Assembly: GCF_013201705.1 (NCBI RefSeq)
Contig: NZ_CP053837.1
Location: 992,001-1,056,000 of the forward strand
DNA length: 64,000 nt
Source: Aliarcobacter faecis
GTDB lineage: Bacteria; Campylobacterota; Campylobacteria; Campylobacterales; Arcobacteraceae
Direction of reading: 5' to 3'
Position 1 is the stretch's first letter. Every line of letters starts with the position of its first letter. Made by a program: the position numbers and the translations under genes. Shown here in pieces: positions 1 through 64,000 of the stretch. The notes under the pieces were generated by a model. That model did no database searches. It was not told the origin of the DNA and saw only the letters and a list, made by a program, of their open reading frames with translations.

Positions 1-3000
1 AAAAGAGTAGGAAAAAGAGCTATAGATGTTTCATGGGAAGGTTCAGGAGGTATTGCTTCTGGAGTTGAAGATGGTATAGTAGTTAATTTTGGTCAAATAA
101 CTCCATCTAATGGACAATCATTGGTATGGGGAAGTAATGGTTTCTTTGAATCAGGAGCTTCTGATAAAGTTTTAACTTTTGGATCTGAACACTCTTTAGG
201 TTCTGTTGATTTTCAAAATGGTGTAAATATTGGTTCAAATATTGCAAGAGTTGCTGTTTATAATACAAACTTAGAAGATAATCTTGGTTCAAGTAGTGCT
301 ATTTTATCTGGTAATTGGATTGGAAATGAGCTACTTGTAGGAGCTGATAATTATGATGGTAATTTGATATTAACAGGAACTAATAAATTAAATAAGTTAA
401 CTATTTTAGATGGAACTACAGCTACATCAGGAAGTGGAAAAATTAGTGATAGTAGTTCAAAAACTGTTGTTAAAATGTATGCTGGAAAATTAATTTTATC
501 AAATTCTGAAACTTTAGATAGTATCTCAATTAATCAAGGTGCTTTATTTGTTAGTAATAAAGATTTAAGTGTAGATAATACAATAACAAATGATGGGCAA
601 CTTGTAGTAAATACAGGAACTTTTGAAAAAGATATTACAAATAATGGACAATTTGCAAATGGTGGAAATATTATAGTAAATGCAGATATTATAAATGATA
701 GTATTATCGATTCAACTACTACATTATGGAATCAAATAGGAACAATTTCTGCTTACAATATAAAAAATAATGGTACTTGGCAACAACAAGATAATATAAC
801 TTTAACTTCTAGATTAACAAATGATGGAATTTGGTATTCTGGTCAACAACAAATTATGAATAGAGTAGCTAGTTTTGTAAATTATGAAGATTCTGTGAAA
901 AATACAATCTCTTTGGTAACACTAACTGGAAATGGAACATTTAATATTGATAATGGTGATTTAGAAATCGAACAAAGTGGAGACTCAAAATTTGAAGGGG
1001 ATATTACTGGTAAAGGTGTATTTACAAAATCAGGAGATGGTAAATTAGAAATATCAAATGCACAAACATTCACAGGTGGATTAAATGTAACAGGTGGAAC
1101 ATTTGAGACATTAGCCGCTGCTGTAACATTACCTGGTGGAACATTAGCAGATGATTTAGCAATATATATATCTGAAGCTTCAGAATTTATAGCAGGAATA
1201 GCAGATACAGTTGGTTCTGTGGATAATGAAGGTCTGTTTACTATGAATAAAAATATAACAACTGAAGAAGATTTTACAAATAATGGAACATTGACTTTAG
1301 ATGCAGATTTAACAACTGGTACTAATTTTGTAAATAATGGAATAACAAATCTAACAGATGATAGAACAATAACAACAACTGGTGGATTATCTGGAACAGG
1401 TACTATTAATGTAAATGGTGCAGACACAACTTTAACATTAGATCAATCAGGAGATGAAACATATAGTGGTAAAATTTTAGGAGCAGGGAATTTTGTTAAA
1501 ACAGGAAAAGGTAATTTAACATTAAACGGAACAGCTGGAAATATTGATTTAGATGAAGGAGTAGTTGTAGATGAGGGAACATTAACAACAACTTTAGCAA
1601 ATGTACTTGCTACAGATCAAGATATTACAGTAAATACAGATGGAACATTACATATTAAAACAGGTTCTCAAAGTGTAGATACTATTACAAATAGTGGAAT
1701 TGTAAACTTAGATGATAATCTTATAGTTAGAATATTAACAAATAATGTATATGCAGAGTTTAATCAAGATGCAGATATAAGAGTAATAAATGCAATTATG
1801 AATGGAAATTGGAATGTTGTAGATGGTACAAGAGTATTAAATACAGAAACTTTAACAGGTGATGCAACTGTAGCATTAGGTTCAAATAACCTAAAAATCA
1901 ATCAAAGTGGAATATCAACATTTGATGGAAGTATTGCAGGTTCAGGTTCAGTAGAGAAAACAGGATTAGGTACATTAAAAATATCAGATGCTCAAACATT
2001 CACAGGTGGATTAAATGTAACAGGTGGAACATTTGAGACATTAGCCGCTGCTGGAACATTACCTGGTGGAACATTAGCAGATATATTAGCAATACATGTA
2101 GCTAAAGATTCAACATTTATAGCAGGAGTAGAAGATACAGTAGGTTCAGTGTTGGTTGATTCTATAGGAACAGGAAGTAATGCAGGTCTGTTTACAATGA
2201 ATGAAAATATAACAACACAAGGTGATTTTATAAATAATGGAACATTGGCTTTAAATGCAAATTTAACGATAGGGACTGATTTTGTAAATAATGGAACAAC
2301 AACTTTAACAGCAGATAGAACAATAACAACAGAAAGTGGATTATCTGGTGCAACAATAGGTACTATTAATGTAAATAATACAGGTACGACTTTAACGTTG
2401 AATCAATCAGGAGATACAACATATAGTGGTAAGATTTTAGGAGCAGGGAATTTTGTTAAAACAGGCACAGGTACTTTAACTTTATATGGAGCATTAGTTA
2501 ATATTGCTGGTGTATTAACTATTGAAAATGGTAAAATAGGACTAGATGGTCATAATATATTTGATGCTGATTTAGATGTAATTGTATCTAAAGATGGTGA
2601 ATTGGAACTTATTACTGGAAATCAATCGATTGATAGTTTAGGTGGAAAAGGTTTAATTGATTTAGGTTCAAATATTCTTTATGTAAATAATGGTGGAGAA
2701 TTTACAGGAACTGTAACAGGAAGTGGAACATTATATATTGGAAGTGGTAGATTTAATATTGTTGACAATATTACTTCAACAACAGGAACTTTTGATGTTG
2801 CACAAGGAGCTACAACAACTATTGCTGATAATGCTGAGCTTAATTTCCCTAAAATTAATGTAAAAGAAGGTGGAACTCTAGATATTATTGGTAAAGCTTC
2901 TGCTTCTGATGGTTTATTTGTTGATAAAAATGGAACACTTCATTTAGGAGATGCAGCTAATAATATTGATGGTGTAGTTAATACTTCAAATGTTTCAATT

Positions 3001-4482
3001 TATGGAAAGTTAAATGGAACAGGAACTATAAATGGTCCAACTACTGTTTATAGTGGAGGAACAATTGCTCCTGGGAATTCTCCTGGTACTTTAACACTTG
3101 GTTCATTAGATTTACAATCTGGTTCAATTACTGATATGGAAATAGTTACATCAGGAATCGCAGGTGTTCATTTTGACCAAATTACTACAACAGGAAATTT
3201 TACAATTAAAGAAGGAAGTAATCTTAATATATCAAAATATACAGCAGATATTAATGCAAGAGAACTTAATATGGGAGAAAGTATCAAAATATTTAATTTC
3301 ACACCAGGAGCTATCAGTGGTAATTTTGGAAATGTAACTTCTACTTATGCTGATGATGTTATTTTAAATCTTGCAAGTGGTGAAGTTGTAGGTTTAGGTG
3401 GTGTTTCATCTACTGATTTTGAAAATAATGTTGCTAAAACAAAAAATCAAAAATCAATGCTTAATAGTTTAAAAGTTGAAAATAATGGGGGAGTATCTCA
3501 ATTTTATGGAGGTAATTTAGTATCAAGATTAGCAGGTGCATATGGAAATAATTCTGAAATTAATAGAATTTTTAGATTATCATCACCAGAAGCTTATGCT
3601 AGTTTAATTGATCAAGCTAGATTATCAGTAACTGATAGTATCGTAAAACTTCCAGTTAATTTTAAAGAAGCAAAAGAAGGATTAACTGTAAATACAAATT
3701 TTGGTTCTAAATCAACAAGTAATAGTAGTGATTGGTCTAAATATGATATGGATAATACTTCAGTTAAATTGGAATATCTACATTTAACAAAAGATACTGC
3801 TTTAGCTGTTTCTGTAGGTAAAAATGATAGAAAAATTAAAAGTGATTATCTAACAGCAGATGGAAGTGGATATGATGTTAGTATAGGTTTAGCTAAAGAA
3901 GTTTTAGCACCAGGATTGAGCTTAAGAGGTCATATTGGATATATGAAAGATGAAAATGATACTAAAAGAGAAACTTATACAACAGATTCAAGTGCAAGTG
4001 TAAACTCTGATGGAATAATTGGTGGATTAGGATTAGGCTATACAAAAGATCACAATTCATTAACTTTTGATTTTTCACTTGATGCTTCATATTATAATGT
4101 AAATGTAGATTCATTTAAAGAGAGTAATACTAATAAACTTGATGCTTTATCTGTTGATAAACAAAAACAAAATGGAATGGCATATCAAGCAAAAGCATCA
4201 ATTTCTTCAAATGTTACTGAGAAATTAGAATTAAAAACAGGTATAAACGCACTATATATGCCAGATGCGGATAATTTTAATGTAAAAGCAAAAGTATCAT
4301 CAGAAGAAACAATGTTTAATGTTGAAAATCCAGGAATGGGACAAACTTCTTTAGGATTAGATGCAGGAGCAAAATATAAAATTAAAGACAATATGAGTAT
4401 ATCAGTTGATGCAGGTGTTAATGAAATAGGTAAATCTAATGTAGGATATAATACAAACTTATCATTTACATACAAATTTTAA
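1..4482 (+). CDS. Autotransporter adhesin-like protein, 5' end outside the window
   Basis: The reading frame is open from base 1, so the signal peptide and true start lie upstream; 1493 residues are visible. The passenger is a Gly/Asn/Thr-rich beta-helix-like repeat. It holds several copies of a G-x-F/V-x-K-x-G-x-G-x-L motif typical of passenger-associated repeats (near 1000, 1480, 1940 and 2440). A GTI-APGNSPGTL segment near 3060 is common before the barrel of classical type V autotransporters. The last ~280 residues alternate polar and aromatic residues and end in Tyr-Lys-Phe, as an outer-membrane beta barrel should. The expected role is a surface-exposed adhesin or biofilm protein that inserts its own barrel. 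Substrate and partner cannot be read from sequence. It is followed by a hairpin terminator and a response regulator gene. The family call is firm; the function is not. Confidence 0.9.
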   Translation, partial: KRVGKRAIDVSWEGSGGIASGVEDGIVVNFGQITPSNGQSLVWGSNGFFESGASDKVLTFGSEHSLGSVDFQNGVNIGSNIARVAVYNTNLEDNLGSSSAILSGNWIGNELLVGADNYDGNLILTGTNKLNKLTILDGTTATSGSGKISDSSSKTVVKMYAGKLILSNSETLDSISINQGALFVSNKDLSVDNTITNDGQLVVNTGTFEKDITNNGQFANGGNIIVNADIINDSIIDSTTTLWNQIGTISAYNIKNNGTWQQQDNITLTSRLTNDGIWYSGQQQIMNRVASFVNYEDSVKNTISLVTLTGNGTFNIDNGDLEIEQSGDSKFEGDITGKGVFTKSGDGKLEISNAQTFTGGLNVTGGTFETLAAAVTLPGGTLADDLAIYISEASEFIAGIADTVGSVDNEGLFTMNKNITTEEDFTNNGTLTLDADLTTGTNFVNNGITNLTDDRTITTTGGLSGTGTINVNGADTTLTLDQSGDETYSGKILGAGNFVKTGKGNLTLNGTAGNIDLDEGVVVDEGTLTTTLANVLATDQDITVNTDGTLHIKTGSQSVDTITNSGIVNLDDNLIVRILTNNVYAEFNQDADIRVINAIMNGNWNVVDGTRVLNTETLTGDATVALGSNNLKINQSGISTFDGSIAGSGSVEKTGLGTLKISDAQTFTGGLNVTGGTFETLAAAGTLPGGTLADILAIHVAKDSTFIAGVEDTVGSVLVDSIGTGSNAGLFTMNENITTQGDFINNGTLALNANLTIGTDFVNNGTTTLTADRTITTESGLSGATIGTINVNNTGTTLTLNQSGDTTYSGKILGAGNFVKTGTGTLTLYGALVNIAGVLTIENGKIGLDGHNIFDADLDVIVSKDGELELITGNQSIDSLGGKGLIDLGSNILYVNNGGEFTGTVTGSGTLYIGSGRFNIVDNITSTTGTFDVAQGATTTIADNAELNFPKINVKEGGTLDIIGKASASDGLFVDKNGTLHLGDAANNIDGVVNTSNVSIYGKLNGTGTINGPTTVYSGGTIAPGNSPGTLTLGSLDLQSGSITDMEIVTSGIAGVHFDQITTTGNFTIKEGSNLNISKYTADINARELNMGESIKIFNFTPGAISGNFGNVTSTYADDVILNLASGEVVGLGGVSSTDFENNVAKTKNQKSMLNSLKVENNGGVSQFYGGNLVSRLAGAYGNNSEINRIFRLSSPEAYASLIDQARLSVTDSIVKLPVNFKEAKEGLTVNTNFGSKSTSNSSDWSKYDMDNTSVKLEYLHLTKDTALAVSVGKNDRKIKSDYLTADGSGYDVSIGLAKEVLAPGLSLRGHIGYMKDENDTKRETYTTDSSASVNSDGIIGGLGLGYTKDHNSLTFDFSLDASYYNVNVDSFKESNTNKLDALSVDKQKQNGMAYQAKASISSNVTEKLELKTGINALYMPDADNFNVKAKVSSEETMFNVENPGMGQTSLGLDAGAKYKIKDNMSISVDAGVNEIGKSNVGYNTNLSFTYKF
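1063..1152 (+). repeat. 90-bp direct repeat in the autotransporter passenger, copy 1
   Basis: This matches 1993-2082 at 89 of 90 bases by my alignment; the difference is T at 1124 against G at 2054. It encodes a QTFTGGLNVTGGTFETLAAA-type segment. Similarity continues less perfectly for about 400 bp downstream in both copies. Confidence 0.9.
1993..2082 (+). repeat. 90-bp direct repeat in the autotransporter passenger, copy 2
   Basis: Second copy of 1063-1152. The spacing is 930 bp here and 960 bp at the module ends (1441-1500 against 2401-2460). The duplicated passenger module has therefore gained about ten codons in the second copy since duplication. Confidence 0.9.
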
Positions 4483-4506
4483 ATAATTAACTACTTTGGA
4501 TACATT

Positions 4507-4536
4507 AAGATTTCATAAAAATATAGAAATCTTTTT
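4507..4536 (+). terminator. Rho-independent terminator after the autotransporter
   Basis: An 8-bp stem AAGATTTC (4507-4514) pairs with GAAATCTT (4526-4533), with an 11-nt AT loop and a short T run. It lies 25 nt past the autotransporter stop, so the next regulator probably has its own promoter or depends on read-through. Confidence 0.65.
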
Positions 4537-4566
4537 GTATCTAGATATAAAAAGAAGGGGAAATAA

Positions 4567-5267
4567 GTGACTTCTGATTTGAGTTTGCTTAAAAGATTAA
4601 CAATACTTCTTGTTGAAGATGATGAAGAATTAAGAGATAGCTTATCTCAGACATTATCAATTTTTTTTTTAAAGTGATTATTGCAAAAAATGGCATAGAA
4701 GCTATGGAAATGTTAGTACAAAATAAAATTGATATGATTATTACAGATTATGTCATGCCTTTAATGGATGGTGAAGAATTTTCTAGACAAATAAGAATAG
4801 ATTGCCATAAAATACCTATATCTATTATAAGCAGTTTTTCAGAAAAAGAAAAATTAATGAAATTAATTGATTTAGAATTGACAAGTTATCTTCTAAAACC
4901 AATTAGTTATAAAGATTTAATGATTTGTTTGGAAAAAATGTTAAAAAAACATAAAAAGTATAATCTTTATGATTTCGAAATTAACTCTGAAATTAATTAT
5001 AATTTTCTAACTAAAGAAATATTTAATGATAAAAAAAATGTAATAGGAAAATTATCTAAAAGTGAAATAGTTATATTTGAGTTATTAATAAAAAATGCAA
5101 ATGCTATTATTTCAATAGAAACTATTCAATCTTATTTATCTTTAAATGAGATAAAAAGTGAACAAGCAATTAAAAATATAATATATAGATTAAGAAAAAA
5201 AATAGGAAAAGATGTGATACAAAATTATAATAATTTGGGATATTTCTTTAAAAAACAATTTGAATGA
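4567..5267 (+). pseudogene. OmpR-type response regulator interrupted by a frameshift at a T10 run
   Basis: A GTG at 4567 follows an AAGAAGGGG ribosome-binding site. It opens a receiver-domain start with the acidic pocket Glu-Asp-Asp (LLVEDDEE). This frame stops at 4675, just past ten T residues at 4661-4670. The rest of the same protein continues in another frame from about 4668 to 5267: phosphoacceptor Asp (GAT 4746-4748, in TDYVMP), the Lys-Pro switch (LLKP), then a winged-helix DNA-binding domain ending at Phe-Glu. One extra T, or two fewer, would restore a normal receiver-wHTH regulator of about 233-234 residues. The downstream frame has no other stop or decay, which suggests either a recent change, on/off phase variation, slippage during expression, or a base-call error. 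No histidine kinase lies alongside. The nearest plausible target is the upstream autotransporter, which is inference. Confidence 0.85.
4661..4670 (+). repeat. T10 homopolymer at the regulator frameshift
   Basis: Ten consecutive T bases sit exactly where the reading frame changes from the receiver start to the rest of the regulator. It is the longest homopolymer I noticed in the window; in-frame or intergenic T9 runs occur at 49125-49133 and 48347-48355. Confidence 0.9.
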
Positions 5268-5345
5268 AAATAATTCTTTATATTCTCATTTAGGCTGAGC
5301 CTGAAAAATAAACGGTGTAAATTTACGAGTTAGCTTTTAATTATT

Positions 5346-5533
5346 TTATGTATTTTTACATAACTTCACTACTCTACTCGTACTCTCTATACATCCAAAT
5401 TCTACAAGTTGAGTTATATCTCTAACTGCTGTAACTTTACTAATTTTTGTTAAAGATATATATTTTTCCATCCTCAAAATTTTCATTTCCAACAACAAGT
5501 ATTTTTCTATTGTACTCAATTTGTGATAAAGTA
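5346..5533 (-). pseudogene. Remnant of a Fic-family protein C-terminus
   Basis: Read on the minus strand, 5486-5346 encodes 46 residues containing YISLTKISKVTAVRDITQLV. This resembles the C-terminal winged-helix segment of DUF4172/Fic proteins (a SLTKISKATATRDL-like core). The matching upstream part (LSQIEYNRKILVV, FEDGKIY) is in another frame, and the usual Gly-Arg-Ser-Thr finish is missing. I therefore read it as a frameshifted, 5'-truncated fossil of a Fic AMPylase-type gene. No catalytic HPFxxGNGR motif remains. The fragment is short, so the family call is tentative. Confidence 0.5.
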
Positions 5534-5541
5534 AATCTGTT

Positions 5542-5569
5542 AGCTTTGATTTCTTAAGAAATCAAAGCT
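5542..5569. terminator. 28-bp perfect palindrome over the DUF234 stop codon
   Basis: AGCTTTGATTTCTT (5542-5555) is followed directly by its reverse complement (5556-5569). It spans the stop codon of the minus-strand gene ending at 5554. TTTT follows on the plus strand only, so it could stop plus-strand transcripts as well as cap the 3' end of the DUF234 mRNA. Confidence 0.55.
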
Positions 5570-6432
5570 TTTAAGCTCTTAGCATTAAAAAGTTTTAGTG
5601 ATTCACTTTTTAGATTTTTTATTTCATTTGAGTAACCATTTTTTGTAAAAATAACTACAATATCATAAGAGATATTTTCACTTTTTAAATCTTCTAAAAA
5701 TTTATTTAATTCACTTTTTTTGATTTTATTGTCACTATATTTACAAAAGCCAACTATGGTTTTTCCTGATACTGTTTTTGCCACTATTGGAATTTGAATT
5801 TTTTCATCCCAATATTGTCCATGCTGTTTTATCTCTTCACCAAGAAAGCTATTTTTTACAAAAGATAAAGCTAACTCTTCAAATATAAAATCACTAAAAT
5901 CAGATTCTCTATTCTGAAATTTTACTCTAAACTCTTCATAATTTCCATCTTTTATTCCTTTATAAATAGGAGAGACAAAAGCAAACCAAAATCTAAGAAA
6001 AGGATTTATAAATAGTAGTTTTTTCGCTACTTTTGAATCATTTCTTCTTCCTAGTAAAAAGTGTTCAGAGGAATCTATATCAATAATCTCTTTTTCATAT
6101 AAAAAATCAACACATTTCATTCCTTCTTCAAAGCTAATAAAAGCTCTTTTAAAAGCATTTGTCGTTTTTCTATCACCTAAGGCAATCCCAGAAAGAACGG
6201 CATGATGTACAGAGTAACCACCCGTTAGATAGTTTATTTCACTTTTTAGATATGAGTAATTGTTTAAAATATGTATCTCTATTAGCTCTAAAATAGGTTT
6301 TGTTATATCTACTTTTATATCAAGCCCACCAAATACTGTAAAGTATTTTATTGCTATTTGCATATCACTTATACTATTTTCTTTGCAAAAAATCTGAAAT
6401 AGCTCTTTTATTGATTTATCTAATATAATCAT
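5554..6432 (-). CDS. DUF234-domain protein without the ATPase half
   Basis: The protein has 292 residues. The C-terminal half carries the pattern typical of DUF234, the domain usually found behind an archaeal-type ATPase: NPFLRFWFAFVSP followed by a variable segment and a predicted nuclease-like beta-alpha fold around GQYWDEKIQIPIVAKT. The N-terminal half is helical, and I see no Walker A motif, so the usual AAA+ module is absent. Stand-alone versions are widespread in Campylobacterota. The function is unknown; a nuclease or DNA-associated role is speculation from the fold. It lies 56 nt downstream of rpoD on the same strand, separated by an inverted repeat. The start at 6432 gives the full conserved N-terminus. 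Confidence 0.65.
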   Translation of the reverse strand: MIILDKSIKELFQIFCKENSISDMQIAIKYFTVFGGLDIKVDITKPILELIEIHILNNYSYLKSEINYLTGGYSVHHAVLSGIALGDRKTTNAFKRAFISFEEGMKCVDFLYEKEIIDIDSSEHFLLGRRNDSKVAKKLLFINPFLRFWFAFVSPIYKGIKDGNYEEFRVKFQNRESDFSDFIFEELALSFVKNSFLGEEIKQHGQYWDEKIQIPIVAKTVSGKTIVGFCKYSDNKIKKSELNKFLEDLKSENISYDIVVIFTKNGYSNEIKNLKSESLKLFNAKSLKALIS

Positions 6433-6475
6433 TTTGTATTTATGCCTTTTTTTAAAGCTAGAATTTTATAAGAAT

Positions 6476-6504
6476 TTATGTAGAAAGATTAACTTTCTAC
6501 ATAA
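6476..6504 (-). terminator. Hairpin over the rpoD stop codon
   Basis: TTATGTAGAAAG (6476-6487) pairs with CTTTCTACATAA (6493-6504) around a 5-nt loop containing the rpoD stop codon. It has no T run on the minus strand, so it may act as a 3' stabilising stem or a weak terminator rather than a strong stop. Confidence 0.4.
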
Positions 6505-8360
6505 TTTTTAAGGTTTTTCCCAACTTTTGGGTGTTTTAATTTCTTAATAGCGCTTGATTCGATTTGTCTTACTCTTTCTCTCGTAACTGAAAGCTCTTTA
6601 CCTATTTCTTCAAGAGTTCTATCACTTGCATCATCCATAAGACCAAATCTCATTCTAATAACAGCTTGTTCTCTTTCATTTAATTGTCCAAGAATTTGAT
6701 CAATTTGACCTTGTAAATCCTCTTTCATAATGTTATCAATTGGAGTTGGAGCTTTTTCATCTGGTACAAAATCCCCAAATTTACCATCATCATCGCTTCC
6801 AATAGGAGCTTCAAGTGAAACTGGCTCTTTTGTGATTTTAATTACTTGTTTTACTTTATCAACAGGTAATCCAACCTCTTTTGCAATCTCTTCAACATCA
6901 GGCTCTTTCCCATTTTCTTGAACACCTTTTCGTATAATTTTATTGATACGATTAATAGTTTCAATCATATGAATTGGAATTCTAATAGTTCTTGCTTGGT
7001 CAGCAATTGCTCTAGAGATGGCTTGTCGTATCCACCAAGTTGCATAAGTTGAGAATTTATAACCTTTTTTATATTCAAACTTATCAACAGCTTTCATTAG
7101 ACCAATATTTCCTTCTTGAATTAAATCTAAGAAAGGAAGACCTCTATTTGTATATCTTTTTGCAATAGATACAACAAGTCTTAAGTTTGATTGAGCCATT
7201 CTAGTTTTTGAAGTATCAGTTATTTGTTTACCTCTTTTTATTTGTTCTAAAACTGCTTTTAACTCTTCAGGAGTTAAATCAAAACCATCTTTAGATGCTT
7301 CTGCTGTTTGGAAAAGTTTTTTAATCTCCATATAAGTTGAAACCATTGTAGCCTCAGGAACCATTGCAGTTATTTGAACTTTTGACAAATTTACAATATT
7401 GTCTAAAATCTTTTGGTGATTTTTTTGTAAAGTCTCATTAAATAGAGGTAATCTATACTCTAATCTTTTTAATTCATCTTCAAATCCATCTTCACTTTTT
7501 AGTGAAGTTTCCATAGCTTTTACTATTTCAGTTATTAATTTTGAAGTTGGTCCTAAATCTAAAAGAGTTTCTTTTAACTGTTTTTTCTTAAATGCAGTTG
7601 CAAGATTAAATGTCATTAAGTCTGTTTCATCATCAGATTTTGCAGTCTCTTTTGTTTGAAATTTTAACCACTCTTTTTTTGCTTTTTCTAAATTTTTAAA
7701 TGCTTCAATGATAGTTTGAGCTCTTTTATCTAATTTTTTCTGTTTTGCACCAGATAATTTTTTCTCATCATCGTCGCCATCATACTCTTCTTCATCTTCA
7801 TATTCATCAATTTCTTCTTCTTCATCCTCTTCATTTTCGTCATCAAAGTTTTTAAAGAGCTCTTTTACTTTTCTTTCTCTATTTACAAGAGGTTCTTTAT
7901 ACTCTAAAATGAAGTCTATTAAATATGGAACATAGCAAATAGCATCAAGAATAATATCTTCTCCTGTTTCAATTCTTTTTGATATTTCAACCTCTTCATC
8001 TTTTGTTAAAAGAGGAATTTGCCCCATCTCTCTTAGATACATTCTTACAGGAGAATCTGATCTTGACCACTCAAGAAGCTCTTTGTTTTTTAGTAAATCA
8101 AACTCATCATCTTCACTTTCAATTAGCTTTTCTCTTTGTTCTCTTCTTTTTTTAGCCTCTTCATCATTTAGAAGTTTTGCTTGCTCTTGAGAACTTATAA
8201 CTGTTACATTATATAGTTGAACGAGAGCTAGAATTTTTTTGATAGTTGCGCCAGTTGGTGCTTTTGGAAAAATTTTAATAATTTTTTCATATGTTAGAAC
8301 AGAGTCTTTATACTCTTTTATAAGTTGTTCAATTACTTTATTTATATCTTTTGTACTCAT
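6489..8360 (-). CDS. rpoD: RNA polymerase primary sigma factor RpoD
   Basis: The protein has 623 residues with the complete sigma-70 order. Region 1.1 is at the N-terminus. Region 1.2 is [13 protein letters not shown] (~107-119). A very acidic non-conserved insert rich in Asp/Glu lies around 175-200. Region 2 reads [12 protein letters not shown], then [18 protein letters not shown], then [11 protein letters not shown]. Region 3 includes [11 protein letters not shown], and region 4 ends with a helix-turn-helix [20 protein letters not shown]. It directs core polymerase to housekeeping promoters. It is divergent from leuD across a 151-bp AT-rich spacer that must hold both promoters. The ATG at 8360 is preceded by a GGAGGA-type site on the minus strand. 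Confidence 0.98.
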
Positions 8361-8511
8361 TGCCTTAGGAAATCCTCCTCATTAAATAGTGGTATATTAT
8401 ACCCAAATAGTTTAAATAATAGTTTAAAATGCTTTATTTAAAGAAAGTTTACTATAAATTAGGGTAAAATAATTCCTTAATTATTGTCTAAAAAATATCA
8501 AGGATAAAAAT

Positions 8512-9012
8512 ATGAGTAAAATTACAGGTAAAGTTTGGAATTTTGGAGCAAATATCGATACAGATGTTATTATAGCTGCTAGATATTTAAATAGTTCAGA
8601 CCCTGAGCATTTAGCAAAATATGTTATGGAAGATGCCGATCCAGATTTTCCAAAAAAATTAAAAAAAGGTGATATTATTGTTGCAGGAGAGAATTTTGGC
8701 TGTGGTAGTAGTAGAGAACATGCTCCAATAGCTTTAAAAGCTGCTGGAATAGCTGCTGTTGTAGCACCATCATTTGCAAGAATTTTTTATAGAAATGCTT
8801 TTAATATGGGATTACCAATATTTGAACTTCCAGAATCACTTGAAATAAAAGAGGGTGAAGAGATTAGTATTGATTTAGATAATGGAGAGATTATAAATAA
8901 TACAACTAAAAAAACTTATAAATTTATAGCTATTCCTCCTTTTATGCAAGAGTTAATAGCAAGTGGCGGTTTAATAAATTATGCAATAGATGAAATGAAA
9001 AAGGTAAACTAA
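8512..9012 (+). CDS. leuD: 3-Isopropylmalate dehydratase small subunit
   Basis: The protein has 166 residues, the size of the short LeuD type that pairs with a separate LeuC to isomerise 2- to 3-isopropylmalate in leucine synthesis. Visible marks are the N-terminal [13 protein letters not shown] and the swivelling-domain loop [11 protein letters not shown], which contributes substrate contacts in the aconitase superfamily. The start follows AAGGATAAAA. The stop overlaps the leuB start by one base (TAATG), so translation is coupled. LeuC and LeuA are not in this window, so the leucine pathway is split. Confidence 0.95.
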
Positions 9013-10079
9013 TGAAAAATTATAATATTTCGATAATAAAAGGTGATGGAATTGGTCCTGAAATTGTGACTGAAGCTATTAAAGTTTTAAATGCAGTTGC
9101 TAAAAAATGTGATTTTACACTAAGTTATAAAGAGTATTTAATGGGTGGAATTGCTATTGATACAACAGGAGTTCCACTTCCAGAAGAGACAGTTGAAGGT
9201 GTTTTAAACTCTGATGCTTGTTTATTTGGTGCAATTGGTGGTGAAAAATGGGATACTTTACCAAGAGAGTTAAGACCAGAAACTGGACTTTTAACTTTTA
9301 GAGAAAAAATGGGTGTTTATGCAAATTTACGACCAGCTATTGTTTATGATGAACTTGTAAATGCCTCAACTTTAAAACCTGAAGTTATCAAAGGTTGTGA
9401 TATTATGGTTGTAAGAGAGCTTATAGGTGGAATTTATTTTGGAAAACCTAGAGAAAATGATGGATTTAAAGCATTTAATACAATGGTTTATACAAAACCA
9501 GAAATTGTAAGAATTGGTAAAACAGCTTTTGAATTAGCTAGAAAAAGAGGTAAAAGAGTTTGTTCTGTTGATAAGGCAAATGTTCTTGAAGTATCTCAAC
9601 TTTGGAGAGATACAATGAATGAATTGGCAAAAGATTATCCAGATGTAGAGCTTTCTCATATGTATGTTGATAATGCAGCTATGCAGTTAGTTAGAAATCC
9701 AAAGCAGTTTGATGTAGTTGTTACAGGAAATATCTTTGGAGATATTCTTTCAGATACAGCTTCTATGGTTGTTGGTTCAATTGGTCTATTACCAAGTGCT
9801 TCAACTGGAGATAAAACAGCTATTTATGAACCAATTCATGGAAGTGCTCCTGATATTGCTGGACTTGGAATAGCAAATCCAATAGCTACAATTTTAAGTG
9901 CTGCTATGATGCTAAAATATACTTTAAATGAAGAAAAAGCTGCTGCTTTAATTGAAAAAGCGATAAAAGATGCTCTAAAAGATGGATATAGAACAAAAGA
10001 TTTAGCCTCTTTCGATGCAAAAGAGGTTCTAAATTGCGTTTCTATGGGTGATAAAATAGTAGAATATATTAATAGATAA
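9012..10079 (+). CDS. leuB: 3-Isopropylmalate dehydrogenase
   Basis: The protein has 355 residues. It oxidatively decarboxylates 3-isopropylmalate with NAD+ in leucine synthesis. Visible features are the N-terminal GDGIGPEIV, substrate-binding arginines in the LRPE/ANLRPA stretch, [13 protein letters not shown], and the metal-binding aspartates within [11 protein letters not shown]-terminal [14 protein letters not shown] forms the NAD site. The start shares an A with the leuD stop, and a DHH gene follows 21 nt later, probably in the same transcript. Length and motifs are complete, with nothing odd. Confidence 0.97.
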
Positions 10080-10100
10080 ATAGTAAAATAAGGCTTTAAA

Positions 10101-11030
10101 ATGAGTGAAAAAAAGTATAGATTAGTTACACGAAGTGATATGGATGGTCTTGTATGCGGTACTTTATTGAAGTATTTAAATGTTATAGATGAGATTAGTT
10201 TTGTTCATCCAAAAGATATGCAAGATGGAAAAATAGAGATTTCTCAAAATGATATTACAACAAACTTACCATATGTAAAAGGTGTAAATCTTGCTTTTGA
10301 TCACCACTTTTCTGAAACTTTAAGAAATGAAAAATATGATAATCATATAATTGATCCAAATGCAAAAAGTGCAGCTCAAGTTGTATATGATTATTATGGA
10401 GCAAAAGAAGTTTTCCCTTCAACTTTTGATGATATGATGCTTTGGGCAAATAAAGCCGATAGTGCAGATTTTACAATAGAAGATATTTTAGAGCCAAAAG
10501 GTTGGGCATTGCTCAGTTTTTTAATGGATTCAAGAACTGGATTAGGAAGATTTAGAGATTTTAGAATTTCTAATTATACTCTTATGATGGATTTAATTGA
10601 CCATTGTGTAAATTTAAGTATTGATGAAATTCTAGAACTTCCAGATATAAAAGAGAGAGTGGATTTATATTTTAAGTATGAAGAAGAGTTTAAAAAACAA
10701 CTTTTGAAATGTACAAAAGTTGAGAAAAACCTTTTAATAATAAATTATAAAGATGAAGAGATTATCTATCCTGGAAATAGGTTTTTAGTTTATGCACTTT
10801 TCCCAGAACAAAATATTTCTATTCATGTTGTTTGGGGAAAAGATAAACAAAATGTTGTATTTAGTACAGGAAAATCTATTATTAACAAAACTTCAAAAAC
10901 AAATGTTGGTGAACTAATGCTTAAATATGGAGGAGGTGGTCATTTGGCTGCTGGAGGTTGTCAAATTGATACAGATAAATCAAATATAGTTTTAGAAGAG
11001 TTAATTAAACAGATAAATCAAGATGCTTAA
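10101..11030 (+). CDS. DHH-family phosphoesterase
   Basis: The protein has 309 residues. The N-terminal DHH domain shows SDMDGLVCGTLL in place of the usual DxDG signature, and LAFDHHFSE with the name-giving Asp-His-His. The C-terminal DHHA1-type domain carries GGGGHLAAGGCQI, the nucleic acid/phosphate-binding loop. Relatives hydrolyse nano-RNA, pAp, c-di-AMP or polyphosphate. Which of these applies cannot be told here; many databases label such proteins exopolyphosphatase-related. It sits 21 nt after leuB, and the next gene converges 6 nt away. Confidence 0.85.
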   Translation: MSEKKYRLVTRSDMDGLVCGTLLKYLNVIDEISFVHPKDMQDGKIEISQNDITTNLPYVKGVNLAFDHHFSETLRNEKYDNHIIDPNAKSAAQVVYDYYGAKEVFPSTFDDMMLWANKADSADFTIEDILEPKGWALLSFLMDSRTGLGRFRDFRISNYTLMMDLIDHCVNLSIDEILELPDIKERVDLYFKYEEEFKKQLLKCTKVEKNLLIINYKDEEIIYPGNRFLVYALFPEQNISIHVVWGKDKQNVVFSTGKSIINKTSKTNVGELMLKYGGGGHLAAGGCQIDTDKSNIVLEELIKQINQDA

Positions 11031-11036
11031 AAAAGA

Positions 11037-11396
11037 TTAAAATCTCTTTTTTAACTCATCTATAAAAGTTTCAAAAGAGGGTAGATTTAAATTACTCTCT
11101 TTTTGTTTTACACCCCACATTGGTTCTGGGAAATAACTATCTTCTTTAAATCTTGCCATAATATGAAAATGTACCCAAGGAACATAGTTTCCAAATGAAG
11201 CTATATTTATTTTTTCAGGTTTGTAGTATTCAAGCATAAATTTTTCTATGATGTCAAGATATTTCCATATCTCTTGTTTTGTTTTAAAATTACATTCTGA
11301 AAACTCTTTAATATTTTCTATAGTAAATATTTTAAGCCAAGGAATTTCACTTTTTTCAATCTCTATTTTTATTAGTTCATTTTTAAATATTTCCAT
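11037..11396 (-). CDS. HIT-like (histidine triad) family protein
   Basis: I place the start at 11396 because GGAG lies just upstream on the minus strand (TTTTGGAGAATAAAA-ATG). A longer frame to 11510 only adds a hydrophobic stretch translated from the spacer. The resulting 119 residues contain VPWVHFHIMARF, a His-x-His-x-x-x-Arg version of the HIT motif near the C-terminus, and a PEPMWGVK stretch. The third histidine of a classical triad is replaced, so nucleotide hydrolase activity is uncertain. It converges with the DHH gene. Confidence 0.7.
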   Translation of the reverse strand: MEIFKNELIKIEIEKSEIPWLKIFTIENIKEFSECNFKTKQEIWKYLDIIEKFMLEYYKPEKINIASFGNYVPWVHFHIMARFKEDSYFPEPMWGVKQKESNLNLPSFETFIDELKKRF

Positions 11397-11527
11397 TTTT
11401 ATTCTCCAAAATATATTTTGCAATAGTACAATAAAGTATATAAAATAAAATATTATACTTTCAACAAGAATTAAGCTATTTTTAAATATAATCCAGTTCC
11501 ATTTTTTCAACCAATAGAAGAAGTTTT

Positions 11528-11551
11528 TATAAAATAGATTGATATTTTATA
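11528..11551. promoter_or_regulatory. AT-rich inverted repeat upstream of the ribosomal operon
   Basis: TATAAAATA (11528-11536) and TATTTTATA (11543-11551) are separated by six bases, within the 254-bp spacer between the divergent HIT gene and rpmJ. The right arm contains a TATAAAG that could serve as a -10 element for the operon about 100 nt upstream of rpmJ. The rest of the leader (11552-11650) has an AAGGACGAG ribosome-binding site but no structure I can assign. Confidence 0.35.
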
Positions 11552-11650
11552 AAGAGTTGGTAAAAGCTTAAAAATAAAAGTACTATTTTTTAAGGCTTTT
11601 TCCTGTTGAAAGTGGAAATTAAAACACAAATGATAAGAAGGACGAGACTT

Positions 11651-11764
11651 ATGAAAGTAAGAGCTTCAGTTAAAAAAATGTGTGATAAATGTAAAGTTAT
11701 CAAAAGAAGAGGTATCGTAAGAGTAATCTGCGAAAACAAAAAACATAAACAAAGACAAGGATAA
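11651..11764 (+). CDS. rpmJ: 50S ribosomal protein L36
   Basis: The 37-residue protein starts [15 protein letters not shown]. It has the zinc-binding Cys-x2-Cys, a later Cys and a His (C11, C14, C27, H32), so it is the zinc-containing C+ form of L36. It opens the rpmJ-rpsM-rpsK-rpsD-rpoA-rplQ block. The infA gene often found immediately upstream is absent here. An AAGGACGAG site lies 6-7 nt before the ATG, and rpsM follows after 5 nt. Confidence 0.97.
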
Positions 11765-11769
11765 GACAC

Positions 11770-12138
11770 ATGGCAAGAATCGCGGGTGTTGATTTACCAA
11801 ATAAAAAAAGAATGGAGTATGCTTTAACATACATCTTTGGAATTGGATTACATAATTCAAGACTTATTTTAAATGCAACTGGAATTGATTTCAATAAAAG
11901 AGCATTTGAATTAACAGAAGATGAAGCTGCTTTAATTAGAAAAGAGATCCAAGAAAACTACCTAGTAGAAGGGGATTTAAGAAAAAAAGTTGCAATGGAC
12001 ATTAAAGCTTTAATGGATTTAGGTTCATATAGAGGTTTAAGACATAGAAAAGGTTTACCTTGTAGAGGGCAAAAGACTAAAACTAATGCACGAACTAGAA
12101 AAGGTAAAAAGAAAACTATCGGTGCAGCGACTAAATAA
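11770..12138 (+). CDS. rpsM: 30S ribosomal protein S13
   Basis: The 122-residue protein begins [20 protein letters not shown] and ends in the lysine-rich tail [12 protein letters not shown] that reaches towards the P-site tRNA. The helix-hairpin-helix [10 protein letters not shown] and the conserved [19 protein letters not shown] are present. It contacts 16S rRNA in the head of the small subunit and forms inter-subunit bridges with the large subunit. Spacing to rpmJ and rpsK is only a few bases, so all are co-transcribed. Confidence 0.98.
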
Positions 12139-12147
12139 GGATAGATG

Positions 12148-12540
12148 ATGGCAAAAAGAAAAGTTACTAGAAAAAAAATTGTAAGAAAAAATATTGCTGA
12201 TGGAATCATCCATATTGCTGCAAGTTTTAACAATACGTTAGTTACAGTTACAGATAATGCAGGAAATGTTATTGCATGGTCAAGTGCTGGAAACTTAGGG
12301 TTTAAAGGTTCTAAAAAATCAACTCCATTTGCTGCGCAAGCTGCTGTTGAAGATGCTATGAGTAAAGCAATGGAGCATGGTATTAAAAATGTAGGAATTA
12401 AAATTCAAGGTCCTGGTTCTGGAAGAGATACTGCTGTTAAATCAGTTGGTGCTATAAACGGAGTTAGAGTTACTTGGTTAAAAGATGTTACACCATTACC
12501 TCATAATGGTTGTAGACCTCCTAAAAGAAGAAGAGTGTAA
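12148..12540 (+). CDS. rpsK: 30S ribosomal protein S11
   Basis: I choose the second of two adjacent ATG codons (12148, not 12145). It lies 7 nt from the AAGG site and gives the usual [10 protein letters not shown] start of a 130-residue protein. The body shows [18 protein letters not shown] and the C-terminal [10 protein letters not shown], which is nearly invariant in bacterial S11. It sits in the platform of the 30S subunit near the mRNA exit. The gene lies in the operon between rpsM and rpsD. Confidence 0.98.
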
Positions 12541-12550
12541 GGAGTAAAAT

Positions 12551-13177
12551 ATGGCAAGATATAGAGGACCAGTAGAAAAAATCGAAAGAAGACTTGAAGC
12601 AGACCTTGGATTAAAAGGTGAGAGAAGACTTTCAGGTAAAAGTGCTTTAGAAAAAAGACCATTTGCTCCAGGACAACATGGACAAAGAAGAGCTAAAATT
12701 TCTGAATATGGATTACAATTAAGAGAAAAACAAAAAGTTAAATTCATGTATGGTGTTTCAGAAAAACAATTTAGCAATTATTTCAAAGAAGCAGTAAGAA
12801 GAGAAGGAAATACAGGAGCTATTCTTATTTCATTAATTGAACAAAGATTAGATAATGTTATTTATAGAATGGGATTTGCTACAACTAGAGCATTTGCTAG
12901 ACAAATAACAACTCACGGACATATCTTAGTAGATGGAAAAAAAGTTGATATTCCTTCATACTTAGTAAAAGCTGGACAAAAAATTGAGATTAAAGAGAGA
13001 TCTAAAAATAATCCTCAAATTAAAAGAGCTTTAGAGTTAACAAATCAAACTGGAATGGTTGATTGGGTTAATGTAGATAAAGATAAAGTATTTGGAATTT
13101 TCACAAGAATACCTGCTAGAGAAGAGATAGTTATTCCTGTTGAAGAGAGATTAATCGTAGAGTTATATTCTAAATAA
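12551..13177 (+). CDS. rpsD: 30S ribosomal protein S4
   Basis: The 208-residue protein begins [14 protein letters not shown] and contains the S4 RNA-binding domain around [20 protein letters not shown], with the conserved [18 protein letters not shown]4 nucleates 16S rRNA folding. In enterobacteria it also represses translation of this operon; whether that holds here is unknown, since no pseudoknot could be recognised by eye in the leader. The cysteine zinc knuckle of some S4 proteins is absent (C-minus form). Confidence 0.98.
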
Positions 13178-13194
13178 TAAATAAAAGGTAGCTA

Positions 13195-14193
13195 ATGAAA
13201 AAATTTGCAGAAACTCCATTTTTACCAACTGAAGTTGAGATAGAAGCTATCAGCGAAAATGAGGCTAAAATATCAGCATACCCATTTGAAGATGGTTTTG
13301 CAATTACTTTGGCACACCCTTTAAGAAGACTTCTTTTGAGCTCATCAGTTGGATATGCTCCAATTGCTGTGAAAATAGAGGGTGCTACTCATGAGTTTGA
13401 CTCATTAAGGGGTATGTTAGAAGATGTAGCTATTTTTGTTATTAATTTAAAAAACATAAAGTTTAAAATTAATGGTGATAAAAAACAAGTTGTTGTTGAA
13501 TATACATTTAATGGACCAAGAGATATTAAGGGTGAAGATTTAATTAACTCTGAAGTTGATGTTGTTTCAAAAGATGCACATTTAGCAACAATTAATAGCG
13601 ATTGTAACTTAACATTCTCTGTTATTATTCAAAAAGGTATTGGTTATATGCCTTCTGAAGATATTAGAGATATTGTTGGGCCTGATTATATACCAATTGA
13701 TGCATTCTTTACACCTGTAAAAAAAGTGGTTTACGATATTGAAAAAATGTTAGTTGAAGATAATCCTAACTTTGAAAAAGCTGTATTTAGAGTATTGACA
13801 AATGGTCAAATTACACCAATAGCTGCATTTAAAGAAGCAGTTAGTGTTATGTATTCTCAAATGTCAGTATTTAATAAAGTATTTGATTTATCAGAAATAA
13901 CTGTAAGTGAATCAGGTGAAGAGTCTGTTGAGATTAAAGAGTTAGTTCAAAGAATTGAAGAACTAAATTTAAGTGCTAGAAGTTTCAACTCTTTAGATAG
14001 AGCGGGACTTAAATATTTAGGTGAACTAGTACTTATGAGTGAAGTTGAAGTTAAAAATATTAAAAATCTAGGTAAAAAATCTTATGATGAAATAGCTGAA
14101 AAACTAGAGTCATTAGGATACCCAGTTGAAAATACACTTCCAGAGAATGTTGCTTCTGTATTAAGAAGAAAATTAGAGCAACTTAAAGCATAA
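13195..14193 (+). CDS. rpoA: RNA polymerase alpha subunit
   Basis: The protein has 332 residues. The N-terminal domain includes ITLAHPLRRLLLSSSVGYAP and the dimerisation surface, and the insert domain has GIGYMPSED. The C-terminal domain near residue 262 onward holds LNLSARSFNSLDRAGLKYLGEL and NLGKKSYDEI, the part that binds UP elements and activators. It forms the dimer on which core polymerase assembles. Being co-transcribed with S13, S11, S4 and L17 matches the classical alpha operon. Confidence 0.98.
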   Translation: MKKFAETPFLPTEVEIEAISENEAKISAYPFEDGFAITLAHPLRRLLLSSSVGYAPIAVKIEGATHEFDSLRGMLEDVAIFVINLKNIKFKINGDKKQVVVEYTFNGPRDIKGEDLINSEVDVVSKDAHLATINSDCNLTFSVIIQKGIGYMPSEDIRDIVGPDYIPIDAFFTPVKKVVYDIEKMLVEDNPNFEKAVFRVLTNGQITPIAAFKEAVSVMYSQMSVFNKVFDLSEITVSESGEESVEIKELVQRIEELNLSARSFNSLDRAGLKYLGELVLMSEVEVKNIKNLGKKSYDEIAEKLESLGYPVENTLPENVASVLRRKLEQLKA

Positions 14194-14207
14194 ATTAAGG
14201 GTTTAAT

Positions 14208-14558
14208 ATGAGACATAAGCACGGATATAGAAAGTTAAATAGAACTTCTGCTCATAGAAAAGCATTGTTAAAAAATTTAGCAATTGCTATTATTGAAAGA
14301 GAGAAAATCGAAACAACTGTTCCAAAAGCAAAAGAATTAAAAAGATTTATAGAAAAATTAGTAACATCTGCAAGAAATGCTGATTTAAATACACATAGAT
14401 ATGTATTTGCTGCTTTACAATGTAAAGAGGCTACTAAAAAATTAATTAATGAAATTGCCCCAAAATACGAAGGTAGAAATGGTGGATATACTTCAATAAT
14501 TAAAACAAGAATAAGAAAAGGTGATGCTACACCAATGGCATTCATCTCTTTCATCTAA
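14208..14558 (+). CDS. rplQ: 50S ribosomal protein L17
   Basis: The 116-residue protein begins [23 protein letters not shown] and ends TPMAFISFI, the normal bacterial L17 pattern near the tunnel exit of the large subunit. It is the last gene of the ribosomal/RNA polymerase block. A strong terminator begins eight bases after its stop codon. Confidence 0.98.
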
Positions 14559-14565
14559 ATCTTTC

Positions 14566-14592
14566 AAGGGATAGGAAACTATCCCTTTTTTT
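14566..14592 (+). terminator. Strong terminator of the ribosomal operon
   Basis: AAGGGATAG (14566-14574), GAAA tetraloop, then CTATCCCTT (14579-14587), continuing into a T7 run. This is a textbook intrinsic terminator directly after rplQ. Confidence 0.92.
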
Positions 14593-14672
14593 ATTCCTAA
14601 AAATTATTTTCTAAATTTTTTAAAAAAATCCCATATCAAATTTACTTACCCTTTTTTTAAACAACTTTTTGA

Positions 14673-14678
14673 TATAAT
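14673..14678 (+). promoter_or_regulatory. -10 element of the gatA promoter
   Basis: A TATAAT hexamer preceded by T-rich tracts (CCTTTTTTTAAACAACTTTTTGA) lies 43 nt upstream of the gatA ATG. It sits just past the rplQ terminator and fits the Campylobacterota sigma-70 pattern of a strong -10 with periodic T tracts instead of a clear -35. Confidence 0.7.
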
Positions 14679-14720
14679 CAGCCGTTTACTATACCTACAA
14701 AACATAGGAGAACCTAATTT

Positions 14721-16076
14721 ATGACTCTAAAAGAAGCACTAAAACTAAATAGTGATGATATACAAAAATTAAGAGATGATTTAAATACAAAGATTAAAAA
14801 TAGCAATATTGGTGCTTATATTGAGCAATTAGAAAATAAAGATGTATATAGTTGTGGGAATGGTATTCCAATAGCTATTAAAAATAATATAAATGTAAAA
14901 AACTGGGAGCTTACTTGTTCTAGTAATATTTTAAAAGGTTATATAGCTCCTTTTAATGCAACTGTTATTGAAAAATTACAAAATGCAGGATTAAGTCCAT
15001 TTGGACTTACAAATATGGATGAGTTTGCCATGGGAAGTAGTACAGAATCTTCTTGTCATGGAAAAACATTAAATCCAGTTGATAACTCAAGAATTCCAGG
15101 TGGAAGTAGTGGAGGAAGTGCTGCTGCTGTTGCTGCAGGTTTAGCAATTGCTGCATTAGGAACTGATACAGGAGGAAGTATTAGACAACCTGCTGCCTAT
15201 TGTGGTGTTGTTGGAATGAAACCAACTTATGGAAGAGTAAGTAGATATGGAATAGCTGCTTATTCATCTTCTCTTGATCAATGTGGACCAATTACACAAA
15301 ATGTTGAAGATGCTGCAATTTTATACGATATTTTAGCTGGATATGATGAAAAAGATTCTACAAGTGCAAATATAGATTATACAAAAGTTACTCCAAATTT
15401 AACTAGTGATAGAAAATTTACAATAGCCGTAATTGATAATTTTGTTGAACAAGCTTCACAAGATATAAAAGATGCTTTGAATAATAGTATTAAACTTTTA
15501 GAAGAGCAAGGACATAAAATTATTCATACAAATATGATTGATTCAAGTAAAATAATTTCAACATATTATATTATTTCAGCAGCTGAAGCTAGTGCGAACT
15601 TAGCTAGATATGATGGAGTAAGATATGGTTTTAGAGCTTCAAATAGTGGACTAAAGGATATGTATATTGATACAAAAACTCAAGGGTTTGGATATGAAGT
15701 TAAAAAAAGAATTATGTTAGGATCATTTGTACTAAGTTCTGGTTATTATGATGCTTATTACATAAAAGCTCAAAAAGTAAGATCTATTATAAAAGCTGAA
15801 TTTGATAAAATTTTTGAAACTGCCGATTTGATTTTATCACCAGTTGCTCCAACAACAGCTCCTAAATTTGGTTCATATACAAGTGCTTTAGAGATGTATT
15901 TATCAGATCTATATACAATTTCTATAAATCTTGCAGGACTTCCAGCTATTAGTTTACCAGTTGCAAAAGATAGTTCAGGACTTCCAATAGGACTTCAATT
16001 AATAGCAAATAGTTTTGAAGAACAAACTTTATTTGATGGTGCTTTATCTATGGAAAAAGCTGTAAAATATATATAA
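14721..16076 (+). CDS. gatA: Glutamyl-tRNA(Gln)/aspartyl-tRNA(Asn) amidotransferase subunit A
   Basis: The 451-residue protein is an amidase-signature family member. It releases ammonia from glutamine for GatB to convert misacylated Glu-tRNA(Gln) or Asp-tRNA(Asn). The catalytic Ser-cisSer-Lys elements are visible: Lys in GIPIAIKNNINV, and serines in PGGSSGGSAAAVAAGLA and GTDTGGSIRQPAAYCG. GatB and GatC are not neighbours. The start follows AGGAGAACCTAATTT. guaB begins 17 nt after the stop and is likely co-transcribed. Confidence 0.95.
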   Translation: MTLKEALKLNSDDIQKLRDDLNTKIKNSNIGAYIEQLENKDVYSCGNGIPIAIKNNINVKNWELTCSSNILKGYIAPFNATVIEKLQNAGLSPFGLTNMDEFAMGSSTESSCHGKTLNPVDNSRIPGGSSGGSAAAVAAGLAIAALGTDTGGSIRQPAAYCGVVGMKPTYGRVSRYGIAAYSSSLDQCGPITQNVEDAAILYDILAGYDEKDSTSANIDYTKVTPNLTSDRKFTIAVIDNFVEQASQDIKDALNNSIKLLEEQGHKIIHTNMIDSSKIISTYYIISAAEASANLARYDGVRYGFRASNSGLKDMYIDTKTQGFGYEVKKRIMLGSFVLSSGYYDAYYIKAQKVRSIIKAEFDKIFETADLILSPVAPTTAPKFGSYTSALEMYLSDLYTISINLAGLPAISLPVAKDSSGLPIGLQLIANSFEEQTLFDGALSMEKAVKYI

Positions 16077-16084
16077 TTTATTAG

Positions 16085-17539
<1,455 letters not shown>

Positions 17540-17541
17540 TT

Positions 17542-17575
17542 AAATAAAAAACGGTATTTACGCCGTTTTTTATTT
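17542..17575 (+). terminator. Terminator after guaB
   Basis: A 13-bp stem AAATAAAAAACGG (17542-17554) pairs with CCGTTTTTTATTT (17563-17575). The T tract is part of the stem, so it could work in either direction. Confidence 0.85.
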
Positions 17576-17576
17576 A

Positions 17577-17604
17577 ATCTGATTTTTTTCTTTTAAAATC
17601 AGAT
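17577..17604. terminator. Second hairpin behind guaB
   Basis: ATCTGATTTT (17577-17586) pairs with AAAATCAGAT (17595-17604) around an 8-nt T-rich loop. It immediately follows the guaB terminator and has no T run of its own. It may be a back-up terminator or an mRNA 3' stem. Confidence 0.45.
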
Positions 17605-17723
17605 ATTACCAATTATTTTAATTATATTTTTTATCTTATAAAATAAATTGTTATATTTAAGAAAGTATTATAAGTTTTTTGAATAAAATAAATATTATTT
17701 TTTTAAAAAGTAGGATGGAGAAT

Positions 17724-20255
17724 ATGACTATTGGGAGAAAATTTACTTTAACAAATGTTATTGTTACGATTGTTGTTTTGATTATTGGTTTTTTTATATT
17801 AAATAAATATAAAAATGATTTAAGAGATGAAATTTATAATGATGTTATTTTAAATTTAAATTCCCTTAGTGAACTTAGAATTGGTTCAAAACTAGATGTT
17901 GGTATATCAAATGCAACTTCAATAGCAAATGATTCAAATATTCAAGAGGCATTAAGCTCTAATAATAGAGATTTAGCTATAAAAACTCTTAGTAGTTTAA
18001 GTTCTACAATGAAAGAACAAACTCCATTTAAAAATATTCAAATTCATATTCATACATTAAATAATCACTCTTTCTTGAGATCATGGAAACCAACAGATTT
18101 TGGAGATGATTTAAGCTCTTTTAGAACAAGTGTTGTAAAAGTAAATAGTGAAAAAAAAGCTATAAATGGTTTTGAAATAGGAAATGATGGTTTAAGTTTA
18201 AGAGCAGTTGTACCTATATTTAAAGATAAAAATCATGTTGGATCATTAGAATTTATGCAAGGAATAAACTCTGTTGCTATTGATTTTGATAAAGAGAAAA
18301 GAGGATTCTTACTTTTAATGGATACAAGCTTGGCAACAGCTAAAATAAAAGAAGAAGATAAATTAAATAACTATTTAATCTCTCAAAAATTTAGAAATGA
18401 CAATTTTATGGCAGATGTTAAAACTATAGATTTTTCTAAACTCTTAAAAGATAAATTTTTGATCTCTCAGAATTATTTTTATACATATATAAATGTTACA
18501 GATTTTAGTGGTAAAAAACTTGGTATCGCACTTGTTGCTGAACCAATATCAAATGTTGAACAATCTATTTCACAAGCATCAAATATTATCTATGCTGCTT
18601 TAATTATTTTAACTTTAGCTTTACTTTTTACTATGATAAATACTCTATTTAGTATGAAAAGAGAGATATTAAATCCTATTTTAAATCTTAAAAATACAAT
18701 AGATGATATCACAAAAAGATCATCAGAAGCTACAAGAATAAAAGTTACATCAAAAGATGAGATAGGAGATGTTGTAACAAGTTTCAATAACTATTTAGAT
18801 TCAATAGAAAAAGGTTTAATTCAAGATCAAATAGTAATAGATGAAGCAAAAGATATTATTGAAAAAGTGAATGCAGGACTATTTAATGATAGTATAAAAG
18901 GAAAAGCAAACTCAAAAAGAGTTGCTTCTTTAGTTGTTGAAATAAATAGTATGATTGCAAAAACTCAAAGTAATTTAACTTTAGTTAGCGATTCTTTAAT
19001 TGCTCTTTCTCATGCAAAGTTTGATTATGAAGTTCCTGTTATCTCAAATGTAACAGGGCTTATAGCTTCTCTTTTAAGTGGAATTAAAGTTACTCAATCA
19101 AGTATAAATGAGATTATGTGTTTAATTGAGAAATCAACAATAGATTTAACAAGAAGCTCAAAAGAGTTAGCAATAGCTTCACGAAGTTTAAGTGAATCTT
19201 CAAATATTCAAGCAGCTAGTCTTGAAGAGACAGCAGCAGCAATAGAAGAGATTAGTTCAACTATTTCAAGAAGTAGTCAAAATGCTTCAAATATGGCTAA
19301 GTATGCTCTAAATGTTACTGAATCTACAAATCAAGGAATAGAATTAGCTAGACAAACAGCAATCTCTATGGATGAAATAAATAAAGAGGTTATACAAATA
19401 AATGAAGCAATTTCTATAATTGATAATATTGCATTCCAAACAAATATTTTATCACTTAATGCAGCAGTTGAAGCAGCAACAGCAGGAGAAGCTGGAAAAG
19501 GATTTGCGGTTGTAGCACAAGAGGTTAGAAATTTAGCAACAAGAAGTGCAGATGCTGCAAATGAGATTAAAAAAATAGTTGAAATGGCAACACTAAAAGC
19601 TAAAAATGGGAAAACAATAACATCAAATATGATTGAAGGTTTCAATGAATTAAAAGAGAATATTGATACTACAATTAAACTAATAGAAGATGTGGCAACA
19701 GCAAGTAAAGAGCAACAACAGGCTATGAGTCAAATAAATGATACAGTAAATAGTCTTGATCAAGCAACACAAAAAAATGCAGTTTTAGCTACAACTATAA
19801 ATGATATGGCAACTAAAACTTCACAATTAGCAGTTAATTTAGATGAGACAATTCATCAAACAAGCTTTGATAAAGAGGCACATAAAAGAATTTGTGATGG
19901 AAGTATGATTATTGAGATAAATAAATTAAAATCAGATCATATAAATTTCAAAAACTATAATTTTGCTGCTTGTAAAGATGGGGCTACTTGTACAGTTACT
20001 AGTTCAAAAGAGTGTAATTTAGGAAAATGGATTATTTCAAATTCAAATAAAGATTTTGCAAAAACTAAAGAGTGGGAAGAGTTAGTAACATCTCATGATT
20101 TAGTACATAAATTGGTTCAAGATACAATAAGTTTATATTCAAACTCAAAACCAAATAGTGAAATCTTCTCTGTTACAAATGAGATAGAAAAAAATACTGA
20201 TATTGTATTTACAATGTTAAATAAAATAAGAGAGATAAACTGCAGAAACTTATAA
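17724..20255 (+). CDS. Methyl-accepting chemotaxis protein with Cache sensor and CZB domain
   Basis: I place the start at the ATG at 17724, behind GGATGGAG; upstream TTG and ATG codons lack a site. The 843 residues show a membrane helix at ~10-33 and a periplasmic domain with [16 protein letters not shown] and [17 protein letters not shown], like double-Cache type 3 sensors. A second helix lies at ~290-310, then HAMP. The cytoplasmic signalling hairpin is [20 protein letters not shown]. At the C-terminus a CZB zinc-binding module has His in DHINF, Cys in ECNLGKW and the SHDLVH histidines. CZB domains sense zinc or oxidants such as hypochlorous acid in Helicobacter TlpD-like receptors. The periplasmic ligand is unknown. 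Confidence 0.93.
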
Positions 20256-20259
20256 TATT

Positions 20260-20286
20260 AAGCTATAGAAATTCTTTCTATAGCTT
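20260..20286. terminator. Hairpin behind the chemoreceptor gene
   Basis: AAGCTATAGAAA (20260-20271) pairs perfectly with TTTCTATAGCTT (20275-20286) over a 3-nt loop, 5 nt after the stop codon. No T run follows on the plus strand, so termination may rely on the second hairpin downstream. Confidence 0.55.
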
Positions 20287-20324
20287 AAAAATTGATTTAA
20301 GTTGTATACAATAAAAAAAAGAGT

Positions 20325-20346
20325 AAAATCGTTCCCGATTTTTTTT
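20325..20346 (+). terminator. Terminator between the chemoreceptor gene and ddh
   Basis: AAAATCG (20325-20331), loop TTCC, CGATTTT (20336-20342), continuing into a T8 run. It ends only 41 nt before the ddh ATG. It could be the chemoreceptor terminator or, if transcription starts upstream, an attenuator-like stop in the ddh leader. Confidence 0.7.
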
Positions 20347-20387
20347 GTTAAATACAAAAAATATTAAATTCAAAAGGAGCGTTTAGT

Positions 20388-21368
20388 ATGAATAATCAAA
20401 TAAAAGTTGCGATTGTTGGATATGGGAATTTAGGAAGAGGTGTTGAACTTTCTATTTCAAAAAATCCTGATATGAGTTTAGTGGCGGTTTTTTCAAGAAG
20501 AGATCCACAAAGTGTAACTACGATAAACACTCCAGTTTATTCAATAAATAATATTTTAGAATTTAAAGACAAAGTTGATGTTTTAATTTTATGTGGTGGT
20601 TCAAAAGATGACTTACCTATTCAAGGACCACAATTTGTAGAACATTTTAATATAGTTGATAGTTATGATAATCACGCACAAATTCCAGAGTATTTTGCAA
20701 GTGTTGATAAAGTAGCTTCAAAAAATAATAAAATCGGAATGATTTCTATTGGTTGGGATCCAGGAATGTTTTCTATAAATAGACTTTTTGGTGAAACTTT
20801 ATTACCAGATGGAGATACATATACATTTTGGGGAAAAGGTTTAAGTCAAGGACACTCAGATGCAATTAGAAGAGTTGAAGGTGTAAAAAATGGTGTTCAA
20901 TATACTATTCCATCAACTGAAGCTATTGAGAAAGTAAGAAGTGGAGCAAGACCAGAATTAAGTACAAAAGATAAACATAAAAGAGAGTGTTTTGTAGTAT
21001 TAAAAGATGGAGCAGATGCTAAAAAAGTAGAGAATGAGATTAAAACTATGCCAAACTACTTTGAACCTTATGATACAACAGTTAATTTTATTTCAGAAGA
21101 TGAGTTTAATAAAAATCATAATACTATGCCTCATGGTGGATTTGTAATAAGAAGTGGAGTTAGTAGTAAGGGAGTTAATCAAGTAATTGAGTATTCTTTA
21201 AAACTTGATAGTAACCCAGAATTTACAGCAAGTGTTTTAGTTGCTTATGCTAGAGCTACATATAAAATGGCTTTAAAAGGTGATTTTGGAGCAAAAACAA
21301 TATTTGATGTTGCCCCAAATTTACTATCTTCTAAAACTTCTTTAGATTTAATAACTGAAATTTTATAA
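20388..21368 (+). CDS. ddh: meso-Diaminopimelate dehydrogenase
   Basis: The 326-residue protein makes meso-diaminopimelate in one NADPH-dependent step from tetrahydrodipicolinate, supplying lysine and peptidoglycan. The Rossmann start VAIVGYGNLGRGVE, SRRDP for NADP preference, LCGGSKDD, and the substrate region SIGWDPGMFSINRLFGE with WGKGLSQGHSDAIRRVEGV match the family closely. The length is exactly typical. It has its own AAAGGAGCG site and is flanked by terminators, so it is a single-gene unit. Most bacteria use the succinylase or acetylase route instead; whether those genes coexist here cannot be seen. Confidence 0.93.
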   Translation: MNNQIKVAIVGYGNLGRGVELSISKNPDMSLVAVFSRRDPQSVTTINTPVYSINNILEFKDKVDVLILCGGSKDDLPIQGPQFVEHFNIVDSYDNHAQIPEYFASVDKVASKNNKIGMISIGWDPGMFSINRLFGETLLPDGDTYTFWGKGLSQGHSDAIRRVEGVKNGVQYTIPSTEAIEKVRSGARPELSTKDKHKRECFVVLKDGADAKKVENEIKTMPNYFEPYDTTVNFISEDEFNKNHNTMPHGGFVIRSGVSSKGVNQVIEYSLKLDSNPEFTASVLVAYARATYKMALKGDFGAKTIFDVAPNLLSSKTSLDLITEIL

Positions 21369-21372
21369 AATT

Positions 21373-21396
21373 CTTCCCCTTTTTGGGAAGTTTTTT
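21373..21396 (+). terminator. Terminator after ddh
   Basis: CTTCCC (21373-21378), six-base loop CTTTTT, GGGAAG (21385-21390), then T6. Confidence 0.9.
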
Positions 21397-21470
21397 ACTT
21401 GTTAATAATTTTTATTATAAGTTTTAAATAATTTTTAGATATTATATTACAATATTAATAAGGCAAAATA

Positions 21471-23018
21471 TTGTATAACAAATCAAAAAACTATCTTTTA
21501 AATCTTGATGTAAGAAATTTTTTCCTTGAATGGATATTTCTTATATTTTTTCTTTTGGCTTTAGGTATTTTTGTATCATTTATTATCTTTAATAAAAATG
21601 AAAATATTTTACAAAGAGAAGAAGAGAGATTATCAACTCAAGCAAAAATTTTAAATGATAATTTATTAAATCAGATTAACTCAATAAACCAAGCCCTTTT
21701 ACTAACAAGAGAAGGGGTTGAAAGAGGTGATTTAGAAGATAAAAAATCAAAAGAGCATCTAGAAGAGCATATAAAGATGTTTATAAAAGTAATTCCTACT
21801 TTAAGAACATTTGTAGTATTGGATAAAAATGGAAAGGTTACAGCTACAAATAGAACAGATATTTCTGAATTTAACCACTCAACAAAGGATTATTTTTTAA
21901 ATGTTAAAAATAACCCTTCTAGAACTAAGATCTATATAAATACTCCTTATAAAACAATGTTAGGAACTTGGACTATAAATTTAGCCTTAATGCTAAATGA
22001 TGAAAAAGGTAATTTTAATGGTATAGTTTTAGCAGTTTTTGAACCATTAGAACTTTTGAAGAATTTAGAATCAGTTTTTTATGCAAGTGATATGAGAAGC
22101 TCTATAATTCATGGAGATGGAACTCTCTTTTTAATGGCTCCACAAAATGATGAAGCATTAGGTAAAAAAATTGATAGTGAAAATTCATTTTTATATAAAC
22201 ATAAACTAGGAAATAAATTAACTAGTGTTTATAAAGGGACATCTTATATATCAAATGATGAAAGATTAGTCGCTTTTTATACTGTAAAACCTCAAAATAT
22301 TGATATTGATTCACCTTTATATATAACAGTTAGTAGAGATTTAAATGCTTTATATATAAATATAAAAAATGAAAACTATATAGTAGTTGTTTTGATGTTA
22401 ATTTTAATATTAAGTTCAGTTTTTGGTCTATTTCTTCTTCAAAAAAAGAGATATTTTGCTAGACTACAAGAGATAGAACAAGATGAAGAGAAGAGAAAAA
22501 TACTTGAAAATTATGCTTATATTGATAGTTTAACTGAAATTGCAAATAGAAGATATTTTGAGCAGTTTTTAGATAAAGAGTGGAGATATTGTCAAAGAAA
22601 TAAAATGAATTTATCTATAGCTTTAATAGATATTGATAATTTTAAACTATATAATGATAAATATGGTCATCAAACTGGTGATGAGTGTTTAAAAATGGTT
22701 GCAAGAGTTTTAGATGATAATTTAAATCGCTCTCATGATTTTGTAGCAAGATATGGTGGAGAAGAGTTTATTTGTATTTTACCAAATACTAATATTGAAA
22801 ATGCAGAAATAATTTGTGAAAGATTAAGAGTGGAAGTTGAGAATCTAAAAATTCTTCATGAAGATTCTAAAACTTCAAATGTTGTTACCATTAGTATTGG
22901 GCTTTCTTGTATCATTCCAAATGAAAAAATTGAGAAAAATGATTTGATAAGAAAAGCTGATAATGCTCTTTATTTATCTAAAAAATCTGGAAGAAATAGA
23001 GTTAGTATAGAGTTATAA
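21471..23018 (+). CDS. Cache-domain diguanylate cyclase
   Basis: The 515-residue protein uses a TTG start behind AAGG at a 7-nt spacing. One membrane helix lies at ~19-40, and a periplasmic Cache-type sensor follows (TFVVLDKNGKVTATNR, then TINLALMLND). A second helix lies at ~305-325, and the C-terminus is a GGDEF domain. The active loop reads ARYGGEEF, and RSHD sits five residues before it, an intact RxxD inhibitory site. It should make cyclic di-GMP from two GTP in response to a periplasmic cue, with product feedback. No EAL domain is present. It stands alone, with aroE convergent 18 nt away. Confidence 0.92.
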   Translation: MYNKSKNYLLNLDVRNFFLEWIFLIFFLLALGIFVSFIIFNKNENILQREEERLSTQAKILNDNLLNQINSINQALLLTREGVERGDLEDKKSKEHLEEHIKMFIKVIPTLRTFVVLDKNGKVTATNRTDISEFNHSTKDYFLNVKNNPSRTKIYINTPYKTMLGTWTINLALMLNDEKGNFNGIVLAVFEPLELLKNLESVFYASDMRSSIIHGDGTLFLMAPQNDEALGKKIDSENSFLYKHKLGNKLTSVYKGTSYISNDERLVAFYTVKPQNIDIDSPLYITVSRDLNALYINIKNENYIVVVLMLILILSSVFGLFLLQKKRYFARLQEIEQDEEKRKILENYAYIDSLTEIANRRYFEQFLDKEWRYCQRNKMNLSIALIDIDNFKLYNDKYGHQTGDECLKMVARVLDDNLNRSHDFVARYGGEEFICILPNTNIENAEIICERLRVEVENLKILHEDSKTSNVVTISIGLSCIIPNEKIEKNDLIRKADNALYLSKKSGRNRVSIEL

Positions 23019-23036
23019 AATTAAAAAAGAAGAATA

Positions 23037-23834
23037 TTATTCTCCTTTTAACCCTTTTCTCATAGCTTCAACTAAGCTATTATCGGCTTTTGTCTTTGTA
23101 AAAAGTTCAAATGCTAAAACACCTTGATATAAAAGCATATCTTCACCATCTTTAATTTTATTATTTAAGCTTTGAGCTAAAGCCAAAAATGGAGTAACTT
23201 TTCCATAAATACAATCAAAAGCAAAAGAGCTATTTTTTAAAACTTCTTCTAGTAACTCTTTTGGTGCAGGTAAAAATTCATCTTTTAAACCTGCACTTGT
23301 AGAGTTTACAACTAAATCAAATTTAGCTACTTTAAAATCAAAATCATCAAAACTAAAGGCTTTTAGTTGATAATTTTTAAAAAATTCTAGTTTCTCTTTA
23401 CTTCTATTTAAAACTGTTACATCAATATTATTCTCTTGCAAAGCTAGAGCTATTGCCTTTGCTGTTCCACCAGCACCTAAAAGTAAAACACTATTTATTT
23501 TTCCAAAACTTTCTATAGCTTTTAAAAAGCCAGGTGCATCTGTATTGTAAGCTATAACTTTATCAACTTCTAAAATATAGCTATTTACAGCCTCTATTTT
23601 TTGTGCTATTCCTTTTACTATATCTGCATTTTTAAAAGCTTTTTCTTTGTGTGGAACTGTTATGTTTGCTCCACTAAAACCATTTTTAATAAACTCATCT
23701 TTTATTAAATCTCCATTTATTAAATGAAACTTTTCATAAACTGCATCAAAATTTATATGTTTAAATCCCGCATTTTGCATTTGAGGAGATTTTGAGTGAA
23801 CAACAGGGTCTCCAAATATTACAAACTTCTTCAT
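23037..23834 (-). CDS. aroE: Shikimate dehydrogenase
   Basis: The 265-residue protein carries out NADPH-dependent reduction of 3-dehydroshikimate in the aromatic pathway. Visible marks are GDPVVHSKSPQMQNAGF for substrate, NITVPHKE with the catalytic Lys, AYNTDAPGF with the paired Asp, and the Rossmann motif LLGAGGTAKAIA followed by LNRSKEK. The ATG overlaps the end of the upstream methyltransferase gene by 4 nt, so the two are translated together. aroB lies far away at 55.6 kb. Confidence 0.95.
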   Translation of the reverse strand: MKKFVIFGDPVVHSKSPQMQNAGFKHINFDAVYEKFHLINGDLIKDEFIKNGFSGANITVPHKEKAFKNADIVKGIAQKIEAVNSYILEVDKVIAYNTDAPGFLKAIESFGKINSVLLLGAGGTAKAIALALQENNIDVTVLNRSKEKLEFFKNYQLKAFSFDDFDFKVAKFDLVVNSTSAGLKDEFLPAPKELLEEVLKNSSFAFDCIYGKVTPFLALAQSLNNKIKDGEDMLLYQGVLAFELFTKTKADNSLVEAMRKGLKGE

Positions 23835-24448
23835 CTACTTTCCTTTTTTGCATAGAAATTAAATAGTGGAAAATCTCCATAATCTCTTTGGTAAATAAAT
23901 ACTCTTTCATAGATATAATTTTTAAAACCAATTTTAGAGCAGATATTTTCTAACTCTTCTTTTGTAAATCCAAAATGATAAACTCCAGCATTATTATGTT
24001 TTTTATGAAAAGTTCCATCCTCTTTTTCTAAATCATTTACACAGATATATCCACCATTTTTTAAAGCTTTATAGCTTTTTTCAAAGAAAACTTCAAGATT
24101 TTCTATATGATGAAGTGACATAGAAATAACTATCAAATCAAATTTATTTTCAGCTAAATCATCAGTTGAAATATCATGTTTTTGGGCTTTTATATTTTTT
24201 AAACCTTTTTCTAGGGATTTTTTATTGAACTCTTCAACCATTCCAGTAGAGCTATCAAGTCCTAAAACTTCTCTGTTTTCATCTACAAGTTCAAAAGCTA
24301 TCAAACCTGTTCCACAACCATAATCAAGGATATCTTTTATTTTTGAGAAATCCAAAGTCTCTTTTAAGTGTTTTATACAACCTTCTGTTTTTTCCAAACT
24401 TAACTGCTTCTTATCCCAATCTTTTGCTCTTTCGTCAAATCTACTCAA
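23831..24448 (-). CDS. Class I SAM-dependent methyltransferase
   Basis: The 205-residue protein has motif I ILDYGCGTGLIAFEL near residue 40, an acidic residue after the next strand (LGLDSST), motif IV FDLIVISMSLHHI and a post-motif LKNGGYICVNDLEKEDG. This is the ubiquinone/small-molecule methyltransferase style. The substrate is unknown. It overlaps aroE by 4 nt on the same strand, which implies co-expression but not necessarily a shared pathway. The gene upstream (pgeF) is divergent, with 60 bp between. Confidence 0.85.
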   Translation of the reverse strand: MSRFDERAKDWDKKQLSLEKTEGCIKHLKETLDFSKIKDILDYGCGTGLIAFELVDENREVLGLDSSTGMVEEFNKKSLEKGLKNIKAQKHDISTDDLAENKFDLIVISMSLHHIENLEVFFEKSYKALKNGGYICVNDLEKEDGTFHKKHNNAGVYHFGFTKEELENICSKIGFKNYIYERVFIYQRDYGDFPLFNFYAKKESR

Positions 24449-24508
24449 ATCTTATCCTTAAAGAAATTTTGGCTAAATTATATCAAAAGCAAATAAAAAG
24501 AAGAAAAG

Positions 24509-25183
24509 ATGAAAAATGAGATAATTTATACATTTACAACTACAAATGATGGAAATTTGGCTTTTCATGTTGGTGATGATGAAAAGAATGTTATAAAAAA
24601 TAGAGAAAATTTAGCACTAAAAATTGGATATAAAAATGAGAATTTAGTCTATATGAATCAAATTCATAGTGCAAATATTGTAGTTGTAGATGAAAATTCT
24701 CCTAAAATGATAGATAATTGTGATGCAATTATTACAAATAGAAAAAATCTTCCTTTGATGGTAATGGTTGCTGATTGTATTCCTGTTTTAATGTTTGATG
24801 AAAAAAAAGGTGTAATTTGTGCAATTCATGCAGGAAGAAACTCAACTTTTTTAAAAATTGCTCAAATTACTGCTTTAAAAATGATAGAAGAGTTTGATTG
24901 TAAAGTAGAAGATATGAAAGCTATTTTAGGACCGTCTATACAAAAATGTTGTTATGAAGTGAGTTTGGAATTAGTAAATATAGTTAAAAATTCTTTTGGA
25001 GAAGAGTTTGTAGAGAATAGAAATATAGATTTACAAGGAATAAACAAAAAATTATTAGAGGATTTAGGAGTAAAAAATATAGAAGTTTCTCCTATTTGTA
25101 CAAAATGTTCAAATCAACCATACTTTTCATATAGAAAAGAGAAAAAAACTGGAAGATTTGCAGGAATTATAATTTTAAAATAG
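24509..25183 (+). CDS. pgeF: Peptidoglycan editing factor PgeF (YfiH/laccase-domain family)
   Basis: The 224-residue protein belongs to the CNF1/YfiH-like family once called polyphenol oxidase. In E. coli YfiH removes mis-incorporated serine from peptidoglycan precursors. The family Cys/His cluster is seen as MVADCIPVLMFD, CAIHAGRNST and KCCYEVS, and the C-terminal SYRKEKKTGRFAGII is typical. It begins behind AAGAAAAG and is divergent from the methyltransferase gene. The following 183-bp spacer contains nothing I can assign beyond AT-rich promoter-like sequence. Confidence 0.88.
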   Translation: MKNEIIYTFTTTNDGNLAFHVGDDEKNVIKNRENLALKIGYKNENLVYMNQIHSANIVVVDENSPKMIDNCDAIITNRKNLPLMVMVADCIPVLMFDEKKGVICAIHAGRNSTFLKIAQITALKMIEEFDCKVEDMKAILGPSIQKCCYEVSLELVNIVKNSFGEEFVENRNIDLQGINKKLLEDLGVKNIEVSPICTKCSNQPYFSYRKEKKTGRFAGIIILK

Positions 25184-25366
25184 TTTAGTGATTTTTTAAT
25201 TTTATAATCTTACTTATATTTTAAGATAATTTGAAACAAGTTTAACTCTTTTATCTATAGTTGCATTTAGAGTTACTTACGCAATCTATTTTATTAAATT
25301 TAAGAAAATGTATTTAATATATAAAATGGTATTATTTGGGCTTTAAAGTTTAAAAATGGATAAAAA

Positions 25367-26200
25367 ATGGACGAATATATACTAAAGATTTCTACACAAG
25401 ATGCTAAAGGACTTATTTATAATATTTCAAAAGTTCTTTTTGCAAATAATTTAAATATTGAACAAAATGCTGAATATGTAGATCCTGATACAAAAGAGTT
25501 TTTTATGAGAACTATAATTAGCGGAAAAGTTATGCAAACAATTTTGTTAAAAGAGCTAAAAGAGGTTTTACCAAGTGGTGCAAACATAAGATTAAATAAA
25601 AAAACAAAAAAAGATTGTATTCTTTTGGTAACTAAAGAGTCTCATGTTTTAGGTGATTTACTTATCAGATATACTTCAAATGAGTTAAATGCAAATATAA
25701 AAGCAGTTATTGGAAACCATAATGATTTAAAAGGTTTAGTTGAGAAATTTGATATTCCATTTTTTTGTATAAGTGCTGAAAATTTAAGTAAAGATGAACA
25801 TGAAAAGTTAGTTTCTCAAAAAATAGATGAATTTAACCCAGAATTAATAGTTCTTGCAAAATATATGAGAATTTTAACACCAAAATTTGTAGAAAAATAT
25901 GAAGGAAAAGTTTTAAATATTCATCACTCATTTTTACCAGCATTTATTGGTGCAAACCCATATAAACAAGCTCATGAAAGAGGTGTGAAAATCATTGGAG
26001 CAACTGCTCATTATGTTACAAATGATTTAGATGAAGGACCAATTATTTTTCAAGATGTTGTAAGAGTTGATCACTCATACTCTTGGGAAGATATGAGAAA
26101 TGCTGGACGAAATGTTGAAAAAGTAGTGCTTTCAAATGCTTTTGAACTACTTTTAAATGATAGAGTTTTTATTCATAGAAATAAAACGGTAATTTTATAA
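25367..26200 (+). CDS. purU: Formyltetrahydrofolate deformylase
   Basis: The 277-residue protein hydrolyses 10-formyltetrahydrofolate to formate and tetrahydrofolate, balancing one-carbon pools. An N-terminal ACT domain (ISTQDAKGLIYNISKVLF, ~8-80) is followed by a formyltransferase-like domain with IHHSFLPAFIGANPYKQAHERG and the catalytic Asp in the DEGPII segment. The order fits PurU and not PurN, which lacks the ACT part. Its final base overlaps the trmL start (TAATG). Confidence 0.95.
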   Translation: MDEYILKISTQDAKGLIYNISKVLFANNLNIEQNAEYVDPDTKEFFMRTIISGKVMQTILLKELKEVLPSGANIRLNKKTKKDCILLVTKESHVLGDLLIRYTSNELNANIKAVIGNHNDLKGLVEKFDIPFFCISAENLSKDEHEKLVSQKIDEFNPELIVLAKYMRILTPKFVEKYEGKVLNIHHSFLPAFIGANPYKQAHERGVKIIGATAHYVTNDLDEGPIIFQDVVRVDHSYSWEDMRNAGRNVEKVVLSNAFELLLNDRVFIHRNKTVIL

Positions 26201-26667
26201 TGTTTAATATAGTTTTACACGAACCAAGAATTCCTGGAAATGTAGGAACTATTGGAAGATTGGCTTTTGCTCTAAATTGTAAACTTCATTTAATTAAACC
26301 TTATGGATTTGGAGAGATAACAGAAAAAGAGGTTCGTCGAGCAGGACTTGATTATTGGTATGATTTAGAAGTTTTTGAGTATGAAAATATAGATGATTTT
26401 TGGGCAAAAAATTCATTTTCTAATAGACATTTTTTTGCTACAACAAAGACAAAACAGCTATATTTTGAGACAAAATTTGAAGTAGGGGACTATTTTTATT
26501 TTGGAAGGGAAGATGCTGGTTTACCAAAAGAGATTTTAGAAAAAAGTCAAAAAACTTGCATTACTATTCCTATGACAAACAATGCAAGAAGCCTAAATAT
26601 TGCAAACTCTGTTTCAATTGTTTGTTATGAAGCTTTAAGACAAAATTTCTCTAGTTTTAAAATCTAA
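26200..26667 (+). CDS. trmL: tRNA (cytidine/uridine-34 2'-O)-methyltransferase TrmL
   Basis: The 155-residue SPOUT methyltransferase has the short single-domain TrmL architecture. Motif 1 is PRIPGNVGTIGRLA, and the deep-knot motifs are YFGREDAGLPKE and CITIPMTNNARSLNIANSVSIVCYEALRQ. It methylates the wobble ribose of tRNA-Leu isoacceptors in known cases. It shares one base with the purU stop. Its stop codon is buried in a palindromic terminator that also covers the stop of the converging gene. Confidence 0.93.
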   Translation: MFNIVLHEPRIPGNVGTIGRLAFALNCKLHLIKPYGFGEITEKEVRRAGLDYWYDLEVFEYENIDDFWAKNSFSNRHFFATTKTKQLYFETKFEVGDYFYFGREDAGLPKEILEKSQKTCITIPMTNNARSLNIANSVSIVCYEALRQNFSSFKI

Positions 26668-26686
26668 AGATTAATCTTTAGATTTT
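26659..26686. terminator. Perfect 28-bp palindrome shared by two convergent genes
   Basis: AAAATCTAAAGATT (26659-26672) is followed directly by its reverse complement (26673-26686). It includes the trmL stop (26665-26667) and the stop of the converging small gene (26671-26673). T4 follows the right-hand arm's core in both directions. Confidence 0.75.
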
Positions 26687-26916
26687 ACTAAAGTTGTACT
26701 TTTTTTAATAAGTTTATTTATAGCTACTAACTTTTTTTGTAAAGATAATTTTTTTTCAATATCTGCTTTTTTAAGCTCTTTGATATCGTTTTTTATTTTT
26801 ATCTTTTTATCTTTTAAATCTTCAATAAGAGCTAGAAGTTTTTGCTCTTTTTTCTCTTTTAGCTTGTCTTTTTTTAGATACTTTTGGATTTTTTCAATAA
26901 TTTCACTTAGTTTCAT
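26671..26916 (-). CDS. Small lysine-rich coiled-coil protein
   Basis: The 81-residue protein is almost entirely Lys, Glu, Leu and Ile in heptad-like spacing (IQKYLKKDKLKEKKEQKLLALIEDLKD), predicted as one long coiled coil. No signal peptide or known domain is recognised. The ATG at 26916 overlaps the end of the phosphate symporter gene by 14 nt on the same strand, implying translational coupling. A role as a cytoplasmic adaptor of that transporter is only a guess from position. Confidence 0.65.
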   Translation of the reverse strand: MKLSEIIEKIQKYLKKDKLKEKKEQKLLALIEDLKDKKIKIKNDIKELKKADIEKKLSLQKKLVAINKLIKKSTTLVKSKD

Positions 26917-28666
26917 TTTTTACTTCTCCTAAATCTTTATTTAAATCACTATTTACAAATAAAATATTTGCAACTTCTACAAGTTTTTTCTGTATAGAAT
27001 AACCAGTAGCACTATCATTCATATATGATGTTGCCATTGTTGCTTTTATCTTATCTTCTCTAATTAGTGCATCTATCTCTTCACTACTTGCTAGGTCATT
27101 TTGAGCTAATTCAGATTTTATCACCTCTAATTGTGTTAGTTGGTCTGCATCATTTTCCAAAGTTGAAAGAGTGTTGATATCTATTAAAATTTCAGCTAAC
27201 TCTTTTCTTAATATATTATACTCCTCTTTAATAAACTCATTCCTACTTTTTAAGTAGTAGTTTAAATTTTTTTGTATATCTCTTGTATCTTTTAAAACTT
27301 CTACTATTATAGATGCAGCTCTTTTTAATTCACCTGCTTCTTTATGTTGAAAATCAAACATATGCTCTTGAGCAAATGATGAGAATTTTACAATATCACT
27401 ATAAAGAGATTTTAGATTTTTTTGATAAATTTCATCTATATTTGTATCAATTATTGATAATTCATCATTTAATCGTACTTTTAAAGTCTCTTTTGTTAGA
27501 CCTGTTGTATGAAGATTTAATGCATGTAGCATAGCTTTTTGACAATTTTCATACAAATTTATAGTCTCTTTTCTAATAGCTACAAGTGCAGCATCCGGGC
27601 TATTTAAAACAACTGGAGATAGATATTTGGGTTTTGAAGCAGAAGATATTTTTTGAGGAATAATTTTTTCCAAAAGTTTAGCAATTAGAGGAATAAAAGG
27701 GAATAGTACAATAATTCCAACTAAACTAAAAATTGTATGGAAAAGTGCTAATTTCATTCCACTATTTGTTTCAGCAATCCCAAAATATGGAGCTAAGAAA
27801 TCAACAAAATCTTTAAATTGGTAAATAAATATTGTAATAATTGCAGCTGTTACAAAGTTAAAAATAACATGTGAACCAGCAACCCTTTTTGCATCTTGAG
27901 TTGATGTAAGTGAGGCTAAAACAGCTGTTAAAACTGTACCAATATTTGCTCCAATAGCAAGAGCTAAAGCATTTATGTAAGTAATACTTTCTACATTTAA
28001 AGCTGTAATAATAATAGCTAATGTAGCTGCACTTGATTGAATAACTATTGTAATAACTAAACCAATTAAAATATAAAGTAATATTCCAGTATATCCATCC
28101 ATAGCATAACTTGCAAGGTCAATTTGATCTTTTATTACATCAAATCCATCTTTCATATATGCAATTCCAAGAAAAATAAAACCAAGCCCTAATAAGACAT
28201 TTCCACTACCTTTCATAGCATTTGTTTTTAGAAATCTTAAAATTACTCCAAAAACAATCATAGGAAAGGCATAAGTTGAGATTTTAACATCTATTCCAAG
28301 GCTTGAAACAATCCAAGCTGTTGTTGTACTTCCAAGGTTTGAACCAAAAATTACTCCAATTCCTTGAACAAGTGTAATTAACTCAGCTCCAACAAATGAT
28401 ATTGTAAGAAGTGTTGTAATAGTTGAACTTTGAACTATTGAAGTTGCAACAAAACCAGTTATAATGGCGTATAAACTATTGTGTGTAAATTTTTGTAAAA
28501 GTTTTTCTAAAAGCCCACCAGAAAGTTGTTTAAACCCATCTTGCATAAAGAACATACCAATTATAAAAATTGCAATTCCACTTAAGATAACGGTAAAATT
28601 TTGATATTTTACTACTATAAATGCTAAAATAGATAAACATATAAAAATAATAATATTTTTTTGCAC
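26903..28666 (-). CDS. Na+/phosphate cotransporter family protein with PhoU-like tail
   Basis: I prefer the GTG at 28666, which has GGGGG 8 nt upstream, over the TTG at 28681. The ~587 residues begin with hydrophobic helices. Two inverted NptA/PNaS repeats each carry a Gln-Ser-Ser motif (ATSIVQSSTITTLLT and IVIQSSAATLAIIITAL), the sodium/phosphate signature. About 240 C-terminal residues form a helical PhoU-like cytoplasmic domain. It should import phosphate using the sodium gradient. A small coiled-coil gene overlaps its 3' end. Confidence 0.88.
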   Translation of the reverse strand: MQKNIIIFICLSILAFIVVKYQNFTVILSGIAIFIIGMFFMQDGFKQLSGGLLEKLLQKFTHNSLYAIITGFVATSIVQSSTITTLLTISFVGAELITLVQGIGVIFGSNLGSTTTAWIVSSLGIDVKISTYAFPMIVFGVILRFLKTNAMKGSGNVLLGLGFIFLGIAYMKDGFDVIKDQIDLASYAMDGYTGILLYILIGLVITIVIQSSAATLAIIITALNVESITYINALALAIGANIGTVLTAVLASLTSTQDAKRVAGSHVIFNFVTAAIITIFIYQFKDFVDFLAPYFGIAETNSGMKLALFHTIFSLVGIIVLFPFIPLIAKLLEKIIPQKISSASKPKYLSPVVLNSPDAALVAIRKETINLYENCQKAMLHALNLHTTGLTKETLKVRLNDELSIIDTNIDEIYQKNLKSLYSDIVKFSSFAQEHMFDFQHKEAGELKRAASIIVEVLKDTRDIQKNLNYYLKSRNEFIKEEYNILRKELAEILIDINTLSTLENDADQLTQLEVIKSELAQNDLASSEEIDALIREDKIKATMATSYMNDSATGYSIQKKLVEVANILFVNSDLNKDLGEVKNETK

Positions 28667-28776
28667 AGAAAATGCCCCCAAAATCTAATGTATATAATAT
28701 TAGATTATAACTAATATTTATTTAATAAGTAGATTTTAGATAATATCTTATAATCTTATATTTCTAGGAGAGTTTT

Positions 28777-29439
28777 GTGTATAAAATTTTGGTTTTAGAA
28801 GATGATTTACTTTTTGCTTCAACTTTAGAAGATTTTTTAAGTAGTGAGGGCTTTAATGTAGATATTGCAAAAGATGGAGAAGAAGCTCTTAGTTTAAATT
28901 ATGATTTTAACTATGATTTATATATATTTGATATAAATGTTCCAAAAATAGATGGTTTGGAACTTCTAAAATCTCTTAGAGAAAACAATGATAATACACC
29001 AACTATATTTTTAACATCATATAAAGATAAAGATACTTTAAAAGATGCTTATTCAAAAGGTTGTGATGATTATATAAAAAAACCAGTTGATTTAGATGAG
29101 TTGAGTTTACGAATAAAGGCTATTTTTAAACGAAATAAAAAAGAGTTTAATTTGATAACTTTGAGAGAAAATATAGTTTTTAATCCTATTTCAAAAAGAG
29201 TTTTTGAATCAGAAATTGATATGAATTTACCAATAAAAGTTTTAGAGTTACTGGAGTTATTTTTGGAAAATAGAAATGAAATTGTCTCAAAAGATATGAT
29301 AATAAGAAAACTCTGGAGTACAAGTCAAAGTTATAGTGAGGGTTCAATTAGGGTTTATATTAATCAAGTCAAAAAATTATTTGATAATAAAGATGCAATA
29401 ATAAATATAAAAGGAATAGGGTATAAACTTGAATTCTAA
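28777..29439 (+). CDS. OmpR-family response regulator
   Basis: The 220-residue protein starts at a GTG behind CTAGGAGAG. The receiver domain has the Glu-Asp-Asp pocket (LVLEDD), phosphoacceptor Asp52 in FDINVPKIDG, Thr/Ser in FLTSY and Lys in IKKPVD. A winged-helix effector follows from ~125 (SEGSIRVYINQVKKLF, GIGYKLEF). It overlaps its histidine kinase by 11 nt and heads a three-gene unit ending in an S24 peptidase. The target genes are unknown; vgrG, 135 bp beyond the unit, is one candidate. Confidence 0.93.
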   Translation: MYKILVLEDDLLFASTLEDFLSSEGFNVDIAKDGEEALSLNYDFNYDLYIFDINVPKIDGLELLKSLRENNDNTPTIFLTSYKDKDTLKDAYSKGCDDYIKKPVDLDELSLRIKAIFKRNKKEFNLITLRENIVFNPISKRVFESEIDMNLPIKVLELLELFLENRNEIVSKDMIIRKLWSTSQSYSEGSIRVYINQVKKLFDNKDAIINIKGIGYKLEF

Positions 29440-30292
29440 AAAAATTGATTTTTTAATCTCTATTTCTATAGTTTTTATTTTTTCTTTATCAATTATTTTA
29501 TATTTGAACTATTATTTTACTTCTACAATCTATTTTACAAATGAACAATATTTAGTTTTTGAACTTTTTTTACTTTTTATAGGAGTTCTTATATTTCTTT
29601 TTTTCTCAAGCTCTTTGATAAAATATACTTTCAAAAGTGATGAAAAGTTAGAAAAAGATATAAAAAATACTATTCATGAGTTAAATATACCAGTTTCAAC
29701 GATAAAAATGAATGTTCAGCTTTTGAAAAAAAGTTTAAAAGAGGAGAAAAATTTAGTTAGAGTTGAAAGAATAAGCAAAGCAAATGAAAATCTTTTAAAA
29801 TTGTATGAAAATTTGGAGTATGAATTTAAAAAAGAGATTGATAAAATAGAGCTAGAGGAGTTTTATTTAGAGGATATTATAAAAATATCTTTGGATAAAT
29901 TTGAAGATATAAAAAAAGATACAATAATTGAAACAAACATTCAAAATCCTCTTTTATATTGTGATTATAATGGTTTTTTGATGGCTTTTGATAATCTTTT
30001 TTCAAATGCAATAAAATATAATGATAAGGAAAACCCATATATAAAAATTGAGCTAAATGATACAATTTTATCAATATTTAATAAGGGTGAGAAGATTGAT
30101 ACGAAAAATATTATGTTAGTTTTTGATAGATATTTTCAAGAAGATTCACAAAATAGTGGCTTTGGTTTGGGCTTAGCAATAGTAAAAGAGTTTTGTGATA
30201 AGTATAAAATATCAATAAATATTGAAACCTTGAAAGATGGAACAAAAATAAATCTTAATCTTAAAAATATTTTAAGAAAGGAGAAATTATGA
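29429..30292 (+). CDS. Sensor histidine kinase
   Basis: The 287-residue protein starts at a TTG inside the regulator gene, behind GGAATAGGG. Two membrane helices (~7-28 and ~42-63) flank only about 14 external residues, so sensing must be intramembrane or through a partner. There is no HAMP. The H box is TIHELNIPVSTIK with phospho-His83, the N box is FDNLFSNAIKYND, and the G box is GFGLGLAIVKEF. It should phosphorylate the adjacent regulator. Its stop overlaps the S24 gene start (ATGA). Confidence 0.92.
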   Translation: MNSKKIDFLISISIVFIFSLSIILYLNYYFTSTIYFTNEQYLVFELFLLFIGVLIFLFFSSSLIKYTFKSDEKLEKDIKNTIHELNIPVSTIKMNVQLLKKSLKEEKNLVRVERISKANENLLKLYENLEYEFKKEIDKIELEEFYLEDIIKISLDKFEDIKKDTIIETNIQNPLLYCDYNGFLMAFDNLFSNAIKYNDKENPYIKIELNDTILSIFNKGEKIDTKNIMLVFDRYFQEDSQNSGFGLGLAIVKEFCDKYKISINIETLKDGTKINLNLKNILRKEKL

Positions 30293-30663
30293 GTTTAAAA
30301 TTAGAGTATCACCAAAATATTAATGGCAAGATTGTAAAAAAAGAGTTAGAGTTTTCTAAAGATTTACTAAAAGATAAATATAGTTTAAACTCTCTTTTTG
30401 TAACTATGGTTGATGGGCAATCTATGGAACCAGATATTTTACATGGCTCTTTAGTAGTTGCTGATTTAAGTCAAAAAGATTTTTTGGCTGATGCTATATT
30501 TTTGATTTATAAAGATAATAATATGTGGATAAAAAAGGCAAAAATTATAGAAAATAAGAACTATTTTGTCTCTATAAATCCAAGCTATTCTCATCTTAAA
30601 TATAAACTTGAAGATTGTAGAGTTATAGCAAAAGTTCTTTTAACTTTTAAAACTTCAAATTAA
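30289..30663 (+). CDS. S24-family (LexA/UmuD-like) peptidase without a DNA-binding domain
   Basis: The 124-residue protein is a lone S24 fold with MVDGQSMEPDILHGSLVVAD, where Ser45 is the expected nucleophile. IFLIYKDNNMWIKKAKI contains the Lys82/83 general base. The residues before the fold are too few for a repressor helix-turn-helix, and UmuD-like cleavage context is not obvious. It is coupled by a 4-nt overlap to the kinase gene, which is unusual for this family and suggests it works with or on the two-component system. A signal-peptidase-like role is less likely because there is no membrane segment. Confidence 0.8.
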   Translation: MSLKLEYHQNINGKIVKKELEFSKDLLKDKYSLNSLFVTMVDGQSMEPDILHGSLVVADLSQKDFLADAIFLIYKDNNMWIKKAKIIENKNYFVSINPSYSHLKYKLEDCRVIAKVLLTFKTSN

Positions 30664-30798
30664 TATTTTTAATAAATTATAAAAAAGAGCTCAAACTTTA
30701 ATATCTTTATAAATTATCTTATACTAATATTTTTAGTTATTTAATTTTCTAATTTGAAATATTAAATATATAGATAATACTAAAATAAAGAGCTTTCC

Positions 30799-33700
30799 AT
30801 GAATAACTTTCCAATAGACTTAATAAATAAAAACATAAATAAAGAAGTTCAAGAGATAAAAGGAAGGTTAAAACTTTTAAACTATAAAAGTAATGATTTA
30901 TATGGAAATACAGATGGGAATTATTCAATATATAATTTAGAAGGGAAAAGTGGAGTAAATAAAGTATATGAATATGAGATAACCTTTATAAGTAATGAAA
31001 GAATAGAAGTAGAAGATATAGTAGATACAGATGTAGAGATAGTTTTAGAGGATTTAGTAAATTTAAAATCTTGTAAAACAATCTTTGGAAAGATTTATAA
31101 AGCTAGTGAAGATAGTATAGTATCAAATAAATATATGTATAAAATAGAAGTAGTACATCCAATATACTATTTGGGATTAAATAATAAATATGAGATATAT
31201 CATAGTCTAAGTGCAACAGATATTATAAATAAAATAGTAACAAGATATAGAGCCTTATTAAATATTTCATTAGAGATAAGAGTAGATAATATAAAATATC
31301 CAATAAAAGATTATACAACCCAATATAATCAAAGTGATTTAGAGTTTATCTTAATGCTTTGTGAAGAAGAGGGATACTCTTTAATATTTAAAGAAGATGA
31401 TAATAGTAGCTTTAAAATAGTATTGTGTGAATTAAATGATTATGTAGAGAAAATAGATAGTAAGATATTGTGTACATATAATCATAAAATAGAGTTTAAA
31501 GCAAGTAAACATATAGAAGATTACTATGATAAGAATAATCCAAGCCAAGAGTATAAAATAGAGAAAACAAAGGTAGTAACTAGTAGTAAGATAAAAGATA
31601 ATGCAAGTAGTAAACAATTAAGAAATGATATAGAAAAAGAGAGCTTTAGAGATAAACTAAACTTGTTAAATGAAAGCTTGTATGAAGATTTAAATAGATA
31701 CACAAATATAGATACAAATAAAGAGTATAGTCAATCAAATATAATAGAAGCAGTTTCAAATGAATTAATAGTAAAAGATAGTTTAAATGCCTTAATAGTA
31801 AGTGAAAAAGAGAATAAAGAAGAAGATGTAATAATAATAGAAGTAAACTATAAAGCATACTTTCCAAATGCCTTAGAAGAGTATTCAAAACTAAATGATA
31901 TAAAAGATATAAACTCAAATATGCAATATAGTGTAGAGTTTAAAGCAATCCCAAAAGATATAATATATAAACCCAAAGTTACAATAAAAAAACCAAAGAT
32001 ATATGGAGTACAAACAGCAATAGTAACATCACAAGATGTAAATAACTCACCAATAAACCAAAATCAAAATAGTATAGATGTAGATGAAGAAGGAAGAGTA
32101 AGAGTACTGTTTCATTTTGAAAGAAATAAAACAACCTCTTGTTACTTAAGAGTATCAAATCTATCTAGTGGAAATAATTATGGCTCACAATTTATTCCAA
32201 GAGTAAATAGTGAAGTAATAGTAAGCTTTGTAAATGGTAACCCAGATTGCCCAATAATAATAGGAACTTTGTATAATGGTGAGAATAAAATACCTTACCC
32301 ACTTCCAGCTAATAAAACAAAAAGTTATATAAGAACATATACAACTCCTCAATATGAAAATGATGAAGGATATAATGAAATACTCTTTGATGATATTCAA
32401 GGAAATGAAAAACTAAATATTCAAGCTCAAAAAGATATGAATACTCTAATACTAAATGATGAAACAAAAATAGTTAAACATAATCAAAGTAATCTAATAG
32501 AGAATGATAAAAAAGAAGATGTAAATAATAACTCAAACTTAAATGTAAAATCAGACTATACAATAAATGTAAATAAAAACCTAACACAAAGTGTAGAAGA
32601 AGAGAAAATAACAACTGTAAATAAAGATTATAATATTTATGCTAATGAAGATTTAAATATAAGAGTAAAAAACACAATAAAACAACTAATAGAAAAGGAT
32701 TTTATACAAAAAGTAAAAGGTAATAAAATAGAACATGTAGAAAAAGATGTAAAACTAAAATACCTTCAAAATCTCTTTAAACAAATAGATAAAGATTTTA
32801 GAATTGATGTAAAAGAGAACTTTCACACTAAAGCAAATACAATTAAAATAGAAGCCCAAACTATAGAGTTAATTTCAGATACAGAAGTAAACCTAAAAGG
32901 TGCTAATAATAATCTAATAGTAAACCCAAATGGTATTTTTATGAATGCTCCTTTGGTAAATACAAACTCTATTTACTTTGGTGCTTTTGCTAATGAAGTT
33001 GAAAAAGTAGATATGGATAATAACACAGCAAATATGCAAAGTAATGACCCTGATAGTTACTCAAATAACTCTACAATTAAAGAGAATACAGTAGGAATAG
33101 TATTTTTTAGACCAAAAGAAAATTATATAGGTGAATATGGTTTTGATTGGTTAAGACAAAATGAAACTTCAAGTATTTTTGAAAGAGATTATGAAAAAAT
33201 ATTGGAAGATAAAGAAGGAATAAATAAAGCTGACCAATATAAAAAAATGAAAGAAGATTATAATAATGAAATTATAAACTTAGATAGTGGGAAATCTTAT
33301 GAGTATTATATTCCAAAGATGACACTCTACCCAAAAACTCCAGCAGATTTACAGATATATTGTAATAACTATGAAGAAGTAGAGTTTGAATCAACAAACC
33401 CTAACTTAATAGTAAAAAAGAATAGTAATCAAACTATATCTTTTGGTACAAAAGGGGAGATAAGTAGTGATGCATATATAGTAGCAAAACGAAATGGAAA
33501 AACAGTAGGGAAAGTACAGCTTTTAGCAAATAGTAAAGCTAATAGATATGAAGTTGATATTATATTTGTAGGATTAAAAACTTTTTTAAATGGAGAAAAA
33601 GAGATAGATGGAAACTATTTAAAAAAATTAAATATAGAAGATGAGATAAAAAGACATTTAGGACAAGCCTATATAAAAGCAAATATTACTATATTAGAAA

Positions 33701-34146
33701 ACTCTTTTACTATTAATAATGATAAAGAGCTTGAAGATTATACTTTTACTAGCAATAAAAGATATTTTCAAATTCTTCCCGACCCAAATGATTATATCTT
33801 ACCAAGATTTGATAAAGCCTACCCACAATATAAAAATCATATAAAGATATTTTTTACAAAAGAAGAAGCTAAACTTTTACATAATGAATATTATGGATTA
33901 GCAGATGGAATTGGAGTTAAAAGTGCAACAATATTTGGGAAAAGAGGGAGTGATAGAAGAGTAAGTCATGAATTAATGCATGCTTTAGGATTACATCACA
34001 CTTTTAGTGAAGAAAATAAATACTATTTTAAAAAATATTTAACACTAAATATAATGGATTATTTTAATGCTACACCTAAAAACTTCTCTTGGCACTATCA
34101 ATGGAGAACTATGCAAAATAATTCATCAGTAAGGAAAGAGAGATGA
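30799..34146 (+). CDS. Type VI secretion VgrG spike with C-terminal metzincin-type protease
   Basis: The 1115-residue protein starts with the gp27-like hub of VgrG (~30-400). It continues with the gp5 OB fold (~420-520: VDEEGRVRVLFHF, RVSNLSSGNNYGSQFIPRVNSEV) and a beta-helical needle with repeated short Asn/Lys-rich strands to ~735. After that comes a ~380-residue extension not found in structural VgrGs. It includes an Ig-like segment (~840-930) and a zinc protease domain with HELMHALGLHH (H1057, E1058, H1061, H1067) and the Met-turn NIMDY (M1086), the metzincin signature. I infer an evolved VgrG delivering a protease effector to rival cells. Isoleucine codons are strikingly ATA-rich. No other type VI genes are in the window. 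The next gene overlaps by 4 nt. Confidence 0.9.
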   Translation: MNNFPIDLINKNINKEVQEIKGRLKLLNYKSNDLYGNTDGNYSIYNLEGKSGVNKVYEYEITFISNERIEVEDIVDTDVEIVLEDLVNLKSCKTIFGKIYKASEDSIVSNKYMYKIEVVHPIYYLGLNNKYEIYHSLSATDIINKIVTRYRALLNISLEIRVDNIKYPIKDYTTQYNQSDLEFILMLCEEEGYSLIFKEDDNSSFKIVLCELNDYVEKIDSKILCTYNHKIEFKASKHIEDYYDKNNPSQEYKIEKTKVVTSSKIKDNASSKQLRNDIEKESFRDKLNLLNESLYEDLNRYTNIDTNKEYSQSNIIEAVSNELIVKDSLNALIVSEKENKEEDVIIIEVNYKAYFPNALEEYSKLNDIKDINSNMQYSVEFKAIPKDIIYKPKVTIKKPKIYGVQTAIVTSQDVNNSPINQNQNSIDVDEEGRVRVLFHFERNKTTSCYLRVSNLSSGNNYGSQFIPRVNSEVIVSFVNGNPDCPIIIGTLYNGENKIPYPLPANKTKSYIRTYTTPQYENDEGYNEILFDDIQGNEKLNIQAQKDMNTLILNDETKIVKHNQSNLIENDKKEDVNNNSNLNVKSDYTINVNKNLTQSVEEEKITTVNKDYNIYANEDLNIRVKNTIKQLIEKDFIQKVKGNKIEHVEKDVKLKYLQNLFKQIDKDFRIDVKENFHTKANTIKIEAQTIELISDTEVNLKGANNNLIVNPNGIFMNAPLVNTNSIYFGAFANEVEKVDMDNNTANMQSNDPDSYSNNSTIKENTVGIVFFRPKENYIGEYGFDWLRQNETSSIFERDYEKILEDKEGINKADQYKKMKEDYNNEIINLDSGKSYEYYIPKMTLYPKTPADLQIYCNNYEEVEFESTNPNLIVKKNSNQTISFGTKGEISSDAYIVAKRNGKTVGKVQLLANSKANRYEVDIIFVGLKTFLNGEKEIDGNYLKKLNIEDEIKRHLGQAYIKANITILENSFTINNDKELEDYTFTSNKRYFQILPDPNDYILPRFDKAYPQYKNHIKIFFTKEEAKLLHNEYYGLADGIGVKSATIFGKRGSDRRVSHELMHALGLHHTFSEENKYYFKKYLTLNIMDYFNATPKNFSWHYQWRTMQNNSSVRKER

Positions 34147-34937
34147 TAAAACTATTAATAAGTCTAAGCTTACTTTTTACTATAAGCTTTGCAGATAATT
34201 TATATAAAGAGATAAAAGGAGAAAAGATGTCTGAAGTATTTAATATTAAAGAGTTTAAAGAGAAAAGTCCAAATGGAGAAGATTACTTTTTTACAGATAA
34301 AGATGGATTTAAAATAGAGTGGAGTCAATATCGACATGAAAATGAGTATGCCCAAAGGAGAACTTATCCTAAACCCTCATTTTTATCTGAATATAAAGAG
34401 TATGATGAAAATGGAAAAATAAAACGTTATCAGCTTTGGGCAAGAGGGTATTTTATAAAAGAACTCCATTTTGATAAAGAGGGAAATATAGTAAAAACAA
34501 TAAATGCAGATGATGATTATAAAATCCAATTAGGTGAAGTATTAGATATATTTAAAAAAGAGTTTCCAAATATAGATTTACATAGGAAATATTGGAAAGA
34601 TAAAAAAGGAACATATATAAAAAGAAAAAAAATAGATAGACTTGAAGATATAGCTGATGGTTTATCTGTACGAGAAATTTTTTGGGAAGAACTTGTAAAA
34701 GAGCATAATTTTTATGGAAATGATATAAATAATCTAAAGTTCCCAATGCAAGTTTATGTAATAAACTTTTTTACAGAAGAAGAGAATGATAAATACCTTT
34801 ATATAAACTCATTTGTAATAGATGCAAATAGTGCAAAACCACTTTTATATGTAAAATCTTATTATATAAGTGATTGGGATTATGTAGAAAAAGATAGCAA
34901 TCCAACTATACTAGATAAATATTATAAAAATAGATAG
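34143..34937 (+). CDS. Secreted protein of unknown function, candidate immunity to the VgrG protease
   Basis: The 264-residue protein has a clear Sec signal peptide (MIKLLISLSLLFTISFA, cut about residue 17-18), so it is periplasmic; no lipobox cysteine follows. The mature part is rich in Tyr, Lys and Asp and contains YKEYDENGKIKRYQLWARGY, a stretch reminiscent of MORN/toxin-antitoxin YwqK-type beta repeats. I recognise no family. It overlaps the vgrG stop by 4 nt (ATGA), the classic arrangement for an effector and its cognate immunity protein. A periplasmic location would match a protease delivered to the periplasm. The immunity role is inference from position and localisation only. Confidence 0.7.
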   Translation: MIKLLISLSLLFTISFADNLYKEIKGEKMSEVFNIKEFKEKSPNGEDYFFTDKDGFKIEWSQYRHENEYAQRRTYPKPSFLSEYKEYDENGKIKRYQLWARGYFIKELHFDKEGNIVKTINADDDYKIQLGEVLDIFKKEFPNIDLHRKYWKDKKGTYIKRKKIDRLEDIADGLSVREIFWEELVKEHNFYGNDINNLKFPMQVYVINFFTEEENDKYLYINSFVIDANSAKPLLYVKSYYISDWDYVEKDSNPTILDKYYKNR

Positions 34938-35081
34938 AAAACTCAATAAATTGGTAAGTTTGATATTATGTAATATTTGCACAAAGTTTTTACTATGTTA
35001 ATATATTTATTTAGTAAGACTATTGAAAATATTACTTTTTTATTAAATTAATTTTATAGTTATATTTTAGAACCAATTATG

Positions 35082-35111
35082 AAAAAAAGGAGCTAAATAG
35101 CTCCTTTTTTT
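35082..35111. terminator. Bidirectional terminator closing the VgrG unit
   Basis: AAAAAAAGGAGCTA (35082-35095) pairs with TAGCTCCTTTTTTT (35098-35111), giving T7 on either strand. It separates the plus-strand candidate immunity gene from the converging DsrE-like gene. The spacer 34938-35081 before it holds only AT-rich sequence with no feature I can assign. Confidence 0.9.
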
Positions 35112-35115
35112 AGGT

Positions 35116-35544
35116 TTAGTAGCTTAAATTTTGGTAATCTTTATCTAAAAGTCTATCAGCAACAACAGGTGGTTTTGCTACACTTACATTTTCTATTAAA
35201 TCAGCTTCTGTTTTACTAGCATTTGGTAAAAATAGTGGGCAAACTTCAACTTTCGCACCATTTTTTATTAGCTCTTCTAACATCATTTTGGGAGATTTAT
35301 CTTGAGGTTTTAATTTTGGACTAGAGCTATCTTTTAAAGCAAGATTTGCTGCATGAGAGCATAAAACCATGTTTATCTCTTTCCCCTTTTTTAGTGTCAT
35401 TGCACTTAAAACCATTCCCATCATCTGTGTTTCAGCACTTTCTGAAGTTAATAGTACATTTAACCCTTTTGCACTATTATCATTTGCATTTGCAGTAGTT
35501 CCTAAAATTAAAATGGCACTTAAACTTAATAATATTTTTTTCAT
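35116..35544 (-). CDS. Periplasmic DsrE-like protein
   Basis: The 142-residue protein begins with a signal peptide (MKKILLSLSAILILGTTANA, cut near residue 20-21). The mature part follows the DsrE/DsrF fold: strand NVLLTS, a helix, strand INMVLCSHAANLAL, then a helix with MMLEELIKNGAKVEVCPLFLPN. Cytoplasmic DsrE proteins relay sulfur through cysteines; here Cys lie in VLCSHA and EVCPLF. A periplasmic thiol or sulfur-binding role is inferred. It lies downstream of a membrane protein gene on the same strand but has a terminator between them. Confidence 0.75.
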   Translation of the reverse strand: MKKILLSLSAILILGTTANANDNSAKGLNVLLTSESAETQMMGMVLSAMTLKKGKEINMVLCSHAANLALKDSSSPKLKPQDKSPKMMLEELIKNGAKVEVCPLFLPNASKTEADLIENVSVAKPPVVADRLLDKDYQNLSY

Positions 35545-35623
35545 AAATTAATCCTTTTATATAATTCTTTTAATTAATAATTAAAAGTTATTGATTTTAT
35601 ATAATTAATACTTATTTATAGAT

Positions 35624-35645
35624 AAAAAGAGCAAAAGCTCTTTTT
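35624..35645 (-). terminator. Terminator after the ten-helix membrane protein gene
   Basis: AAAAAGAGC (35624-35632), loop AAAA, GCTCTTTTT (35637-35645). On the minus strand the stem begins at the stop codon of the upstream gene and ends in T5. Confidence 0.8.
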
Positions 35646-36804
35646 AGAATGAGAATTTTTTGTAAAGCCTAAAAAATAGTTTAATTGTAACTACTTGAAT
35701 ATAGATAAAAGGAATCATAAGTATAAAATAGATTATTGAATATTTATCAATAATACTATTATGAACAAGACCAATGTTTATAAAAAACATTCCAAAAACA
35801 AAAAAAGCAACACCAGGGCAAATAAGAGCAAAACTTAGAGCTGATTTCTCATTTGATTTGATAAATTTCTCAAAATATCCAAGTTTTTTCATAATTTGAT
35901 AACCTAAAACTCCAAAAATTATCTGTAAACTTAAAATAGTAGAAGTTAAAACAAAAAGAGAAGGTTTATCACTTGTAGCATTTAAATTGTGTTCAAGTCC
36001 AAAAGTAAGTCTTATAAAAGTAATTCCTAGAAGTGTTAAAATAGGAATTATAATCCAAAGTGAAGGAGCTGTTTCAATATTAATTCCTTGTTCAAACATA
36101 TTTTTGAAGCCCAAAATAATTTTTATAAAAATTAAAACTATAGAAATACTTGCAAAGAAAATTGCAAAAAATATTCCAATAGAATTTACAATAATATTTG
36201 AACTCATAGCACCAGGAGCAGCAAATCCAACTGCTACCATAGATAAAGCAAAAATTGAAATCATTTGTGTAAGATTATTGTTTTTTGTAAAATCAAAATC
36301 ACCTTTTATAATTAATCTTGAAAAATAATCAAAGAATATTTTTAAAGCAAAATAGCCATTTATTGCAAATCCTAAAAGAGCAAAAGGGAATAGATATTCA
36401 ACTATACTCCATAATTTTGGTATAAAAACTGCACCTAAAACAAAAGCTACATTTATACTCATTGTATAAGTTAAAGGTAGAGTCATAAGACTAATTTGCC
36501 CATTTGATGTTATTAAAGATTTATAACTTTCACTTTTTTTATATAATAAAAACTGTTTTGTATTCCAAATAAGAAGTTTAAAATGAATTAAAGCAAATGC
36601 AAAAATAAATACTAAAGAAAAAGCAGTTATAAAGCTAATATAATCACCTTTTTCTAAGGCTTGAAAAATATATTCAAAAGTTGCCATTGGAGTAGTTGGA
36701 TGAGGAACTAAAAACATTAAATACATAAAAAATGAGACACTAAGTCCACCTGCGCCTAAAGCACTTAAAAAACAAGTTGGAGAAAATCTTTCTCTTAAAA
36801 TCAT
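35644..36804 (-). CDS. Ten-helix membrane protein, TDT/SLAC1-like (possible TsoY family)
   Basis: The 386-residue protein is almost wholly hydrophobic with about ten membrane helices. The N-terminal ERFSPTCFLSALGAGGLSVSFFMYLMFLVPHP and the mid-protein GFAAPGAMSSN look like the TDT/SLAC1-related group that databases call TsoY family (seleno)proteins in Campylobacterota. I recall that name but cannot verify it. Substrates of TDT relatives include tellurite, malate and sulfite. A DsrE-like gene lies 99 nt downstream on the same strand, which hints weakly at sulfur chemistry. No in-frame TGA was noticed. Confidence 0.5.
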   Translation of the reverse strand: MILRERFSPTCFLSALGAGGLSVSFFMYLMFLVPHPTTPMATFEYIFQALEKGDYISFITAFSLVFIFAFALIHFKLLIWNTKQFLLYKKSESYKSLITSNGQISLMTLPLTYTMSINVAFVLGAVFIPKLWSIVEYLFPFALLGFAINGYFALKIFFDYFSRLIIKGDFDFTKNNNLTQMISIFALSMVAVGFAAPGAMSSNIIVNSIGIFFAIFFASISIVLIFIKIILGFKNMFEQGINIETAPSLWIIIPILTLLGITFIRLTFGLEHNLNATSDKPSLFVLTSTILSLQIIFGVLGYQIMKKLGYFEKFIKSNEKSALSFALICPGVAFFVFGMFFINIGLVHNSIIDKYSIIYFILMIPFIYIQVVTIKLFFRLYKKFSF

Positions 36805-36919
36805 TTATAATCCTTTGTTAAATTTTTAAAATATTGTAGGGAATAATATATTAAAAACTTATGAAATATAAATAAGTAAATATTATGAATAATATTAGAG
36901 TTGCTCCTAAAAATAGTAG

Positions 36920-37588
36920 TTAATTGTTTTTTAGTATTTTAAAATACTCTTCTCTACTTATCTCATAAGCTCCCAAGCTTTCAAGATGAGAATTATAAAC
37001 TTGACAATCTATAAGTTTTATTTCATTCTCTTTAGCCCAAAGACATAAATGGTAAAAAGCAACTTTTGAAGCATCATTTACAAGGCTAAACATACTCTCT
37101 CCACAAAAAACATCTCCAATAATAAGTCCATAAAGCCCACCAACAAGCTTATCATTGAGATAAACTTCAATACTATTTGCAACTTCTAAATTATATAATT
37201 GTGTATAGGCATAAATAAACTCATCACTTATCCAAGTATCACTTTCATGTTTTCTTTTTACATTTGAACAATTTTTTATAACTTCAAGAAAATTTGTATT
37301 TGATTTTACAATAAAGCCTTTATTTAGTATTGATTTTTTAAGGCTTTTTGATATTTTCATCTCATCAGGTTTTAAAACCATTCTTTTTTGTGGACTATAC
37401 CAGTTTATATAACCATAATCATCTATAAACCAGGGGAAAAGACCATTATAGTAAGCATTTACTAATCTTTGTGGGTGAAAATCTCCACCAATAGCAACTA
37501 AATCATCTCCCATTTGTTCTAAATTTGGGAAATCAAAACTATCATCATCAAGTAAATATATTTTGTGTTTGTTATCTAATAATTTCAT
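36920..37588 (-). CDS. aat: Leucyl/phenylalanyl-tRNA-protein transferase
   Basis: The 222-residue protein transfers Leu or Phe from tRNA to proteins with N-terminal Arg/Lys, marking them for ClpS/ClpAP turnover. The family core is plain: NAYYNGLFPWF, INWYSPQKRMVL, SDTWISDEFIYAYTQLYNL, NSIEVYLNDKLVGGLYGLIIGDVFCGESMFS and LIDCQVYNSHLESLGAYEISREEY. Length is normal. It is a single gene, divergent from the pseudouridine synthase gene. Confidence 0.96.
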   Translation of the reverse strand: MKLLDNKHKIYLLDDDSFDFPNLEQMGDDLVAIGGDFHPQRLVNAYYNGLFPWFIDDYGYINWYSPQKRMVLKPDEMKISKSLKKSILNKGFIVKSNTNFLEVIKNCSNVKRKHESDTWISDEFIYAYTQLYNLEVANSIEVYLNDKLVGGLYGLIIGDVFCGESMFSLVNDASKVAFYHLCLWAKENEIKLIDCQVYNSHLESLGAYEISREEYFKILKNN

Positions 37589-37649
37589 TTTGGCATTTTA
37601 GTTAAAAATATGTTAATATCCAAAAAATTAATTAGGAATTAAAGATTTT

Positions 37650-38348
37650 ATGAAAAGATTAGATGCACTTTTATCAAATTTGGGATATTGTAGCAGAAGT
37701 GAGACAAAGTTATTTTTAAAACAAAATGAAGTTTTAATAAAAAATCAAAGAGTTTTTAATCCTACTTCTAAAGCAAATCATTGTGATGTTCTTGTAAATA
37801 ATGAAGCTCTTGATAGTGAAAAAATTTTAATTTTATTAAATAAACCAAGTGGATATATATGTTCACATAATGATGCAGGAAAACTTATATATTCACTTCT
37901 TCCAAGAAGATATCAAAATAGAAATCCAAAAATATCAACTATTGGAAGACTTGATATTGATACAACAGGAGCTATTTTATTAACAGATGATGGAGAGTTA
38001 AATCATAAATTGACAAGTCCAAAAAAAGATGTAAAAAAAGTGTATGAAGTAAGTTTAGAAAAACCATTAAATGGAGATGAAAAAGAGCTATTTGCTAGTG
38101 GAAAAGTGCTTTTAAATGGTGAAGAAAAGCCACTAAAGCCAGCTATTTTAAAAGAGATTACTCCTACTTTAGTTCATCTTGAAATAGTTGAAGGAAAATA
38201 TCATCAAGTAAAAAGAATGTTTGCTTATACAAAAAATAGGGTGATAAAACTTCATAGATTGGAATTTTCAGGCTTTAGAGTTGATGAGATGGAAGAAGGT
38301 GCTTTTAAGATAATAGATGATTTCAATATAAAATCTTACAATTTGTAA
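37650..38348 (+). CDS. 16S/23S rRNA pseudouridine synthase (RsuA/RluB/RluE family)
   Basis: The 232-residue protein carries an N-terminal S4 RNA-binding domain (MKRLDALLSNLGYCSRSE, ~1-60) and a catalytic domain with the family motif TIGRLDIDTTGAILLTDDGEL holding the nucleophilic Asp, then GKYHQVKRMFAYTKNRVIKLHR. The short length and S4 domain place it with RsuA/RluB rather than RluA. Which uridine it modifies cannot be decided from sequence. Confidence 0.92.
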   Translation: MKRLDALLSNLGYCSRSETKLFLKQNEVLIKNQRVFNPTSKANHCDVLVNNEALDSEKILILLNKPSGYICSHNDAGKLIYSLLPRRYQNRNPKISTIGRLDIDTTGAILLTDDGELNHKLTSPKKDVKKVYEVSLEKPLNGDEKELFASGKVLLNGEEKPLKPAILKEITPTLVHLEIVEGKYHQVKRMFAYTKNRVIKLHRLEFSGFRVDEMEEGAFKIIDDFNIKSYNL

Positions 38349-38409
38349 TGCTTTTATAAGAATTTAAAAGTTTTGGTTATAATTAAAAAAATAGAGTTTT
38401 GGAGATAAA

Positions 38410-38766
38410 ATGCAAAATATAACAATGTGGCATAACATTGCTTGTTCAAAATCAAATAGTGCAAAATGTTTTTTAGATGATAATGGTGTACAAGTTGAAA
38501 TAAGGGATTATTTGGAGAATCCACCTTCAAAAGATGAGATAAAGGAACTTTTAAAAAAATTAAATATGAGTGCAAAAAGTTTAATTAGAGAGAGTGAATC
38601 TTTATATTCTGAACTAAATATAAAAAATATAGATGATGAAGATAAGCTTATAGAAATAATAGAACAAAATCCAATTTTAATTCAAAGACCTATTTTAATA
38701 GGCAATAAAAAAGCTTTTATAGCAAGACCACCAAAAAATATAGAAGATATAATAAATGAGCTTTAA
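38410..38766 (+). CDS. ArsC-family (glutaredoxin-fold) reductase
   Basis: The 118-residue protein has the ArsC/Spx thioredoxin-like fold: WHNIACSKSNSAKCFL with the catalytic Cys in a CSKS context, EIRDYLENPPSKDEI, and LIQRPILIGNKKAFIARPPKNI with the Arg that stabilises oxyanion intermediates. Arsenate reductases of the E. coli ArsC type look like this, but no ars transporter or regulator lies nearby, so a YffB-like thiol reductase role is possible. It overlaps the next gene by 11 nt and is preceded by TTTTGGAGATAAA. Confidence 0.8.
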   Translation: MQNITMWHNIACSKSNSAKCFLDDNGVQVEIRDYLENPPSKDEIKELLKKLNMSAKSLIRESESLYSELNIKNIDDEDKLIEIIEQNPILIQRPILIGNKKAFIARPPKNIEDIINEL

Positions 38767-39121
38767 TCTAAACGAAAAACAGTTAAGAATAAGATATATA
38801 AGAGTAGTTGAGAAATTTTTAACAAGAACTATATCTTTATTAAAATTAGATGATTTTAATAGAGATTTATTTATAAAAAGAACATTTAAAAACTATGAAG
38901 ATCTAAATAAAACTCCAAAAGTAGATCTTTATTCAGATTATTATACAGGTTTAAATAGTTTTATTGAAAAAACTATCAATTTTATAAAAAATCCAAGTGA
39001 TGATTTTGTAGATGAGAGAGCAACTTTATTAAAAGATGCAAATTTACTACAAAAAGAGAAAAATAAGAGCACTTATAAAAAAGATAAACATAAAAAAGAT
39101 AGATTTGATGACGGAAACTAG
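38756..39121 (+). CDS. Conserved hypothetical protein between arsC-like and recD2 genes
   Basis: The 121-residue protein is charged and helical. A conserved-looking first half includes RYIRVVEKFLTRTISLLKLDDFNRDLF, and the basic tail (KNKSTYKKDKHKKDRFDD) looks disordered. No known domain is recognised. It overlaps the preceding gene by 11 nt and the following helicase gene by 14 nt, so all three are translated as one unit. A role with the helicase is only positional inference. Confidence 0.65.
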   Translation: MSFNLNEKQLRIRYIRVVEKFLTRTISLLKLDDFNRDLFIKRTFKNYEDLNKTPKVDLYSDYYTGLNSFIEKTINFIKNPSDDFVDERATLLKDANLLQKEKNKSTYKKDKHKKDRFDDGN

Positions 39122-41408
39122 TGAAAAAAAGTATAACTTAAGTGGGGTTTTGAAAAAAGTTCTCTATAAAAATGATGAAACAAAATATATTATTGCAGTT
39201 TTAGAAAATAATCAAAAAATTTGTGGAACATATTTCGATGCTGATATTGAAAAAATAGTAGGTGAAGAGATAATAATGAGTGGAGATTGGACAACTCATA
39301 ATAAATATGGGGTTCAATTTGAGTTTGATACTCTACAAATAAAAGAGCACGAACTTTTTTTCTTTCTTACAAAAATTGTAAAAGGATTTACTAAAAAACT
39401 TGCAAATGAGATTTTAGATAAATATAGTGAAGATGGATTGATAGAGATTTTAGAGAATAATCCAAATGAACTACTAAATTTTAAAGGAATAAAAGAGAAA
39501 AAATTAAAAACAATTTTAAGCTCTTGGCACTCTTTTAAACACTTAAGAGAACTTGGTGCTTTTTTAGGAAAATTTGGTGTAACTTCAAATTTAATTACAA
39601 AAATATATTCAACTTTTAGTGAAGTTGATAACTTAATAGAAAAAATTAAACAAAACCCATATATTCTAATAAATATAAAAGGAATAGGATTTAAAAGAGC
39701 TGATGAGATAGCAAAGTCTTTAGGAATTGACTTAAAATCAGAGTTTAGAATAAGAGCTTGTGTAAATTATACTTTAAGAGAATTTTGTGATAACAATGGA
39801 AACTCATCTATAGATAAATTTCATCTTTATAAATTATTAGATGATAGTTTGAGGTTTTCAAATGAAGAGATACTTTATGAAAATGTTTTAACAAAAATGT
39901 TAGCAAAAGAGGAGATTTATAGCACAAATCAAAATAGAGTTGCTTTATCAATGTTATATTTTGCAGAAAAAAATATTTTAGAGTTTTTTAATAGAAGAAA
40001 AGATGATAAAAATAGAAAAATTATTGAAAAATTTGATGAATATTTAAGTAAAAAACAAGAAAGTTTGGGTTTTTCTTTAAGTGATGAACAAAAAAAAGCA
40101 GTTGAACTTATAAACTCTGGAGAGAAAACTCTCTTTTTAATAGGTTATGCAGGAACAGGAAAATCGACATCAAGTAGAGCTATTTTAGAACTTTTGGAAG
40201 AGATAATGAGTTATGATGATATTATAACTATTGCACTATCAGGAATTGCAAGTCAAAGAATAAGTGATACAACAGGTTATAATTCAAGTACTATTCAAAG
40301 TCTGCTTGTAAAACATAAAGAGAAAGATTTTTTCCCATATAAAGTTATATTACTTGATGAAGCATCTATGGTAAATTCTGTTACTTTTTATCAAATTATC
40401 TCAAAAATAAGTGATGATACAATTTTTATAATTGTCGGAGATGATGGCCAGTTACCAGCTATTGGAGCTGGAAATATATTAGCTGATAGTATAAAATTTG
40501 AACTTGCACCAATATGTAAACTTACAAAAATTTATAGACAAAATGAAAATCAAGCAATTGCAATAATTGCAAATGACATTAGAAAAGGTGAATTACCAAA
40601 TTATAAAGAGGATTATGAGGATTTTAAATTTGTTGATGTCTCTATTTCAAATTATTATTCTATTAAAAACTCGTTGAGTCAAAATGAATTTTCAAATATT
40701 AGAGGTGAAAATAGTGAATATATTTTAAATAATATTTTAAATATAGCAAGTGATTATATTCAACTCTATTATGATTTTATAAAAGAGAAAAATATTGGTA
40801 AAGCTTTAACTCTTTTTCAAGTAATTACACCGATGAAAGGTGGTGTTTTAGGAGTTGAAAATTTAAATATAGAGTTACAAAGGCTCTTTAATCATACAAA
40901 AACAAAGAGTTTAAAAATAAAAGATTTTGAGTATAAATTAACAGATAAAGTAATTCATATAAAAAATGAAAATATGAAAGCCCAAACTATGAGTATGTAT
41001 AAATCAAACTCCACTGAATTTATGGAGAGAAGAGTTTATAATGGACAATTAGGACTTATAATAAAGATTGATTTTGATGAGCAAAAATGTATAGTTTTAT
41101 ATCCAAATGATGATATGGTTGTATTTTATGACTTTGATAATATTCATAATCTTTTAAATTTGGCATATTGTCTAACAATTCACAAAACTCAAGGAATGGA
41201 ATATGAAAATGCTCTAATTCCTATGACTTTTTCACACTATATTATGCATAATACAAAACTTTTATATACAGCAATTACAAGAGCTAAAAAAATGTGTTTT
41301 ATTGTTGGAGAAGAGGAAGCCTTTAAAAGTGCTTGTAAAAAAATAGAAGTAACAATAAGAGAATCAATTATAAATGATTTGTTAAGTAAAAATAATAAAA
41401 TTGAGTAA
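39108..41408 (+). CDS. RecD2-type ATP-dependent helicase
   Basis: Starting at the ATG at 39108, the protein has 766 residues. The N-terminal OB-like part (NLSGVLKKVLYKNDETKYIIAVLE) and helix-hairpin-helix segments (NIKGIGFKRADEIAKSLGI) precede the motor. The motor shows Walker A GYAGTGKST, Walker B VILLDEASMVN, VGDDGQLPAIGAGN, the ITPMKGGVLGVENLN motif and C-terminal CLTIHKTQGMEYE and YTAITRAKK. This is the RecD2 form, a 5'-3' superfamily 1B helicase acting without RecBC in repair. An upstream start at 39036 is in frame but has no site and lies inside the preceding gene. Confidence 0.9.
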   Translation: MTETSEKKYNLSGVLKKVLYKNDETKYIIAVLENNQKICGTYFDADIEKIVGEEIIMSGDWTTHNKYGVQFEFDTLQIKEHELFFFLTKIVKGFTKKLANEILDKYSEDGLIEILENNPNELLNFKGIKEKKLKTILSSWHSFKHLRELGAFLGKFGVTSNLITKIYSTFSEVDNLIEKIKQNPYILINIKGIGFKRADEIAKSLGIDLKSEFRIRACVNYTLREFCDNNGNSSIDKFHLYKLLDDSLRFSNEEILYENVLTKMLAKEEIYSTNQNRVALSMLYFAEKNILEFFNRRKDDKNRKIIEKFDEYLSKKQESLGFSLSDEQKKAVELINSGEKTLFLIGYAGTGKSTSSRAILELLEEIMSYDDIITIALSGIASQRISDTTGYNSSTIQSLLVKHKEKDFFPYKVILLDEASMVNSVTFYQIISKISDDTIFIIVGDDGQLPAIGAGNILADSIKFELAPICKLTKIYRQNENQAIAIIANDIRKGELPNYKEDYEDFKFVDVSISNYYSIKNSLSQNEFSNIRGENSEYILNNILNIASDYIQLYYDFIKEKNIGKALTLFQVITPMKGGVLGVENLNIELQRLFNHTKTKSLKIKDFEYKLTDKVIHIKNENMKAQTMSMYKSNSTEFMERRVYNGQLGLIIKIDFDEQKCIVLYPNDDMVVFYDFDNIHNLLNLAYCLTIHKTQGMEYENALIPMTFSHYIMHNTKLLYTAITRAKKMCFIVGEEEAFKSACKKIEVTIRESIINDLLSKNNKIE

Positions 41409-41496
41409 ACATATAGTTCTATCGTTACTATTTAAATAACATAAAAGCAATTTTTTTGTAATATATCCTCTAAAAAAATTAAGAGGATTTTATTTT

Positions 41497-42960
41497 ATGA
41501 TAACTTGGATGCAAAGGCATAAAAAATGGCTCGTTATTACTATTTGGATTAGTACAATAGCATTTGTTGGAGCTGGATTTGTAGGTTGGGGGTCTTATAA
41601 TTATGGATCTAAAGGTGGAGTTGTTGCTAAAGTTGGTAGTAAAGAGGTAACTATTGAAGAGTATCAACAAGAGTACTCAAATCTTTATGGTGAATACGCT
41701 AGGATGTTTGGTCCAATGTTTTCAAAAGAGTTAGCAGAGCAACTAAAATTAAAAGATATTGCATTTAAAAAAGTTTTAGAAAAAAATCTAATTATGGCAT
41801 ATGGGGATTCTATTGGTTTTATGGCAACAGATGAAGAAGTTGCAAAAGAGCTTTTAAAATATGAAGTTTTTCAAAAAGATGGAAAGTTTGATAAAGATAC
41901 TTATATAAAAGTTTTAAATCAAAATAAAATGACACCAAAAGATTTTGAAGATAATTTAAAAAATGAGATTTTATTTCAAAAGACTCAAAATTTATTTATT
42001 TTAAATCCTAGTTTAAAAGAGATTGAAAACTTAAGTAAATTATTATTTATTGAAGATGATATTACAATTAAAATTTTATCGCTAAATGATATGAAAGTAG
42101 AGATTAAACCTGAAGAGTTAAAATCATATCATGAAGCAAATAAAAATAGTTATATGAGTGAAGTTTCTTATGATTTAGAGATTAAAACTATCCCTTTAAT
42201 ATCTTCAAATTCAAGTGAAGATGAGATAAAAGTACAATATGAAAAATTTAAATCTGATTATAAATTTGAAGATGGAAGAATAAAATCTTTTGATGAAGCA
42301 AAAGAGCAAGTAATTGCTGACTTAGATGAAAAGTTTACAAAAAAAGAGGCTTTAAACTTATATTTAAAACTTAAAAAAGATGAAGAAAAGTTTGATAAAA
42401 GTGGGAATTTTGTTCAATCAAAACTTCCTTTTTTAGCTGAAAATATAGAGAAAATAAATGAAATAAAGAGTGGAGATATTACAAAACCATTCTTTGAAAA
42501 TAAGAACTATTATATAGTAAAACTTGTAGGTAAAAAACCTTCAGCTCCTCTTAGTTTTGAAGAGGCAAAAGATAAAGTTACACTTAATTTTGAAAAAGAG
42601 TTAAAATCAAAAAAACTTGATGAGATTGCAAATAGTACTTTAGAAGGATTTACAGGAGATAATATTAATAATGTTACAAGAGAATCTATTTCAAAAATAA
42701 CTAATCTTGAGCAACAAGAAGCAGCAAATTTTTTAAATCAATTATTCTCTTCGACAAAAAAAGAGGGTGTTATTAGATTGGAAAATAAAGCTGTTTTATA
42801 TAGAATCAATGACTCTAAAATGGCAAGTTATGATAAATCAAAAGATGAATTAGTAAAAAATGCAGCAATTCAAGTTCAAGAGAGTGATTTAATAAATAAT
42901 TTATTGAAAAAATTAGAAACTATGTATACAATCAAAACATCAATACAAACAAAGGAGTAA
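41497..42960 (+). CDS. PpiD/SurA-like membrane-anchored peptidyl-prolyl isomerase
   Basis: The 487-residue protein has one N-terminal membrane helix (WLVITIWISTIAFVGAGFVGWG, ~11-32), then a SurA_N-like chaperone domain (VGSKEVTIEEYQQEYSNLYGEY) and a parvulin-like region around 205-370 (SEVSYDLEIKTIPL, SGDITKPFFENKNYYIVKLVGKKP). It matches the PpiD layout: anchored in the inner membrane and facing the periplasm to assist outer-membrane protein folding. The isomerase core looks weak, so chaperone action may dominate. ftsA begins 2 nt after its stop. Confidence 0.88.
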   Translation: MITWMQRHKKWLVITIWISTIAFVGAGFVGWGSYNYGSKGGVVAKVGSKEVTIEEYQQEYSNLYGEYARMFGPMFSKELAEQLKLKDIAFKKVLEKNLIMAYGDSIGFMATDEEVAKELLKYEVFQKDGKFDKDTYIKVLNQNKMTPKDFEDNLKNEILFQKTQNLFILNPSLKEIENLSKLLFIEDDITIKILSLNDMKVEIKPEELKSYHEANKNSYMSEVSYDLEIKTIPLISSNSSEDEIKVQYEKFKSDYKFEDGRIKSFDEAKEQVIADLDEKFTKKEALNLYLKLKKDEEKFDKSGNFVQSKLPFLAENIEKINEIKSGDITKPFFENKNYYIVKLVGKKPSAPLSFEEAKDKVTLNFEKELKSKKLDEIANSTLEGFTGDNINNVTRESISKITNLEQQEAANFLNQLFSSTKKEGVIRLENKAVLYRINDSKMASYDKSKDELVKNAAIQVQESDLINNLLKKLETMYTIKTSIQTKE

Positions 42961-42962
42961 CA

Positions 42963-44342
42963 TTGAATAATATTTTAGCAATTGATTTAGGCTCTTCCGC
43001 TATTACTACAGTTATTGCAAAACATGATAATGAAAATAATATAAATATTTTAGGAACAGGAATACAAGTAAGTAATGGTATCAATAAAGGTTTAATAATA
43101 AATATTGAAGATGCCTCAAAATGTATAAGAGATGCCGTTGATATGGCAAAAAAATCAACAAATGAGCCAATTGATACTACTATTGTTTCAATCTCAGGAG
43201 CTTACTCAAAAAGTCATAGAAGTACAGGTTCTGTTAATGTTCCAAATGGACTTATTTCTGAAACAGAGATAAATCAAGTTATGCAAATGGCCCTTTATAA
43301 TGCGACAATAGTTCCAGATTATGAAGTAGTACATGTTATTCCTATGTTTTTTAAAGTTGATGATAGTGTTGAAGTTGATAATCCACTAAATATGAATGGA
43401 ACAAGACTTGAAGTTTCAGTAAATATTGTAATGTCAAAAAGAACAGCTCTAACAAATATAAAATCTGCTTTGAAAACTTCTGGAATAGATAATGTAAAAT
43501 TTGTTTTAGATTCTTATGCTTCAGCTTTGGCCGTTTTAGATGAGCAACAAAAGAAATTTGGAGCAGTTGTTGTAAATTTAGGGTCAACATCAACAGAGTT
43601 TGTCTATTTTAAAGGAAATTCAATAGTTTATAATGGATTTATTCCTGTTGGTTCAAATCATATTACAACAGATTTATCTATTATGCTTCATACTCCACCT
43701 AGTGCTGCAGAGAATATAAAACTAGAGTATGGTTCTTTAATTAAAAATTATTCAGAAAATAATGAGCTTGAAGATAGAAAAGTAAAAACTCCTAGAATTG
43801 GTGATGAAAATAGCACTTCTGAAATAGGACTTGATTCTATTCAAACTATAATTCATGCAAGAGTTGAAGAGATTTTAGTTTTAGTTAAGAAAAAATTGAA
43901 AAAAAATGCACTTTTGGATAGTACAGGTTCTGGAATAGTATTAACTGGTGGTATGACTTATCTTGATGGAATAAAAGATTTAACGAGAAAGGTTTTTGAA
44001 GGAATTCCTATTAGTATTTCAGCACCAAAACCAATCTTAAATAGTTTTGATGTAAATTTTGATGAGGCCTATATGGCTACTATTGTTGGTCTTTTAGAGT
44101 ACTCTTTAGGAAAAAATAGAAGCTATCAATTAGATTCTAGTAAAAAGCTTGTAAGACCTCTTCAAAAAGAGAGAGCTATTGATATGATAAATATGCAAAA
44201 TATGCAAAATAAAATAGCAGAACCAAAAGCAGACTCTTACTCTATAAAAGATAGTGGAGGAATGGATTTGACTCATCTTGTAAAAGAGAAGAAAAAAGAG
44301 GGGCTTGGAAAATTATTTAAAAAAGTAACGGAGTGGTTTTAA
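42963..44342 (+). CDS. ftsA: Cell division protein FtsA
   Basis: The 459-residue protein starts at a TTG just behind the AAGGAGTAACA site. The actin-like ATPase signs are ILAIDLGSSAITTVIA, the 1C domain with VSISGAYSKSH, VVVNLGSTSTEFVYF, and VLTGGMTYLDGI. The last residues LGKLFKKVTEWF form the amphipathic membrane-targeting helix that tethers FtsZ. A long Lys/Glu-rich linker precedes it. ftsZ overlaps by one base (TAATG), the common ftsA-ftsZ order. Confidence 0.97.
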   Translation: MNNILAIDLGSSAITTVIAKHDNENNINILGTGIQVSNGINKGLIINIEDASKCIRDAVDMAKKSTNEPIDTTIVSISGAYSKSHRSTGSVNVPNGLISETEINQVMQMALYNATIVPDYEVVHVIPMFFKVDDSVEVDNPLNMNGTRLEVSVNIVMSKRTALTNIKSALKTSGIDNVKFVLDSYASALAVLDEQQKKFGAVVVNLGSTSTEFVYFKGNSIVYNGFIPVGSNHITTDLSIMLHTPPSAAENIKLEYGSLIKNYSENNELEDRKVKTPRIGDENSTSEIGLDSIQTIIHARVEEILVLVKKKLKKNALLDSTGSGIVLTGGMTYLDGIKDLTRKVFEGIPISISAPKPILNSFDVNFDEAYMATIVGLLEYSLGKNRSYQLDSSKKLVRPLQKERAIDMINMQNMQNKIAEPKADSYSIKDSGGMDLTHLVKEKKKEGLGKLFKKVTEWF

Positions 44343-45487
44343 TGGAAAATAGTAACTTATTCGGAACAGCTGAAATTAAAGTAACAGAGCAGATGCCAAC
44401 AAGAGTTTTATCAAACAATCAACCAAAAATTGCAGTAATTGGAGTTGGTGGAGGTGGTTGTAATATGGTAAACCATATGATAGAAGAGGGGGCTCATAAG
44501 ATAGATTTAATTGTAGCAAATACAGACCTTCAGTCTCTTCACTCTTCTAAAGCACCTAAAAAAATAGAGTTAGGACCAAAATTAACAAAAGGTTTTGGTG
44601 CTGGAATGAATCCTGAAGTTGGAAGAGATTCAGCTATTGAGAGTTATGAAGAGATTAAAACTGTTCTAGAAGGAACAGAGATTGTTTTTGTGGCTTCTGG
44701 ATTAGGTGGAGGAACAGGAACAGGAGCAGCCGCAATTATTGCAAAAGCTGCGAAAGATGTTGGAGCTTTAACTGTTTCAGTTGTTACAAAACCTTTTGCT
44801 TGGGAAGGTAAAAAAAGAGCAGGTTTGGCAAATTTAGGACTTGAAGAGCTTAAAAAAGTAAGTGATTCTTTAATTGTTATTCCAAATGAGAAATTAAATG
44901 AGATTGTTGATGTTGGTTTAACTTTTAAAAACTCATTTAAAATAGTTGATAATGTTTTATATCAAGCAGTAATTGGAATGAGTGAAGTTATTTTAAATCC
45001 TGGACATTCAGATATTAATACAGACTTTGCAGATGTTAAAACTATTATGAAGCATAAAGGTATTGCTTTAATGGGAATTGGAAAAGGAAAAGGAGAAAAT
45101 TCTGTTCAAGATGCACTTGATAATGCAATTAACTCTCCTTTATTAGATAAAGTTCCTCTTGAAGGTGCTAAAGGAATATTAATTCACTTTAGTATGAGTC
45201 CAAATATTACACTTTTTGCAATTTCAAGTGTTATGAGTACAATTCATGATAAGTTAGATCAAAATGCAGATATTATTTTTGGAACAACTACTGATAAAAC
45301 TTTAGAAAATGATGAGATTAAAGTAACTATTATTGCTACTGGATTTGATTCAAAAAATGAAGATAGAGATCAATTAGAAGGAAATGGTGAAGAGAATGAA
45401 CAAAAGTCAGTTCCTGTTGATAGTGAAAACTATTTAGATACACCACCTCTTATGAGAGATTATAAAATTCAATATATCTTAAAGTAG
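44342..45487 (+). CDS. ftsZ: Cell division protein FtsZ
   Basis: I choose the ATG at 44342 (381 residues) since CGGAG sits 8 nt before it; a GTG at 44333 would add three codons. The tubulin-like GTPase shows AVIGVGGGGCNMVNHM, VANTDLQSL, the signature loop GLGGGTGTGAA and NFKIVDN-like T7 residues. The C-terminal peptide DTPPLMRDYK, which binds FtsA, is preceded by a short acidic linker. It polymerises into the division ring. A palindromic terminator starts right after the stop codon. Confidence 0.98.
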   Translation: MENSNLFGTAEIKVTEQMPTRVLSNNQPKIAVIGVGGGGCNMVNHMIEEGAHKIDLIVANTDLQSLHSSKAPKKIELGPKLTKGFGAGMNPEVGRDSAIESYEEIKTVLEGTEIVFVASGLGGGTGTGAAAIIAKAAKDVGALTVSVVTKPFAWEGKKRAGLANLGLEELKKVSDSLIVIPNEKLNEIVDVGLTFKNSFKIVDNVLYQAVIGMSEVILNPGHSDINTDFADVKTIMKHKGIALMGIGKGKGENSVQDALDNAINSPLLDKVPLEGAKGILIHFSMSPNITLFAISSVMSTIHDKLDQNADIIFGTTTDKTLENDEIKVTIIATGFDSKNEDRDQLEGNGEENEQKSVPVDSENYLDTPPLMRDYKIQYILK

Positions 45488-45517
45488 ATATAAAAAGGTT
45501 TTAAAACCTTTTTATAT
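45488..45517. terminator. 30-bp perfect palindromic terminator between ftsZ and the YeeE gene
   Basis: ATATAAAAAGGTTTT (45488-45502) is followed immediately by its reverse complement (45503-45517). It abuts the ftsZ stop and covers the stop codon (45512-45514) of the converging gene. A5/T5 arms would serve termination in both directions. Confidence 0.8.
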
Positions 45518-46606
45518 TTGAAAATCTATCTCTTTAGATTTTTTCTCTTTATCTTCCCACTCAAAAATAAAACACATTGCTAGTTTATCTCTTTTAAGTA
45601 GGAATTTTCCTGTAAAATAACCAGATACAAAAATAGAGATTATTGCTAAAAATGAACTAAATACTAAAGTAGAAAGTCCACTTAATCCTTGACCAACAGT
45701 ACATCCAATCGCCATAATTCCACCAACTCCCATCATAGCACCACCAATCATATTATATTTTACTTTATTGATATTTTTATTTGCCGTACATCCAAAACTA
45801 TATTTTTTATTAAATAAAGTTGAGATAAAAGTTCCAATTATTGCTCCAATAACTAGACAAACACCAAAGCTAAACTCATTTACTTGATAGTATGTAAATA
45901 GTTCTAAAGTTTTTGCACTAGGGTATACAAAACTAATAGCCTGAATTGGTATCTCTTTTTCCATACTTTCTGAACCAATATATCCAGTAATAAACCAAGA
46001 AGCACCTATTAAAAGTCCAATTATAGCACCATCATAGAGAGTAAAAACTCTTTTTAAATTTTTTGTAAACATGTACAAAAGTATAAATAAAATAGTTAAA
46101 ACAAGATAGATATTTAATTGGAAATTATCTATTATTTTAGAGGCTTCTATTAAAGTAGGATTGTTTATAAAAGGATTTACAATTTCGAATAAAATACCTT
46201 TAGTTGTAGCATATGCAAAAATTGCTATAAAAAGTAGAGTAATTAAAGCATTTGAATCACCTTGAGCAAATTTTACTATACTTCTACTACTACATCCATC
46301 CGCTATCATCATTCCAGCACCAAATAAAGCTCCACCAATTATTATTGCAATATAATTAATATCTTTTTTAAAATATGCACTTTGAGTTAAATCTAATTCA
46401 AAAATATTTGATATAACTTGAGTTGATATAATAGCAACAATCATTGCCATAATTACACTAGAAGCTCTTTTTGTAGATTTTATTTGTAAAAAATCTTTTA
46501 TACTTCCACTAAAGCAAAACTGTTTTTGTTGAGCGATAAACCCAAAAACAACTCCTAAAGCTAGACCTAGAATATTTACCAAATAATAAGTTTCTAATTC
46601 AAACAT
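45512..46606 (-). CDS. YeeE/YedE-family sulfur-compound transporter
   Basis: The 364-residue protein has about nine or ten membrane helices and the conserved cysteines of the thiosulfate transporter fold: QKQFCFSGS (Cys31), MIADGCSSRSIVKFAQG, YSFGCTANK and GCTVGQGLSGLSTL. In TsuA relatives the cysteines pass thiosulfate along the channel; other YedE proteins serve selenium metabolism. The substrate here is therefore thiosulfate or a related compound by inference. A small coiled-coil gene lies 2 nt upstream on the same strand and is likely co-transcribed. Confidence 0.85.
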   Translation of the reverse strand: MFELETYYLVNILGLALGVVFGFIAQQKQFCFSGSIKDFLQIKSTKRASSVIMAMIVAIISTQVISNIFELDLTQSAYFKKDINYIAIIIGGALFGAGMMIADGCSSRSIVKFAQGDSNALITLLFIAIFAYATTKGILFEIVNPFINNPTLIEASKIIDNFQLNIYLVLTILFILLYMFTKNLKRVFTLYDGAIIGLLIGASWFITGYIGSESMEKEIPIQAISFVYPSAKTLELFTYYQVNEFSFGVCLVIGAIIGTFISTLFNKKYSFGCTANKNINKVKYNMIGGAMMGVGGIMAIGCTVGQGLSGLSTLVFSSFLAIISIFVSGYFTGKFLLKRDKLAMCFIFEWEDKEKKSKEIDFQI

Positions 46607-46608
46607 AA

Positions 46609-46872
46609 CTATATTTCATCCTCATCTTCTCTCATATCTTCAAGATCAAGTAAGATATTATTTGCCTCTTCTTCACTTAATAAATTTTTATCTATTTGAT
46701 TTAGTGCTTCATTATAAAATTTTTTTACATCTTGCATATATTCTAACTCTATTTTTAGATTTTTATTGTTGCTATTTTCTTCTAAGAGTTTTTCTATTGC
46801 AACTATCTCTTCTTCTACTTCTATTAGAACATCTGTTTTTAAAAGTGTTTCAAGCTCTTTTATTTTACTCAA
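46609..46872 (-). CDS. Small acidic coiled-coil protein
   Basis: The 87-residue protein starts at a TTG behind GGATATATT. It is rich in Glu and Leu with heptad spacing (LETLLKTDVLIEVEEEIVAIEKLLEE) and ends in an acidic tail. No family is recognised. It is separated by 2 nt from the YeeE/YedE transporter gene on the same strand, so the two are probably one transcript. The 146-167-bp spacer upstream is extremely AT-rich and shared with the divergent metX; I see no riboswitch in it. Confidence 0.6.
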   Translation of the reverse strand: MSKIKELETLLKTDVLIEVEEEIVAIEKLLEENSNNKNLKIELEYMQDVKKFYNEALNQIDKNLLSEEEANNILLDLEDMREDEDEI

Positions 46873-47039
46873 AATATATCCTTTATTAAAATTTTAGTTA
46901 TTATATTAAAAATTACTTTTAATTATTAAAATAATAAATTAAATCTATTATTTTTTAGACAATTATGTCACTAAAAGGCTTTTTTATTTTAGTTTAGATA
47001 AACTTTAAACTTAAAAATTTGGAGAACTTGGAAAATATT

Positions 47040-48143
47040 TTGAAAATAGAGACAAAAATAGAGAAATTTAATGAACCTTTATATCTTGAGAGTGGAAGGC
47101 TTCTTGAAGAGTTTGAGATAATCTATGAAACTTATGGGACATTAAATGAAGATAAATCAAATGTAATTATTATTTGCCATGCACTTTCAGGAAGTCATCA
47201 TGCAGCAGGTCGTTATGAAAATGAAGCAAAAGCAGGTTGGTGGGATAAGTTTATTGGAGATGGAAAAGCAATAGATACTAAAAAATATTTTGTAATCTGT
47301 TCAAATAATATTGGAAGCTCTTATGGTTCAACAAGTCCACTTAGTATTAATCCTTCAACAAAAAAAGAGTATAGATTAAAATTTCCAGTTTTAACAATAT
47401 CTGATATTGTAAATGCACAAATGAAGCTTTATAAAAAGTTAGGAATTACAAATGCTCTTGCAGTAATTGGTGGAAGTATGGGTGGAATGCAAGCTCTTTG
47501 TTATGCAATAGAGCAACCAACTTTTGCAAAACATTATATTGCAATGGCATGTACAGCTTATACAAGACCTTGGGTAATAGCCCTAAATAAAATAGGAATA
47601 GAAGCAATTAGACATGACAAAGCTTTTAAAAATGGTGAGTATGATAAAGAGGATTTAAAAGTATCTGGTTTAGTTGGGCTTGCTGTTGGACGAATGGCTG
47701 GATTAATTGCTTATTTAACTCCAGCACTATTTAATAGAAAATTTGCAAGAGATTATGTAGATACAGATGGACTTTATGAACTTTTTGGAAGATTTGAGAT
47801 AGAAAAATATCTTGAACATAATTCGTATAGCTTTCCAAAGTTCTTTGATCCTTTATCATATTTATATATTTGTAAAACAATAAATATTTTTGATGCAGGA
47901 AGAAACAAAGATAAATTAGAAGACTCTTTTATGAAAATAGAGGGGAAACTTCACTTAATATCTTTTGCTGATGATATGTTATTTTTTCCACAAGAGATGG
48001 AAGAGATACGAGATATTATGGTAAAAATAGGGAAAAAAGAGCAAGTTACATATTTACAAGTAAATAGTTCTAATGGTCATGACTCATTTTTCGTTGAAGT
48101 TGATAAGTTTGAAGAGCATGTAAAAGAGATTTTAAAGGATTAA
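47040..48143 (+). CDS. metX: Homoserine O-acetyltransferase
   Basis: I favour the TTG at 47040, giving MKIETKIEKFNEPL, because GGAA lies 6 nt upstream; in-frame TTGs at 47028 and 47019 are alternatives. The alpha/beta hydrolase acetylates homoserine from acetyl-CoA for methionine synthesis by direct sulfhydrylation. The catalytic triad is visible: Ser in VIGGSMGGMQAL, Asp in SFADDMLFFP and His in NGHDSFFVE. The oxyanion segment is CHALSGSHHAAG. xseB follows 1 nt after its stop. Confidence 0.95.
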   Translation: MKIETKIEKFNEPLYLESGRLLEEFEIIYETYGTLNEDKSNVIIICHALSGSHHAAGRYENEAKAGWWDKFIGDGKAIDTKKYFVICSNNIGSSYGSTSPLSINPSTKKEYRLKFPVLTISDIVNAQMKLYKKLGITNALAVIGGSMGGMQALCYAIEQPTFAKHYIAMACTAYTRPWVIALNKIGIEAIRHDKAFKNGEYDKEDLKVSGLVGLAVGRMAGLIAYLTPALFNRKFARDYVDTDGLYELFGRFEIEKYLEHNSYSFPKFFDPLSYLYICKTINIFDAGRNKDKLEDSFMKIEGKLHLISFADDMLFFPQEMEEIRDIMVKIGKKEQVTYLQVNSSNGHDSFFVEVDKFEEHVKEILKD

Positions 48144-48144
48144 A

Positions 48145-48339
48145 ATGCAAGATAATGAAAATATAAATTTTGAAGAAAAAATAGTAAAAGCAAAAGAGAT
48201 TTTGGAAGAACTAACTAAAAGTGATATTACCTTAAGTGATTCACTAAAATTGTATAATGAGGGCTTAAAAGAGCTAGAAGTTGCACAAAAATTACTTGAA
48301 GAAGCAAAATTAATTTTTACTACACAAAATAGGTCTTAG
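48145..48339 (+). CDS. xseB: Exodeoxyribonuclease VII small subunit
   Basis: The 64-residue helical protein has the XseB pattern INFEEKIVKAKEILEEL, SDITLSDSLKLYNEGLKELEVAQKLLEEAK. Several small subunits bind one XseA, which degrades single-stranded DNA; XseA is not in the window. It begins 1 nt after metX, so expression is tied to that gene. The final few residues (FTTQNRS) differ from the usual acidic tail and are followed by a T9 run at 48347-48355. Confidence 0.88.
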   Translation: MQDNENINFEEKIVKAKEILEELTKSDITLSDSLKLYNEGLKELEVAQKLLEEAKLIFTTQNRS

Positions 48340-48420
48340 TTTCTCATTTTTTTTTAATTTCTGATATTATTAATTCTACAAATAAAAATAATAATTTTTT
48401 GTAATAATAAAGGTGGAAAT

Positions 48421-49098
48421 ATGATAGAGTTTAATGAATATTTTAATAGGCAAATAAATCTTTGGGGGGAAGAGATTCAAAAATCTCTTCAAAATAAAAA
48501 AGTTGCAATAATTGGAAGTGGTGGGCTTGGAAGTAGTTTAGGCTTTGCTTTAGGAGCTAGTGGAATTGGAGAGTTTGCTTTAATAGATTTCGATACAGTT
48601 AGTATTAGTAATATACATAGACAAATAGCTTTTAAAGTTGCCGATGAAGGAAAATATAAATCAGTTGTTTTAAAAGAGTTAATTGAGAGTCGTTGTCCTT
48701 TTACAAAAGCCACAGCTTATGTTGAAAGTTTTGATGATTTTATAAAAAGAGATTTGAAATTTGATTTAGTAATTGATGCAACAGATAATCTTCCTACAAG
48801 AGCAGCTATAAATAGCTGGTGTCAAAAAAATAATCAAATTTGGTTATATGGAAGTGTTGAAGAGTTTCATGGACAAGTTTGCTTATTTGAAAAAGCTTCT
48901 TATGAAACAGTTTTTCAAATAACAAATAGAAAACCAAATGGAATAGCTTGTCCAATTGTTATGAATATAGCTTCTTTACAAGCTAATTTTGCTATTCGAT
49001 ATTTGGCAGGATTAGAGGTTCAAAAAGATATTTTACACTATTTATTTTTTGATAAAGATGGTGTTTTAGGTATAAAAAAATTTAATTTACCTAAATAA
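48421..49098 (+). CDS. ThiF/MoeB/HesA-family E1-like adenylyltransferase
   Basis: The 225-residue protein shows the E1 core: VAIIGSGGLGSSLGFALGASGIG (nucleotide loop), LIDFDTVSISNIHRQIAF (Asp plus Arg for ATP) and LVIDATDNLPTRAAIN. It should adenylate the C-terminal glycine of a sulfur-carrier protein such as ThiS or MoaD. The partner cannot be assigned, because no carrier gene is adjacent and I see no Cys-x2-Cys zinc pair. It shares one base with the LysE-type exporter gene (TAATG). Confidence 0.85.
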   Translation: MIEFNEYFNRQINLWGEEIQKSLQNKKVAIIGSGGLGSSLGFALGASGIGEFALIDFDTVSISNIHRQIAFKVADEGKYKSVVLKELIESRCPFTKATAYVESFDDFIKRDLKFDLVIDATDNLPTRAAINSWCQKNNQIWLYGSVEEFHGQVCLFEKASYETVFQITNRKPNGIACPIVMNIASLQANFAIRYLAGLEVQKDILHYLFFDKDGVLGIKKFNLPK

Positions 49099-49721
49099 TG
49101 ATTGAATTACAAACTTTAATAATATTTTTTTTTAGTTCTACTTTACTTGCCATAATTCCAGGACCAGATAATATATATCTATTATCAAACTCTTTTTATT
49201 TTGGCAAAAAAGCTGGATTCTCTTTGATTCTTGGATTATGTAGTGGTTTGATTTTTCATACTCTTTTAGTTATTTTTGGTGTTGCACTATTTATTCAATC
49301 TTCACAAACAGCTTTTTTTATTTTAAAAACTATTGGAGCAATTTATTTATTTTATTTAGCATTTCAAATATATAAAGCTCCTATTTTTAATCAAATTGAA
49401 CAAAAATCAATAAAAATAAATTATAAAAAGCTTTATTTAAAAGGGCTTTTTATGAATGTAACAAATCCAAAAGTAACACTTTTTTTTCTTGCCTTCTTAC
49501 CACAATTTGTATCCAAAAATTCGATAAATCAGAATTTAGAAATGTTGATTTTGGCATTTTTATTTTTGGTTTCAACAATTTTGGTTTTTAGCTCTATTGT
49601 ACTTTTTGCATCATTTTTATCAAAAAGATTAAAATCAACTCAAAAGTTTCAAACAGTTTTAAATAAATTTGTAGCAGTTATTTTTTTGCTAATTGCTATT
49701 AAATTATTCTTTAGTGTATGA
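49098..49721 (+). CDS. LysE-family amino-acid exporter
   Basis: The 207-residue protein has five or six membrane helices and the LysE/RhtB signature IPGPDNIYLLSNSFYFGKKAGF near the N-terminus, then MNVTNPKVTLFFLAFLPQF in the middle. Members export lysine, threonine, homoserine lactones or similar solutes; the cargo is unknown. The coding sequence contains a T9 run at 49125-49133 which is in frame. It is coupled by 1 nt to the ThiF-type gene. Confidence 0.88.
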   Translation: MIELQTLIIFFFSSTLLAIIPGPDNIYLLSNSFYFGKKAGFSLILGLCSGLIFHTLLVIFGVALFIQSSQTAFFILKTIGAIYLFYLAFQIYKAPIFNQIEQKSIKINYKKLYLKGLFMNVTNPKVTLFFLAFLPQFVSKNSINQNLEMLILAFLFLVSTILVFSSIVLFASFLSKRLKSTQKFQTVLNKFVAVIFLLIAIKLFFSV

Positions 49722-49791
49722 TTTATATAACAAAAAATTAAGTACTTTTTAGATAAACTTGCCAAATTTTTAAATCAGCGAAAGGAAAGTT

Positions 49792-52700
49792 ATGCCAAAA
49801 AGAGAAGATATAAAAAACATTTTGTTAATTGGTTCAGGACCAATTGTAATAGGGCAGGCGTGCGAGTTTGACTACTCAGGAACTCAAGCAACAAAAACTT
49901 TAAAAGAGCTAGGATATAGAGTTGTATTAGTAAACTCAAATCCAGCAACTATCATGACAGATCCAGAATTTGCTGATAAAACTTATATTGAACCAATCAC
50001 GGAAGAGGTTGTTTTAAATATAATAAAAAAAGAGAATATTGATGCAATTTTACCAACTATGGGTGGGCAAACTGCATTAAATGTTGCAACTTCAATGTAT
50101 TCAAAAGGGCTTTTAGAGGGAATTAAATTTTTAGGAGTTCATCCAGAATCTATTAAAAAAGGTGAAGATAGACATCTTTTTACTGAGTCTATGAAAAAAA
50201 TTGGTCTTGATCTACCAAGAAGTGAAAATGCTTATAATCTTGAAGAGGCTTTAAAAGTGGCTAAAGAGATAGGTTTTCCAGTAATTAGCCGAGCTTCATT
50301 TACCCTTGCAGGTGCTGGAAGTGGGGTTGCTTATAATATGGAAGAGTTTAAAGCTTTAGCTCAAGCTGGACTTGATGCTTCTCCAATTAATGAAATTGAG
50401 ATTTTAGAGTCTGTTTTAGGTTGGAAAGAGTATGAAATGGAGATTATTAGAGATACAAATGATAATTGTATAGTTGTTTGTTCTATTGAAAATCTTGACC
50501 CTATGGGAGTTCATACAGGAGATAGTATTACTATTGCTCCTGCTCTTACACTTACAGATAAAGAGTATGCAAAAATGAGAGAAGCTTCTTTTGCAATTTT
50601 GCGAGAAGTTGGAGTAAATAGTGGTGGATCAAATGTTCAGTTTGCTATGTGTCCAAATACTGGAAGAATGCTAGTTATTGAAATGAATCCAAGAGTTAGT
50701 AGAAGTTCAGCACTTGCTTCAAAAGCAACAGGATATCCAATAGCAAAAGTTTCTACTCTTTTAGCAGTTGGATTTACTTTAGATGAAATTACAAATGATA
50801 TGACAGGAACACTAGCTAGTTTTGAACCAGCAGTTGATTATATTGTTTCAAAAGTTCCAAGATTTACATTTGAAAAATTTCCAAAAGCAAACTCAACTTT
50901 AACAACTTCTATGAAATCTGTTGGTGAAGTTATGTCTATAGGAAGAAATTTTAATGAGTGTATTCAAAAAGCTTATTGTTCATTAGAGACTGGAATTTGT
51001 GGTTTTGATAGTATTACAACAGATTTAGAATTAATTAAAAAAGAGATTAGAAGACCAAATGATAAAAGACTTCAATACTTAATGGATGGTATGAGACAAG
51101 GTCTTACAAATGAAGATATATTTGAACTATCAAAAATAGATCCTTGGTTTTTAGCTAAATTTAGAGAGATGTATGAACTAGAACTTGCTATGACGCCAGC
51201 AATATTAAAGGATGAAGAACTTTTAAGAAAAGTTAAGTCAAATGGATTTAGTGATAAATTTATTGCAAATATTATAGGAAAAACAGAAGAAGATGTATAT
51301 ACTGCTAGAAAAGCTTTAGATATAGATTTTGAATACAATGAAGTTGATACTTGTGCAGGAGAGTTTAAAGCTTTAAATCAATATCTATATTCAACTACAA
51401 ATGTTTCAAAACTTCCAAAAGTGCAAACTCCTAAATCAAATGATAAAAAAGTTATGATAATTGGTGGTGGACCAAATAGAATTGGTCAAGGAATAGAGTT
51501 TGACTATTGTTGTGTACATGCAAGTTTTGCACTAGCAGAAATGGGTGTAAAAACAATTATGTATAATTGTAATCCTGAAACTGTAAGTACAGATTATGAT
51601 ACTTCAGATGTTTTATATTTTGAACCAATAGATTTTGAACATGTTAGAAGTGTAGTTGAAAAAGAGCAACCAGATGGTGTAATTGTACATTTTGGTGGAC
51701 AAACTCCATTAAAATTAGCACAAGTTTTAACAAAAGCTGGAGCAAAAATTATTGGAACAACAGCAGATGTAATTGATCTTGCTGAAGATAGAAAAAAATT
51801 CTCTGCATTTGTTGAAAAAATTGGACTTTTACAACCAGAAAATGGAACAGCAGTAGAACTTATTGAAGCTATAAAAATAGCTGAAAGAATAGGGTATCCA
51901 GTTTTAGTACGTCCTTCTTTTGTTCTTGGTGGAAGAGGAATGAAAATTGTTTATTCAACTGAAGAGTTAAAAAAATATATGGATGAAGCAGTTTCAGTTT
52001 CAAATGATGCACCAGTTTTAATAGATAAGTTTTTAGATAGAGCAATTGAACTTGATGTTGATTGTATAAGTGATGGAAAAGAGGCTTATATTGGTGGAAT
52101 TATGCAACATATTGAAGAAGCAGGTATTCACTCAGGAGATAGTGCTTGTTCATTACCTCCAATAAGTATTGAAGATAAGTTTATAAAAGAGCTTGAAACA
52201 AAAACAAAAGAGATGGCTTTAGGACTTGGAGTTGTAGGACTAATGAATGTTCAGTATGCTATTCATAAAGGGCAAATTTACTTAATAGAAGTAAATCCAA
52301 GAGCAAGTAGAACGGTTCCATTTGTAAGTAAAGCAACAGGAATTCCACTAGCAAAAGTTGCAACTAGAGTTATGTGGGGACATAGCTTAAGAGATGCTCT
52401 AAAAGTTTATGATAGAGATATAGTTTATGAAGACAATGGAGTTTTAAAACCAAAACTTAAAAACCATGTTGCAGTTAAAGAGTCTGTTTTCCCTTTCAAT
52501 AAATTAACTGGTGCTGATTTACTTCTAAGTCCTGAGATGAAATCTACTGGTGAAGTTATGGGAATTGCTTCAAATTTTGCTATGGCATTTGCAAAATCAC
52601 AAAATGCTGCTAAAAACTCTTTACCAAAAGCTGGAAAAGTATTTATTTCACTATGTGATTTAGATAAACCATTTGCTAGCTCTATAGCTAAAAGTTTAGT

Positions 52701-53034
52701 TGAAAGTGGATTTAGTATAGTAGCAACAGGTGGAACAGAAAAAATTATCTCTGAAGCAGGAATAGCTTGTGAAAAAGTTTTAAAAGTAAGTGAAGGAAGA
52801 CCAAATATCACTGACCTTTTAACAAATGGTGATATTGCAATGGCTATAAACACAAGTGGAGAGCAAGAGTCTTCAAAAGACGATGGAAAAGATATAAGAA
52901 GAGCTGTTTTAAGAATGAGTATCCCTTATTTTACAACTGTTGCAGCTGCTTTTGCTGCTACTGATGCTATAAAAGAGTTAAAAACTTCTGATGTTTCAAC
53001 TCCAAAATCAATTCAAGAGTATTTAAATTACTAA
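49792..53034 (+). CDS. carB: Carbamoyl-phosphate synthase large subunit
   Basis: The 1080-residue protein makes carbamoyl phosphate from bicarbonate, glutamine-derived ammonia and two ATP for pyrimidine and arginine synthesis. Two homologous ATP-grasp halves are seen ([20 protein letters not shown] and [21 protein letters not shown]), with [19 protein letters not shown] and [18 protein letters not shown] as matching metal/ATP sites. A C-terminal MGS allosteric domain from ~940 ([16 protein letters not shown]) is present. CarA is not in the window. A short YrdC-like gene follows 2 nt later. Confidence 0.98.
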
Positions 53035-53036
53035 AA

Positions 53037-53480
53037 ATGAACTCAAATTTAGTATATTTGGTACAAACAGATACAACTGTTGGTTTCTCATCATTAAATG
53101 ATGAGAGGCTATCAAATATTAAACAAAGACCTAAAAATCAAAAGATTCTTAAAACTGTTGATAGTTTTACTACTTTAAAAGAGTTTTCAAGAGTTCCGAA
53201 GAATCATAGAAAAATGGTTAGAAATAGTAAAAAAACTACATTTATCTATCCAAATTTGTACTCTTTTAGAATTATAAATCAAGACTCTTCTTTTTTTGAA
53301 TTTATAAGAAAATTTAAAGTTTTATCTTCAACATCTGCAAATAAAACAAAAGAAAACTTTGATTATCAATTTGCAATAAAAAATGTAGATGTTGAAGTTG
53401 TAAATCATTTAGGGTTTTTTGAAACTAACTCTTCAAATATCTATAAAATAGGTAAAAATAGATTAAAAAAAATAAGATAA
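53037..53480 (+). CDS. Short Sua5/YciO/YrdC-like protein
   Basis: The 147-residue protein retains YrdC-fold marks: the start VYLVQTDTTVGFSSLND, the basic KQRPKNQKIL patch, RVPKNHRKMVRNSKKTTFIYPN and the STSAN motif (VLSSTSANKTKENF), with SSNIYKIGKNRLKKIR at the end. Full YrdC/Sua5 enzymes for threonylcarbamoyl-AMP are about 200 residues or more, so this one is shortened and may bind rather than convert substrates. It follows carB by 2 nt, so carbamoyl-phosphate synthase and a carbamoyl-related fold are co-expressed. Confidence 0.7.
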   Translation: MNSNLVYLVQTDTTVGFSSLNDERLSNIKQRPKNQKILKTVDSFTTLKEFSRVPKNHRKMVRNSKKTTFIYPNLYSFRIINQDSSFFEFIRKFKVLSSTSANKTKENFDYQFAIKNVDVEVVNHLGFFETNSSNIYKIGKNRLKKIR

Positions 53481-53520
53481 ATATTATCATATTTTAAGCA
53501 AAACAAAACAGACATTTAAA

Positions 53521-53526
53521 TATAAT
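53521..53526 (+). promoter_or_regulatory. -10 element of the tRNA promoter
   Basis: A TATAAT hexamer lies 16 nt upstream of the first tRNA base, the right distance for a start a few bases before the mature 5' end. Confidence 0.7.
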
Positions 53527-53542
53527 CGTTATTCTTTTTTAT

Positions 53543-53618
53543 GACCCCGTCGTCTAGAGGCCAAGGACGTTAGGATTTCCTCCTAAACACACAAGTTCGA
53601 ATCTTGTTGGGGTCGCCA
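53543..53618 (+). tRNA. tRNA-Glu (anticodon UUC by folding), encoded CCA
   Basis: 76 bases fold as a clean cloverleaf: acceptor GACCCCG with TGGGGTC, D stem GTCT with GGAC, anticodon stem TTAGG with CCTAA, T stem ACAAG with CTTGT and loop TTCGAAT, then G and CCA. The seven-base anticodon loop ATTTCCT puts UUC at 34-36. U11-A24, U13-G22 and a four-base variable loop agree with glutamate tRNAs. Position 37 is C instead of the near-universal purine, which is odd. Arg (CCU) would require moving the loop out of the good stem, so I rank it lower. Confidence 0.8.
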
Positions 53619-53633
53619 TATAAATTCAAATAA

Positions 53634-55391
53634 TTAAGAAGAGTAAATTATAACTCTATCTCTGCCTTGCTCTTTTGCTTGATATAAAGCTTTATCAGCG
53701 TTAGATATAATAGTATCATATGTTTTTATACCTTTTTCATATGAAGCTATACCCATACTTAGAGTTACTGTATCAAAATATGTCCAAAACTTATTATTCT
53801 TAATTTTAAGATTTAGTTCAATTGCTAGTTCATAAGCTTCTAGAACATCAGTTTCAGGACAGATTATTAGGAATTCTTCCCCACCCCATCTTCCTAAAAT
53901 GTCACTTGCTCTAATATTTTTACTTAAAATTTGTGCAATCTCTTTTAGAACATCATCACCTATTTGATGTCCAAAATTATCATTTACTTTTTTAAAAAAA
54001 TCAATATCTATTAAAATAATTGAGAATATTTTATTGTATCTTAATGCTCTATTTAACTCATCTTGTAGGGAATTATCAAGTTTTACACGATTATAGATAT
54101 TTGTTAATTTATCAGTTATAGATATTTTTAAAAGTTCTTTATTTTTTAAAGATAGCTCTTTTGTTCTTTGATTTACTTTATCTTCTAATGATGTTTGATA
54201 CTCGTAAATTGATTTTGACATATCATTAAAAGCATTTGAAAGCATTGAGACTTCTAAAATAGGGCTATCAATTTGGACTATTTTTTCATACTCTCTATTT
54301 TGTATTTTTCTACTTTGAATAGCTAGTTTATAAATAGGTTTTACAATAATACTCGAAAAATATATTACTATTGGAATCATAATAAGCCCTGAAAGTAAAA
54401 ATAGTGAGATTAGTTTGTAAGTTTGGGCATTATATGGTTCAATACTCTTTTTATAATCAGCAAAAAGAACTAAAAAATCATCATTTGATAGATTTTCTAG
54501 ATTTTGAATTTGAACAATATACTTATTATCTTCTATATCAATAATTTTTGCTTTTTTAAAATCATTTAAATCCTTATTATTTTTTAAAAATGTTTCAAGT
54601 AACTTCTCTTTTTTTGATATGTAAGATATTGCAAAACCATCTTTTTTAAACAAAAATATATCCATAGACTCTTTGTCTATAAAATTATTAAAAATATTTC
54701 TAAAATCATCTACTAAAACATCAATAGATACAACATTTTTACTATTTTCTAACTCTTTTGCATAAGTAATTCCAAAGGTATCTATATGAGAAAATTTATA
54801 AGGGATAGTTTTTATAGACCCATTGTTTGAAATCGCATCTTTATACCAAGGTCTTAAAGTTGGATTGTAGTCACTATTTTCAACTCTTACATTTGTTATG
54901 TGTAGTTTTTCATTAAATAAAACAATCTCTCTTTTATTTATATTTTCTCCATTAATTTTTATTAGTAACCATCTGTCATTTTTTGAAGCTTGGTAGGAGT
55001 TTCTTAAATTAGGGTCAATATCTAAATTTATAATTTCAAAAAAACTACCATCACTATAACCTGTATAAATTGCATAAAGAGTATTTTGTGTCATTAAAGT
55101 ATTGATATATAGTTTAAAGTTTTCATCTTGATCTTTTTTATCTTTTTTATTTACAATACTTAAAAGCTCAATGGTATTAAAATAATTCTTTTTACTATTT
55201 TCAATTGCTGCTGTAACACTATATGAGATTGAGTTAAGTTTTGAATCGATATTTTTTATAGAAAGCTCTTTATCTATATAAAAAAGTTGAACTCCTAAAA
55301 TAGCTATTAATAAAAATGCCATAAAAGTAAAGATAGATAAAACTGTAGTCTTTAGAGAGATTTTTTTATTGTTTATTACTTCTTGGCTCAT
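53634..55391 (-). CDS. Cache-HAMP diguanylate cyclase
   Basis: The 585-residue protein has a membrane helix at ~15-37 and a large periplasmic Cache-type sensor (YAIYTGYSDGSFFEI, NPTLRPWYKDAISNNGSIKT). A second helix lies at ~325-347, followed by HAMP (VKPIYKLAIQSRKIQNREYEKI), a coiled coil (VNQRTKELSLKNKELL) and GGDEF. The active loop GRWGGEEF and the RASD inhibitory site five residues earlier are intact, so cyclic di-GMP synthesis with feedback is expected. RPWYKDA is typical of Cache domains that bind amino acids or organic acids. The gene converges with the tRNA. Confidence 0.93.
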   Translation of the reverse strand: MSQEVINNKKISLKTTVLSIFTFMAFLLIAILGVQLFYIDKELSIKNIDSKLNSISYSVTAAIENSKKNYFNTIELLSIVNKKDKKDQDENFKLYINTLMTQNTLYAIYTGYSDGSFFEIINLDIDPNLRNSYQASKNDRWLLIKINGENINKREIVLFNEKLHITNVRVENSDYNPTLRPWYKDAISNNGSIKTIPYKFSHIDTFGITYAKELENSKNVVSIDVLVDDFRNIFNNFIDKESMDIFLFKKDGFAISYISKKEKLLETFLKNNKDLNDFKKAKIIDIEDNKYIVQIQNLENLSNDDFLVLFADYKKSIEPYNAQTYKLISLFLLSGLIMIPIVIYFSSIIVKPIYKLAIQSRKIQNREYEKIVQIDSPILEVSMLSNAFNDMSKSIYEYQTSLEDKVNQRTKELSLKNKELLKISITDKLTNIYNRVKLDNSLQDELNRALRYNKIFSIILIDIDFFKKVNDNFGHQIGDDVLKEIAQILSKNIRASDILGRWGGEEFLIICPETDVLEAYELAIELNLKIKNNKFWTYFDTVTLSMGIASYEKGIKTYDTIISNADKALYQAKEQGRDRVIIYSS

Positions 55392-55586
55392 GTTTTACCT
55401 TGTGTATAGTTAATGAATTCTAACAAATATAATATTAAAAATATTAACTCTATTTTTAGGAGTAAAATTTATTGTAATTTTTATTTTAGAAAATGATATA
55501 AAAACTCTAAAAAAGTAAATTTTAGTTTTTCAGTAACTTTTAGCTATTATCCAATAAATTTAATAAAACTTTTTTGGATATAAGAA

Positions 55587-56621
55587 ATGACTGTAAAAAT
55601 AGACCTCTCAAATGAAAACTCATATGAAATTTATATAGATAAGCTTCAAAGTTTAAGCTTTGATAGAAAAGTTGTTGTTGTAACAAACCCTACTATTTCA
55701 GGGTTTCATTTAGATTATTTAAAATCTAAATTGAGTGCAAAAGAGCTCAGTTTTTGTATTATTCCTGATGGTGAAGAGTACAAAAATATGCAAACTTTAG
55801 AAGAGATTTTAGAGTCATGTTTCTTGGCAAAACTTGATAGGAAATCTTTGCTTGTTGCTTTTGGTGGAGGAGTTATAGGTGATATGACTGGATTTGCTGC
55901 TTCAATTTATCAAAGAGGAATTGATTTTATTCAAATTCCAACAACTCTACTTTCTCAAGTTGATGCTAGTGTTGGTGGGAAAACAGGAATAAATAATAAA
56001 TTTGGTAAAAATTTAATAGGAAGTTTCCATCAACCAAAAGCTGTATATATTGATTCTAGTTTCTTAAAAACTCTTCCAAAAAGAGAGTTTGGAGCTGGAG
56101 TTGCTGAAATTATAAAAATGGCTGTTTGTTTTAATAATGAGTTTTTTATTTGGCTTGAAAATAATGATTTAAGAGAAGAAAAAAATATAGATATTGCTAT
56201 ACAAAAATCAGTTGAGACAAAAGCTTATGTTGTAAGTATTGATGAAAAAGAGCAAGGGCTTAGAGCGGCACTTAATTATGGACATACTTTTGGACATGTA
56301 ATAGAAAATCTTACAAATTATAAAACTTATCTTCATGGAGAAGCAGTTGGAATTGGAATGTGTATGGCAAATGCTTTAGCTGTTAAACTCGGATTTATGA
56401 CTAAACAAGATGAACAAAGAGTTAAAAATTTGTTAGAAAAATATGATATCCCAACAACTTATAAAATAACTGATATTGAAGATTTTTATGAACACTTTTT
56501 ACTAGATAAAAAATCAAGTAATAGTAAAATAAAGTTCATAGTACCATTAGGTATAGGGGATTGTAAAATTACTGATGAGATTAAAAAAGATGATGTATGC
56601 GAAATTTTAAAAGGATTTTAA
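55587..56621 (+). CDS. aroB: 3-Dehydroquinate synthase
   Basis: The 344-residue protein converts DAHP to 3-dehydroquinate with NAD+ and a divalent metal. Signatures are [60 protein letters not shown] (spanning ~94-140), [10 protein letters not shown], and the metal ligands in [11 protein letters not shown] and [10 protein letters not shown]. It opens a run of same-strand genes, aroB - mscS - mtaB - ftsH-like - bioV - mog, joined by short gaps or overlaps. The first four follow an order I recall from Helicobacter. Confidence 0.97.
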
Positions 56622-58280
56622 TTGATTAAAAAAGTTCTACTTTTAATATTTGTTAGTTTTTTATTTTTGAATGCTGCAAATAAAGTTGAAAAAAAAGATG
56701 AAGTTATTAGTGAACAAAAAGCTTTAGAGAGTAGTTCTGAAATAGAAAATATTGTTGAAGCAAATATTTTAAATGAGAAAATCAATAAAATAGAACTTAG
56801 TTTGAAAGATAATATTTTATTGAAAAGATATTCGAACTATTTATCTTATGGAAAAATTTCTACGGAACTTGATAATTTAAAGGATAGTTTAAAAAGAAAA
56901 AATAATTTAAGGGAAGAGGAGAGTTTTCAACTTTCAAATAAAATAAGAGTAAAAGAAAACGAGCTTGAGTTAATTGCAGAGTATAAAGGTTCTGCTATTG
57001 GTTCTTTAATGAACCCTCCTGAAATAGAGAAAGTTGAAAATATTACAAACCCATTTGGAATAATAAATGCTTTATCAAATATAAAAAAACTAGAAAATAA
57101 TAAAAAACAGTTTTCAAGTGTTGAAGCTGATATTGTCTTTTTGACAGAAAAGTTAGAAGAAGAGTTAATTAGTTATACAAAGTTATATGAAATTGAGCCT
57201 AAAAATGAGTATAAAGAGAAGATTACTTATCTTGAAAAACAAAAAAAAGATTTTGAGATAGTTTTAGATATTGTAACTACAACACAAGAGGTTTATAGTA
57301 GAAAAATAGAGCAAGTTATTTTGGAAATAAAAAGCCAAATAACTCAACAAGTTCAAAAAATGTTGGCTATTTTTATAATAATACTTACTATGTTTGCTAT
57401 TTCATTTTTGGTTAAATTAGCACTTAAAAAATATTTTTCACAAAATGAAAACTATTATATGGTAAATAAAATCATCAATTTTACTTTAGTATTTTTGATT
57501 TTAATGGTTCTTCTTTTCTCATATATTGACAATGTTTCGTACCTTGTAACAATTCTTGGATTTGCATCTGCTGGTATTGCGATTGCTTTAAAAGATTGGT
57601 TTATGTCACTTTTTGGTTGGATGGTTATTGTAACTTCTGGGTTTATTCAAGTTGGAGATAGAATTAGAGTTACAAAAGGGGATGTTGAAACTGTTGGAGA
57701 TGTTTTAGATATATCACTATTTAAAATTACTATAAAAGAAGATGTAACTATGGTCTCTTATATGAAAAATAGAAGAGCTGGAAGAATTTTCTTTGTTCCA
57801 AATAACTATATTTTTTCTGAGCTTATTGCAAATTATAGCCACTCTGAGTTAAAAACAGTTTGGGATGGAATAGATATTACTTTAACATTTGATTCAAACT
57901 TTAAAAAAGCTCAAAAAATAATTCGTGAAATTTTAAAACATTACTCAAAAGGTTATAGTGATATTACAAGAAAACAGCTATCAAAAATGAGAAATAAGTA
58001 CCAACTAAGGGCAACAGGAGTAGAACCAAGAGTATTTACTTTAATAGAGCCATATGGAGTTGTAGTTTCTGGTTGGTATCTTACAAACTCTTTTGCTGCT
58101 TTAGTTTTAAGAAGTACAATTTGTGCTGAAATAATTGAAGCTTTGATGAAAGAAGAAGATATTCATATAGCTTATCCAACTCAACAAATAAATATAAATA
58201 AGACTTCAAACGCTTATGGACCATCAAGAGCTATGCCAAAAGAGGAAGTTGATATTGAAGATATCATTACAAAAAGATAA
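56622..58280 (+). CDS. Mechanosensitive channel of the MscS family
   Basis: The 552-residue protein starts at a TTG directly after the aroB stop and has a signal peptide (MIKKVLLLIFVSFLFLNA). A periplasmic coiled-coil region (~50-240) precedes helices at ~250-270 and ~285-305. The MscS pore helix follows (LGFASAGIAIALKDWFMSLFGWMVI, ~310-335), then the beta domain (GDRIRVTKGDVETVGDVLDIS, FVPNNYIFSELIANYS). It should open under membrane tension to release solutes during osmotic downshock. The long N-terminal extension resembles that of the larger MscS paralogues. Confidence 0.92.
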   Translation: MIKKVLLLIFVSFLFLNAANKVEKKDEVISEQKALESSSEIENIVEANILNEKINKIELSLKDNILLKRYSNYLSYGKISTELDNLKDSLKRKNNLREEESFQLSNKIRVKENELELIAEYKGSAIGSLMNPPEIEKVENITNPFGIINALSNIKKLENNKKQFSSVEADIVFLTEKLEEELISYTKLYEIEPKNEYKEKITYLEKQKKDFEIVLDIVTTTQEVYSRKIEQVILEIKSQITQQVQKMLAIFIIILTMFAISFLVKLALKKYFSQNENYYMVNKIINFTLVFLILMVLLFSYIDNVSYLVTILGFASAGIAIALKDWFMSLFGWMVIVTSGFIQVGDRIRVTKGDVETVGDVLDISLFKITIKEDVTMVSYMKNRRAGRIFFVPNNYIFSELIANYSHSELKTVWDGIDITLTFDSNFKKAQKIIREILKHYSKGYSDITRKQLSKMRNKYQLRATGVEPRVFTLIEPYGVVVSGWYLTNSFAALVLRSTICAEIIEALMKEEDIHIAYPTQQININKTSNAYGPSRAMPKEEVDIEDIITKR

Positions 58281-58296
58281 TTAGGATAGATAATTT

Positions 58297-59565
58297 ATGA
58301 ATTTTAGTATAGATAAACCAAAGGTATTTTTTAAAACTTTTGGTTGTAGAACAAATATTTTTGATACACAAGTTATGATGAGTAATTTAAAAGATTTTGA
58401 AGTAACACAAGATGAAAAAGATGCTTCTATTGTAGTAATTAACTCTTGTACTGTAACAAATAGTGCAGATACAACAGCAAGAAGCTATATAAATGGTTTA
58501 AAAAAACTTTCAAATTCACCAAAAGTAATTTTTACAGGATGTGGAACAAGAACAAAGGGTGAAAAGCTTTTTGGTGAGTCAAAAATAGATGGACTTTTTG
58601 GTTCGAGTGAAAAAGAGAATATAAATGAACTTCTAAAGTTAGATGAGAAGTTTTTTAAATTAGGAGATTTAAAAAGTCTTGATAAAACTGTTGTAGAAGA
58701 GTTTGTAGGAAAGAGTAGGGCATTTATAAAAATACAAGAGGGGTGTGATTTTAGATGTTCGTACTGTATTATTCCTCATGTAAGAGGAGATGCTAGAAGT
58801 TATGAAGAGAGTGTTATTTTAAATCAGGTTAAAACTTTAGCACAAAATGGATTTAGTGAATTTATTTTAACAGGTACAAATGTAGGAAGTTATGGTAAAA
58901 AAATGCACACTTCTTTAGCAAAACTTCTTAAAAAAATGGCACAAATAAAAGGTGTGAAGAGAATTAGAATGGGGAGTATTGAACCTATACAAATTGATGA
59001 TGAATTTAAAGAGCTTATAAATGAGCCTTTTATGGCAAAACATCTACATATTGCACTTCAACACACTTCAAAAGATATGTTAAGAATAATGAATAGAAGA
59101 AATAAAGTTTTAAGTGATTTAGAACTTTTCGAATTTTTAAGTAGTAATGGTTATGCTTTAGGAACAGATTTTATTGTAGGTCATCCAGGAGAGACTCCTC
59201 AACTTTGGCAAGAAGCTATGAACAATTTACATAATTTTCCACTTACTCATATTCATGCTTTTACATATTCAAAAAGAGATGGAACACCAAGTGCAACAAT
59301 GAAAGATATTGTAAAAGGTGATATAGCAAAAGATAGATATATTGAACTTGTGGAGATAATAAAGCAAAAAAATTATGAGTTTAGAAAGAAAAATAAAACA
59401 AAACTTGAAGTTTTAGTAGAGCAAGAGAAAAATGGAAAGTATTTAGGTTTTGATCAGTTTTTTAATCAAATTGAAATAACAAGTTCAGAAGATTTGGTTG
59501 GAGATTGGTTAAATTTAGATGATTATAAAGTAGGGATAACAAAAAATGAAGCAAGATTTAAATAG
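58297..59565 (+). CDS. mtaB: tRNA threonylcarbamoyladenosine methylthiotransferase MtaB-like
   Basis: The 422-residue radical-SAM methylthiotransferase shows an N-terminal UPF0004 domain with TFGCRTNIFDTQVMMSNL and the cluster cysteines in INSCTVTNSAD and FTGCGTR. The radical-SAM core has QEGCDFRCSYCIIPHVRGDAR (Cys-x3-Cys-x2-Cys), GTNVGSYG and IALQHTSKDMLRIMNRR. A TRAM-like C-terminus is short. The CDFRCSYC type and length favour MtaB, which modifies t6A37 to ms2t6A, over MiaB. The next gene overlaps its end by 20 nt. Confidence 0.88.
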   Translation: MNFSIDKPKVFFKTFGCRTNIFDTQVMMSNLKDFEVTQDEKDASIVVINSCTVTNSADTTARSYINGLKKLSNSPKVIFTGCGTRTKGEKLFGESKIDGLFGSSEKENINELLKLDEKFFKLGDLKSLDKTVVEEFVGKSRAFIKIQEGCDFRCSYCIIPHVRGDARSYEESVILNQVKTLAQNGFSEFILTGTNVGSYGKKMHTSLAKLLKKMAQIKGVKRIRMGSIEPIQIDDEFKELINEPFMAKHLHIALQHTSKDMLRIMNRRNKVLSDLELFEFLSSNGYALGTDFIVGHPGETPQLWQEAMNNLHNFPLTHIHAFTYSKRDGTPSATMKDIVKGDIAKDRYIELVEIIKQKNYEFRKKNKTKLEVLVEQEKNGKYLGFDQFFNQIEITSSEDLVGDWLNLDDYKVGITKNEARFK

Positions 59566-61009
59566 CAAAAGTATTGATAAAAACTTTAAGCTGATGATTA
59601 TTTCAGCTTTAGTATTGGTTATTTTATTTATTTATACAATTTATAAAAGTAAAACTGTAATTGAAGGAACAACTTATTATTTAGGGATTGGTTTTTTATT
59701 TGTTCTTTTGATTTTAGCTTTTGTTTTAAAATTAAAGCAAGAGAAGATTAGAAAACTTATAAATAAAGATGGTATTAATAGTTTTGATACTGAATTAGCA
59801 AAAAGCTCTTCAAAAGTTTCTAAAAATGAGTTAGATTCTACTATTTTACCAGTAAAATCGAATATTAGTTTTAAAGATGTTGCTGGAATAAAAGAGATTA
59901 AAGAGGAGCTTGAAGAGATTGTTGAGTTTTTAAATAACCCTTCAATTTTTCAGAAATTTAATGTGAAACTTCCAAAAGGTGTCCTTTTAGTAGGTCCTCC
60001 AGGTGTTGGAAAAACTTTGATTGCAAGAGCAGTTGCAGGTGAAGCCCAAGTTCCATTTTTTTATCAAAGTGGAGCTAGTTTTGTTCATATTTATGTTGGA
60101 ATGGGGGCAAAAAAGGTTCGAGAGTTATTTAATAGTGCAAAGTTAAATGCCCCTTCAATAGTTTTTATAGATGAAATTGATGCTATTGGAAAAGCAAGAA
60201 GTGGAAAATCAAATGATGAAAGAGAGTCTACTTTAAATGAACTTCTTACTCAAATGGATGGATTTGAAGGTGATAGTGGAGTTATTGTAATTGCTGCAAC
60301 AAATAAAATAGAGGTTTTAGATGATGCTCTTTTAAGAGCAGGAAGATTTGATAGAAGATTGTATGTAGGATTACCAAATATAGAAGATAGAAAAAAGATT
60401 TTAGAACTATATTTAAAAGATAAAAATCATAATATAAATATAGAAAAATTGGCTATTACTACAGCTGGTTTTAACTCGGCTAGTTTATCAACTCTTGTAA
60501 ATGAGGCTCTTTTATATATGATTAAAAATAGAAAATCAACTCTTGATGAAAGTGATATGGAAGTTGCAAAAAATAAACTTGAATTTGGGAAAAAACAGCA
60601 TAAAATACTTGATATGGAGCAAAAAGAGATTTTAGCTATCTATCAATCTTGTAAGGCATATATCTCAAAAGTAAAAGTAAATCTTCTTGATGATAGTGTG
60701 AGTAAAATAAATAAGGTATTTCTATCATATAATGAAATGTTAGAGAATATAAAAAGAGAACTTGCAGGAAATGTAGGACTTGAATTAATTAAAAAAGAGA
60801 AGTTTGCAATAGGTGAAGATGCTATAAAAAGAGCTGAAAATATTGCTCTTGAAATGGTAGAAAAATATAAAATGGCAACAAGTGTTGATGAGATAATTTT
60901 TAGTGTAAAAGAGAGTTTAAAACTAGAGTTTTCTCAAAATATTGAAGAGATAAATAGATTAAAAGAGTTAATGTTAAAAAATGAGGTTATAAATAAAGAT
61001 GACTTGTAA
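59546..61009 (+). CDS. FtsH-like AAA+ ATPase with a degenerate protease motif
   Basis: The 487-residue protein has two N-terminal membrane helices (~14-33 and ~42-60) and then an FtsH-type AAA domain. Walker A is GPPGVGKT (150-157), the pore loop is [17 protein letters not shown], Walker B is [11 protein letters not shown] (205 onward), and the SRH is [22 protein letters not shown]. Where FtsH has AYHEAGHA, this protein reads AIYQSCKA (364-371), so both zinc histidines and the catalytic Glu are gone. It is probably an unfoldase or assembly factor without proteolysis. It overlaps mtaB by 20 nt and bioV by 11 nt. Confidence 0.9.
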
Positions 61010-61514
61010 CAACTTTTTTAGTGGTTTTTGTTTTTCAAATGAGTGTGAACTTTTTTTAGATTATTTAGAAAAAAATGATTTTACAATAAGTGGTTTTTCT
61101 TATGGAGCTATAAAGGCTATTCAAAAAGCCTTAAAAAGTGAAACTAGAGTTGATAAACTTCAACTCTTTTCACCTGCTTTTTTTCAAACTAAAGATGAAA
61201 AATTTAAAAAAATGCAACTAATGTTTTTTAAAAAAGATGAAGAACAATATATAAAAAACTTTTTAGGAAATGTAAAATCACCTATATATAAAGATATAGA
61301 TAAATATTTTCAAAAAGGTAATATTGAAGAGTTAAAAGAGCTTTTAGAGTTTGTTTGGAGTAAAGATGATTTAAAAAAACTTAACTCTAAAGGTGTAAAA
61401 ATAGAGGTTTTTTTAGGTGCAAAAGATTTGATAATTGACTCAAATGAAGCAAAAGATTTTTTTAAAGATTTTGCAACGGTTTACTATTTTAAAGATAAAG
61501 GACACTTACTGTGA
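60999..61514 (+). CDS. bioV: Pimeloyl-ACP methyl ester esterase BioV-like
   Basis: The 171-residue protein is much shorter than BioH and matches the small Helicobacter-type BioV alpha/beta hydrolase. The nucleophile Ser lies in ISGFSYGAIKAIQKAL, the segment DKLQLFSPAFFQTKDEKFKKMQL is characteristic, Asp lies in GAKDLIID and His in DKGHLL at the extreme C-terminus. It would cleave pimeloyl-ACP methyl ester for biotin synthesis. It overlaps the ATPase gene by 11 nt and mog by 4 nt. Substrate assignment rests on family resemblance. Confidence 0.8.
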   Translation: MTCNNFFSGFCFSNECELFLDYLEKNDFTISGFSYGAIKAIQKALKSETRVDKLQLFSPAFFQTKDEKFKKMQLMFFKKDEEQYIKNFLGNVKSPIYKDIDKYFQKGNIEELKELLEFVWSKDDLKKLNSKGVKIEVFLGAKDLIIDSNEAKDFFKDFATVYYFKDKGHLL

Positions 61515-62038
61515 TAGCAAAAATTGGAATTGTAACAACAAGTGATAGAGCAAGTGCTGGAATATATGAAGATTTATCTGGTCGAGCGATAATTGATACT
61601 TTAAAAGATTATTTAAAATCTTCTTTTGAACCAGTTTATAGATGTATTAGTGATGATAAAGATACTATTGAAGATACTTTAAAAGATTTAATTGATAATG
61701 AAAAGTGTTGTTTAGTGGTAACTACTGGTGGAACAGGTCCAGCACTTAGAGATGTAACTCCAGAAGCAACTGAAGCTGTATGTGATAGAATGATGCCAGG
61801 TTTTGGAGAACTTATGAGAAGTGTAAGTTTACAATATGTTCCAACTGCGATTTTATCAAGACAAACAGCAGGACTTAGAGGAACTTCTTTAATAGTAAAT
61901 CTTCCAGGTAAACCAAAATCAATAAGGGAGTGTCTTGATGCAGTTTTTCCTGCTATTCCATATTGTATAGATTTGATGGAAGGTCCATATTTAGAGACAA
62001 ATGAAGAAGTTATAAAAGCTTTTAGACCAAAAAAATAA
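61511..62038 (+). CDS. mog: Molybdopterin adenylyltransferase (Mog/MoaB family)
   Basis: The 175-residue protein starts at a GTG that overlaps the bioV stop (GTGA). The MoCF fold shows IVTTSDRASAGIYEDLSG, VVTTGGTGPALRDVTPEAT, PGFGELMRSVSLQYVPTAILSRQTAGLRG and LIVNLPGKPKSIRECLDAVFPAIPYCIDL. This pattern is of Mog type and includes the conserved TGGTG loop and DVTPEA. It adenylates molybdopterin before metal insertion. Its stop codon lies within the terminator shared with ribB. Confidence 0.95.
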   Translation: MIAKIGIVTTSDRASAGIYEDLSGRAIIDTLKDYLKSSFEPVYRCISDDKDTIEDTLKDLIDNEKCCLVVTTGGTGPALRDVTPEATEAVCDRMMPGFGELMRSVSLQYVPTAILSRQTAGLRGTSLIVNLPGKPKSIRECLDAVFPAIPYCIDLMEGPYLETNEEVIKAFRPKK

Positions 62039-62059
62039 GAAGTTTTAAGCTTCTTATTT
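62033..62059. terminator. Terminator shared by mog and ribB
   Basis: AAATAAGAAG (62033-62042) pairs with CTTCTTATTT (62050-62059). Both stop codons, mog at 62036-62038 and ribB at 62054-62056, lie inside the stem, and T-rich arms serve both directions. Confidence 0.75.
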
Positions 62060-62683
62060 CTCATTTTTTAATCTATATTCAATAATCTCTTCTATACTTA
62101 TAATTGGCATTGAATATTTTTTTGCAAAATCTATTATTTGTTCACCTTTTGCCATTGTTCCATCTTCATTTGTTATCTCACATAAAACTGCATTTGGTTC
62201 TAAGTTTGCTAACTTCATCATATCAATACTAGCTTCTGTATGCCCATTTCTTTCTAAAACTCCACCATCTTTTGCACATAATGGAAATATATGACCTGGA
62301 GAAATTATATGGTTTATTCCATCTTTTTTTAGTGCTGATTTTATAGTTGTTACTCTATCTTTTGCACTAACTCCAGTTGTTATATCTTCTTTTGCTTCGA
62401 TTGAGATTGTAAAAGGTGTTTGAAATCTTGAGTTATTAGATTGTACCATCATAGGAAGATTTAACTCTTTTACTTTTTGAGAAGTTAAACATAAGCATAC
62501 AATTCCACTACATTCTCTTATAAGTAGTGCCATTTGCTCATTTGTGATTGTATTTGCATGAAAGATAATATCTGCTTCATTTTCTCTACTTTTATCATCA
62601 GTGATAATAATACCAGTTCCATTTTGAAGTGCTTTTATAGCATTTGCTATATTTTTTTGTGAATTTGACATTTGTTGATTCAT
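62054..62683 (-). CDS. ribB: 3,4-Dihydroxy-2-butanone-4-phosphate synthase
   Basis: The 209-residue protein converts ribulose 5-phosphate to the four-carbon precursor of riboflavin. The acidic loop is DDKSRENEADIIF, and the remaining marks are LIRECSGIVCLCLT, GHIFPLCAKDGGVLERNGHTEASIDMMKLANL and VLCEITNEDG. It is the single-domain form without the GTP cyclohydrolase II half. The ATG at 62683 has AAGGA 6-8 nt upstream. An FMN riboswitch ends about 79 nt before it on the minus strand, so flavin level controls it. Confidence 0.96.
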   Translation of the reverse strand: MNQQMSNSQKNIANAIKALQNGTGIIITDDKSRENEADIIFHANTITNEQMALLIRECSGIVCLCLTSQKVKELNLPMMVQSNNSRFQTPFTISIEAKEDITTGVSAKDRVTTIKSALKKDGINHIISPGHIFPLCAKDGGVLERNGHTEASIDMMKLANLEPNAVLCEITNEDGTMAKGEQIIDFAKKYSMPIISIEEIIEYRLKNEK

Positions 62684-62761
62684 AGTTTTCCTTTTTTTAT
62701 AAAGTAAACTTATTGAATCAGGGCAATAAACCTAATTTTTTTAACAAATAATAAAGTTTAA

Positions 62762-62899
62762 TCTTCTCTTTCATCCAGACTATAACTGTTGGTTTTGGAT
62801 TCTCACCAAATCTGCTTGTCCCTTATAATTTTATAAGGCGCTCGTGGACTTCTATAAAATAGTTACCACCAGTAAGGAATTTCACCTTGCCCTGAGAAA
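62762..62899 (-). ncRNA. FMN riboswitch (RFN element) upstream of ribB
   Basis: Read on the minus strand, the element begins CTCAGGGCAAGGTGAAATTCC and continues with ACTGGTGGTAA, AGTCCACGAGCGCC, a variable AT stem, GATTTGGTGAGAATCC and AACCAACAGTTATAGTCTGGATG, ending in AAGAGAAGAT. These are the conserved joining segments of the RFN element in the right order. It is much richer in G+C than the flanks. A TACAAT on the minus strand at 62918-62913 is a plausible -10. Binding of FMN should shut off ribB expression; I see no clear U-tract terminator between it and ribB, so control may be translational. Confidence 0.95.
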
Positions 62900-62937
62900 A
62901 TAAATTTGTGAAATTGTAACTAAGACTTTCTTAATTA

Positions 62938-63210
62938 TTATTCACTTTTTATTAAACTGTTTGTTAATTTTCTTACAATTGGAAGAATAATTAATAAAAC
63001 AGGAAAAGCAATCAACCATGATATTACCCATGAACTCATCCATAAAGTTATTAATGTTTCTTGAAAACCAATTACTCTAATTGTACTTATAAAAGATACA
63101 ATAAGCGTCATCAATGATGATAAAATAAAAGGCATAATAACTGCACTTGATTTTGTAGGAAATTTTGGAATTCCGAATAAGATTGTTTGTTTTTTGAGAT
63201 TTTTACTCAT
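62938..63210 (-). CDS. DUF2798 family small membrane protein
   Basis: The start at 63210 (MSKNLKKQ) is favoured by AAAAGGG 7 nt upstream; an in-frame ATG at 63243 would add 11 codons without a site. The 90-residue protein has two membrane helices with conserved polar residues, KSSAVIMPFILSSLMTLIVSFISTIR and TLWMSSWVISWLIAFPVLLIILPIVRKL, matching DUF2798. The function is unknown. It lies upstream of the ribB riboswitch on the same strand, so read-through into the riboswitch is possible. Confidence 0.75.
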   Translation of the reverse strand: MSKNLKKQTILFGIPKFPTKSSAVIMPFILSSLMTLIVSFISTIRVIGFQETLITLWMSSWVISWLIAFPVLLIILPIVRKLTNSLIKSE

Positions 63211-63245
63211 AATAGTACCCTTTTCTACACTAAACAGCTTCAAAA

Positions 63246-63310
63246 CGCTAATCTATATTTTATAGTTAAATATCTGGAGTTCTGTCCAGTGTACTATATT
63301 TAATTTAGCG
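63246..63310. other. Folded intergenic element closed by CGCTAA/TTAGCG
   Basis: CGCTAA (63246-63251) pairs with TTAGCG (63305-63310). Inside are two further perfect hairpins, CTATA-TTT-TATAG (63253-63265) and CTGGA-GTTCTG-TCCAG (63274-63289). The following 50 bases (63311-63360) are about 44% G+C, well above the local background, without an open frame of note. The whole 238-bp spacer 63211-63448 is otherwise unassigned. It may be a small structured RNA, a recombination site or a relic of mobile DNA. Confidence 0.45.
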
Positions 63311-63448
63311 CATTGATTGACGTTAATGCTCACGGCCACTCTAAATGAGTTTGCGATGGAATTCTATTTGATACTATCTTAAATTTAAATAAAAATAGTT
63401 AATTTAGCAAATACTTGTTAAAATCTTTGAAATCTAATAGGACAAAAT

Positions 63449-63883
63449 ATGTTTACAAATGAGATAGAGACCTCTATAAAAATATCTTCAACAGCAAATA
63501 AAATATGGAAAGAACTTACAAATTTTGATGAATATAAAAATTGGAATCCATCTATTATTGATATTAGTGGAGAGTTGGGAAAAAATAAAACTATAAAAAT
63601 AGTAGTAAAAATAGATGAAAAAACTATGATTTTTAAACCAATAGTTTTAGAATGTGAAGAAAACAAAGAACTAAGATGGCTTGGAAAACTTCTATTTAGT
63701 GGAATATTTGATGGAGAACATTATTTCTTAATAAAAGAGAATAGTGATGGAATTTCTACATTTGTTCAAGGTGAAAAATTTAGTGGAATTTTAATACCTT
63801 TTTTTGGGAAGATGATTTTAAAGACAAAAAAAGGTTTTGAAGCTATGAATGAAGAGTTAAGAAAAAGAGTTGAAAGAGTTTGA
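63449..63883 (+). CDS. SRPBCC-superfamily protein
   Basis: The 144-residue protein has the START/Bet v1-like pattern: an N-terminal strand ETSIKISSTANKIWKELTNFDEYKNWNPSI, a middle with beta strands, ELRWLGKLLFSGIFDGEHYFLI, and a long C-terminal helix GMILKTKKGFEAMNEELRKRVE-like in character. These proteins bind small hydrophobic ligands; the ligand is unknown. It starts behind AGGACAAAAT, and the next gene follows after 9 nt, so they may be co-transcribed. Confidence 0.82.
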   Translation: MFTNEIETSIKISSTANKIWKELTNFDEYKNWNPSIIDISGELGKNKTIKIVVKIDEKTMIFKPIVLECEENKELRWLGKLLFSGIFDGEHYFLIKENSDGISTFVQGEKFSGILIPFFGKMILKTKKGFEAMNEELRKRVERV

Positions 63884-63892
63884 GAGTTTAAA

Positions 63893-64000
63893 ATGAAAGA
63901 GTTTTTAGAAGAGACAGAAATAATTGACTTTAAAAATAAAGAGGTTTTTAATCTTGCAAAAAAGTTGGCAAAAAATTGTAAAACAGATGAAGAGATAGCA
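63893..64000 (+). CDS. Start of a transglutaminase-like protein gene (cut by window end)
   Basis: Only the first 36 codons are present: MKEFLEETEIIDFKNKEVFNLAKKLAKN followed by CKTDEEIA. The opening EETEIIDF and the KTDEEIA near the end resemble the N-terminus of bacterial transglutaminase-like (cysteine protease fold) proteins, in which this precedes the catalytic domain. The catalytic Cys-His-Asp lies outside the window, so the family is provisional. It lies 9 nt after the SRPBCC gene. Confidence 0.55.
   Translation, partial: MKEFLEETEIIDFKNKEVFNLAKKLAKNCKTDEEIA

What the first reader, a model, noticed from the sequence alone, without database searches (positions are those of the whole stretch)
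30799..34937. VgrG fused to a metzincin protease with an overlapping candidate immunity gene
The C-terminal ~380 residues of this VgrG carry HExxHxxGxxH (H1057 to H1067) and a Met-turn (NIMDY, M1086), which together define metzincin zinc proteases. The next gene overlaps by 4 nt and encodes a secreted protein I cannot place in any family. Known evolved VgrGs carry actin cross-linking, lysozyme-like and other domains, and effector genes usually sit next to their immunity genes. A periplasmic inhibitor beside a protease effector would be a new effector-immunity pair. No other type VI genes are in the window, so this is a detached vgrG island.
Basis: partly seen in the sequence, partly recalled or inferred. 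Interest (0 to 1): 0.85.

Follow-up and report, generated by a model that had tools for sequence, protein, structure and literature searches.

The report
VgrG-metzincin toxin with immunity partner
A bacterial harpoon tip carries a zinc protease at its end, and the gene next to it most likely makes the exported protein that shields the owner; relatives of the pair turn up in very different bacteria on differently built harpoons.

Summary
Confirmed and extended. The 1115-aa VgrG (30799-34146) has a canonical core and a ~375-aa extension with HExxHxxGxxH and a Met-turn. It overlaps by 4 bp a 264-aa protein with a signal peptide (by eye). The genome holds a T6SS elsewhere and five near-identical vgrG genes. 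The extension is one member of a family I assembled: 49 loci, 44 of them Bacteroidota by title, fused to VgrG, to TssD/Hcp or to a PAAR-like domain, or stand-alone. A family profile matches metzincins in the PDB (59 of 60 listed chains). A T6SS sheath gene is present in 26 of 28 genomes tested. The 264-aa protein also belongs to a family: relatives sit directly downstream of the protease in 29 of 34 full-motif loci. In 104 genomes of the bacterial family both genes occur in the same 3 and in no other. Most likely this is an antibacterial, periplasm-acting T6SS metzincin with its exported immunity protein. It works like P. aeruginosa VgrG2b-PA0261, but that protease is a gluzincin (DUF4157), so this is a different peptidase family. 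Toxicity, neutralisation and substrate are untested.

The parts
30661..33018 (+). DNA segment shared with the other vgrG loci of the genome (138 bp upstream of the ATG through residue 740 at most); the extension starts where similarity to the main-cluster vgrG stops
   Evidence: blastn of five own-genome vgrG loci: 95.2-98.3% between the window copy and the other four; 98.3% to the main-cluster copy over window 30841-33018
30799..34146 (+). VgrG with C-terminal metzincin extension (1115 aa)
   Evidence: TIGR03361 290 bits; Pfam VgrG domains
30928..32487 (+). canonical VgrG core (residues 44-563)
   Evidence: TIGR03361 match
33097..33540 (+). conserved region of the effector family before the catalytic part (FRP..Y.GEYGFDW, then an LTLYP ... 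NGK.VGK stretch); role unknown
   Evidence: alignment A5 of 35 sequences: G12 E13 Y14 G15 F16 D17 W18 nearly invariant; the relatives were found partly through this motif
33541..34143 (+). metzincin catalytic region (about residues 915-1115; the start is approximate)
   Evidence: A5 alignment; PDB profile match to metzincins
33967..33999 (+). zinc motif HELMHALGLHH (H1057, E1058, H1061, H1067)
34048..34062 (+). Met-turn NIMDY (M1086)
   Evidence: N, M and Y invariant in the 35 rows of A5
34143..34937 (+). candidate periplasmic immunity protein (264 aa, signal peptide by eye, no cysteine), overlapping vgrG by ATGA
   Evidence: adjacent to the protease in all 3 family genomes that have either; homologues downstream of distant relatives

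Best explanation
This is a specialised VgrG of a T6SS: the spike carries a metzincin zinc protease at its C-terminus into a neighbouring Gram-negative cell. The protease most likely acts in the periplasm on envelope proteins. The overlapping downstream gene makes an exported immunity protein that protects the producer and its sisters, probably by binding and blocking the protease. Shown by sequence: the VgrG fusion, the intact zinc motif and Met-turn, T6SS genes in the genome, an export signal on the partner (by eye), and conserved adjacency of the two families. Inferred: secretion, catalysis, periplasmic action, antibacterial rather than anti-eukaryotic use, and neutralisation by direct inhibition. 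The extension was joined to a recently copied VgrG core at about residue 740. The protease-partner module has probably moved between T6SSi bacteria (Arcobacteraceae, Thiotrichales) and T6SSiii Bacteroidota.
For: VgrG core; T6SS genes. Homologues of the extension in 49 loci: of 42 ORFs scanned, 8 carry VgrG domains, 5 TssD/Hcp, 1 the PAAR-like DUF4280. Of 49, 34 keep the full motif, 9 keep HExxHxxxxxH with the Gly changed, 3 are degenerate, 3 stop before the region; 7 of the 9 Gly-changed ones keep the Met-turn Met, 2 have Leu. In the 35-row A5 (rows chosen for the full motif, so H/E/H/G/H is invariant by construction) T316, N318, M320, Y322 and Q335 are also invariant. PDB profile: of the 60 listed of 101 matches, 58 are metzincins by molecule name and a 59th (3lqb) by recall, best E 3.6e-4. 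T6SS sheath gene in 26 of 28 genomes tested. Partner: both genes in the same 3 of 104 family genomes, with a 4-bp overlap in all three; in two of the three it is a lipoprotein by eye. A profile of the three Arcobacteraceae partners, run against 917 ORFs of the other 47 loci, gave 22 matches at E<1e-3: 15 directly downstream of the effector, 7 further copies in the same loci, all on the effector strand (near-duplicate loci counted apart). After two rounds of iteration 29 of 34 full-motif loci have a homologue directly downstream. Effector and partner identities correlate (21 pairs, r 0.82, 0 of 5000 permutations as high). Three of the genome's other four vgrG loci are islands pairing an effector-like gene with an exported-looking partner (Tle1 domain; LRR partner).
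Against: No structure model and no experiment. The extension itself has no peptidase match in Pfam or NCBIfam, and alone no PDB match; the metzincin call rests on the motif and the family profile, whose PDB E-values are modest (15 of the 60 listed below 0.01). The Bacteroidota loci were found through the effector, so they cannot show how often the partner occurs without it. 5 of 34 full-motif loci have no partner homologue directly downstream by the iterated profile: L052, L054, L056 and L058 have another exported-looking protein there, L042 no clear partner. The iterated profile was trained on hits it then counts; without iteration it reaches only 13 of the 32 full-motif loci outside the profile. 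The correlation does not separate co-evolution from shared ancestry. 3 of 49 relatives have lost the zinc motif. 2 of 28 genomes show no sheath gene, both MAGs, and the base rate of T6SS in Bacteroidota was not measured.
Confidence: 0.82

Rival explanations
1. The extension is an anti-eukaryotic protease (for protists or animal hosts), and the downstream gene is a chaperone, a second effector or an unrelated exported protein.
For: Many metzincins are secreted proteases acting on host proteins (recalled). The related genus Aliarcobacter includes species described as zoonotic pathogens (PMC9235176, opening of the abstract in the listing). [quoted passage not shown]
Against: A diverse exported partner directly downstream in 29 of 34 full-motif loci, tandem partner copies in several loci, and presence only together with the protease in 104 family genomes fit immunity. 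None of this excludes a dual role.
Confidence: 0.08
2. The protease matures or releases the toxin or the spike (autoprocessing, as proposed for PVC metallopeptidases) rather than being the toxin.
For: PVC-type metallopeptidase domains are proposed to process toxins (PMC3482391, passages).
Against: The zinc motif starts within the last 129 residues of the ORF in all 34 full-motif relatives, which leaves no room for a further C-terminal toxin domain. The PVC metallopeptidase has an HExxHxxQ-E signature, not a third His plus Met-turn.
Confidence: 0.05
3. The island is decaying or silent and the fusion is not used.
For: Relics of a vgrG and a partner gene lie in another island of the genome (L009:5865-6404), so such cassettes do decay.
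Against: Both window genes are open over their full length, the catalytic motif is kept and so is the ATGA overlap.
Confidence: 0.05

Closest known systems
Pseudomonas aeruginosa VgrG2b - PA0261 (proposed Tpe-Tpi metallopeptidase effector-immunity family)
   Same: Evolved VgrG not linked to a T6SS core cluster, with a C-terminal zinc metallopeptidase; a small exported gene beside it is the immunity protein; relatives appear as VgrG fusions, PAAR fusions and free cargo (PMC6899460: sections 9 and 10, abstract, and passages)
   Different: VgrG2b is a thermolysin-like gluzincin (third ligand Glu983), classed DUF4157, described in Proteobacteria. This one has the metzincin motif (third His, Met-turn) and no DUF4157 match. 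PA0261 needs disulfide formation to work well; the window partner has no cysteine and belongs to a MORN_2-like family.
Metzincins: myroilysin/astacin, ADAMTS, pappalysin, serralysin and MMPs
   Same: HExxHxxGxxH and Met-turn; profile matches
   Different: None of the listed PDB matches is part of a VgrG or TssD by name; the window protein alone matches no curated peptidase family
Listeria monocytogenes phage-derived metzincin Mtz with TIMP-like lipoprotein Tim
   Same: A secreted metzincin encoded beside an exported putative inhibitor (PMC8235301, abstract and outline)
   Different: Phage-derived pair in a Gram-positive bacterium, no T6SS named; its effects are ascribed to cleavage of Tim by Mtz rather than to immunity; TIMP-like, not MORN_2-like
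Zincin-like toxin domains Tox-MPTase1-5, HopH1-like and ALF-like of polymorphic toxins
   Same: Zinc peptidases as C-terminal toxin modules, some T6SS-linked (PMC3482391, passages)
   Different: Described there by HExxH signatures, Tox-MPTases typically behind RHS repeats; no toxin-metallopeptidase model is among the Pfam matches of the window protein at E<=1

Membership tests
Metzincins (subclan MA(M)) | HExxHxxGxxH/D zinc motif | tested here: met
   HELMHALGLHH at residue 1057
Metzincins (subclan MA(M)) | Met-turn downstream of the motif | tested here: met
   NIMDY, M1086; Met invariant in the 35 rows of A5
Metzincins (subclan MA(M)) | Profile similarity to solved metzincins | tested here: met
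   59 of the 60 listed of 101 PDB matches (58 by name, 3lqb by recall), best E 3.6e-4; the other, 1tvi, is UPF0054. Reprolysin_4 in 10 of 42 relatives, best 1.7e-5. The window sequence alone has no match
Metzincins (subclan MA(M)) | Metzincin fold | not testable with these tools
   Structure prediction unavailable
Metzincins (subclan MA(M)) | Zinc binding and proteolysis | not testable with these tools
   Needs the bench
T6SS specialised (evolved) VgrG effector | gp27/gp5-like VgrG core plus C-terminal extension | tested here: met
   extension starts at about residue 740
T6SS specialised (evolved) VgrG effector | T6SS apparatus in the same genome | tested here: met
   TssK, IcmF, VipA, VipB, ClpV, Hcp; the remaining Tss genes were not tested by profile
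T6SS specialised (evolved) VgrG effector | T6SS-dependent secretion | not testable with these tools
   Needs the bench
VgrG2b / DUF4157 metallopeptidase effectors (Tpe) | DUF4157-class gluzincin with Glu as third zinc ligand | tested here: not met
   No DUF4157 among the Pfam matches; third His and Met-turn instead; definition from PMC6899460
VgrG2b / DUF4157 metallopeptidase effectors (Tpi) | Immunity protein with partly conserved cysteines (PA0261 family) | tested here: not met
   P0002 has no cysteine; cysteine feature from PMC6899460. PA0261 itself was not aligned
T6SS immunity protein of a periplasmic effector | Adjacent to the effector and exported | tested here: met
   4-bp overlap; signal peptide (window) or lipobox (two relatives) by eye in the three Arcobacteraceae; no predictor was run
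T6SS immunity protein of a periplasmic effector | Neutralises the effector | not testable with these tools
   Needs the bench
PepSY-type protease inhibitor | PepSY domain over the curated cut-off | tested here: inconclusive
   4 of 25 partners match PepSY at E<=0.5, best 0.0018; PDB profile top match is a PepSY propeptide, E 0.021; none of ten partners scanned singly, nor the window protein, matches it

The most novel reading that the evidence does not exclude
An undescribed, cross-phylum family of T6SS metzincin effectors with its own exported inhibitor family (MORN_2-like repeats, possibly a PepSY-like protease-inhibitor end). It is shared by T6SSi bacteria (Arcobacteraceae, Thiotrichales) and T6SSiii Bacteroidota, is grafted onto VgrG, TssD/Hcp or PAAR-like carriers or delivered as cargo, and kills by proteolysis in the target's periplasm.
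Probability: 0.5. Interest if true: 0.7.

Novelty: new variant of a known kind. Interest (0 to 1): 0.58.

Why it matters
Protease effectors are a minority of known T6SS toxins, and the periplasmic one best known to me is the gluzincin VgrG2b (recalled). A metzincin family with a dedicated exported inhibitor, found on both T6SSi and T6SSiii carriers, would be a second, separately derived solution. It would give a bacterial protease-inhibitor pair likely under arms-race selection, a tool to find which envelope proteins are lethal to cut, and a cross-phylum case of effector-immunity exchange between differently built T6SSs. It would also let a set of unassigned exported proteins in Bacteroidota be named as probable immunity genes.

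Tried and rejected
Led nowhere: a single-sequence search of genome contigs found no relative; the 3-row alignment succeeded. PDB search with the extension alone: none. PDB search with the partner alone: one match, guanylate kinase, E 0.023, taken as chance. Plasmids: none for the extension, the vgrG DNA or the partner. Viral contigs: 10 pattern matches, no relative. Promoter and terminator scan: 37 promoter-like sites against 35.3 in shuffles, 1 terminator-like site against 0.9. Own-phylum search with the 25-row partner profile: 37 of 397 genomes, but only the window's genome has a full-length match; the other 36 are partial and at most 29.3 bits. I read these as lipoprotein-signal or MORN-like similarity; they could be distant kin. 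Own-phylum search with the effector profile: 11 of 397, only the window's genome strong, the other 10 at most 30.1 bits. The two other known carriers, G060 and G132, are not among the matches of that even sample, so it under-counts.

Rejected: membership in the VgrG2b/DUF4157 family (wrong zinc-ligand class, no match); autoprocessing domain; chance motif. The PepSY idea for the partner is kept only as a lead.

Literature: searches (open-licence PMC only; two searches listed 20 of 85 and 20 of 30 papers) showed no paper on a metzincin T6SS effector, judged by titles, openings of abstracts and the passages I opened. 'metzincin' + 'VgrG' + 'immunity protein' gave 0 papers. 'T6SS' + 'metzincin' gave 4, unrelated by title and opening of abstract. 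Subscription papers are not covered.
Full report
OBSERVATION. The VgrG ORF 30799-34146 (1115 aa) and the ORF 34143-34937 (264 aa) are real, overlapping by ATGA. TIGR03361 matches residues 44-563 at 290 bits, and Pfam finds the gp27-like, OB and gp5-trimer domains. The extension has no peptidase match in Pfam or NCBIfam at E<=1. HExxHxxGxxH occurs once in six frames of the window, and in 2 of 200,000 shuffles of the extension, neither of which also had the Met-turn.

THE GENOME. The window is C1:992001-1056000 of a 2.45-Mb genome. Two records of the same family carry Arcobacteraceae in their titles (G060 and G132, whose contig lengths equal those of two records); that the window's organism is an Arcobacteraceae member is inferred from this. 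T6SS genes lie at about C1:1.754-1.775 Mb: TssK, IcmF, VipA, VipB, ClpV; Hcp is at C1:541890. Five vgrG genes exist, 95.2-99.5% alike in DNA in pairwise comparison over the shared part. The window copy and the main-cluster copy are 98.3% identical up to residue 740, where the extension begins. The other islands pair an effector-like gene with an exported-looking partner: a Tle1-type lipase (Pfam) with a lipoprotein by eye; a 612-aa lipase-like protein (by eye, no Pfam match) with an exported LRR protein (LRR by Pfam); and a 268-aa protein resembling a GH19 lysozyme (by eye, no Pfam match) with two exported-looking proteins. Nine of the window's ten neighbours scanned match ordinary chromosomal families.

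RELATIVES. Among 104 genomes of the family, the extension occurs in 3 and the partner in the same 3, always adjacent. In the other two the protease is not on a VgrG but at the end of a 587/590-aa stand-alone protein; it overlaps by 4 bp a lipoprotein version (by eye) of the partner. A 3-row alignment then found 49 loci in genome contigs: those two Arcobacteraceae records, 44 records I read as Bacteroidota from their titles, one Thiotrichales (a VgrG tail by eye, cut by the contig end), one Lysobacteraceae and one Gilliamella record (the last two end before the catalytic region). Of the 49, 34 have the full motif, 9 keep the zinc ligands with the Gly replaced, 3 have lost the motif and 3 stop before it. 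Of the 9, 7 keep the Met-turn Met and 2 have Leu. Of 42 ORFs scanned (7 of 49 dropped as near-duplicates or cut), 8 carry VgrG domains, 5 TssD/Hcp and 1 DUF4280. All 49 were found through the GEYGFDW and LEDK patterns plus similarity to the query, so the N-terminal GEYGFDW region is over-represented by design.

IS IT A METZINCIN? In the 35-row alignment (window plus the 34 full-motif loci) the zinc motif is invariant by selection, but T316, N318, M320, Y322 and Q335 were not selected for and are invariant too. The profile of this alignment matches 101 PDB sequences at E<=1. Of the 60 listed, 58 are metzincins by molecule name (myroilysin, ADAMTS-5, pappalysin, astacin, serralysin, MMPs, adamalysin; that these are metzincins is recalled), 3lqb is a fish astacin by recall, and 1tvi is UPF0054. 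The best E is 3.6e-4 and 15 of the 60 are below 0.01. Some relatives match Reprolysin_4 (10 of 42, best 1.7e-5), Astacin (4) or Matrixin (2). The fold could not be modelled.

IS THE PARTNER AN IMMUNITY GENE? A profile from the three Arcobacteraceae partners was run against 917 ORFs of the other 47 loci: 22 matches at E<1e-3, of which 15 lie directly downstream of the effector and 7 are extra copies in the same loci; none is on the other strand (near-duplicate loci such as L026/L027 and L039/L041 count apart). Without iteration this covers 13 of the 32 full-motif loci not used in the profile; after two rounds of iteration 29 of 34, with the caveat that the profile then includes those hits. L052, L054, L056 and L058 have a different exported-looking protein there; L042 has no clear partner. 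Many partners have a lipobox or signal peptide by eye; a simple lipobox pattern finds 14 of 34 and misses clear ones such as L031. MORN_2 matches 14 of 25 partners, PepSY 4 of 25, weakly; ten partners scanned singly show no PepSY match; the best PDB profile match is a PepSY propeptide at E 0.021. A PepSY-like inhibitor end is therefore a lead, not a result. Effector and partner identities correlate across 21 pairs (r 0.82; 0 of 5000 permutations as high; r 0.78 over 18 pairs without the three Arcobacteraceae, again 0 of 5000). In a sample of 397 genomes of the phylum only the window's genome has a full-length partner; 36 others have weak partial matches.

T6SS LINK. Of 28 genomes tested (28 of 49 loci), 26 have a T6SS sheath gene: VipB in 3, the two Arcobacteraceae and the Thiotrichales, and the Bacteroidota TssC in 23 of the 26 then tested. 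The genomes of L051 and L065, both MAGs, show neither. The base rate of T6SSiii in Bacteroidota was not measured.

ORIGIN. In the tree, the window and the two Arcobacteraceae rows form one group (support 97/99) among Bacteroidota rows; the Thiotrichales row lies with Sinomicrobium and [Flexibacter] (100/99). This suggests transfer between phyla; the direction is not settled (midpoint root, several long branches).

MECHANISM. Most likely VgrG delivers a metzincin into the target periplasm and the exported partner protects kin. The closest tested system is VgrG2b-PA0261, where a periplasmic metallopeptidase domain on a VgrG away from the T6SS core clusters is neutralised by a signal-peptide protein encoded beside it (PMC6899460; sections 9 and 10, abstract, and passages of sections 8, 11, 12 and 16). 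That enzyme is a gluzincin; this has the metzincin motif, so it works like that system but is not a member of that family.

VERDICT. It looks like a new effector-immunity family of a known kind, with untested function.

Noticed in passing
L009:5865-5955 and 6143-6404: Relic in another vgrG island of the same genome: a piece like the 3' end of the window's partner gene (76% over 102 bases) next to a piece of vgrG (86%), as if a related cassette once sat there.
   Followed up: partly
L002:9671-10708, L011:5613-7547, L009:8316-11480, L010:7918-10449, L016:9004-10767: A shared ~90-aa domain occurs on two VgrG C-termini and on effector N-termini, including the stand-alone metzincin (pairwise E about 1e-5 to 1e-9 in a set of 8 pieces); it may dock cargo on the spike.
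   Followed up: partly
L057, L063, L064, L067, L070: Bacteroidales/Bacteroidia MAG relatives (770-844 aa), three with a degenerate zinc motif (L063, L067, L070), have partner homologues that start without a visible signal peptide: protease decay and loss of export may go together.
   Followed up: partly
L046, L034, L035, L036, L048, L026, L027: More than one partner homologue downstream of one effector (four in L046), as expected for stacked or orphan immunity genes.
   Followed up: no
L031:7917-8273, L040:7782-8123, L045:8028-8381: A DUF4280 (PAAR-like) gene follows the partner in VgrG-metzincin loci of Bacteroidota: 3 of 4 loci tested match; the 99-aa ORF in L029 does not.
   Followed up: partly
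L003:10412-14080 and 15138-18326: Two large neighbouring genes beside the main T6SS cluster are related: residues 148-400 of the first match 5-257 of the second (E 1.5e-160; only the first 400 residues of the first were compared). The first begins with a PAAR-like stretch by eye; neither matches Pfam at E<=0.01.
   Followed up: no
L039:3466-4086 and L041:3466-4086: A further partner homologue lies upstream of the VgrG-metzincin gene.
   Followed up: no
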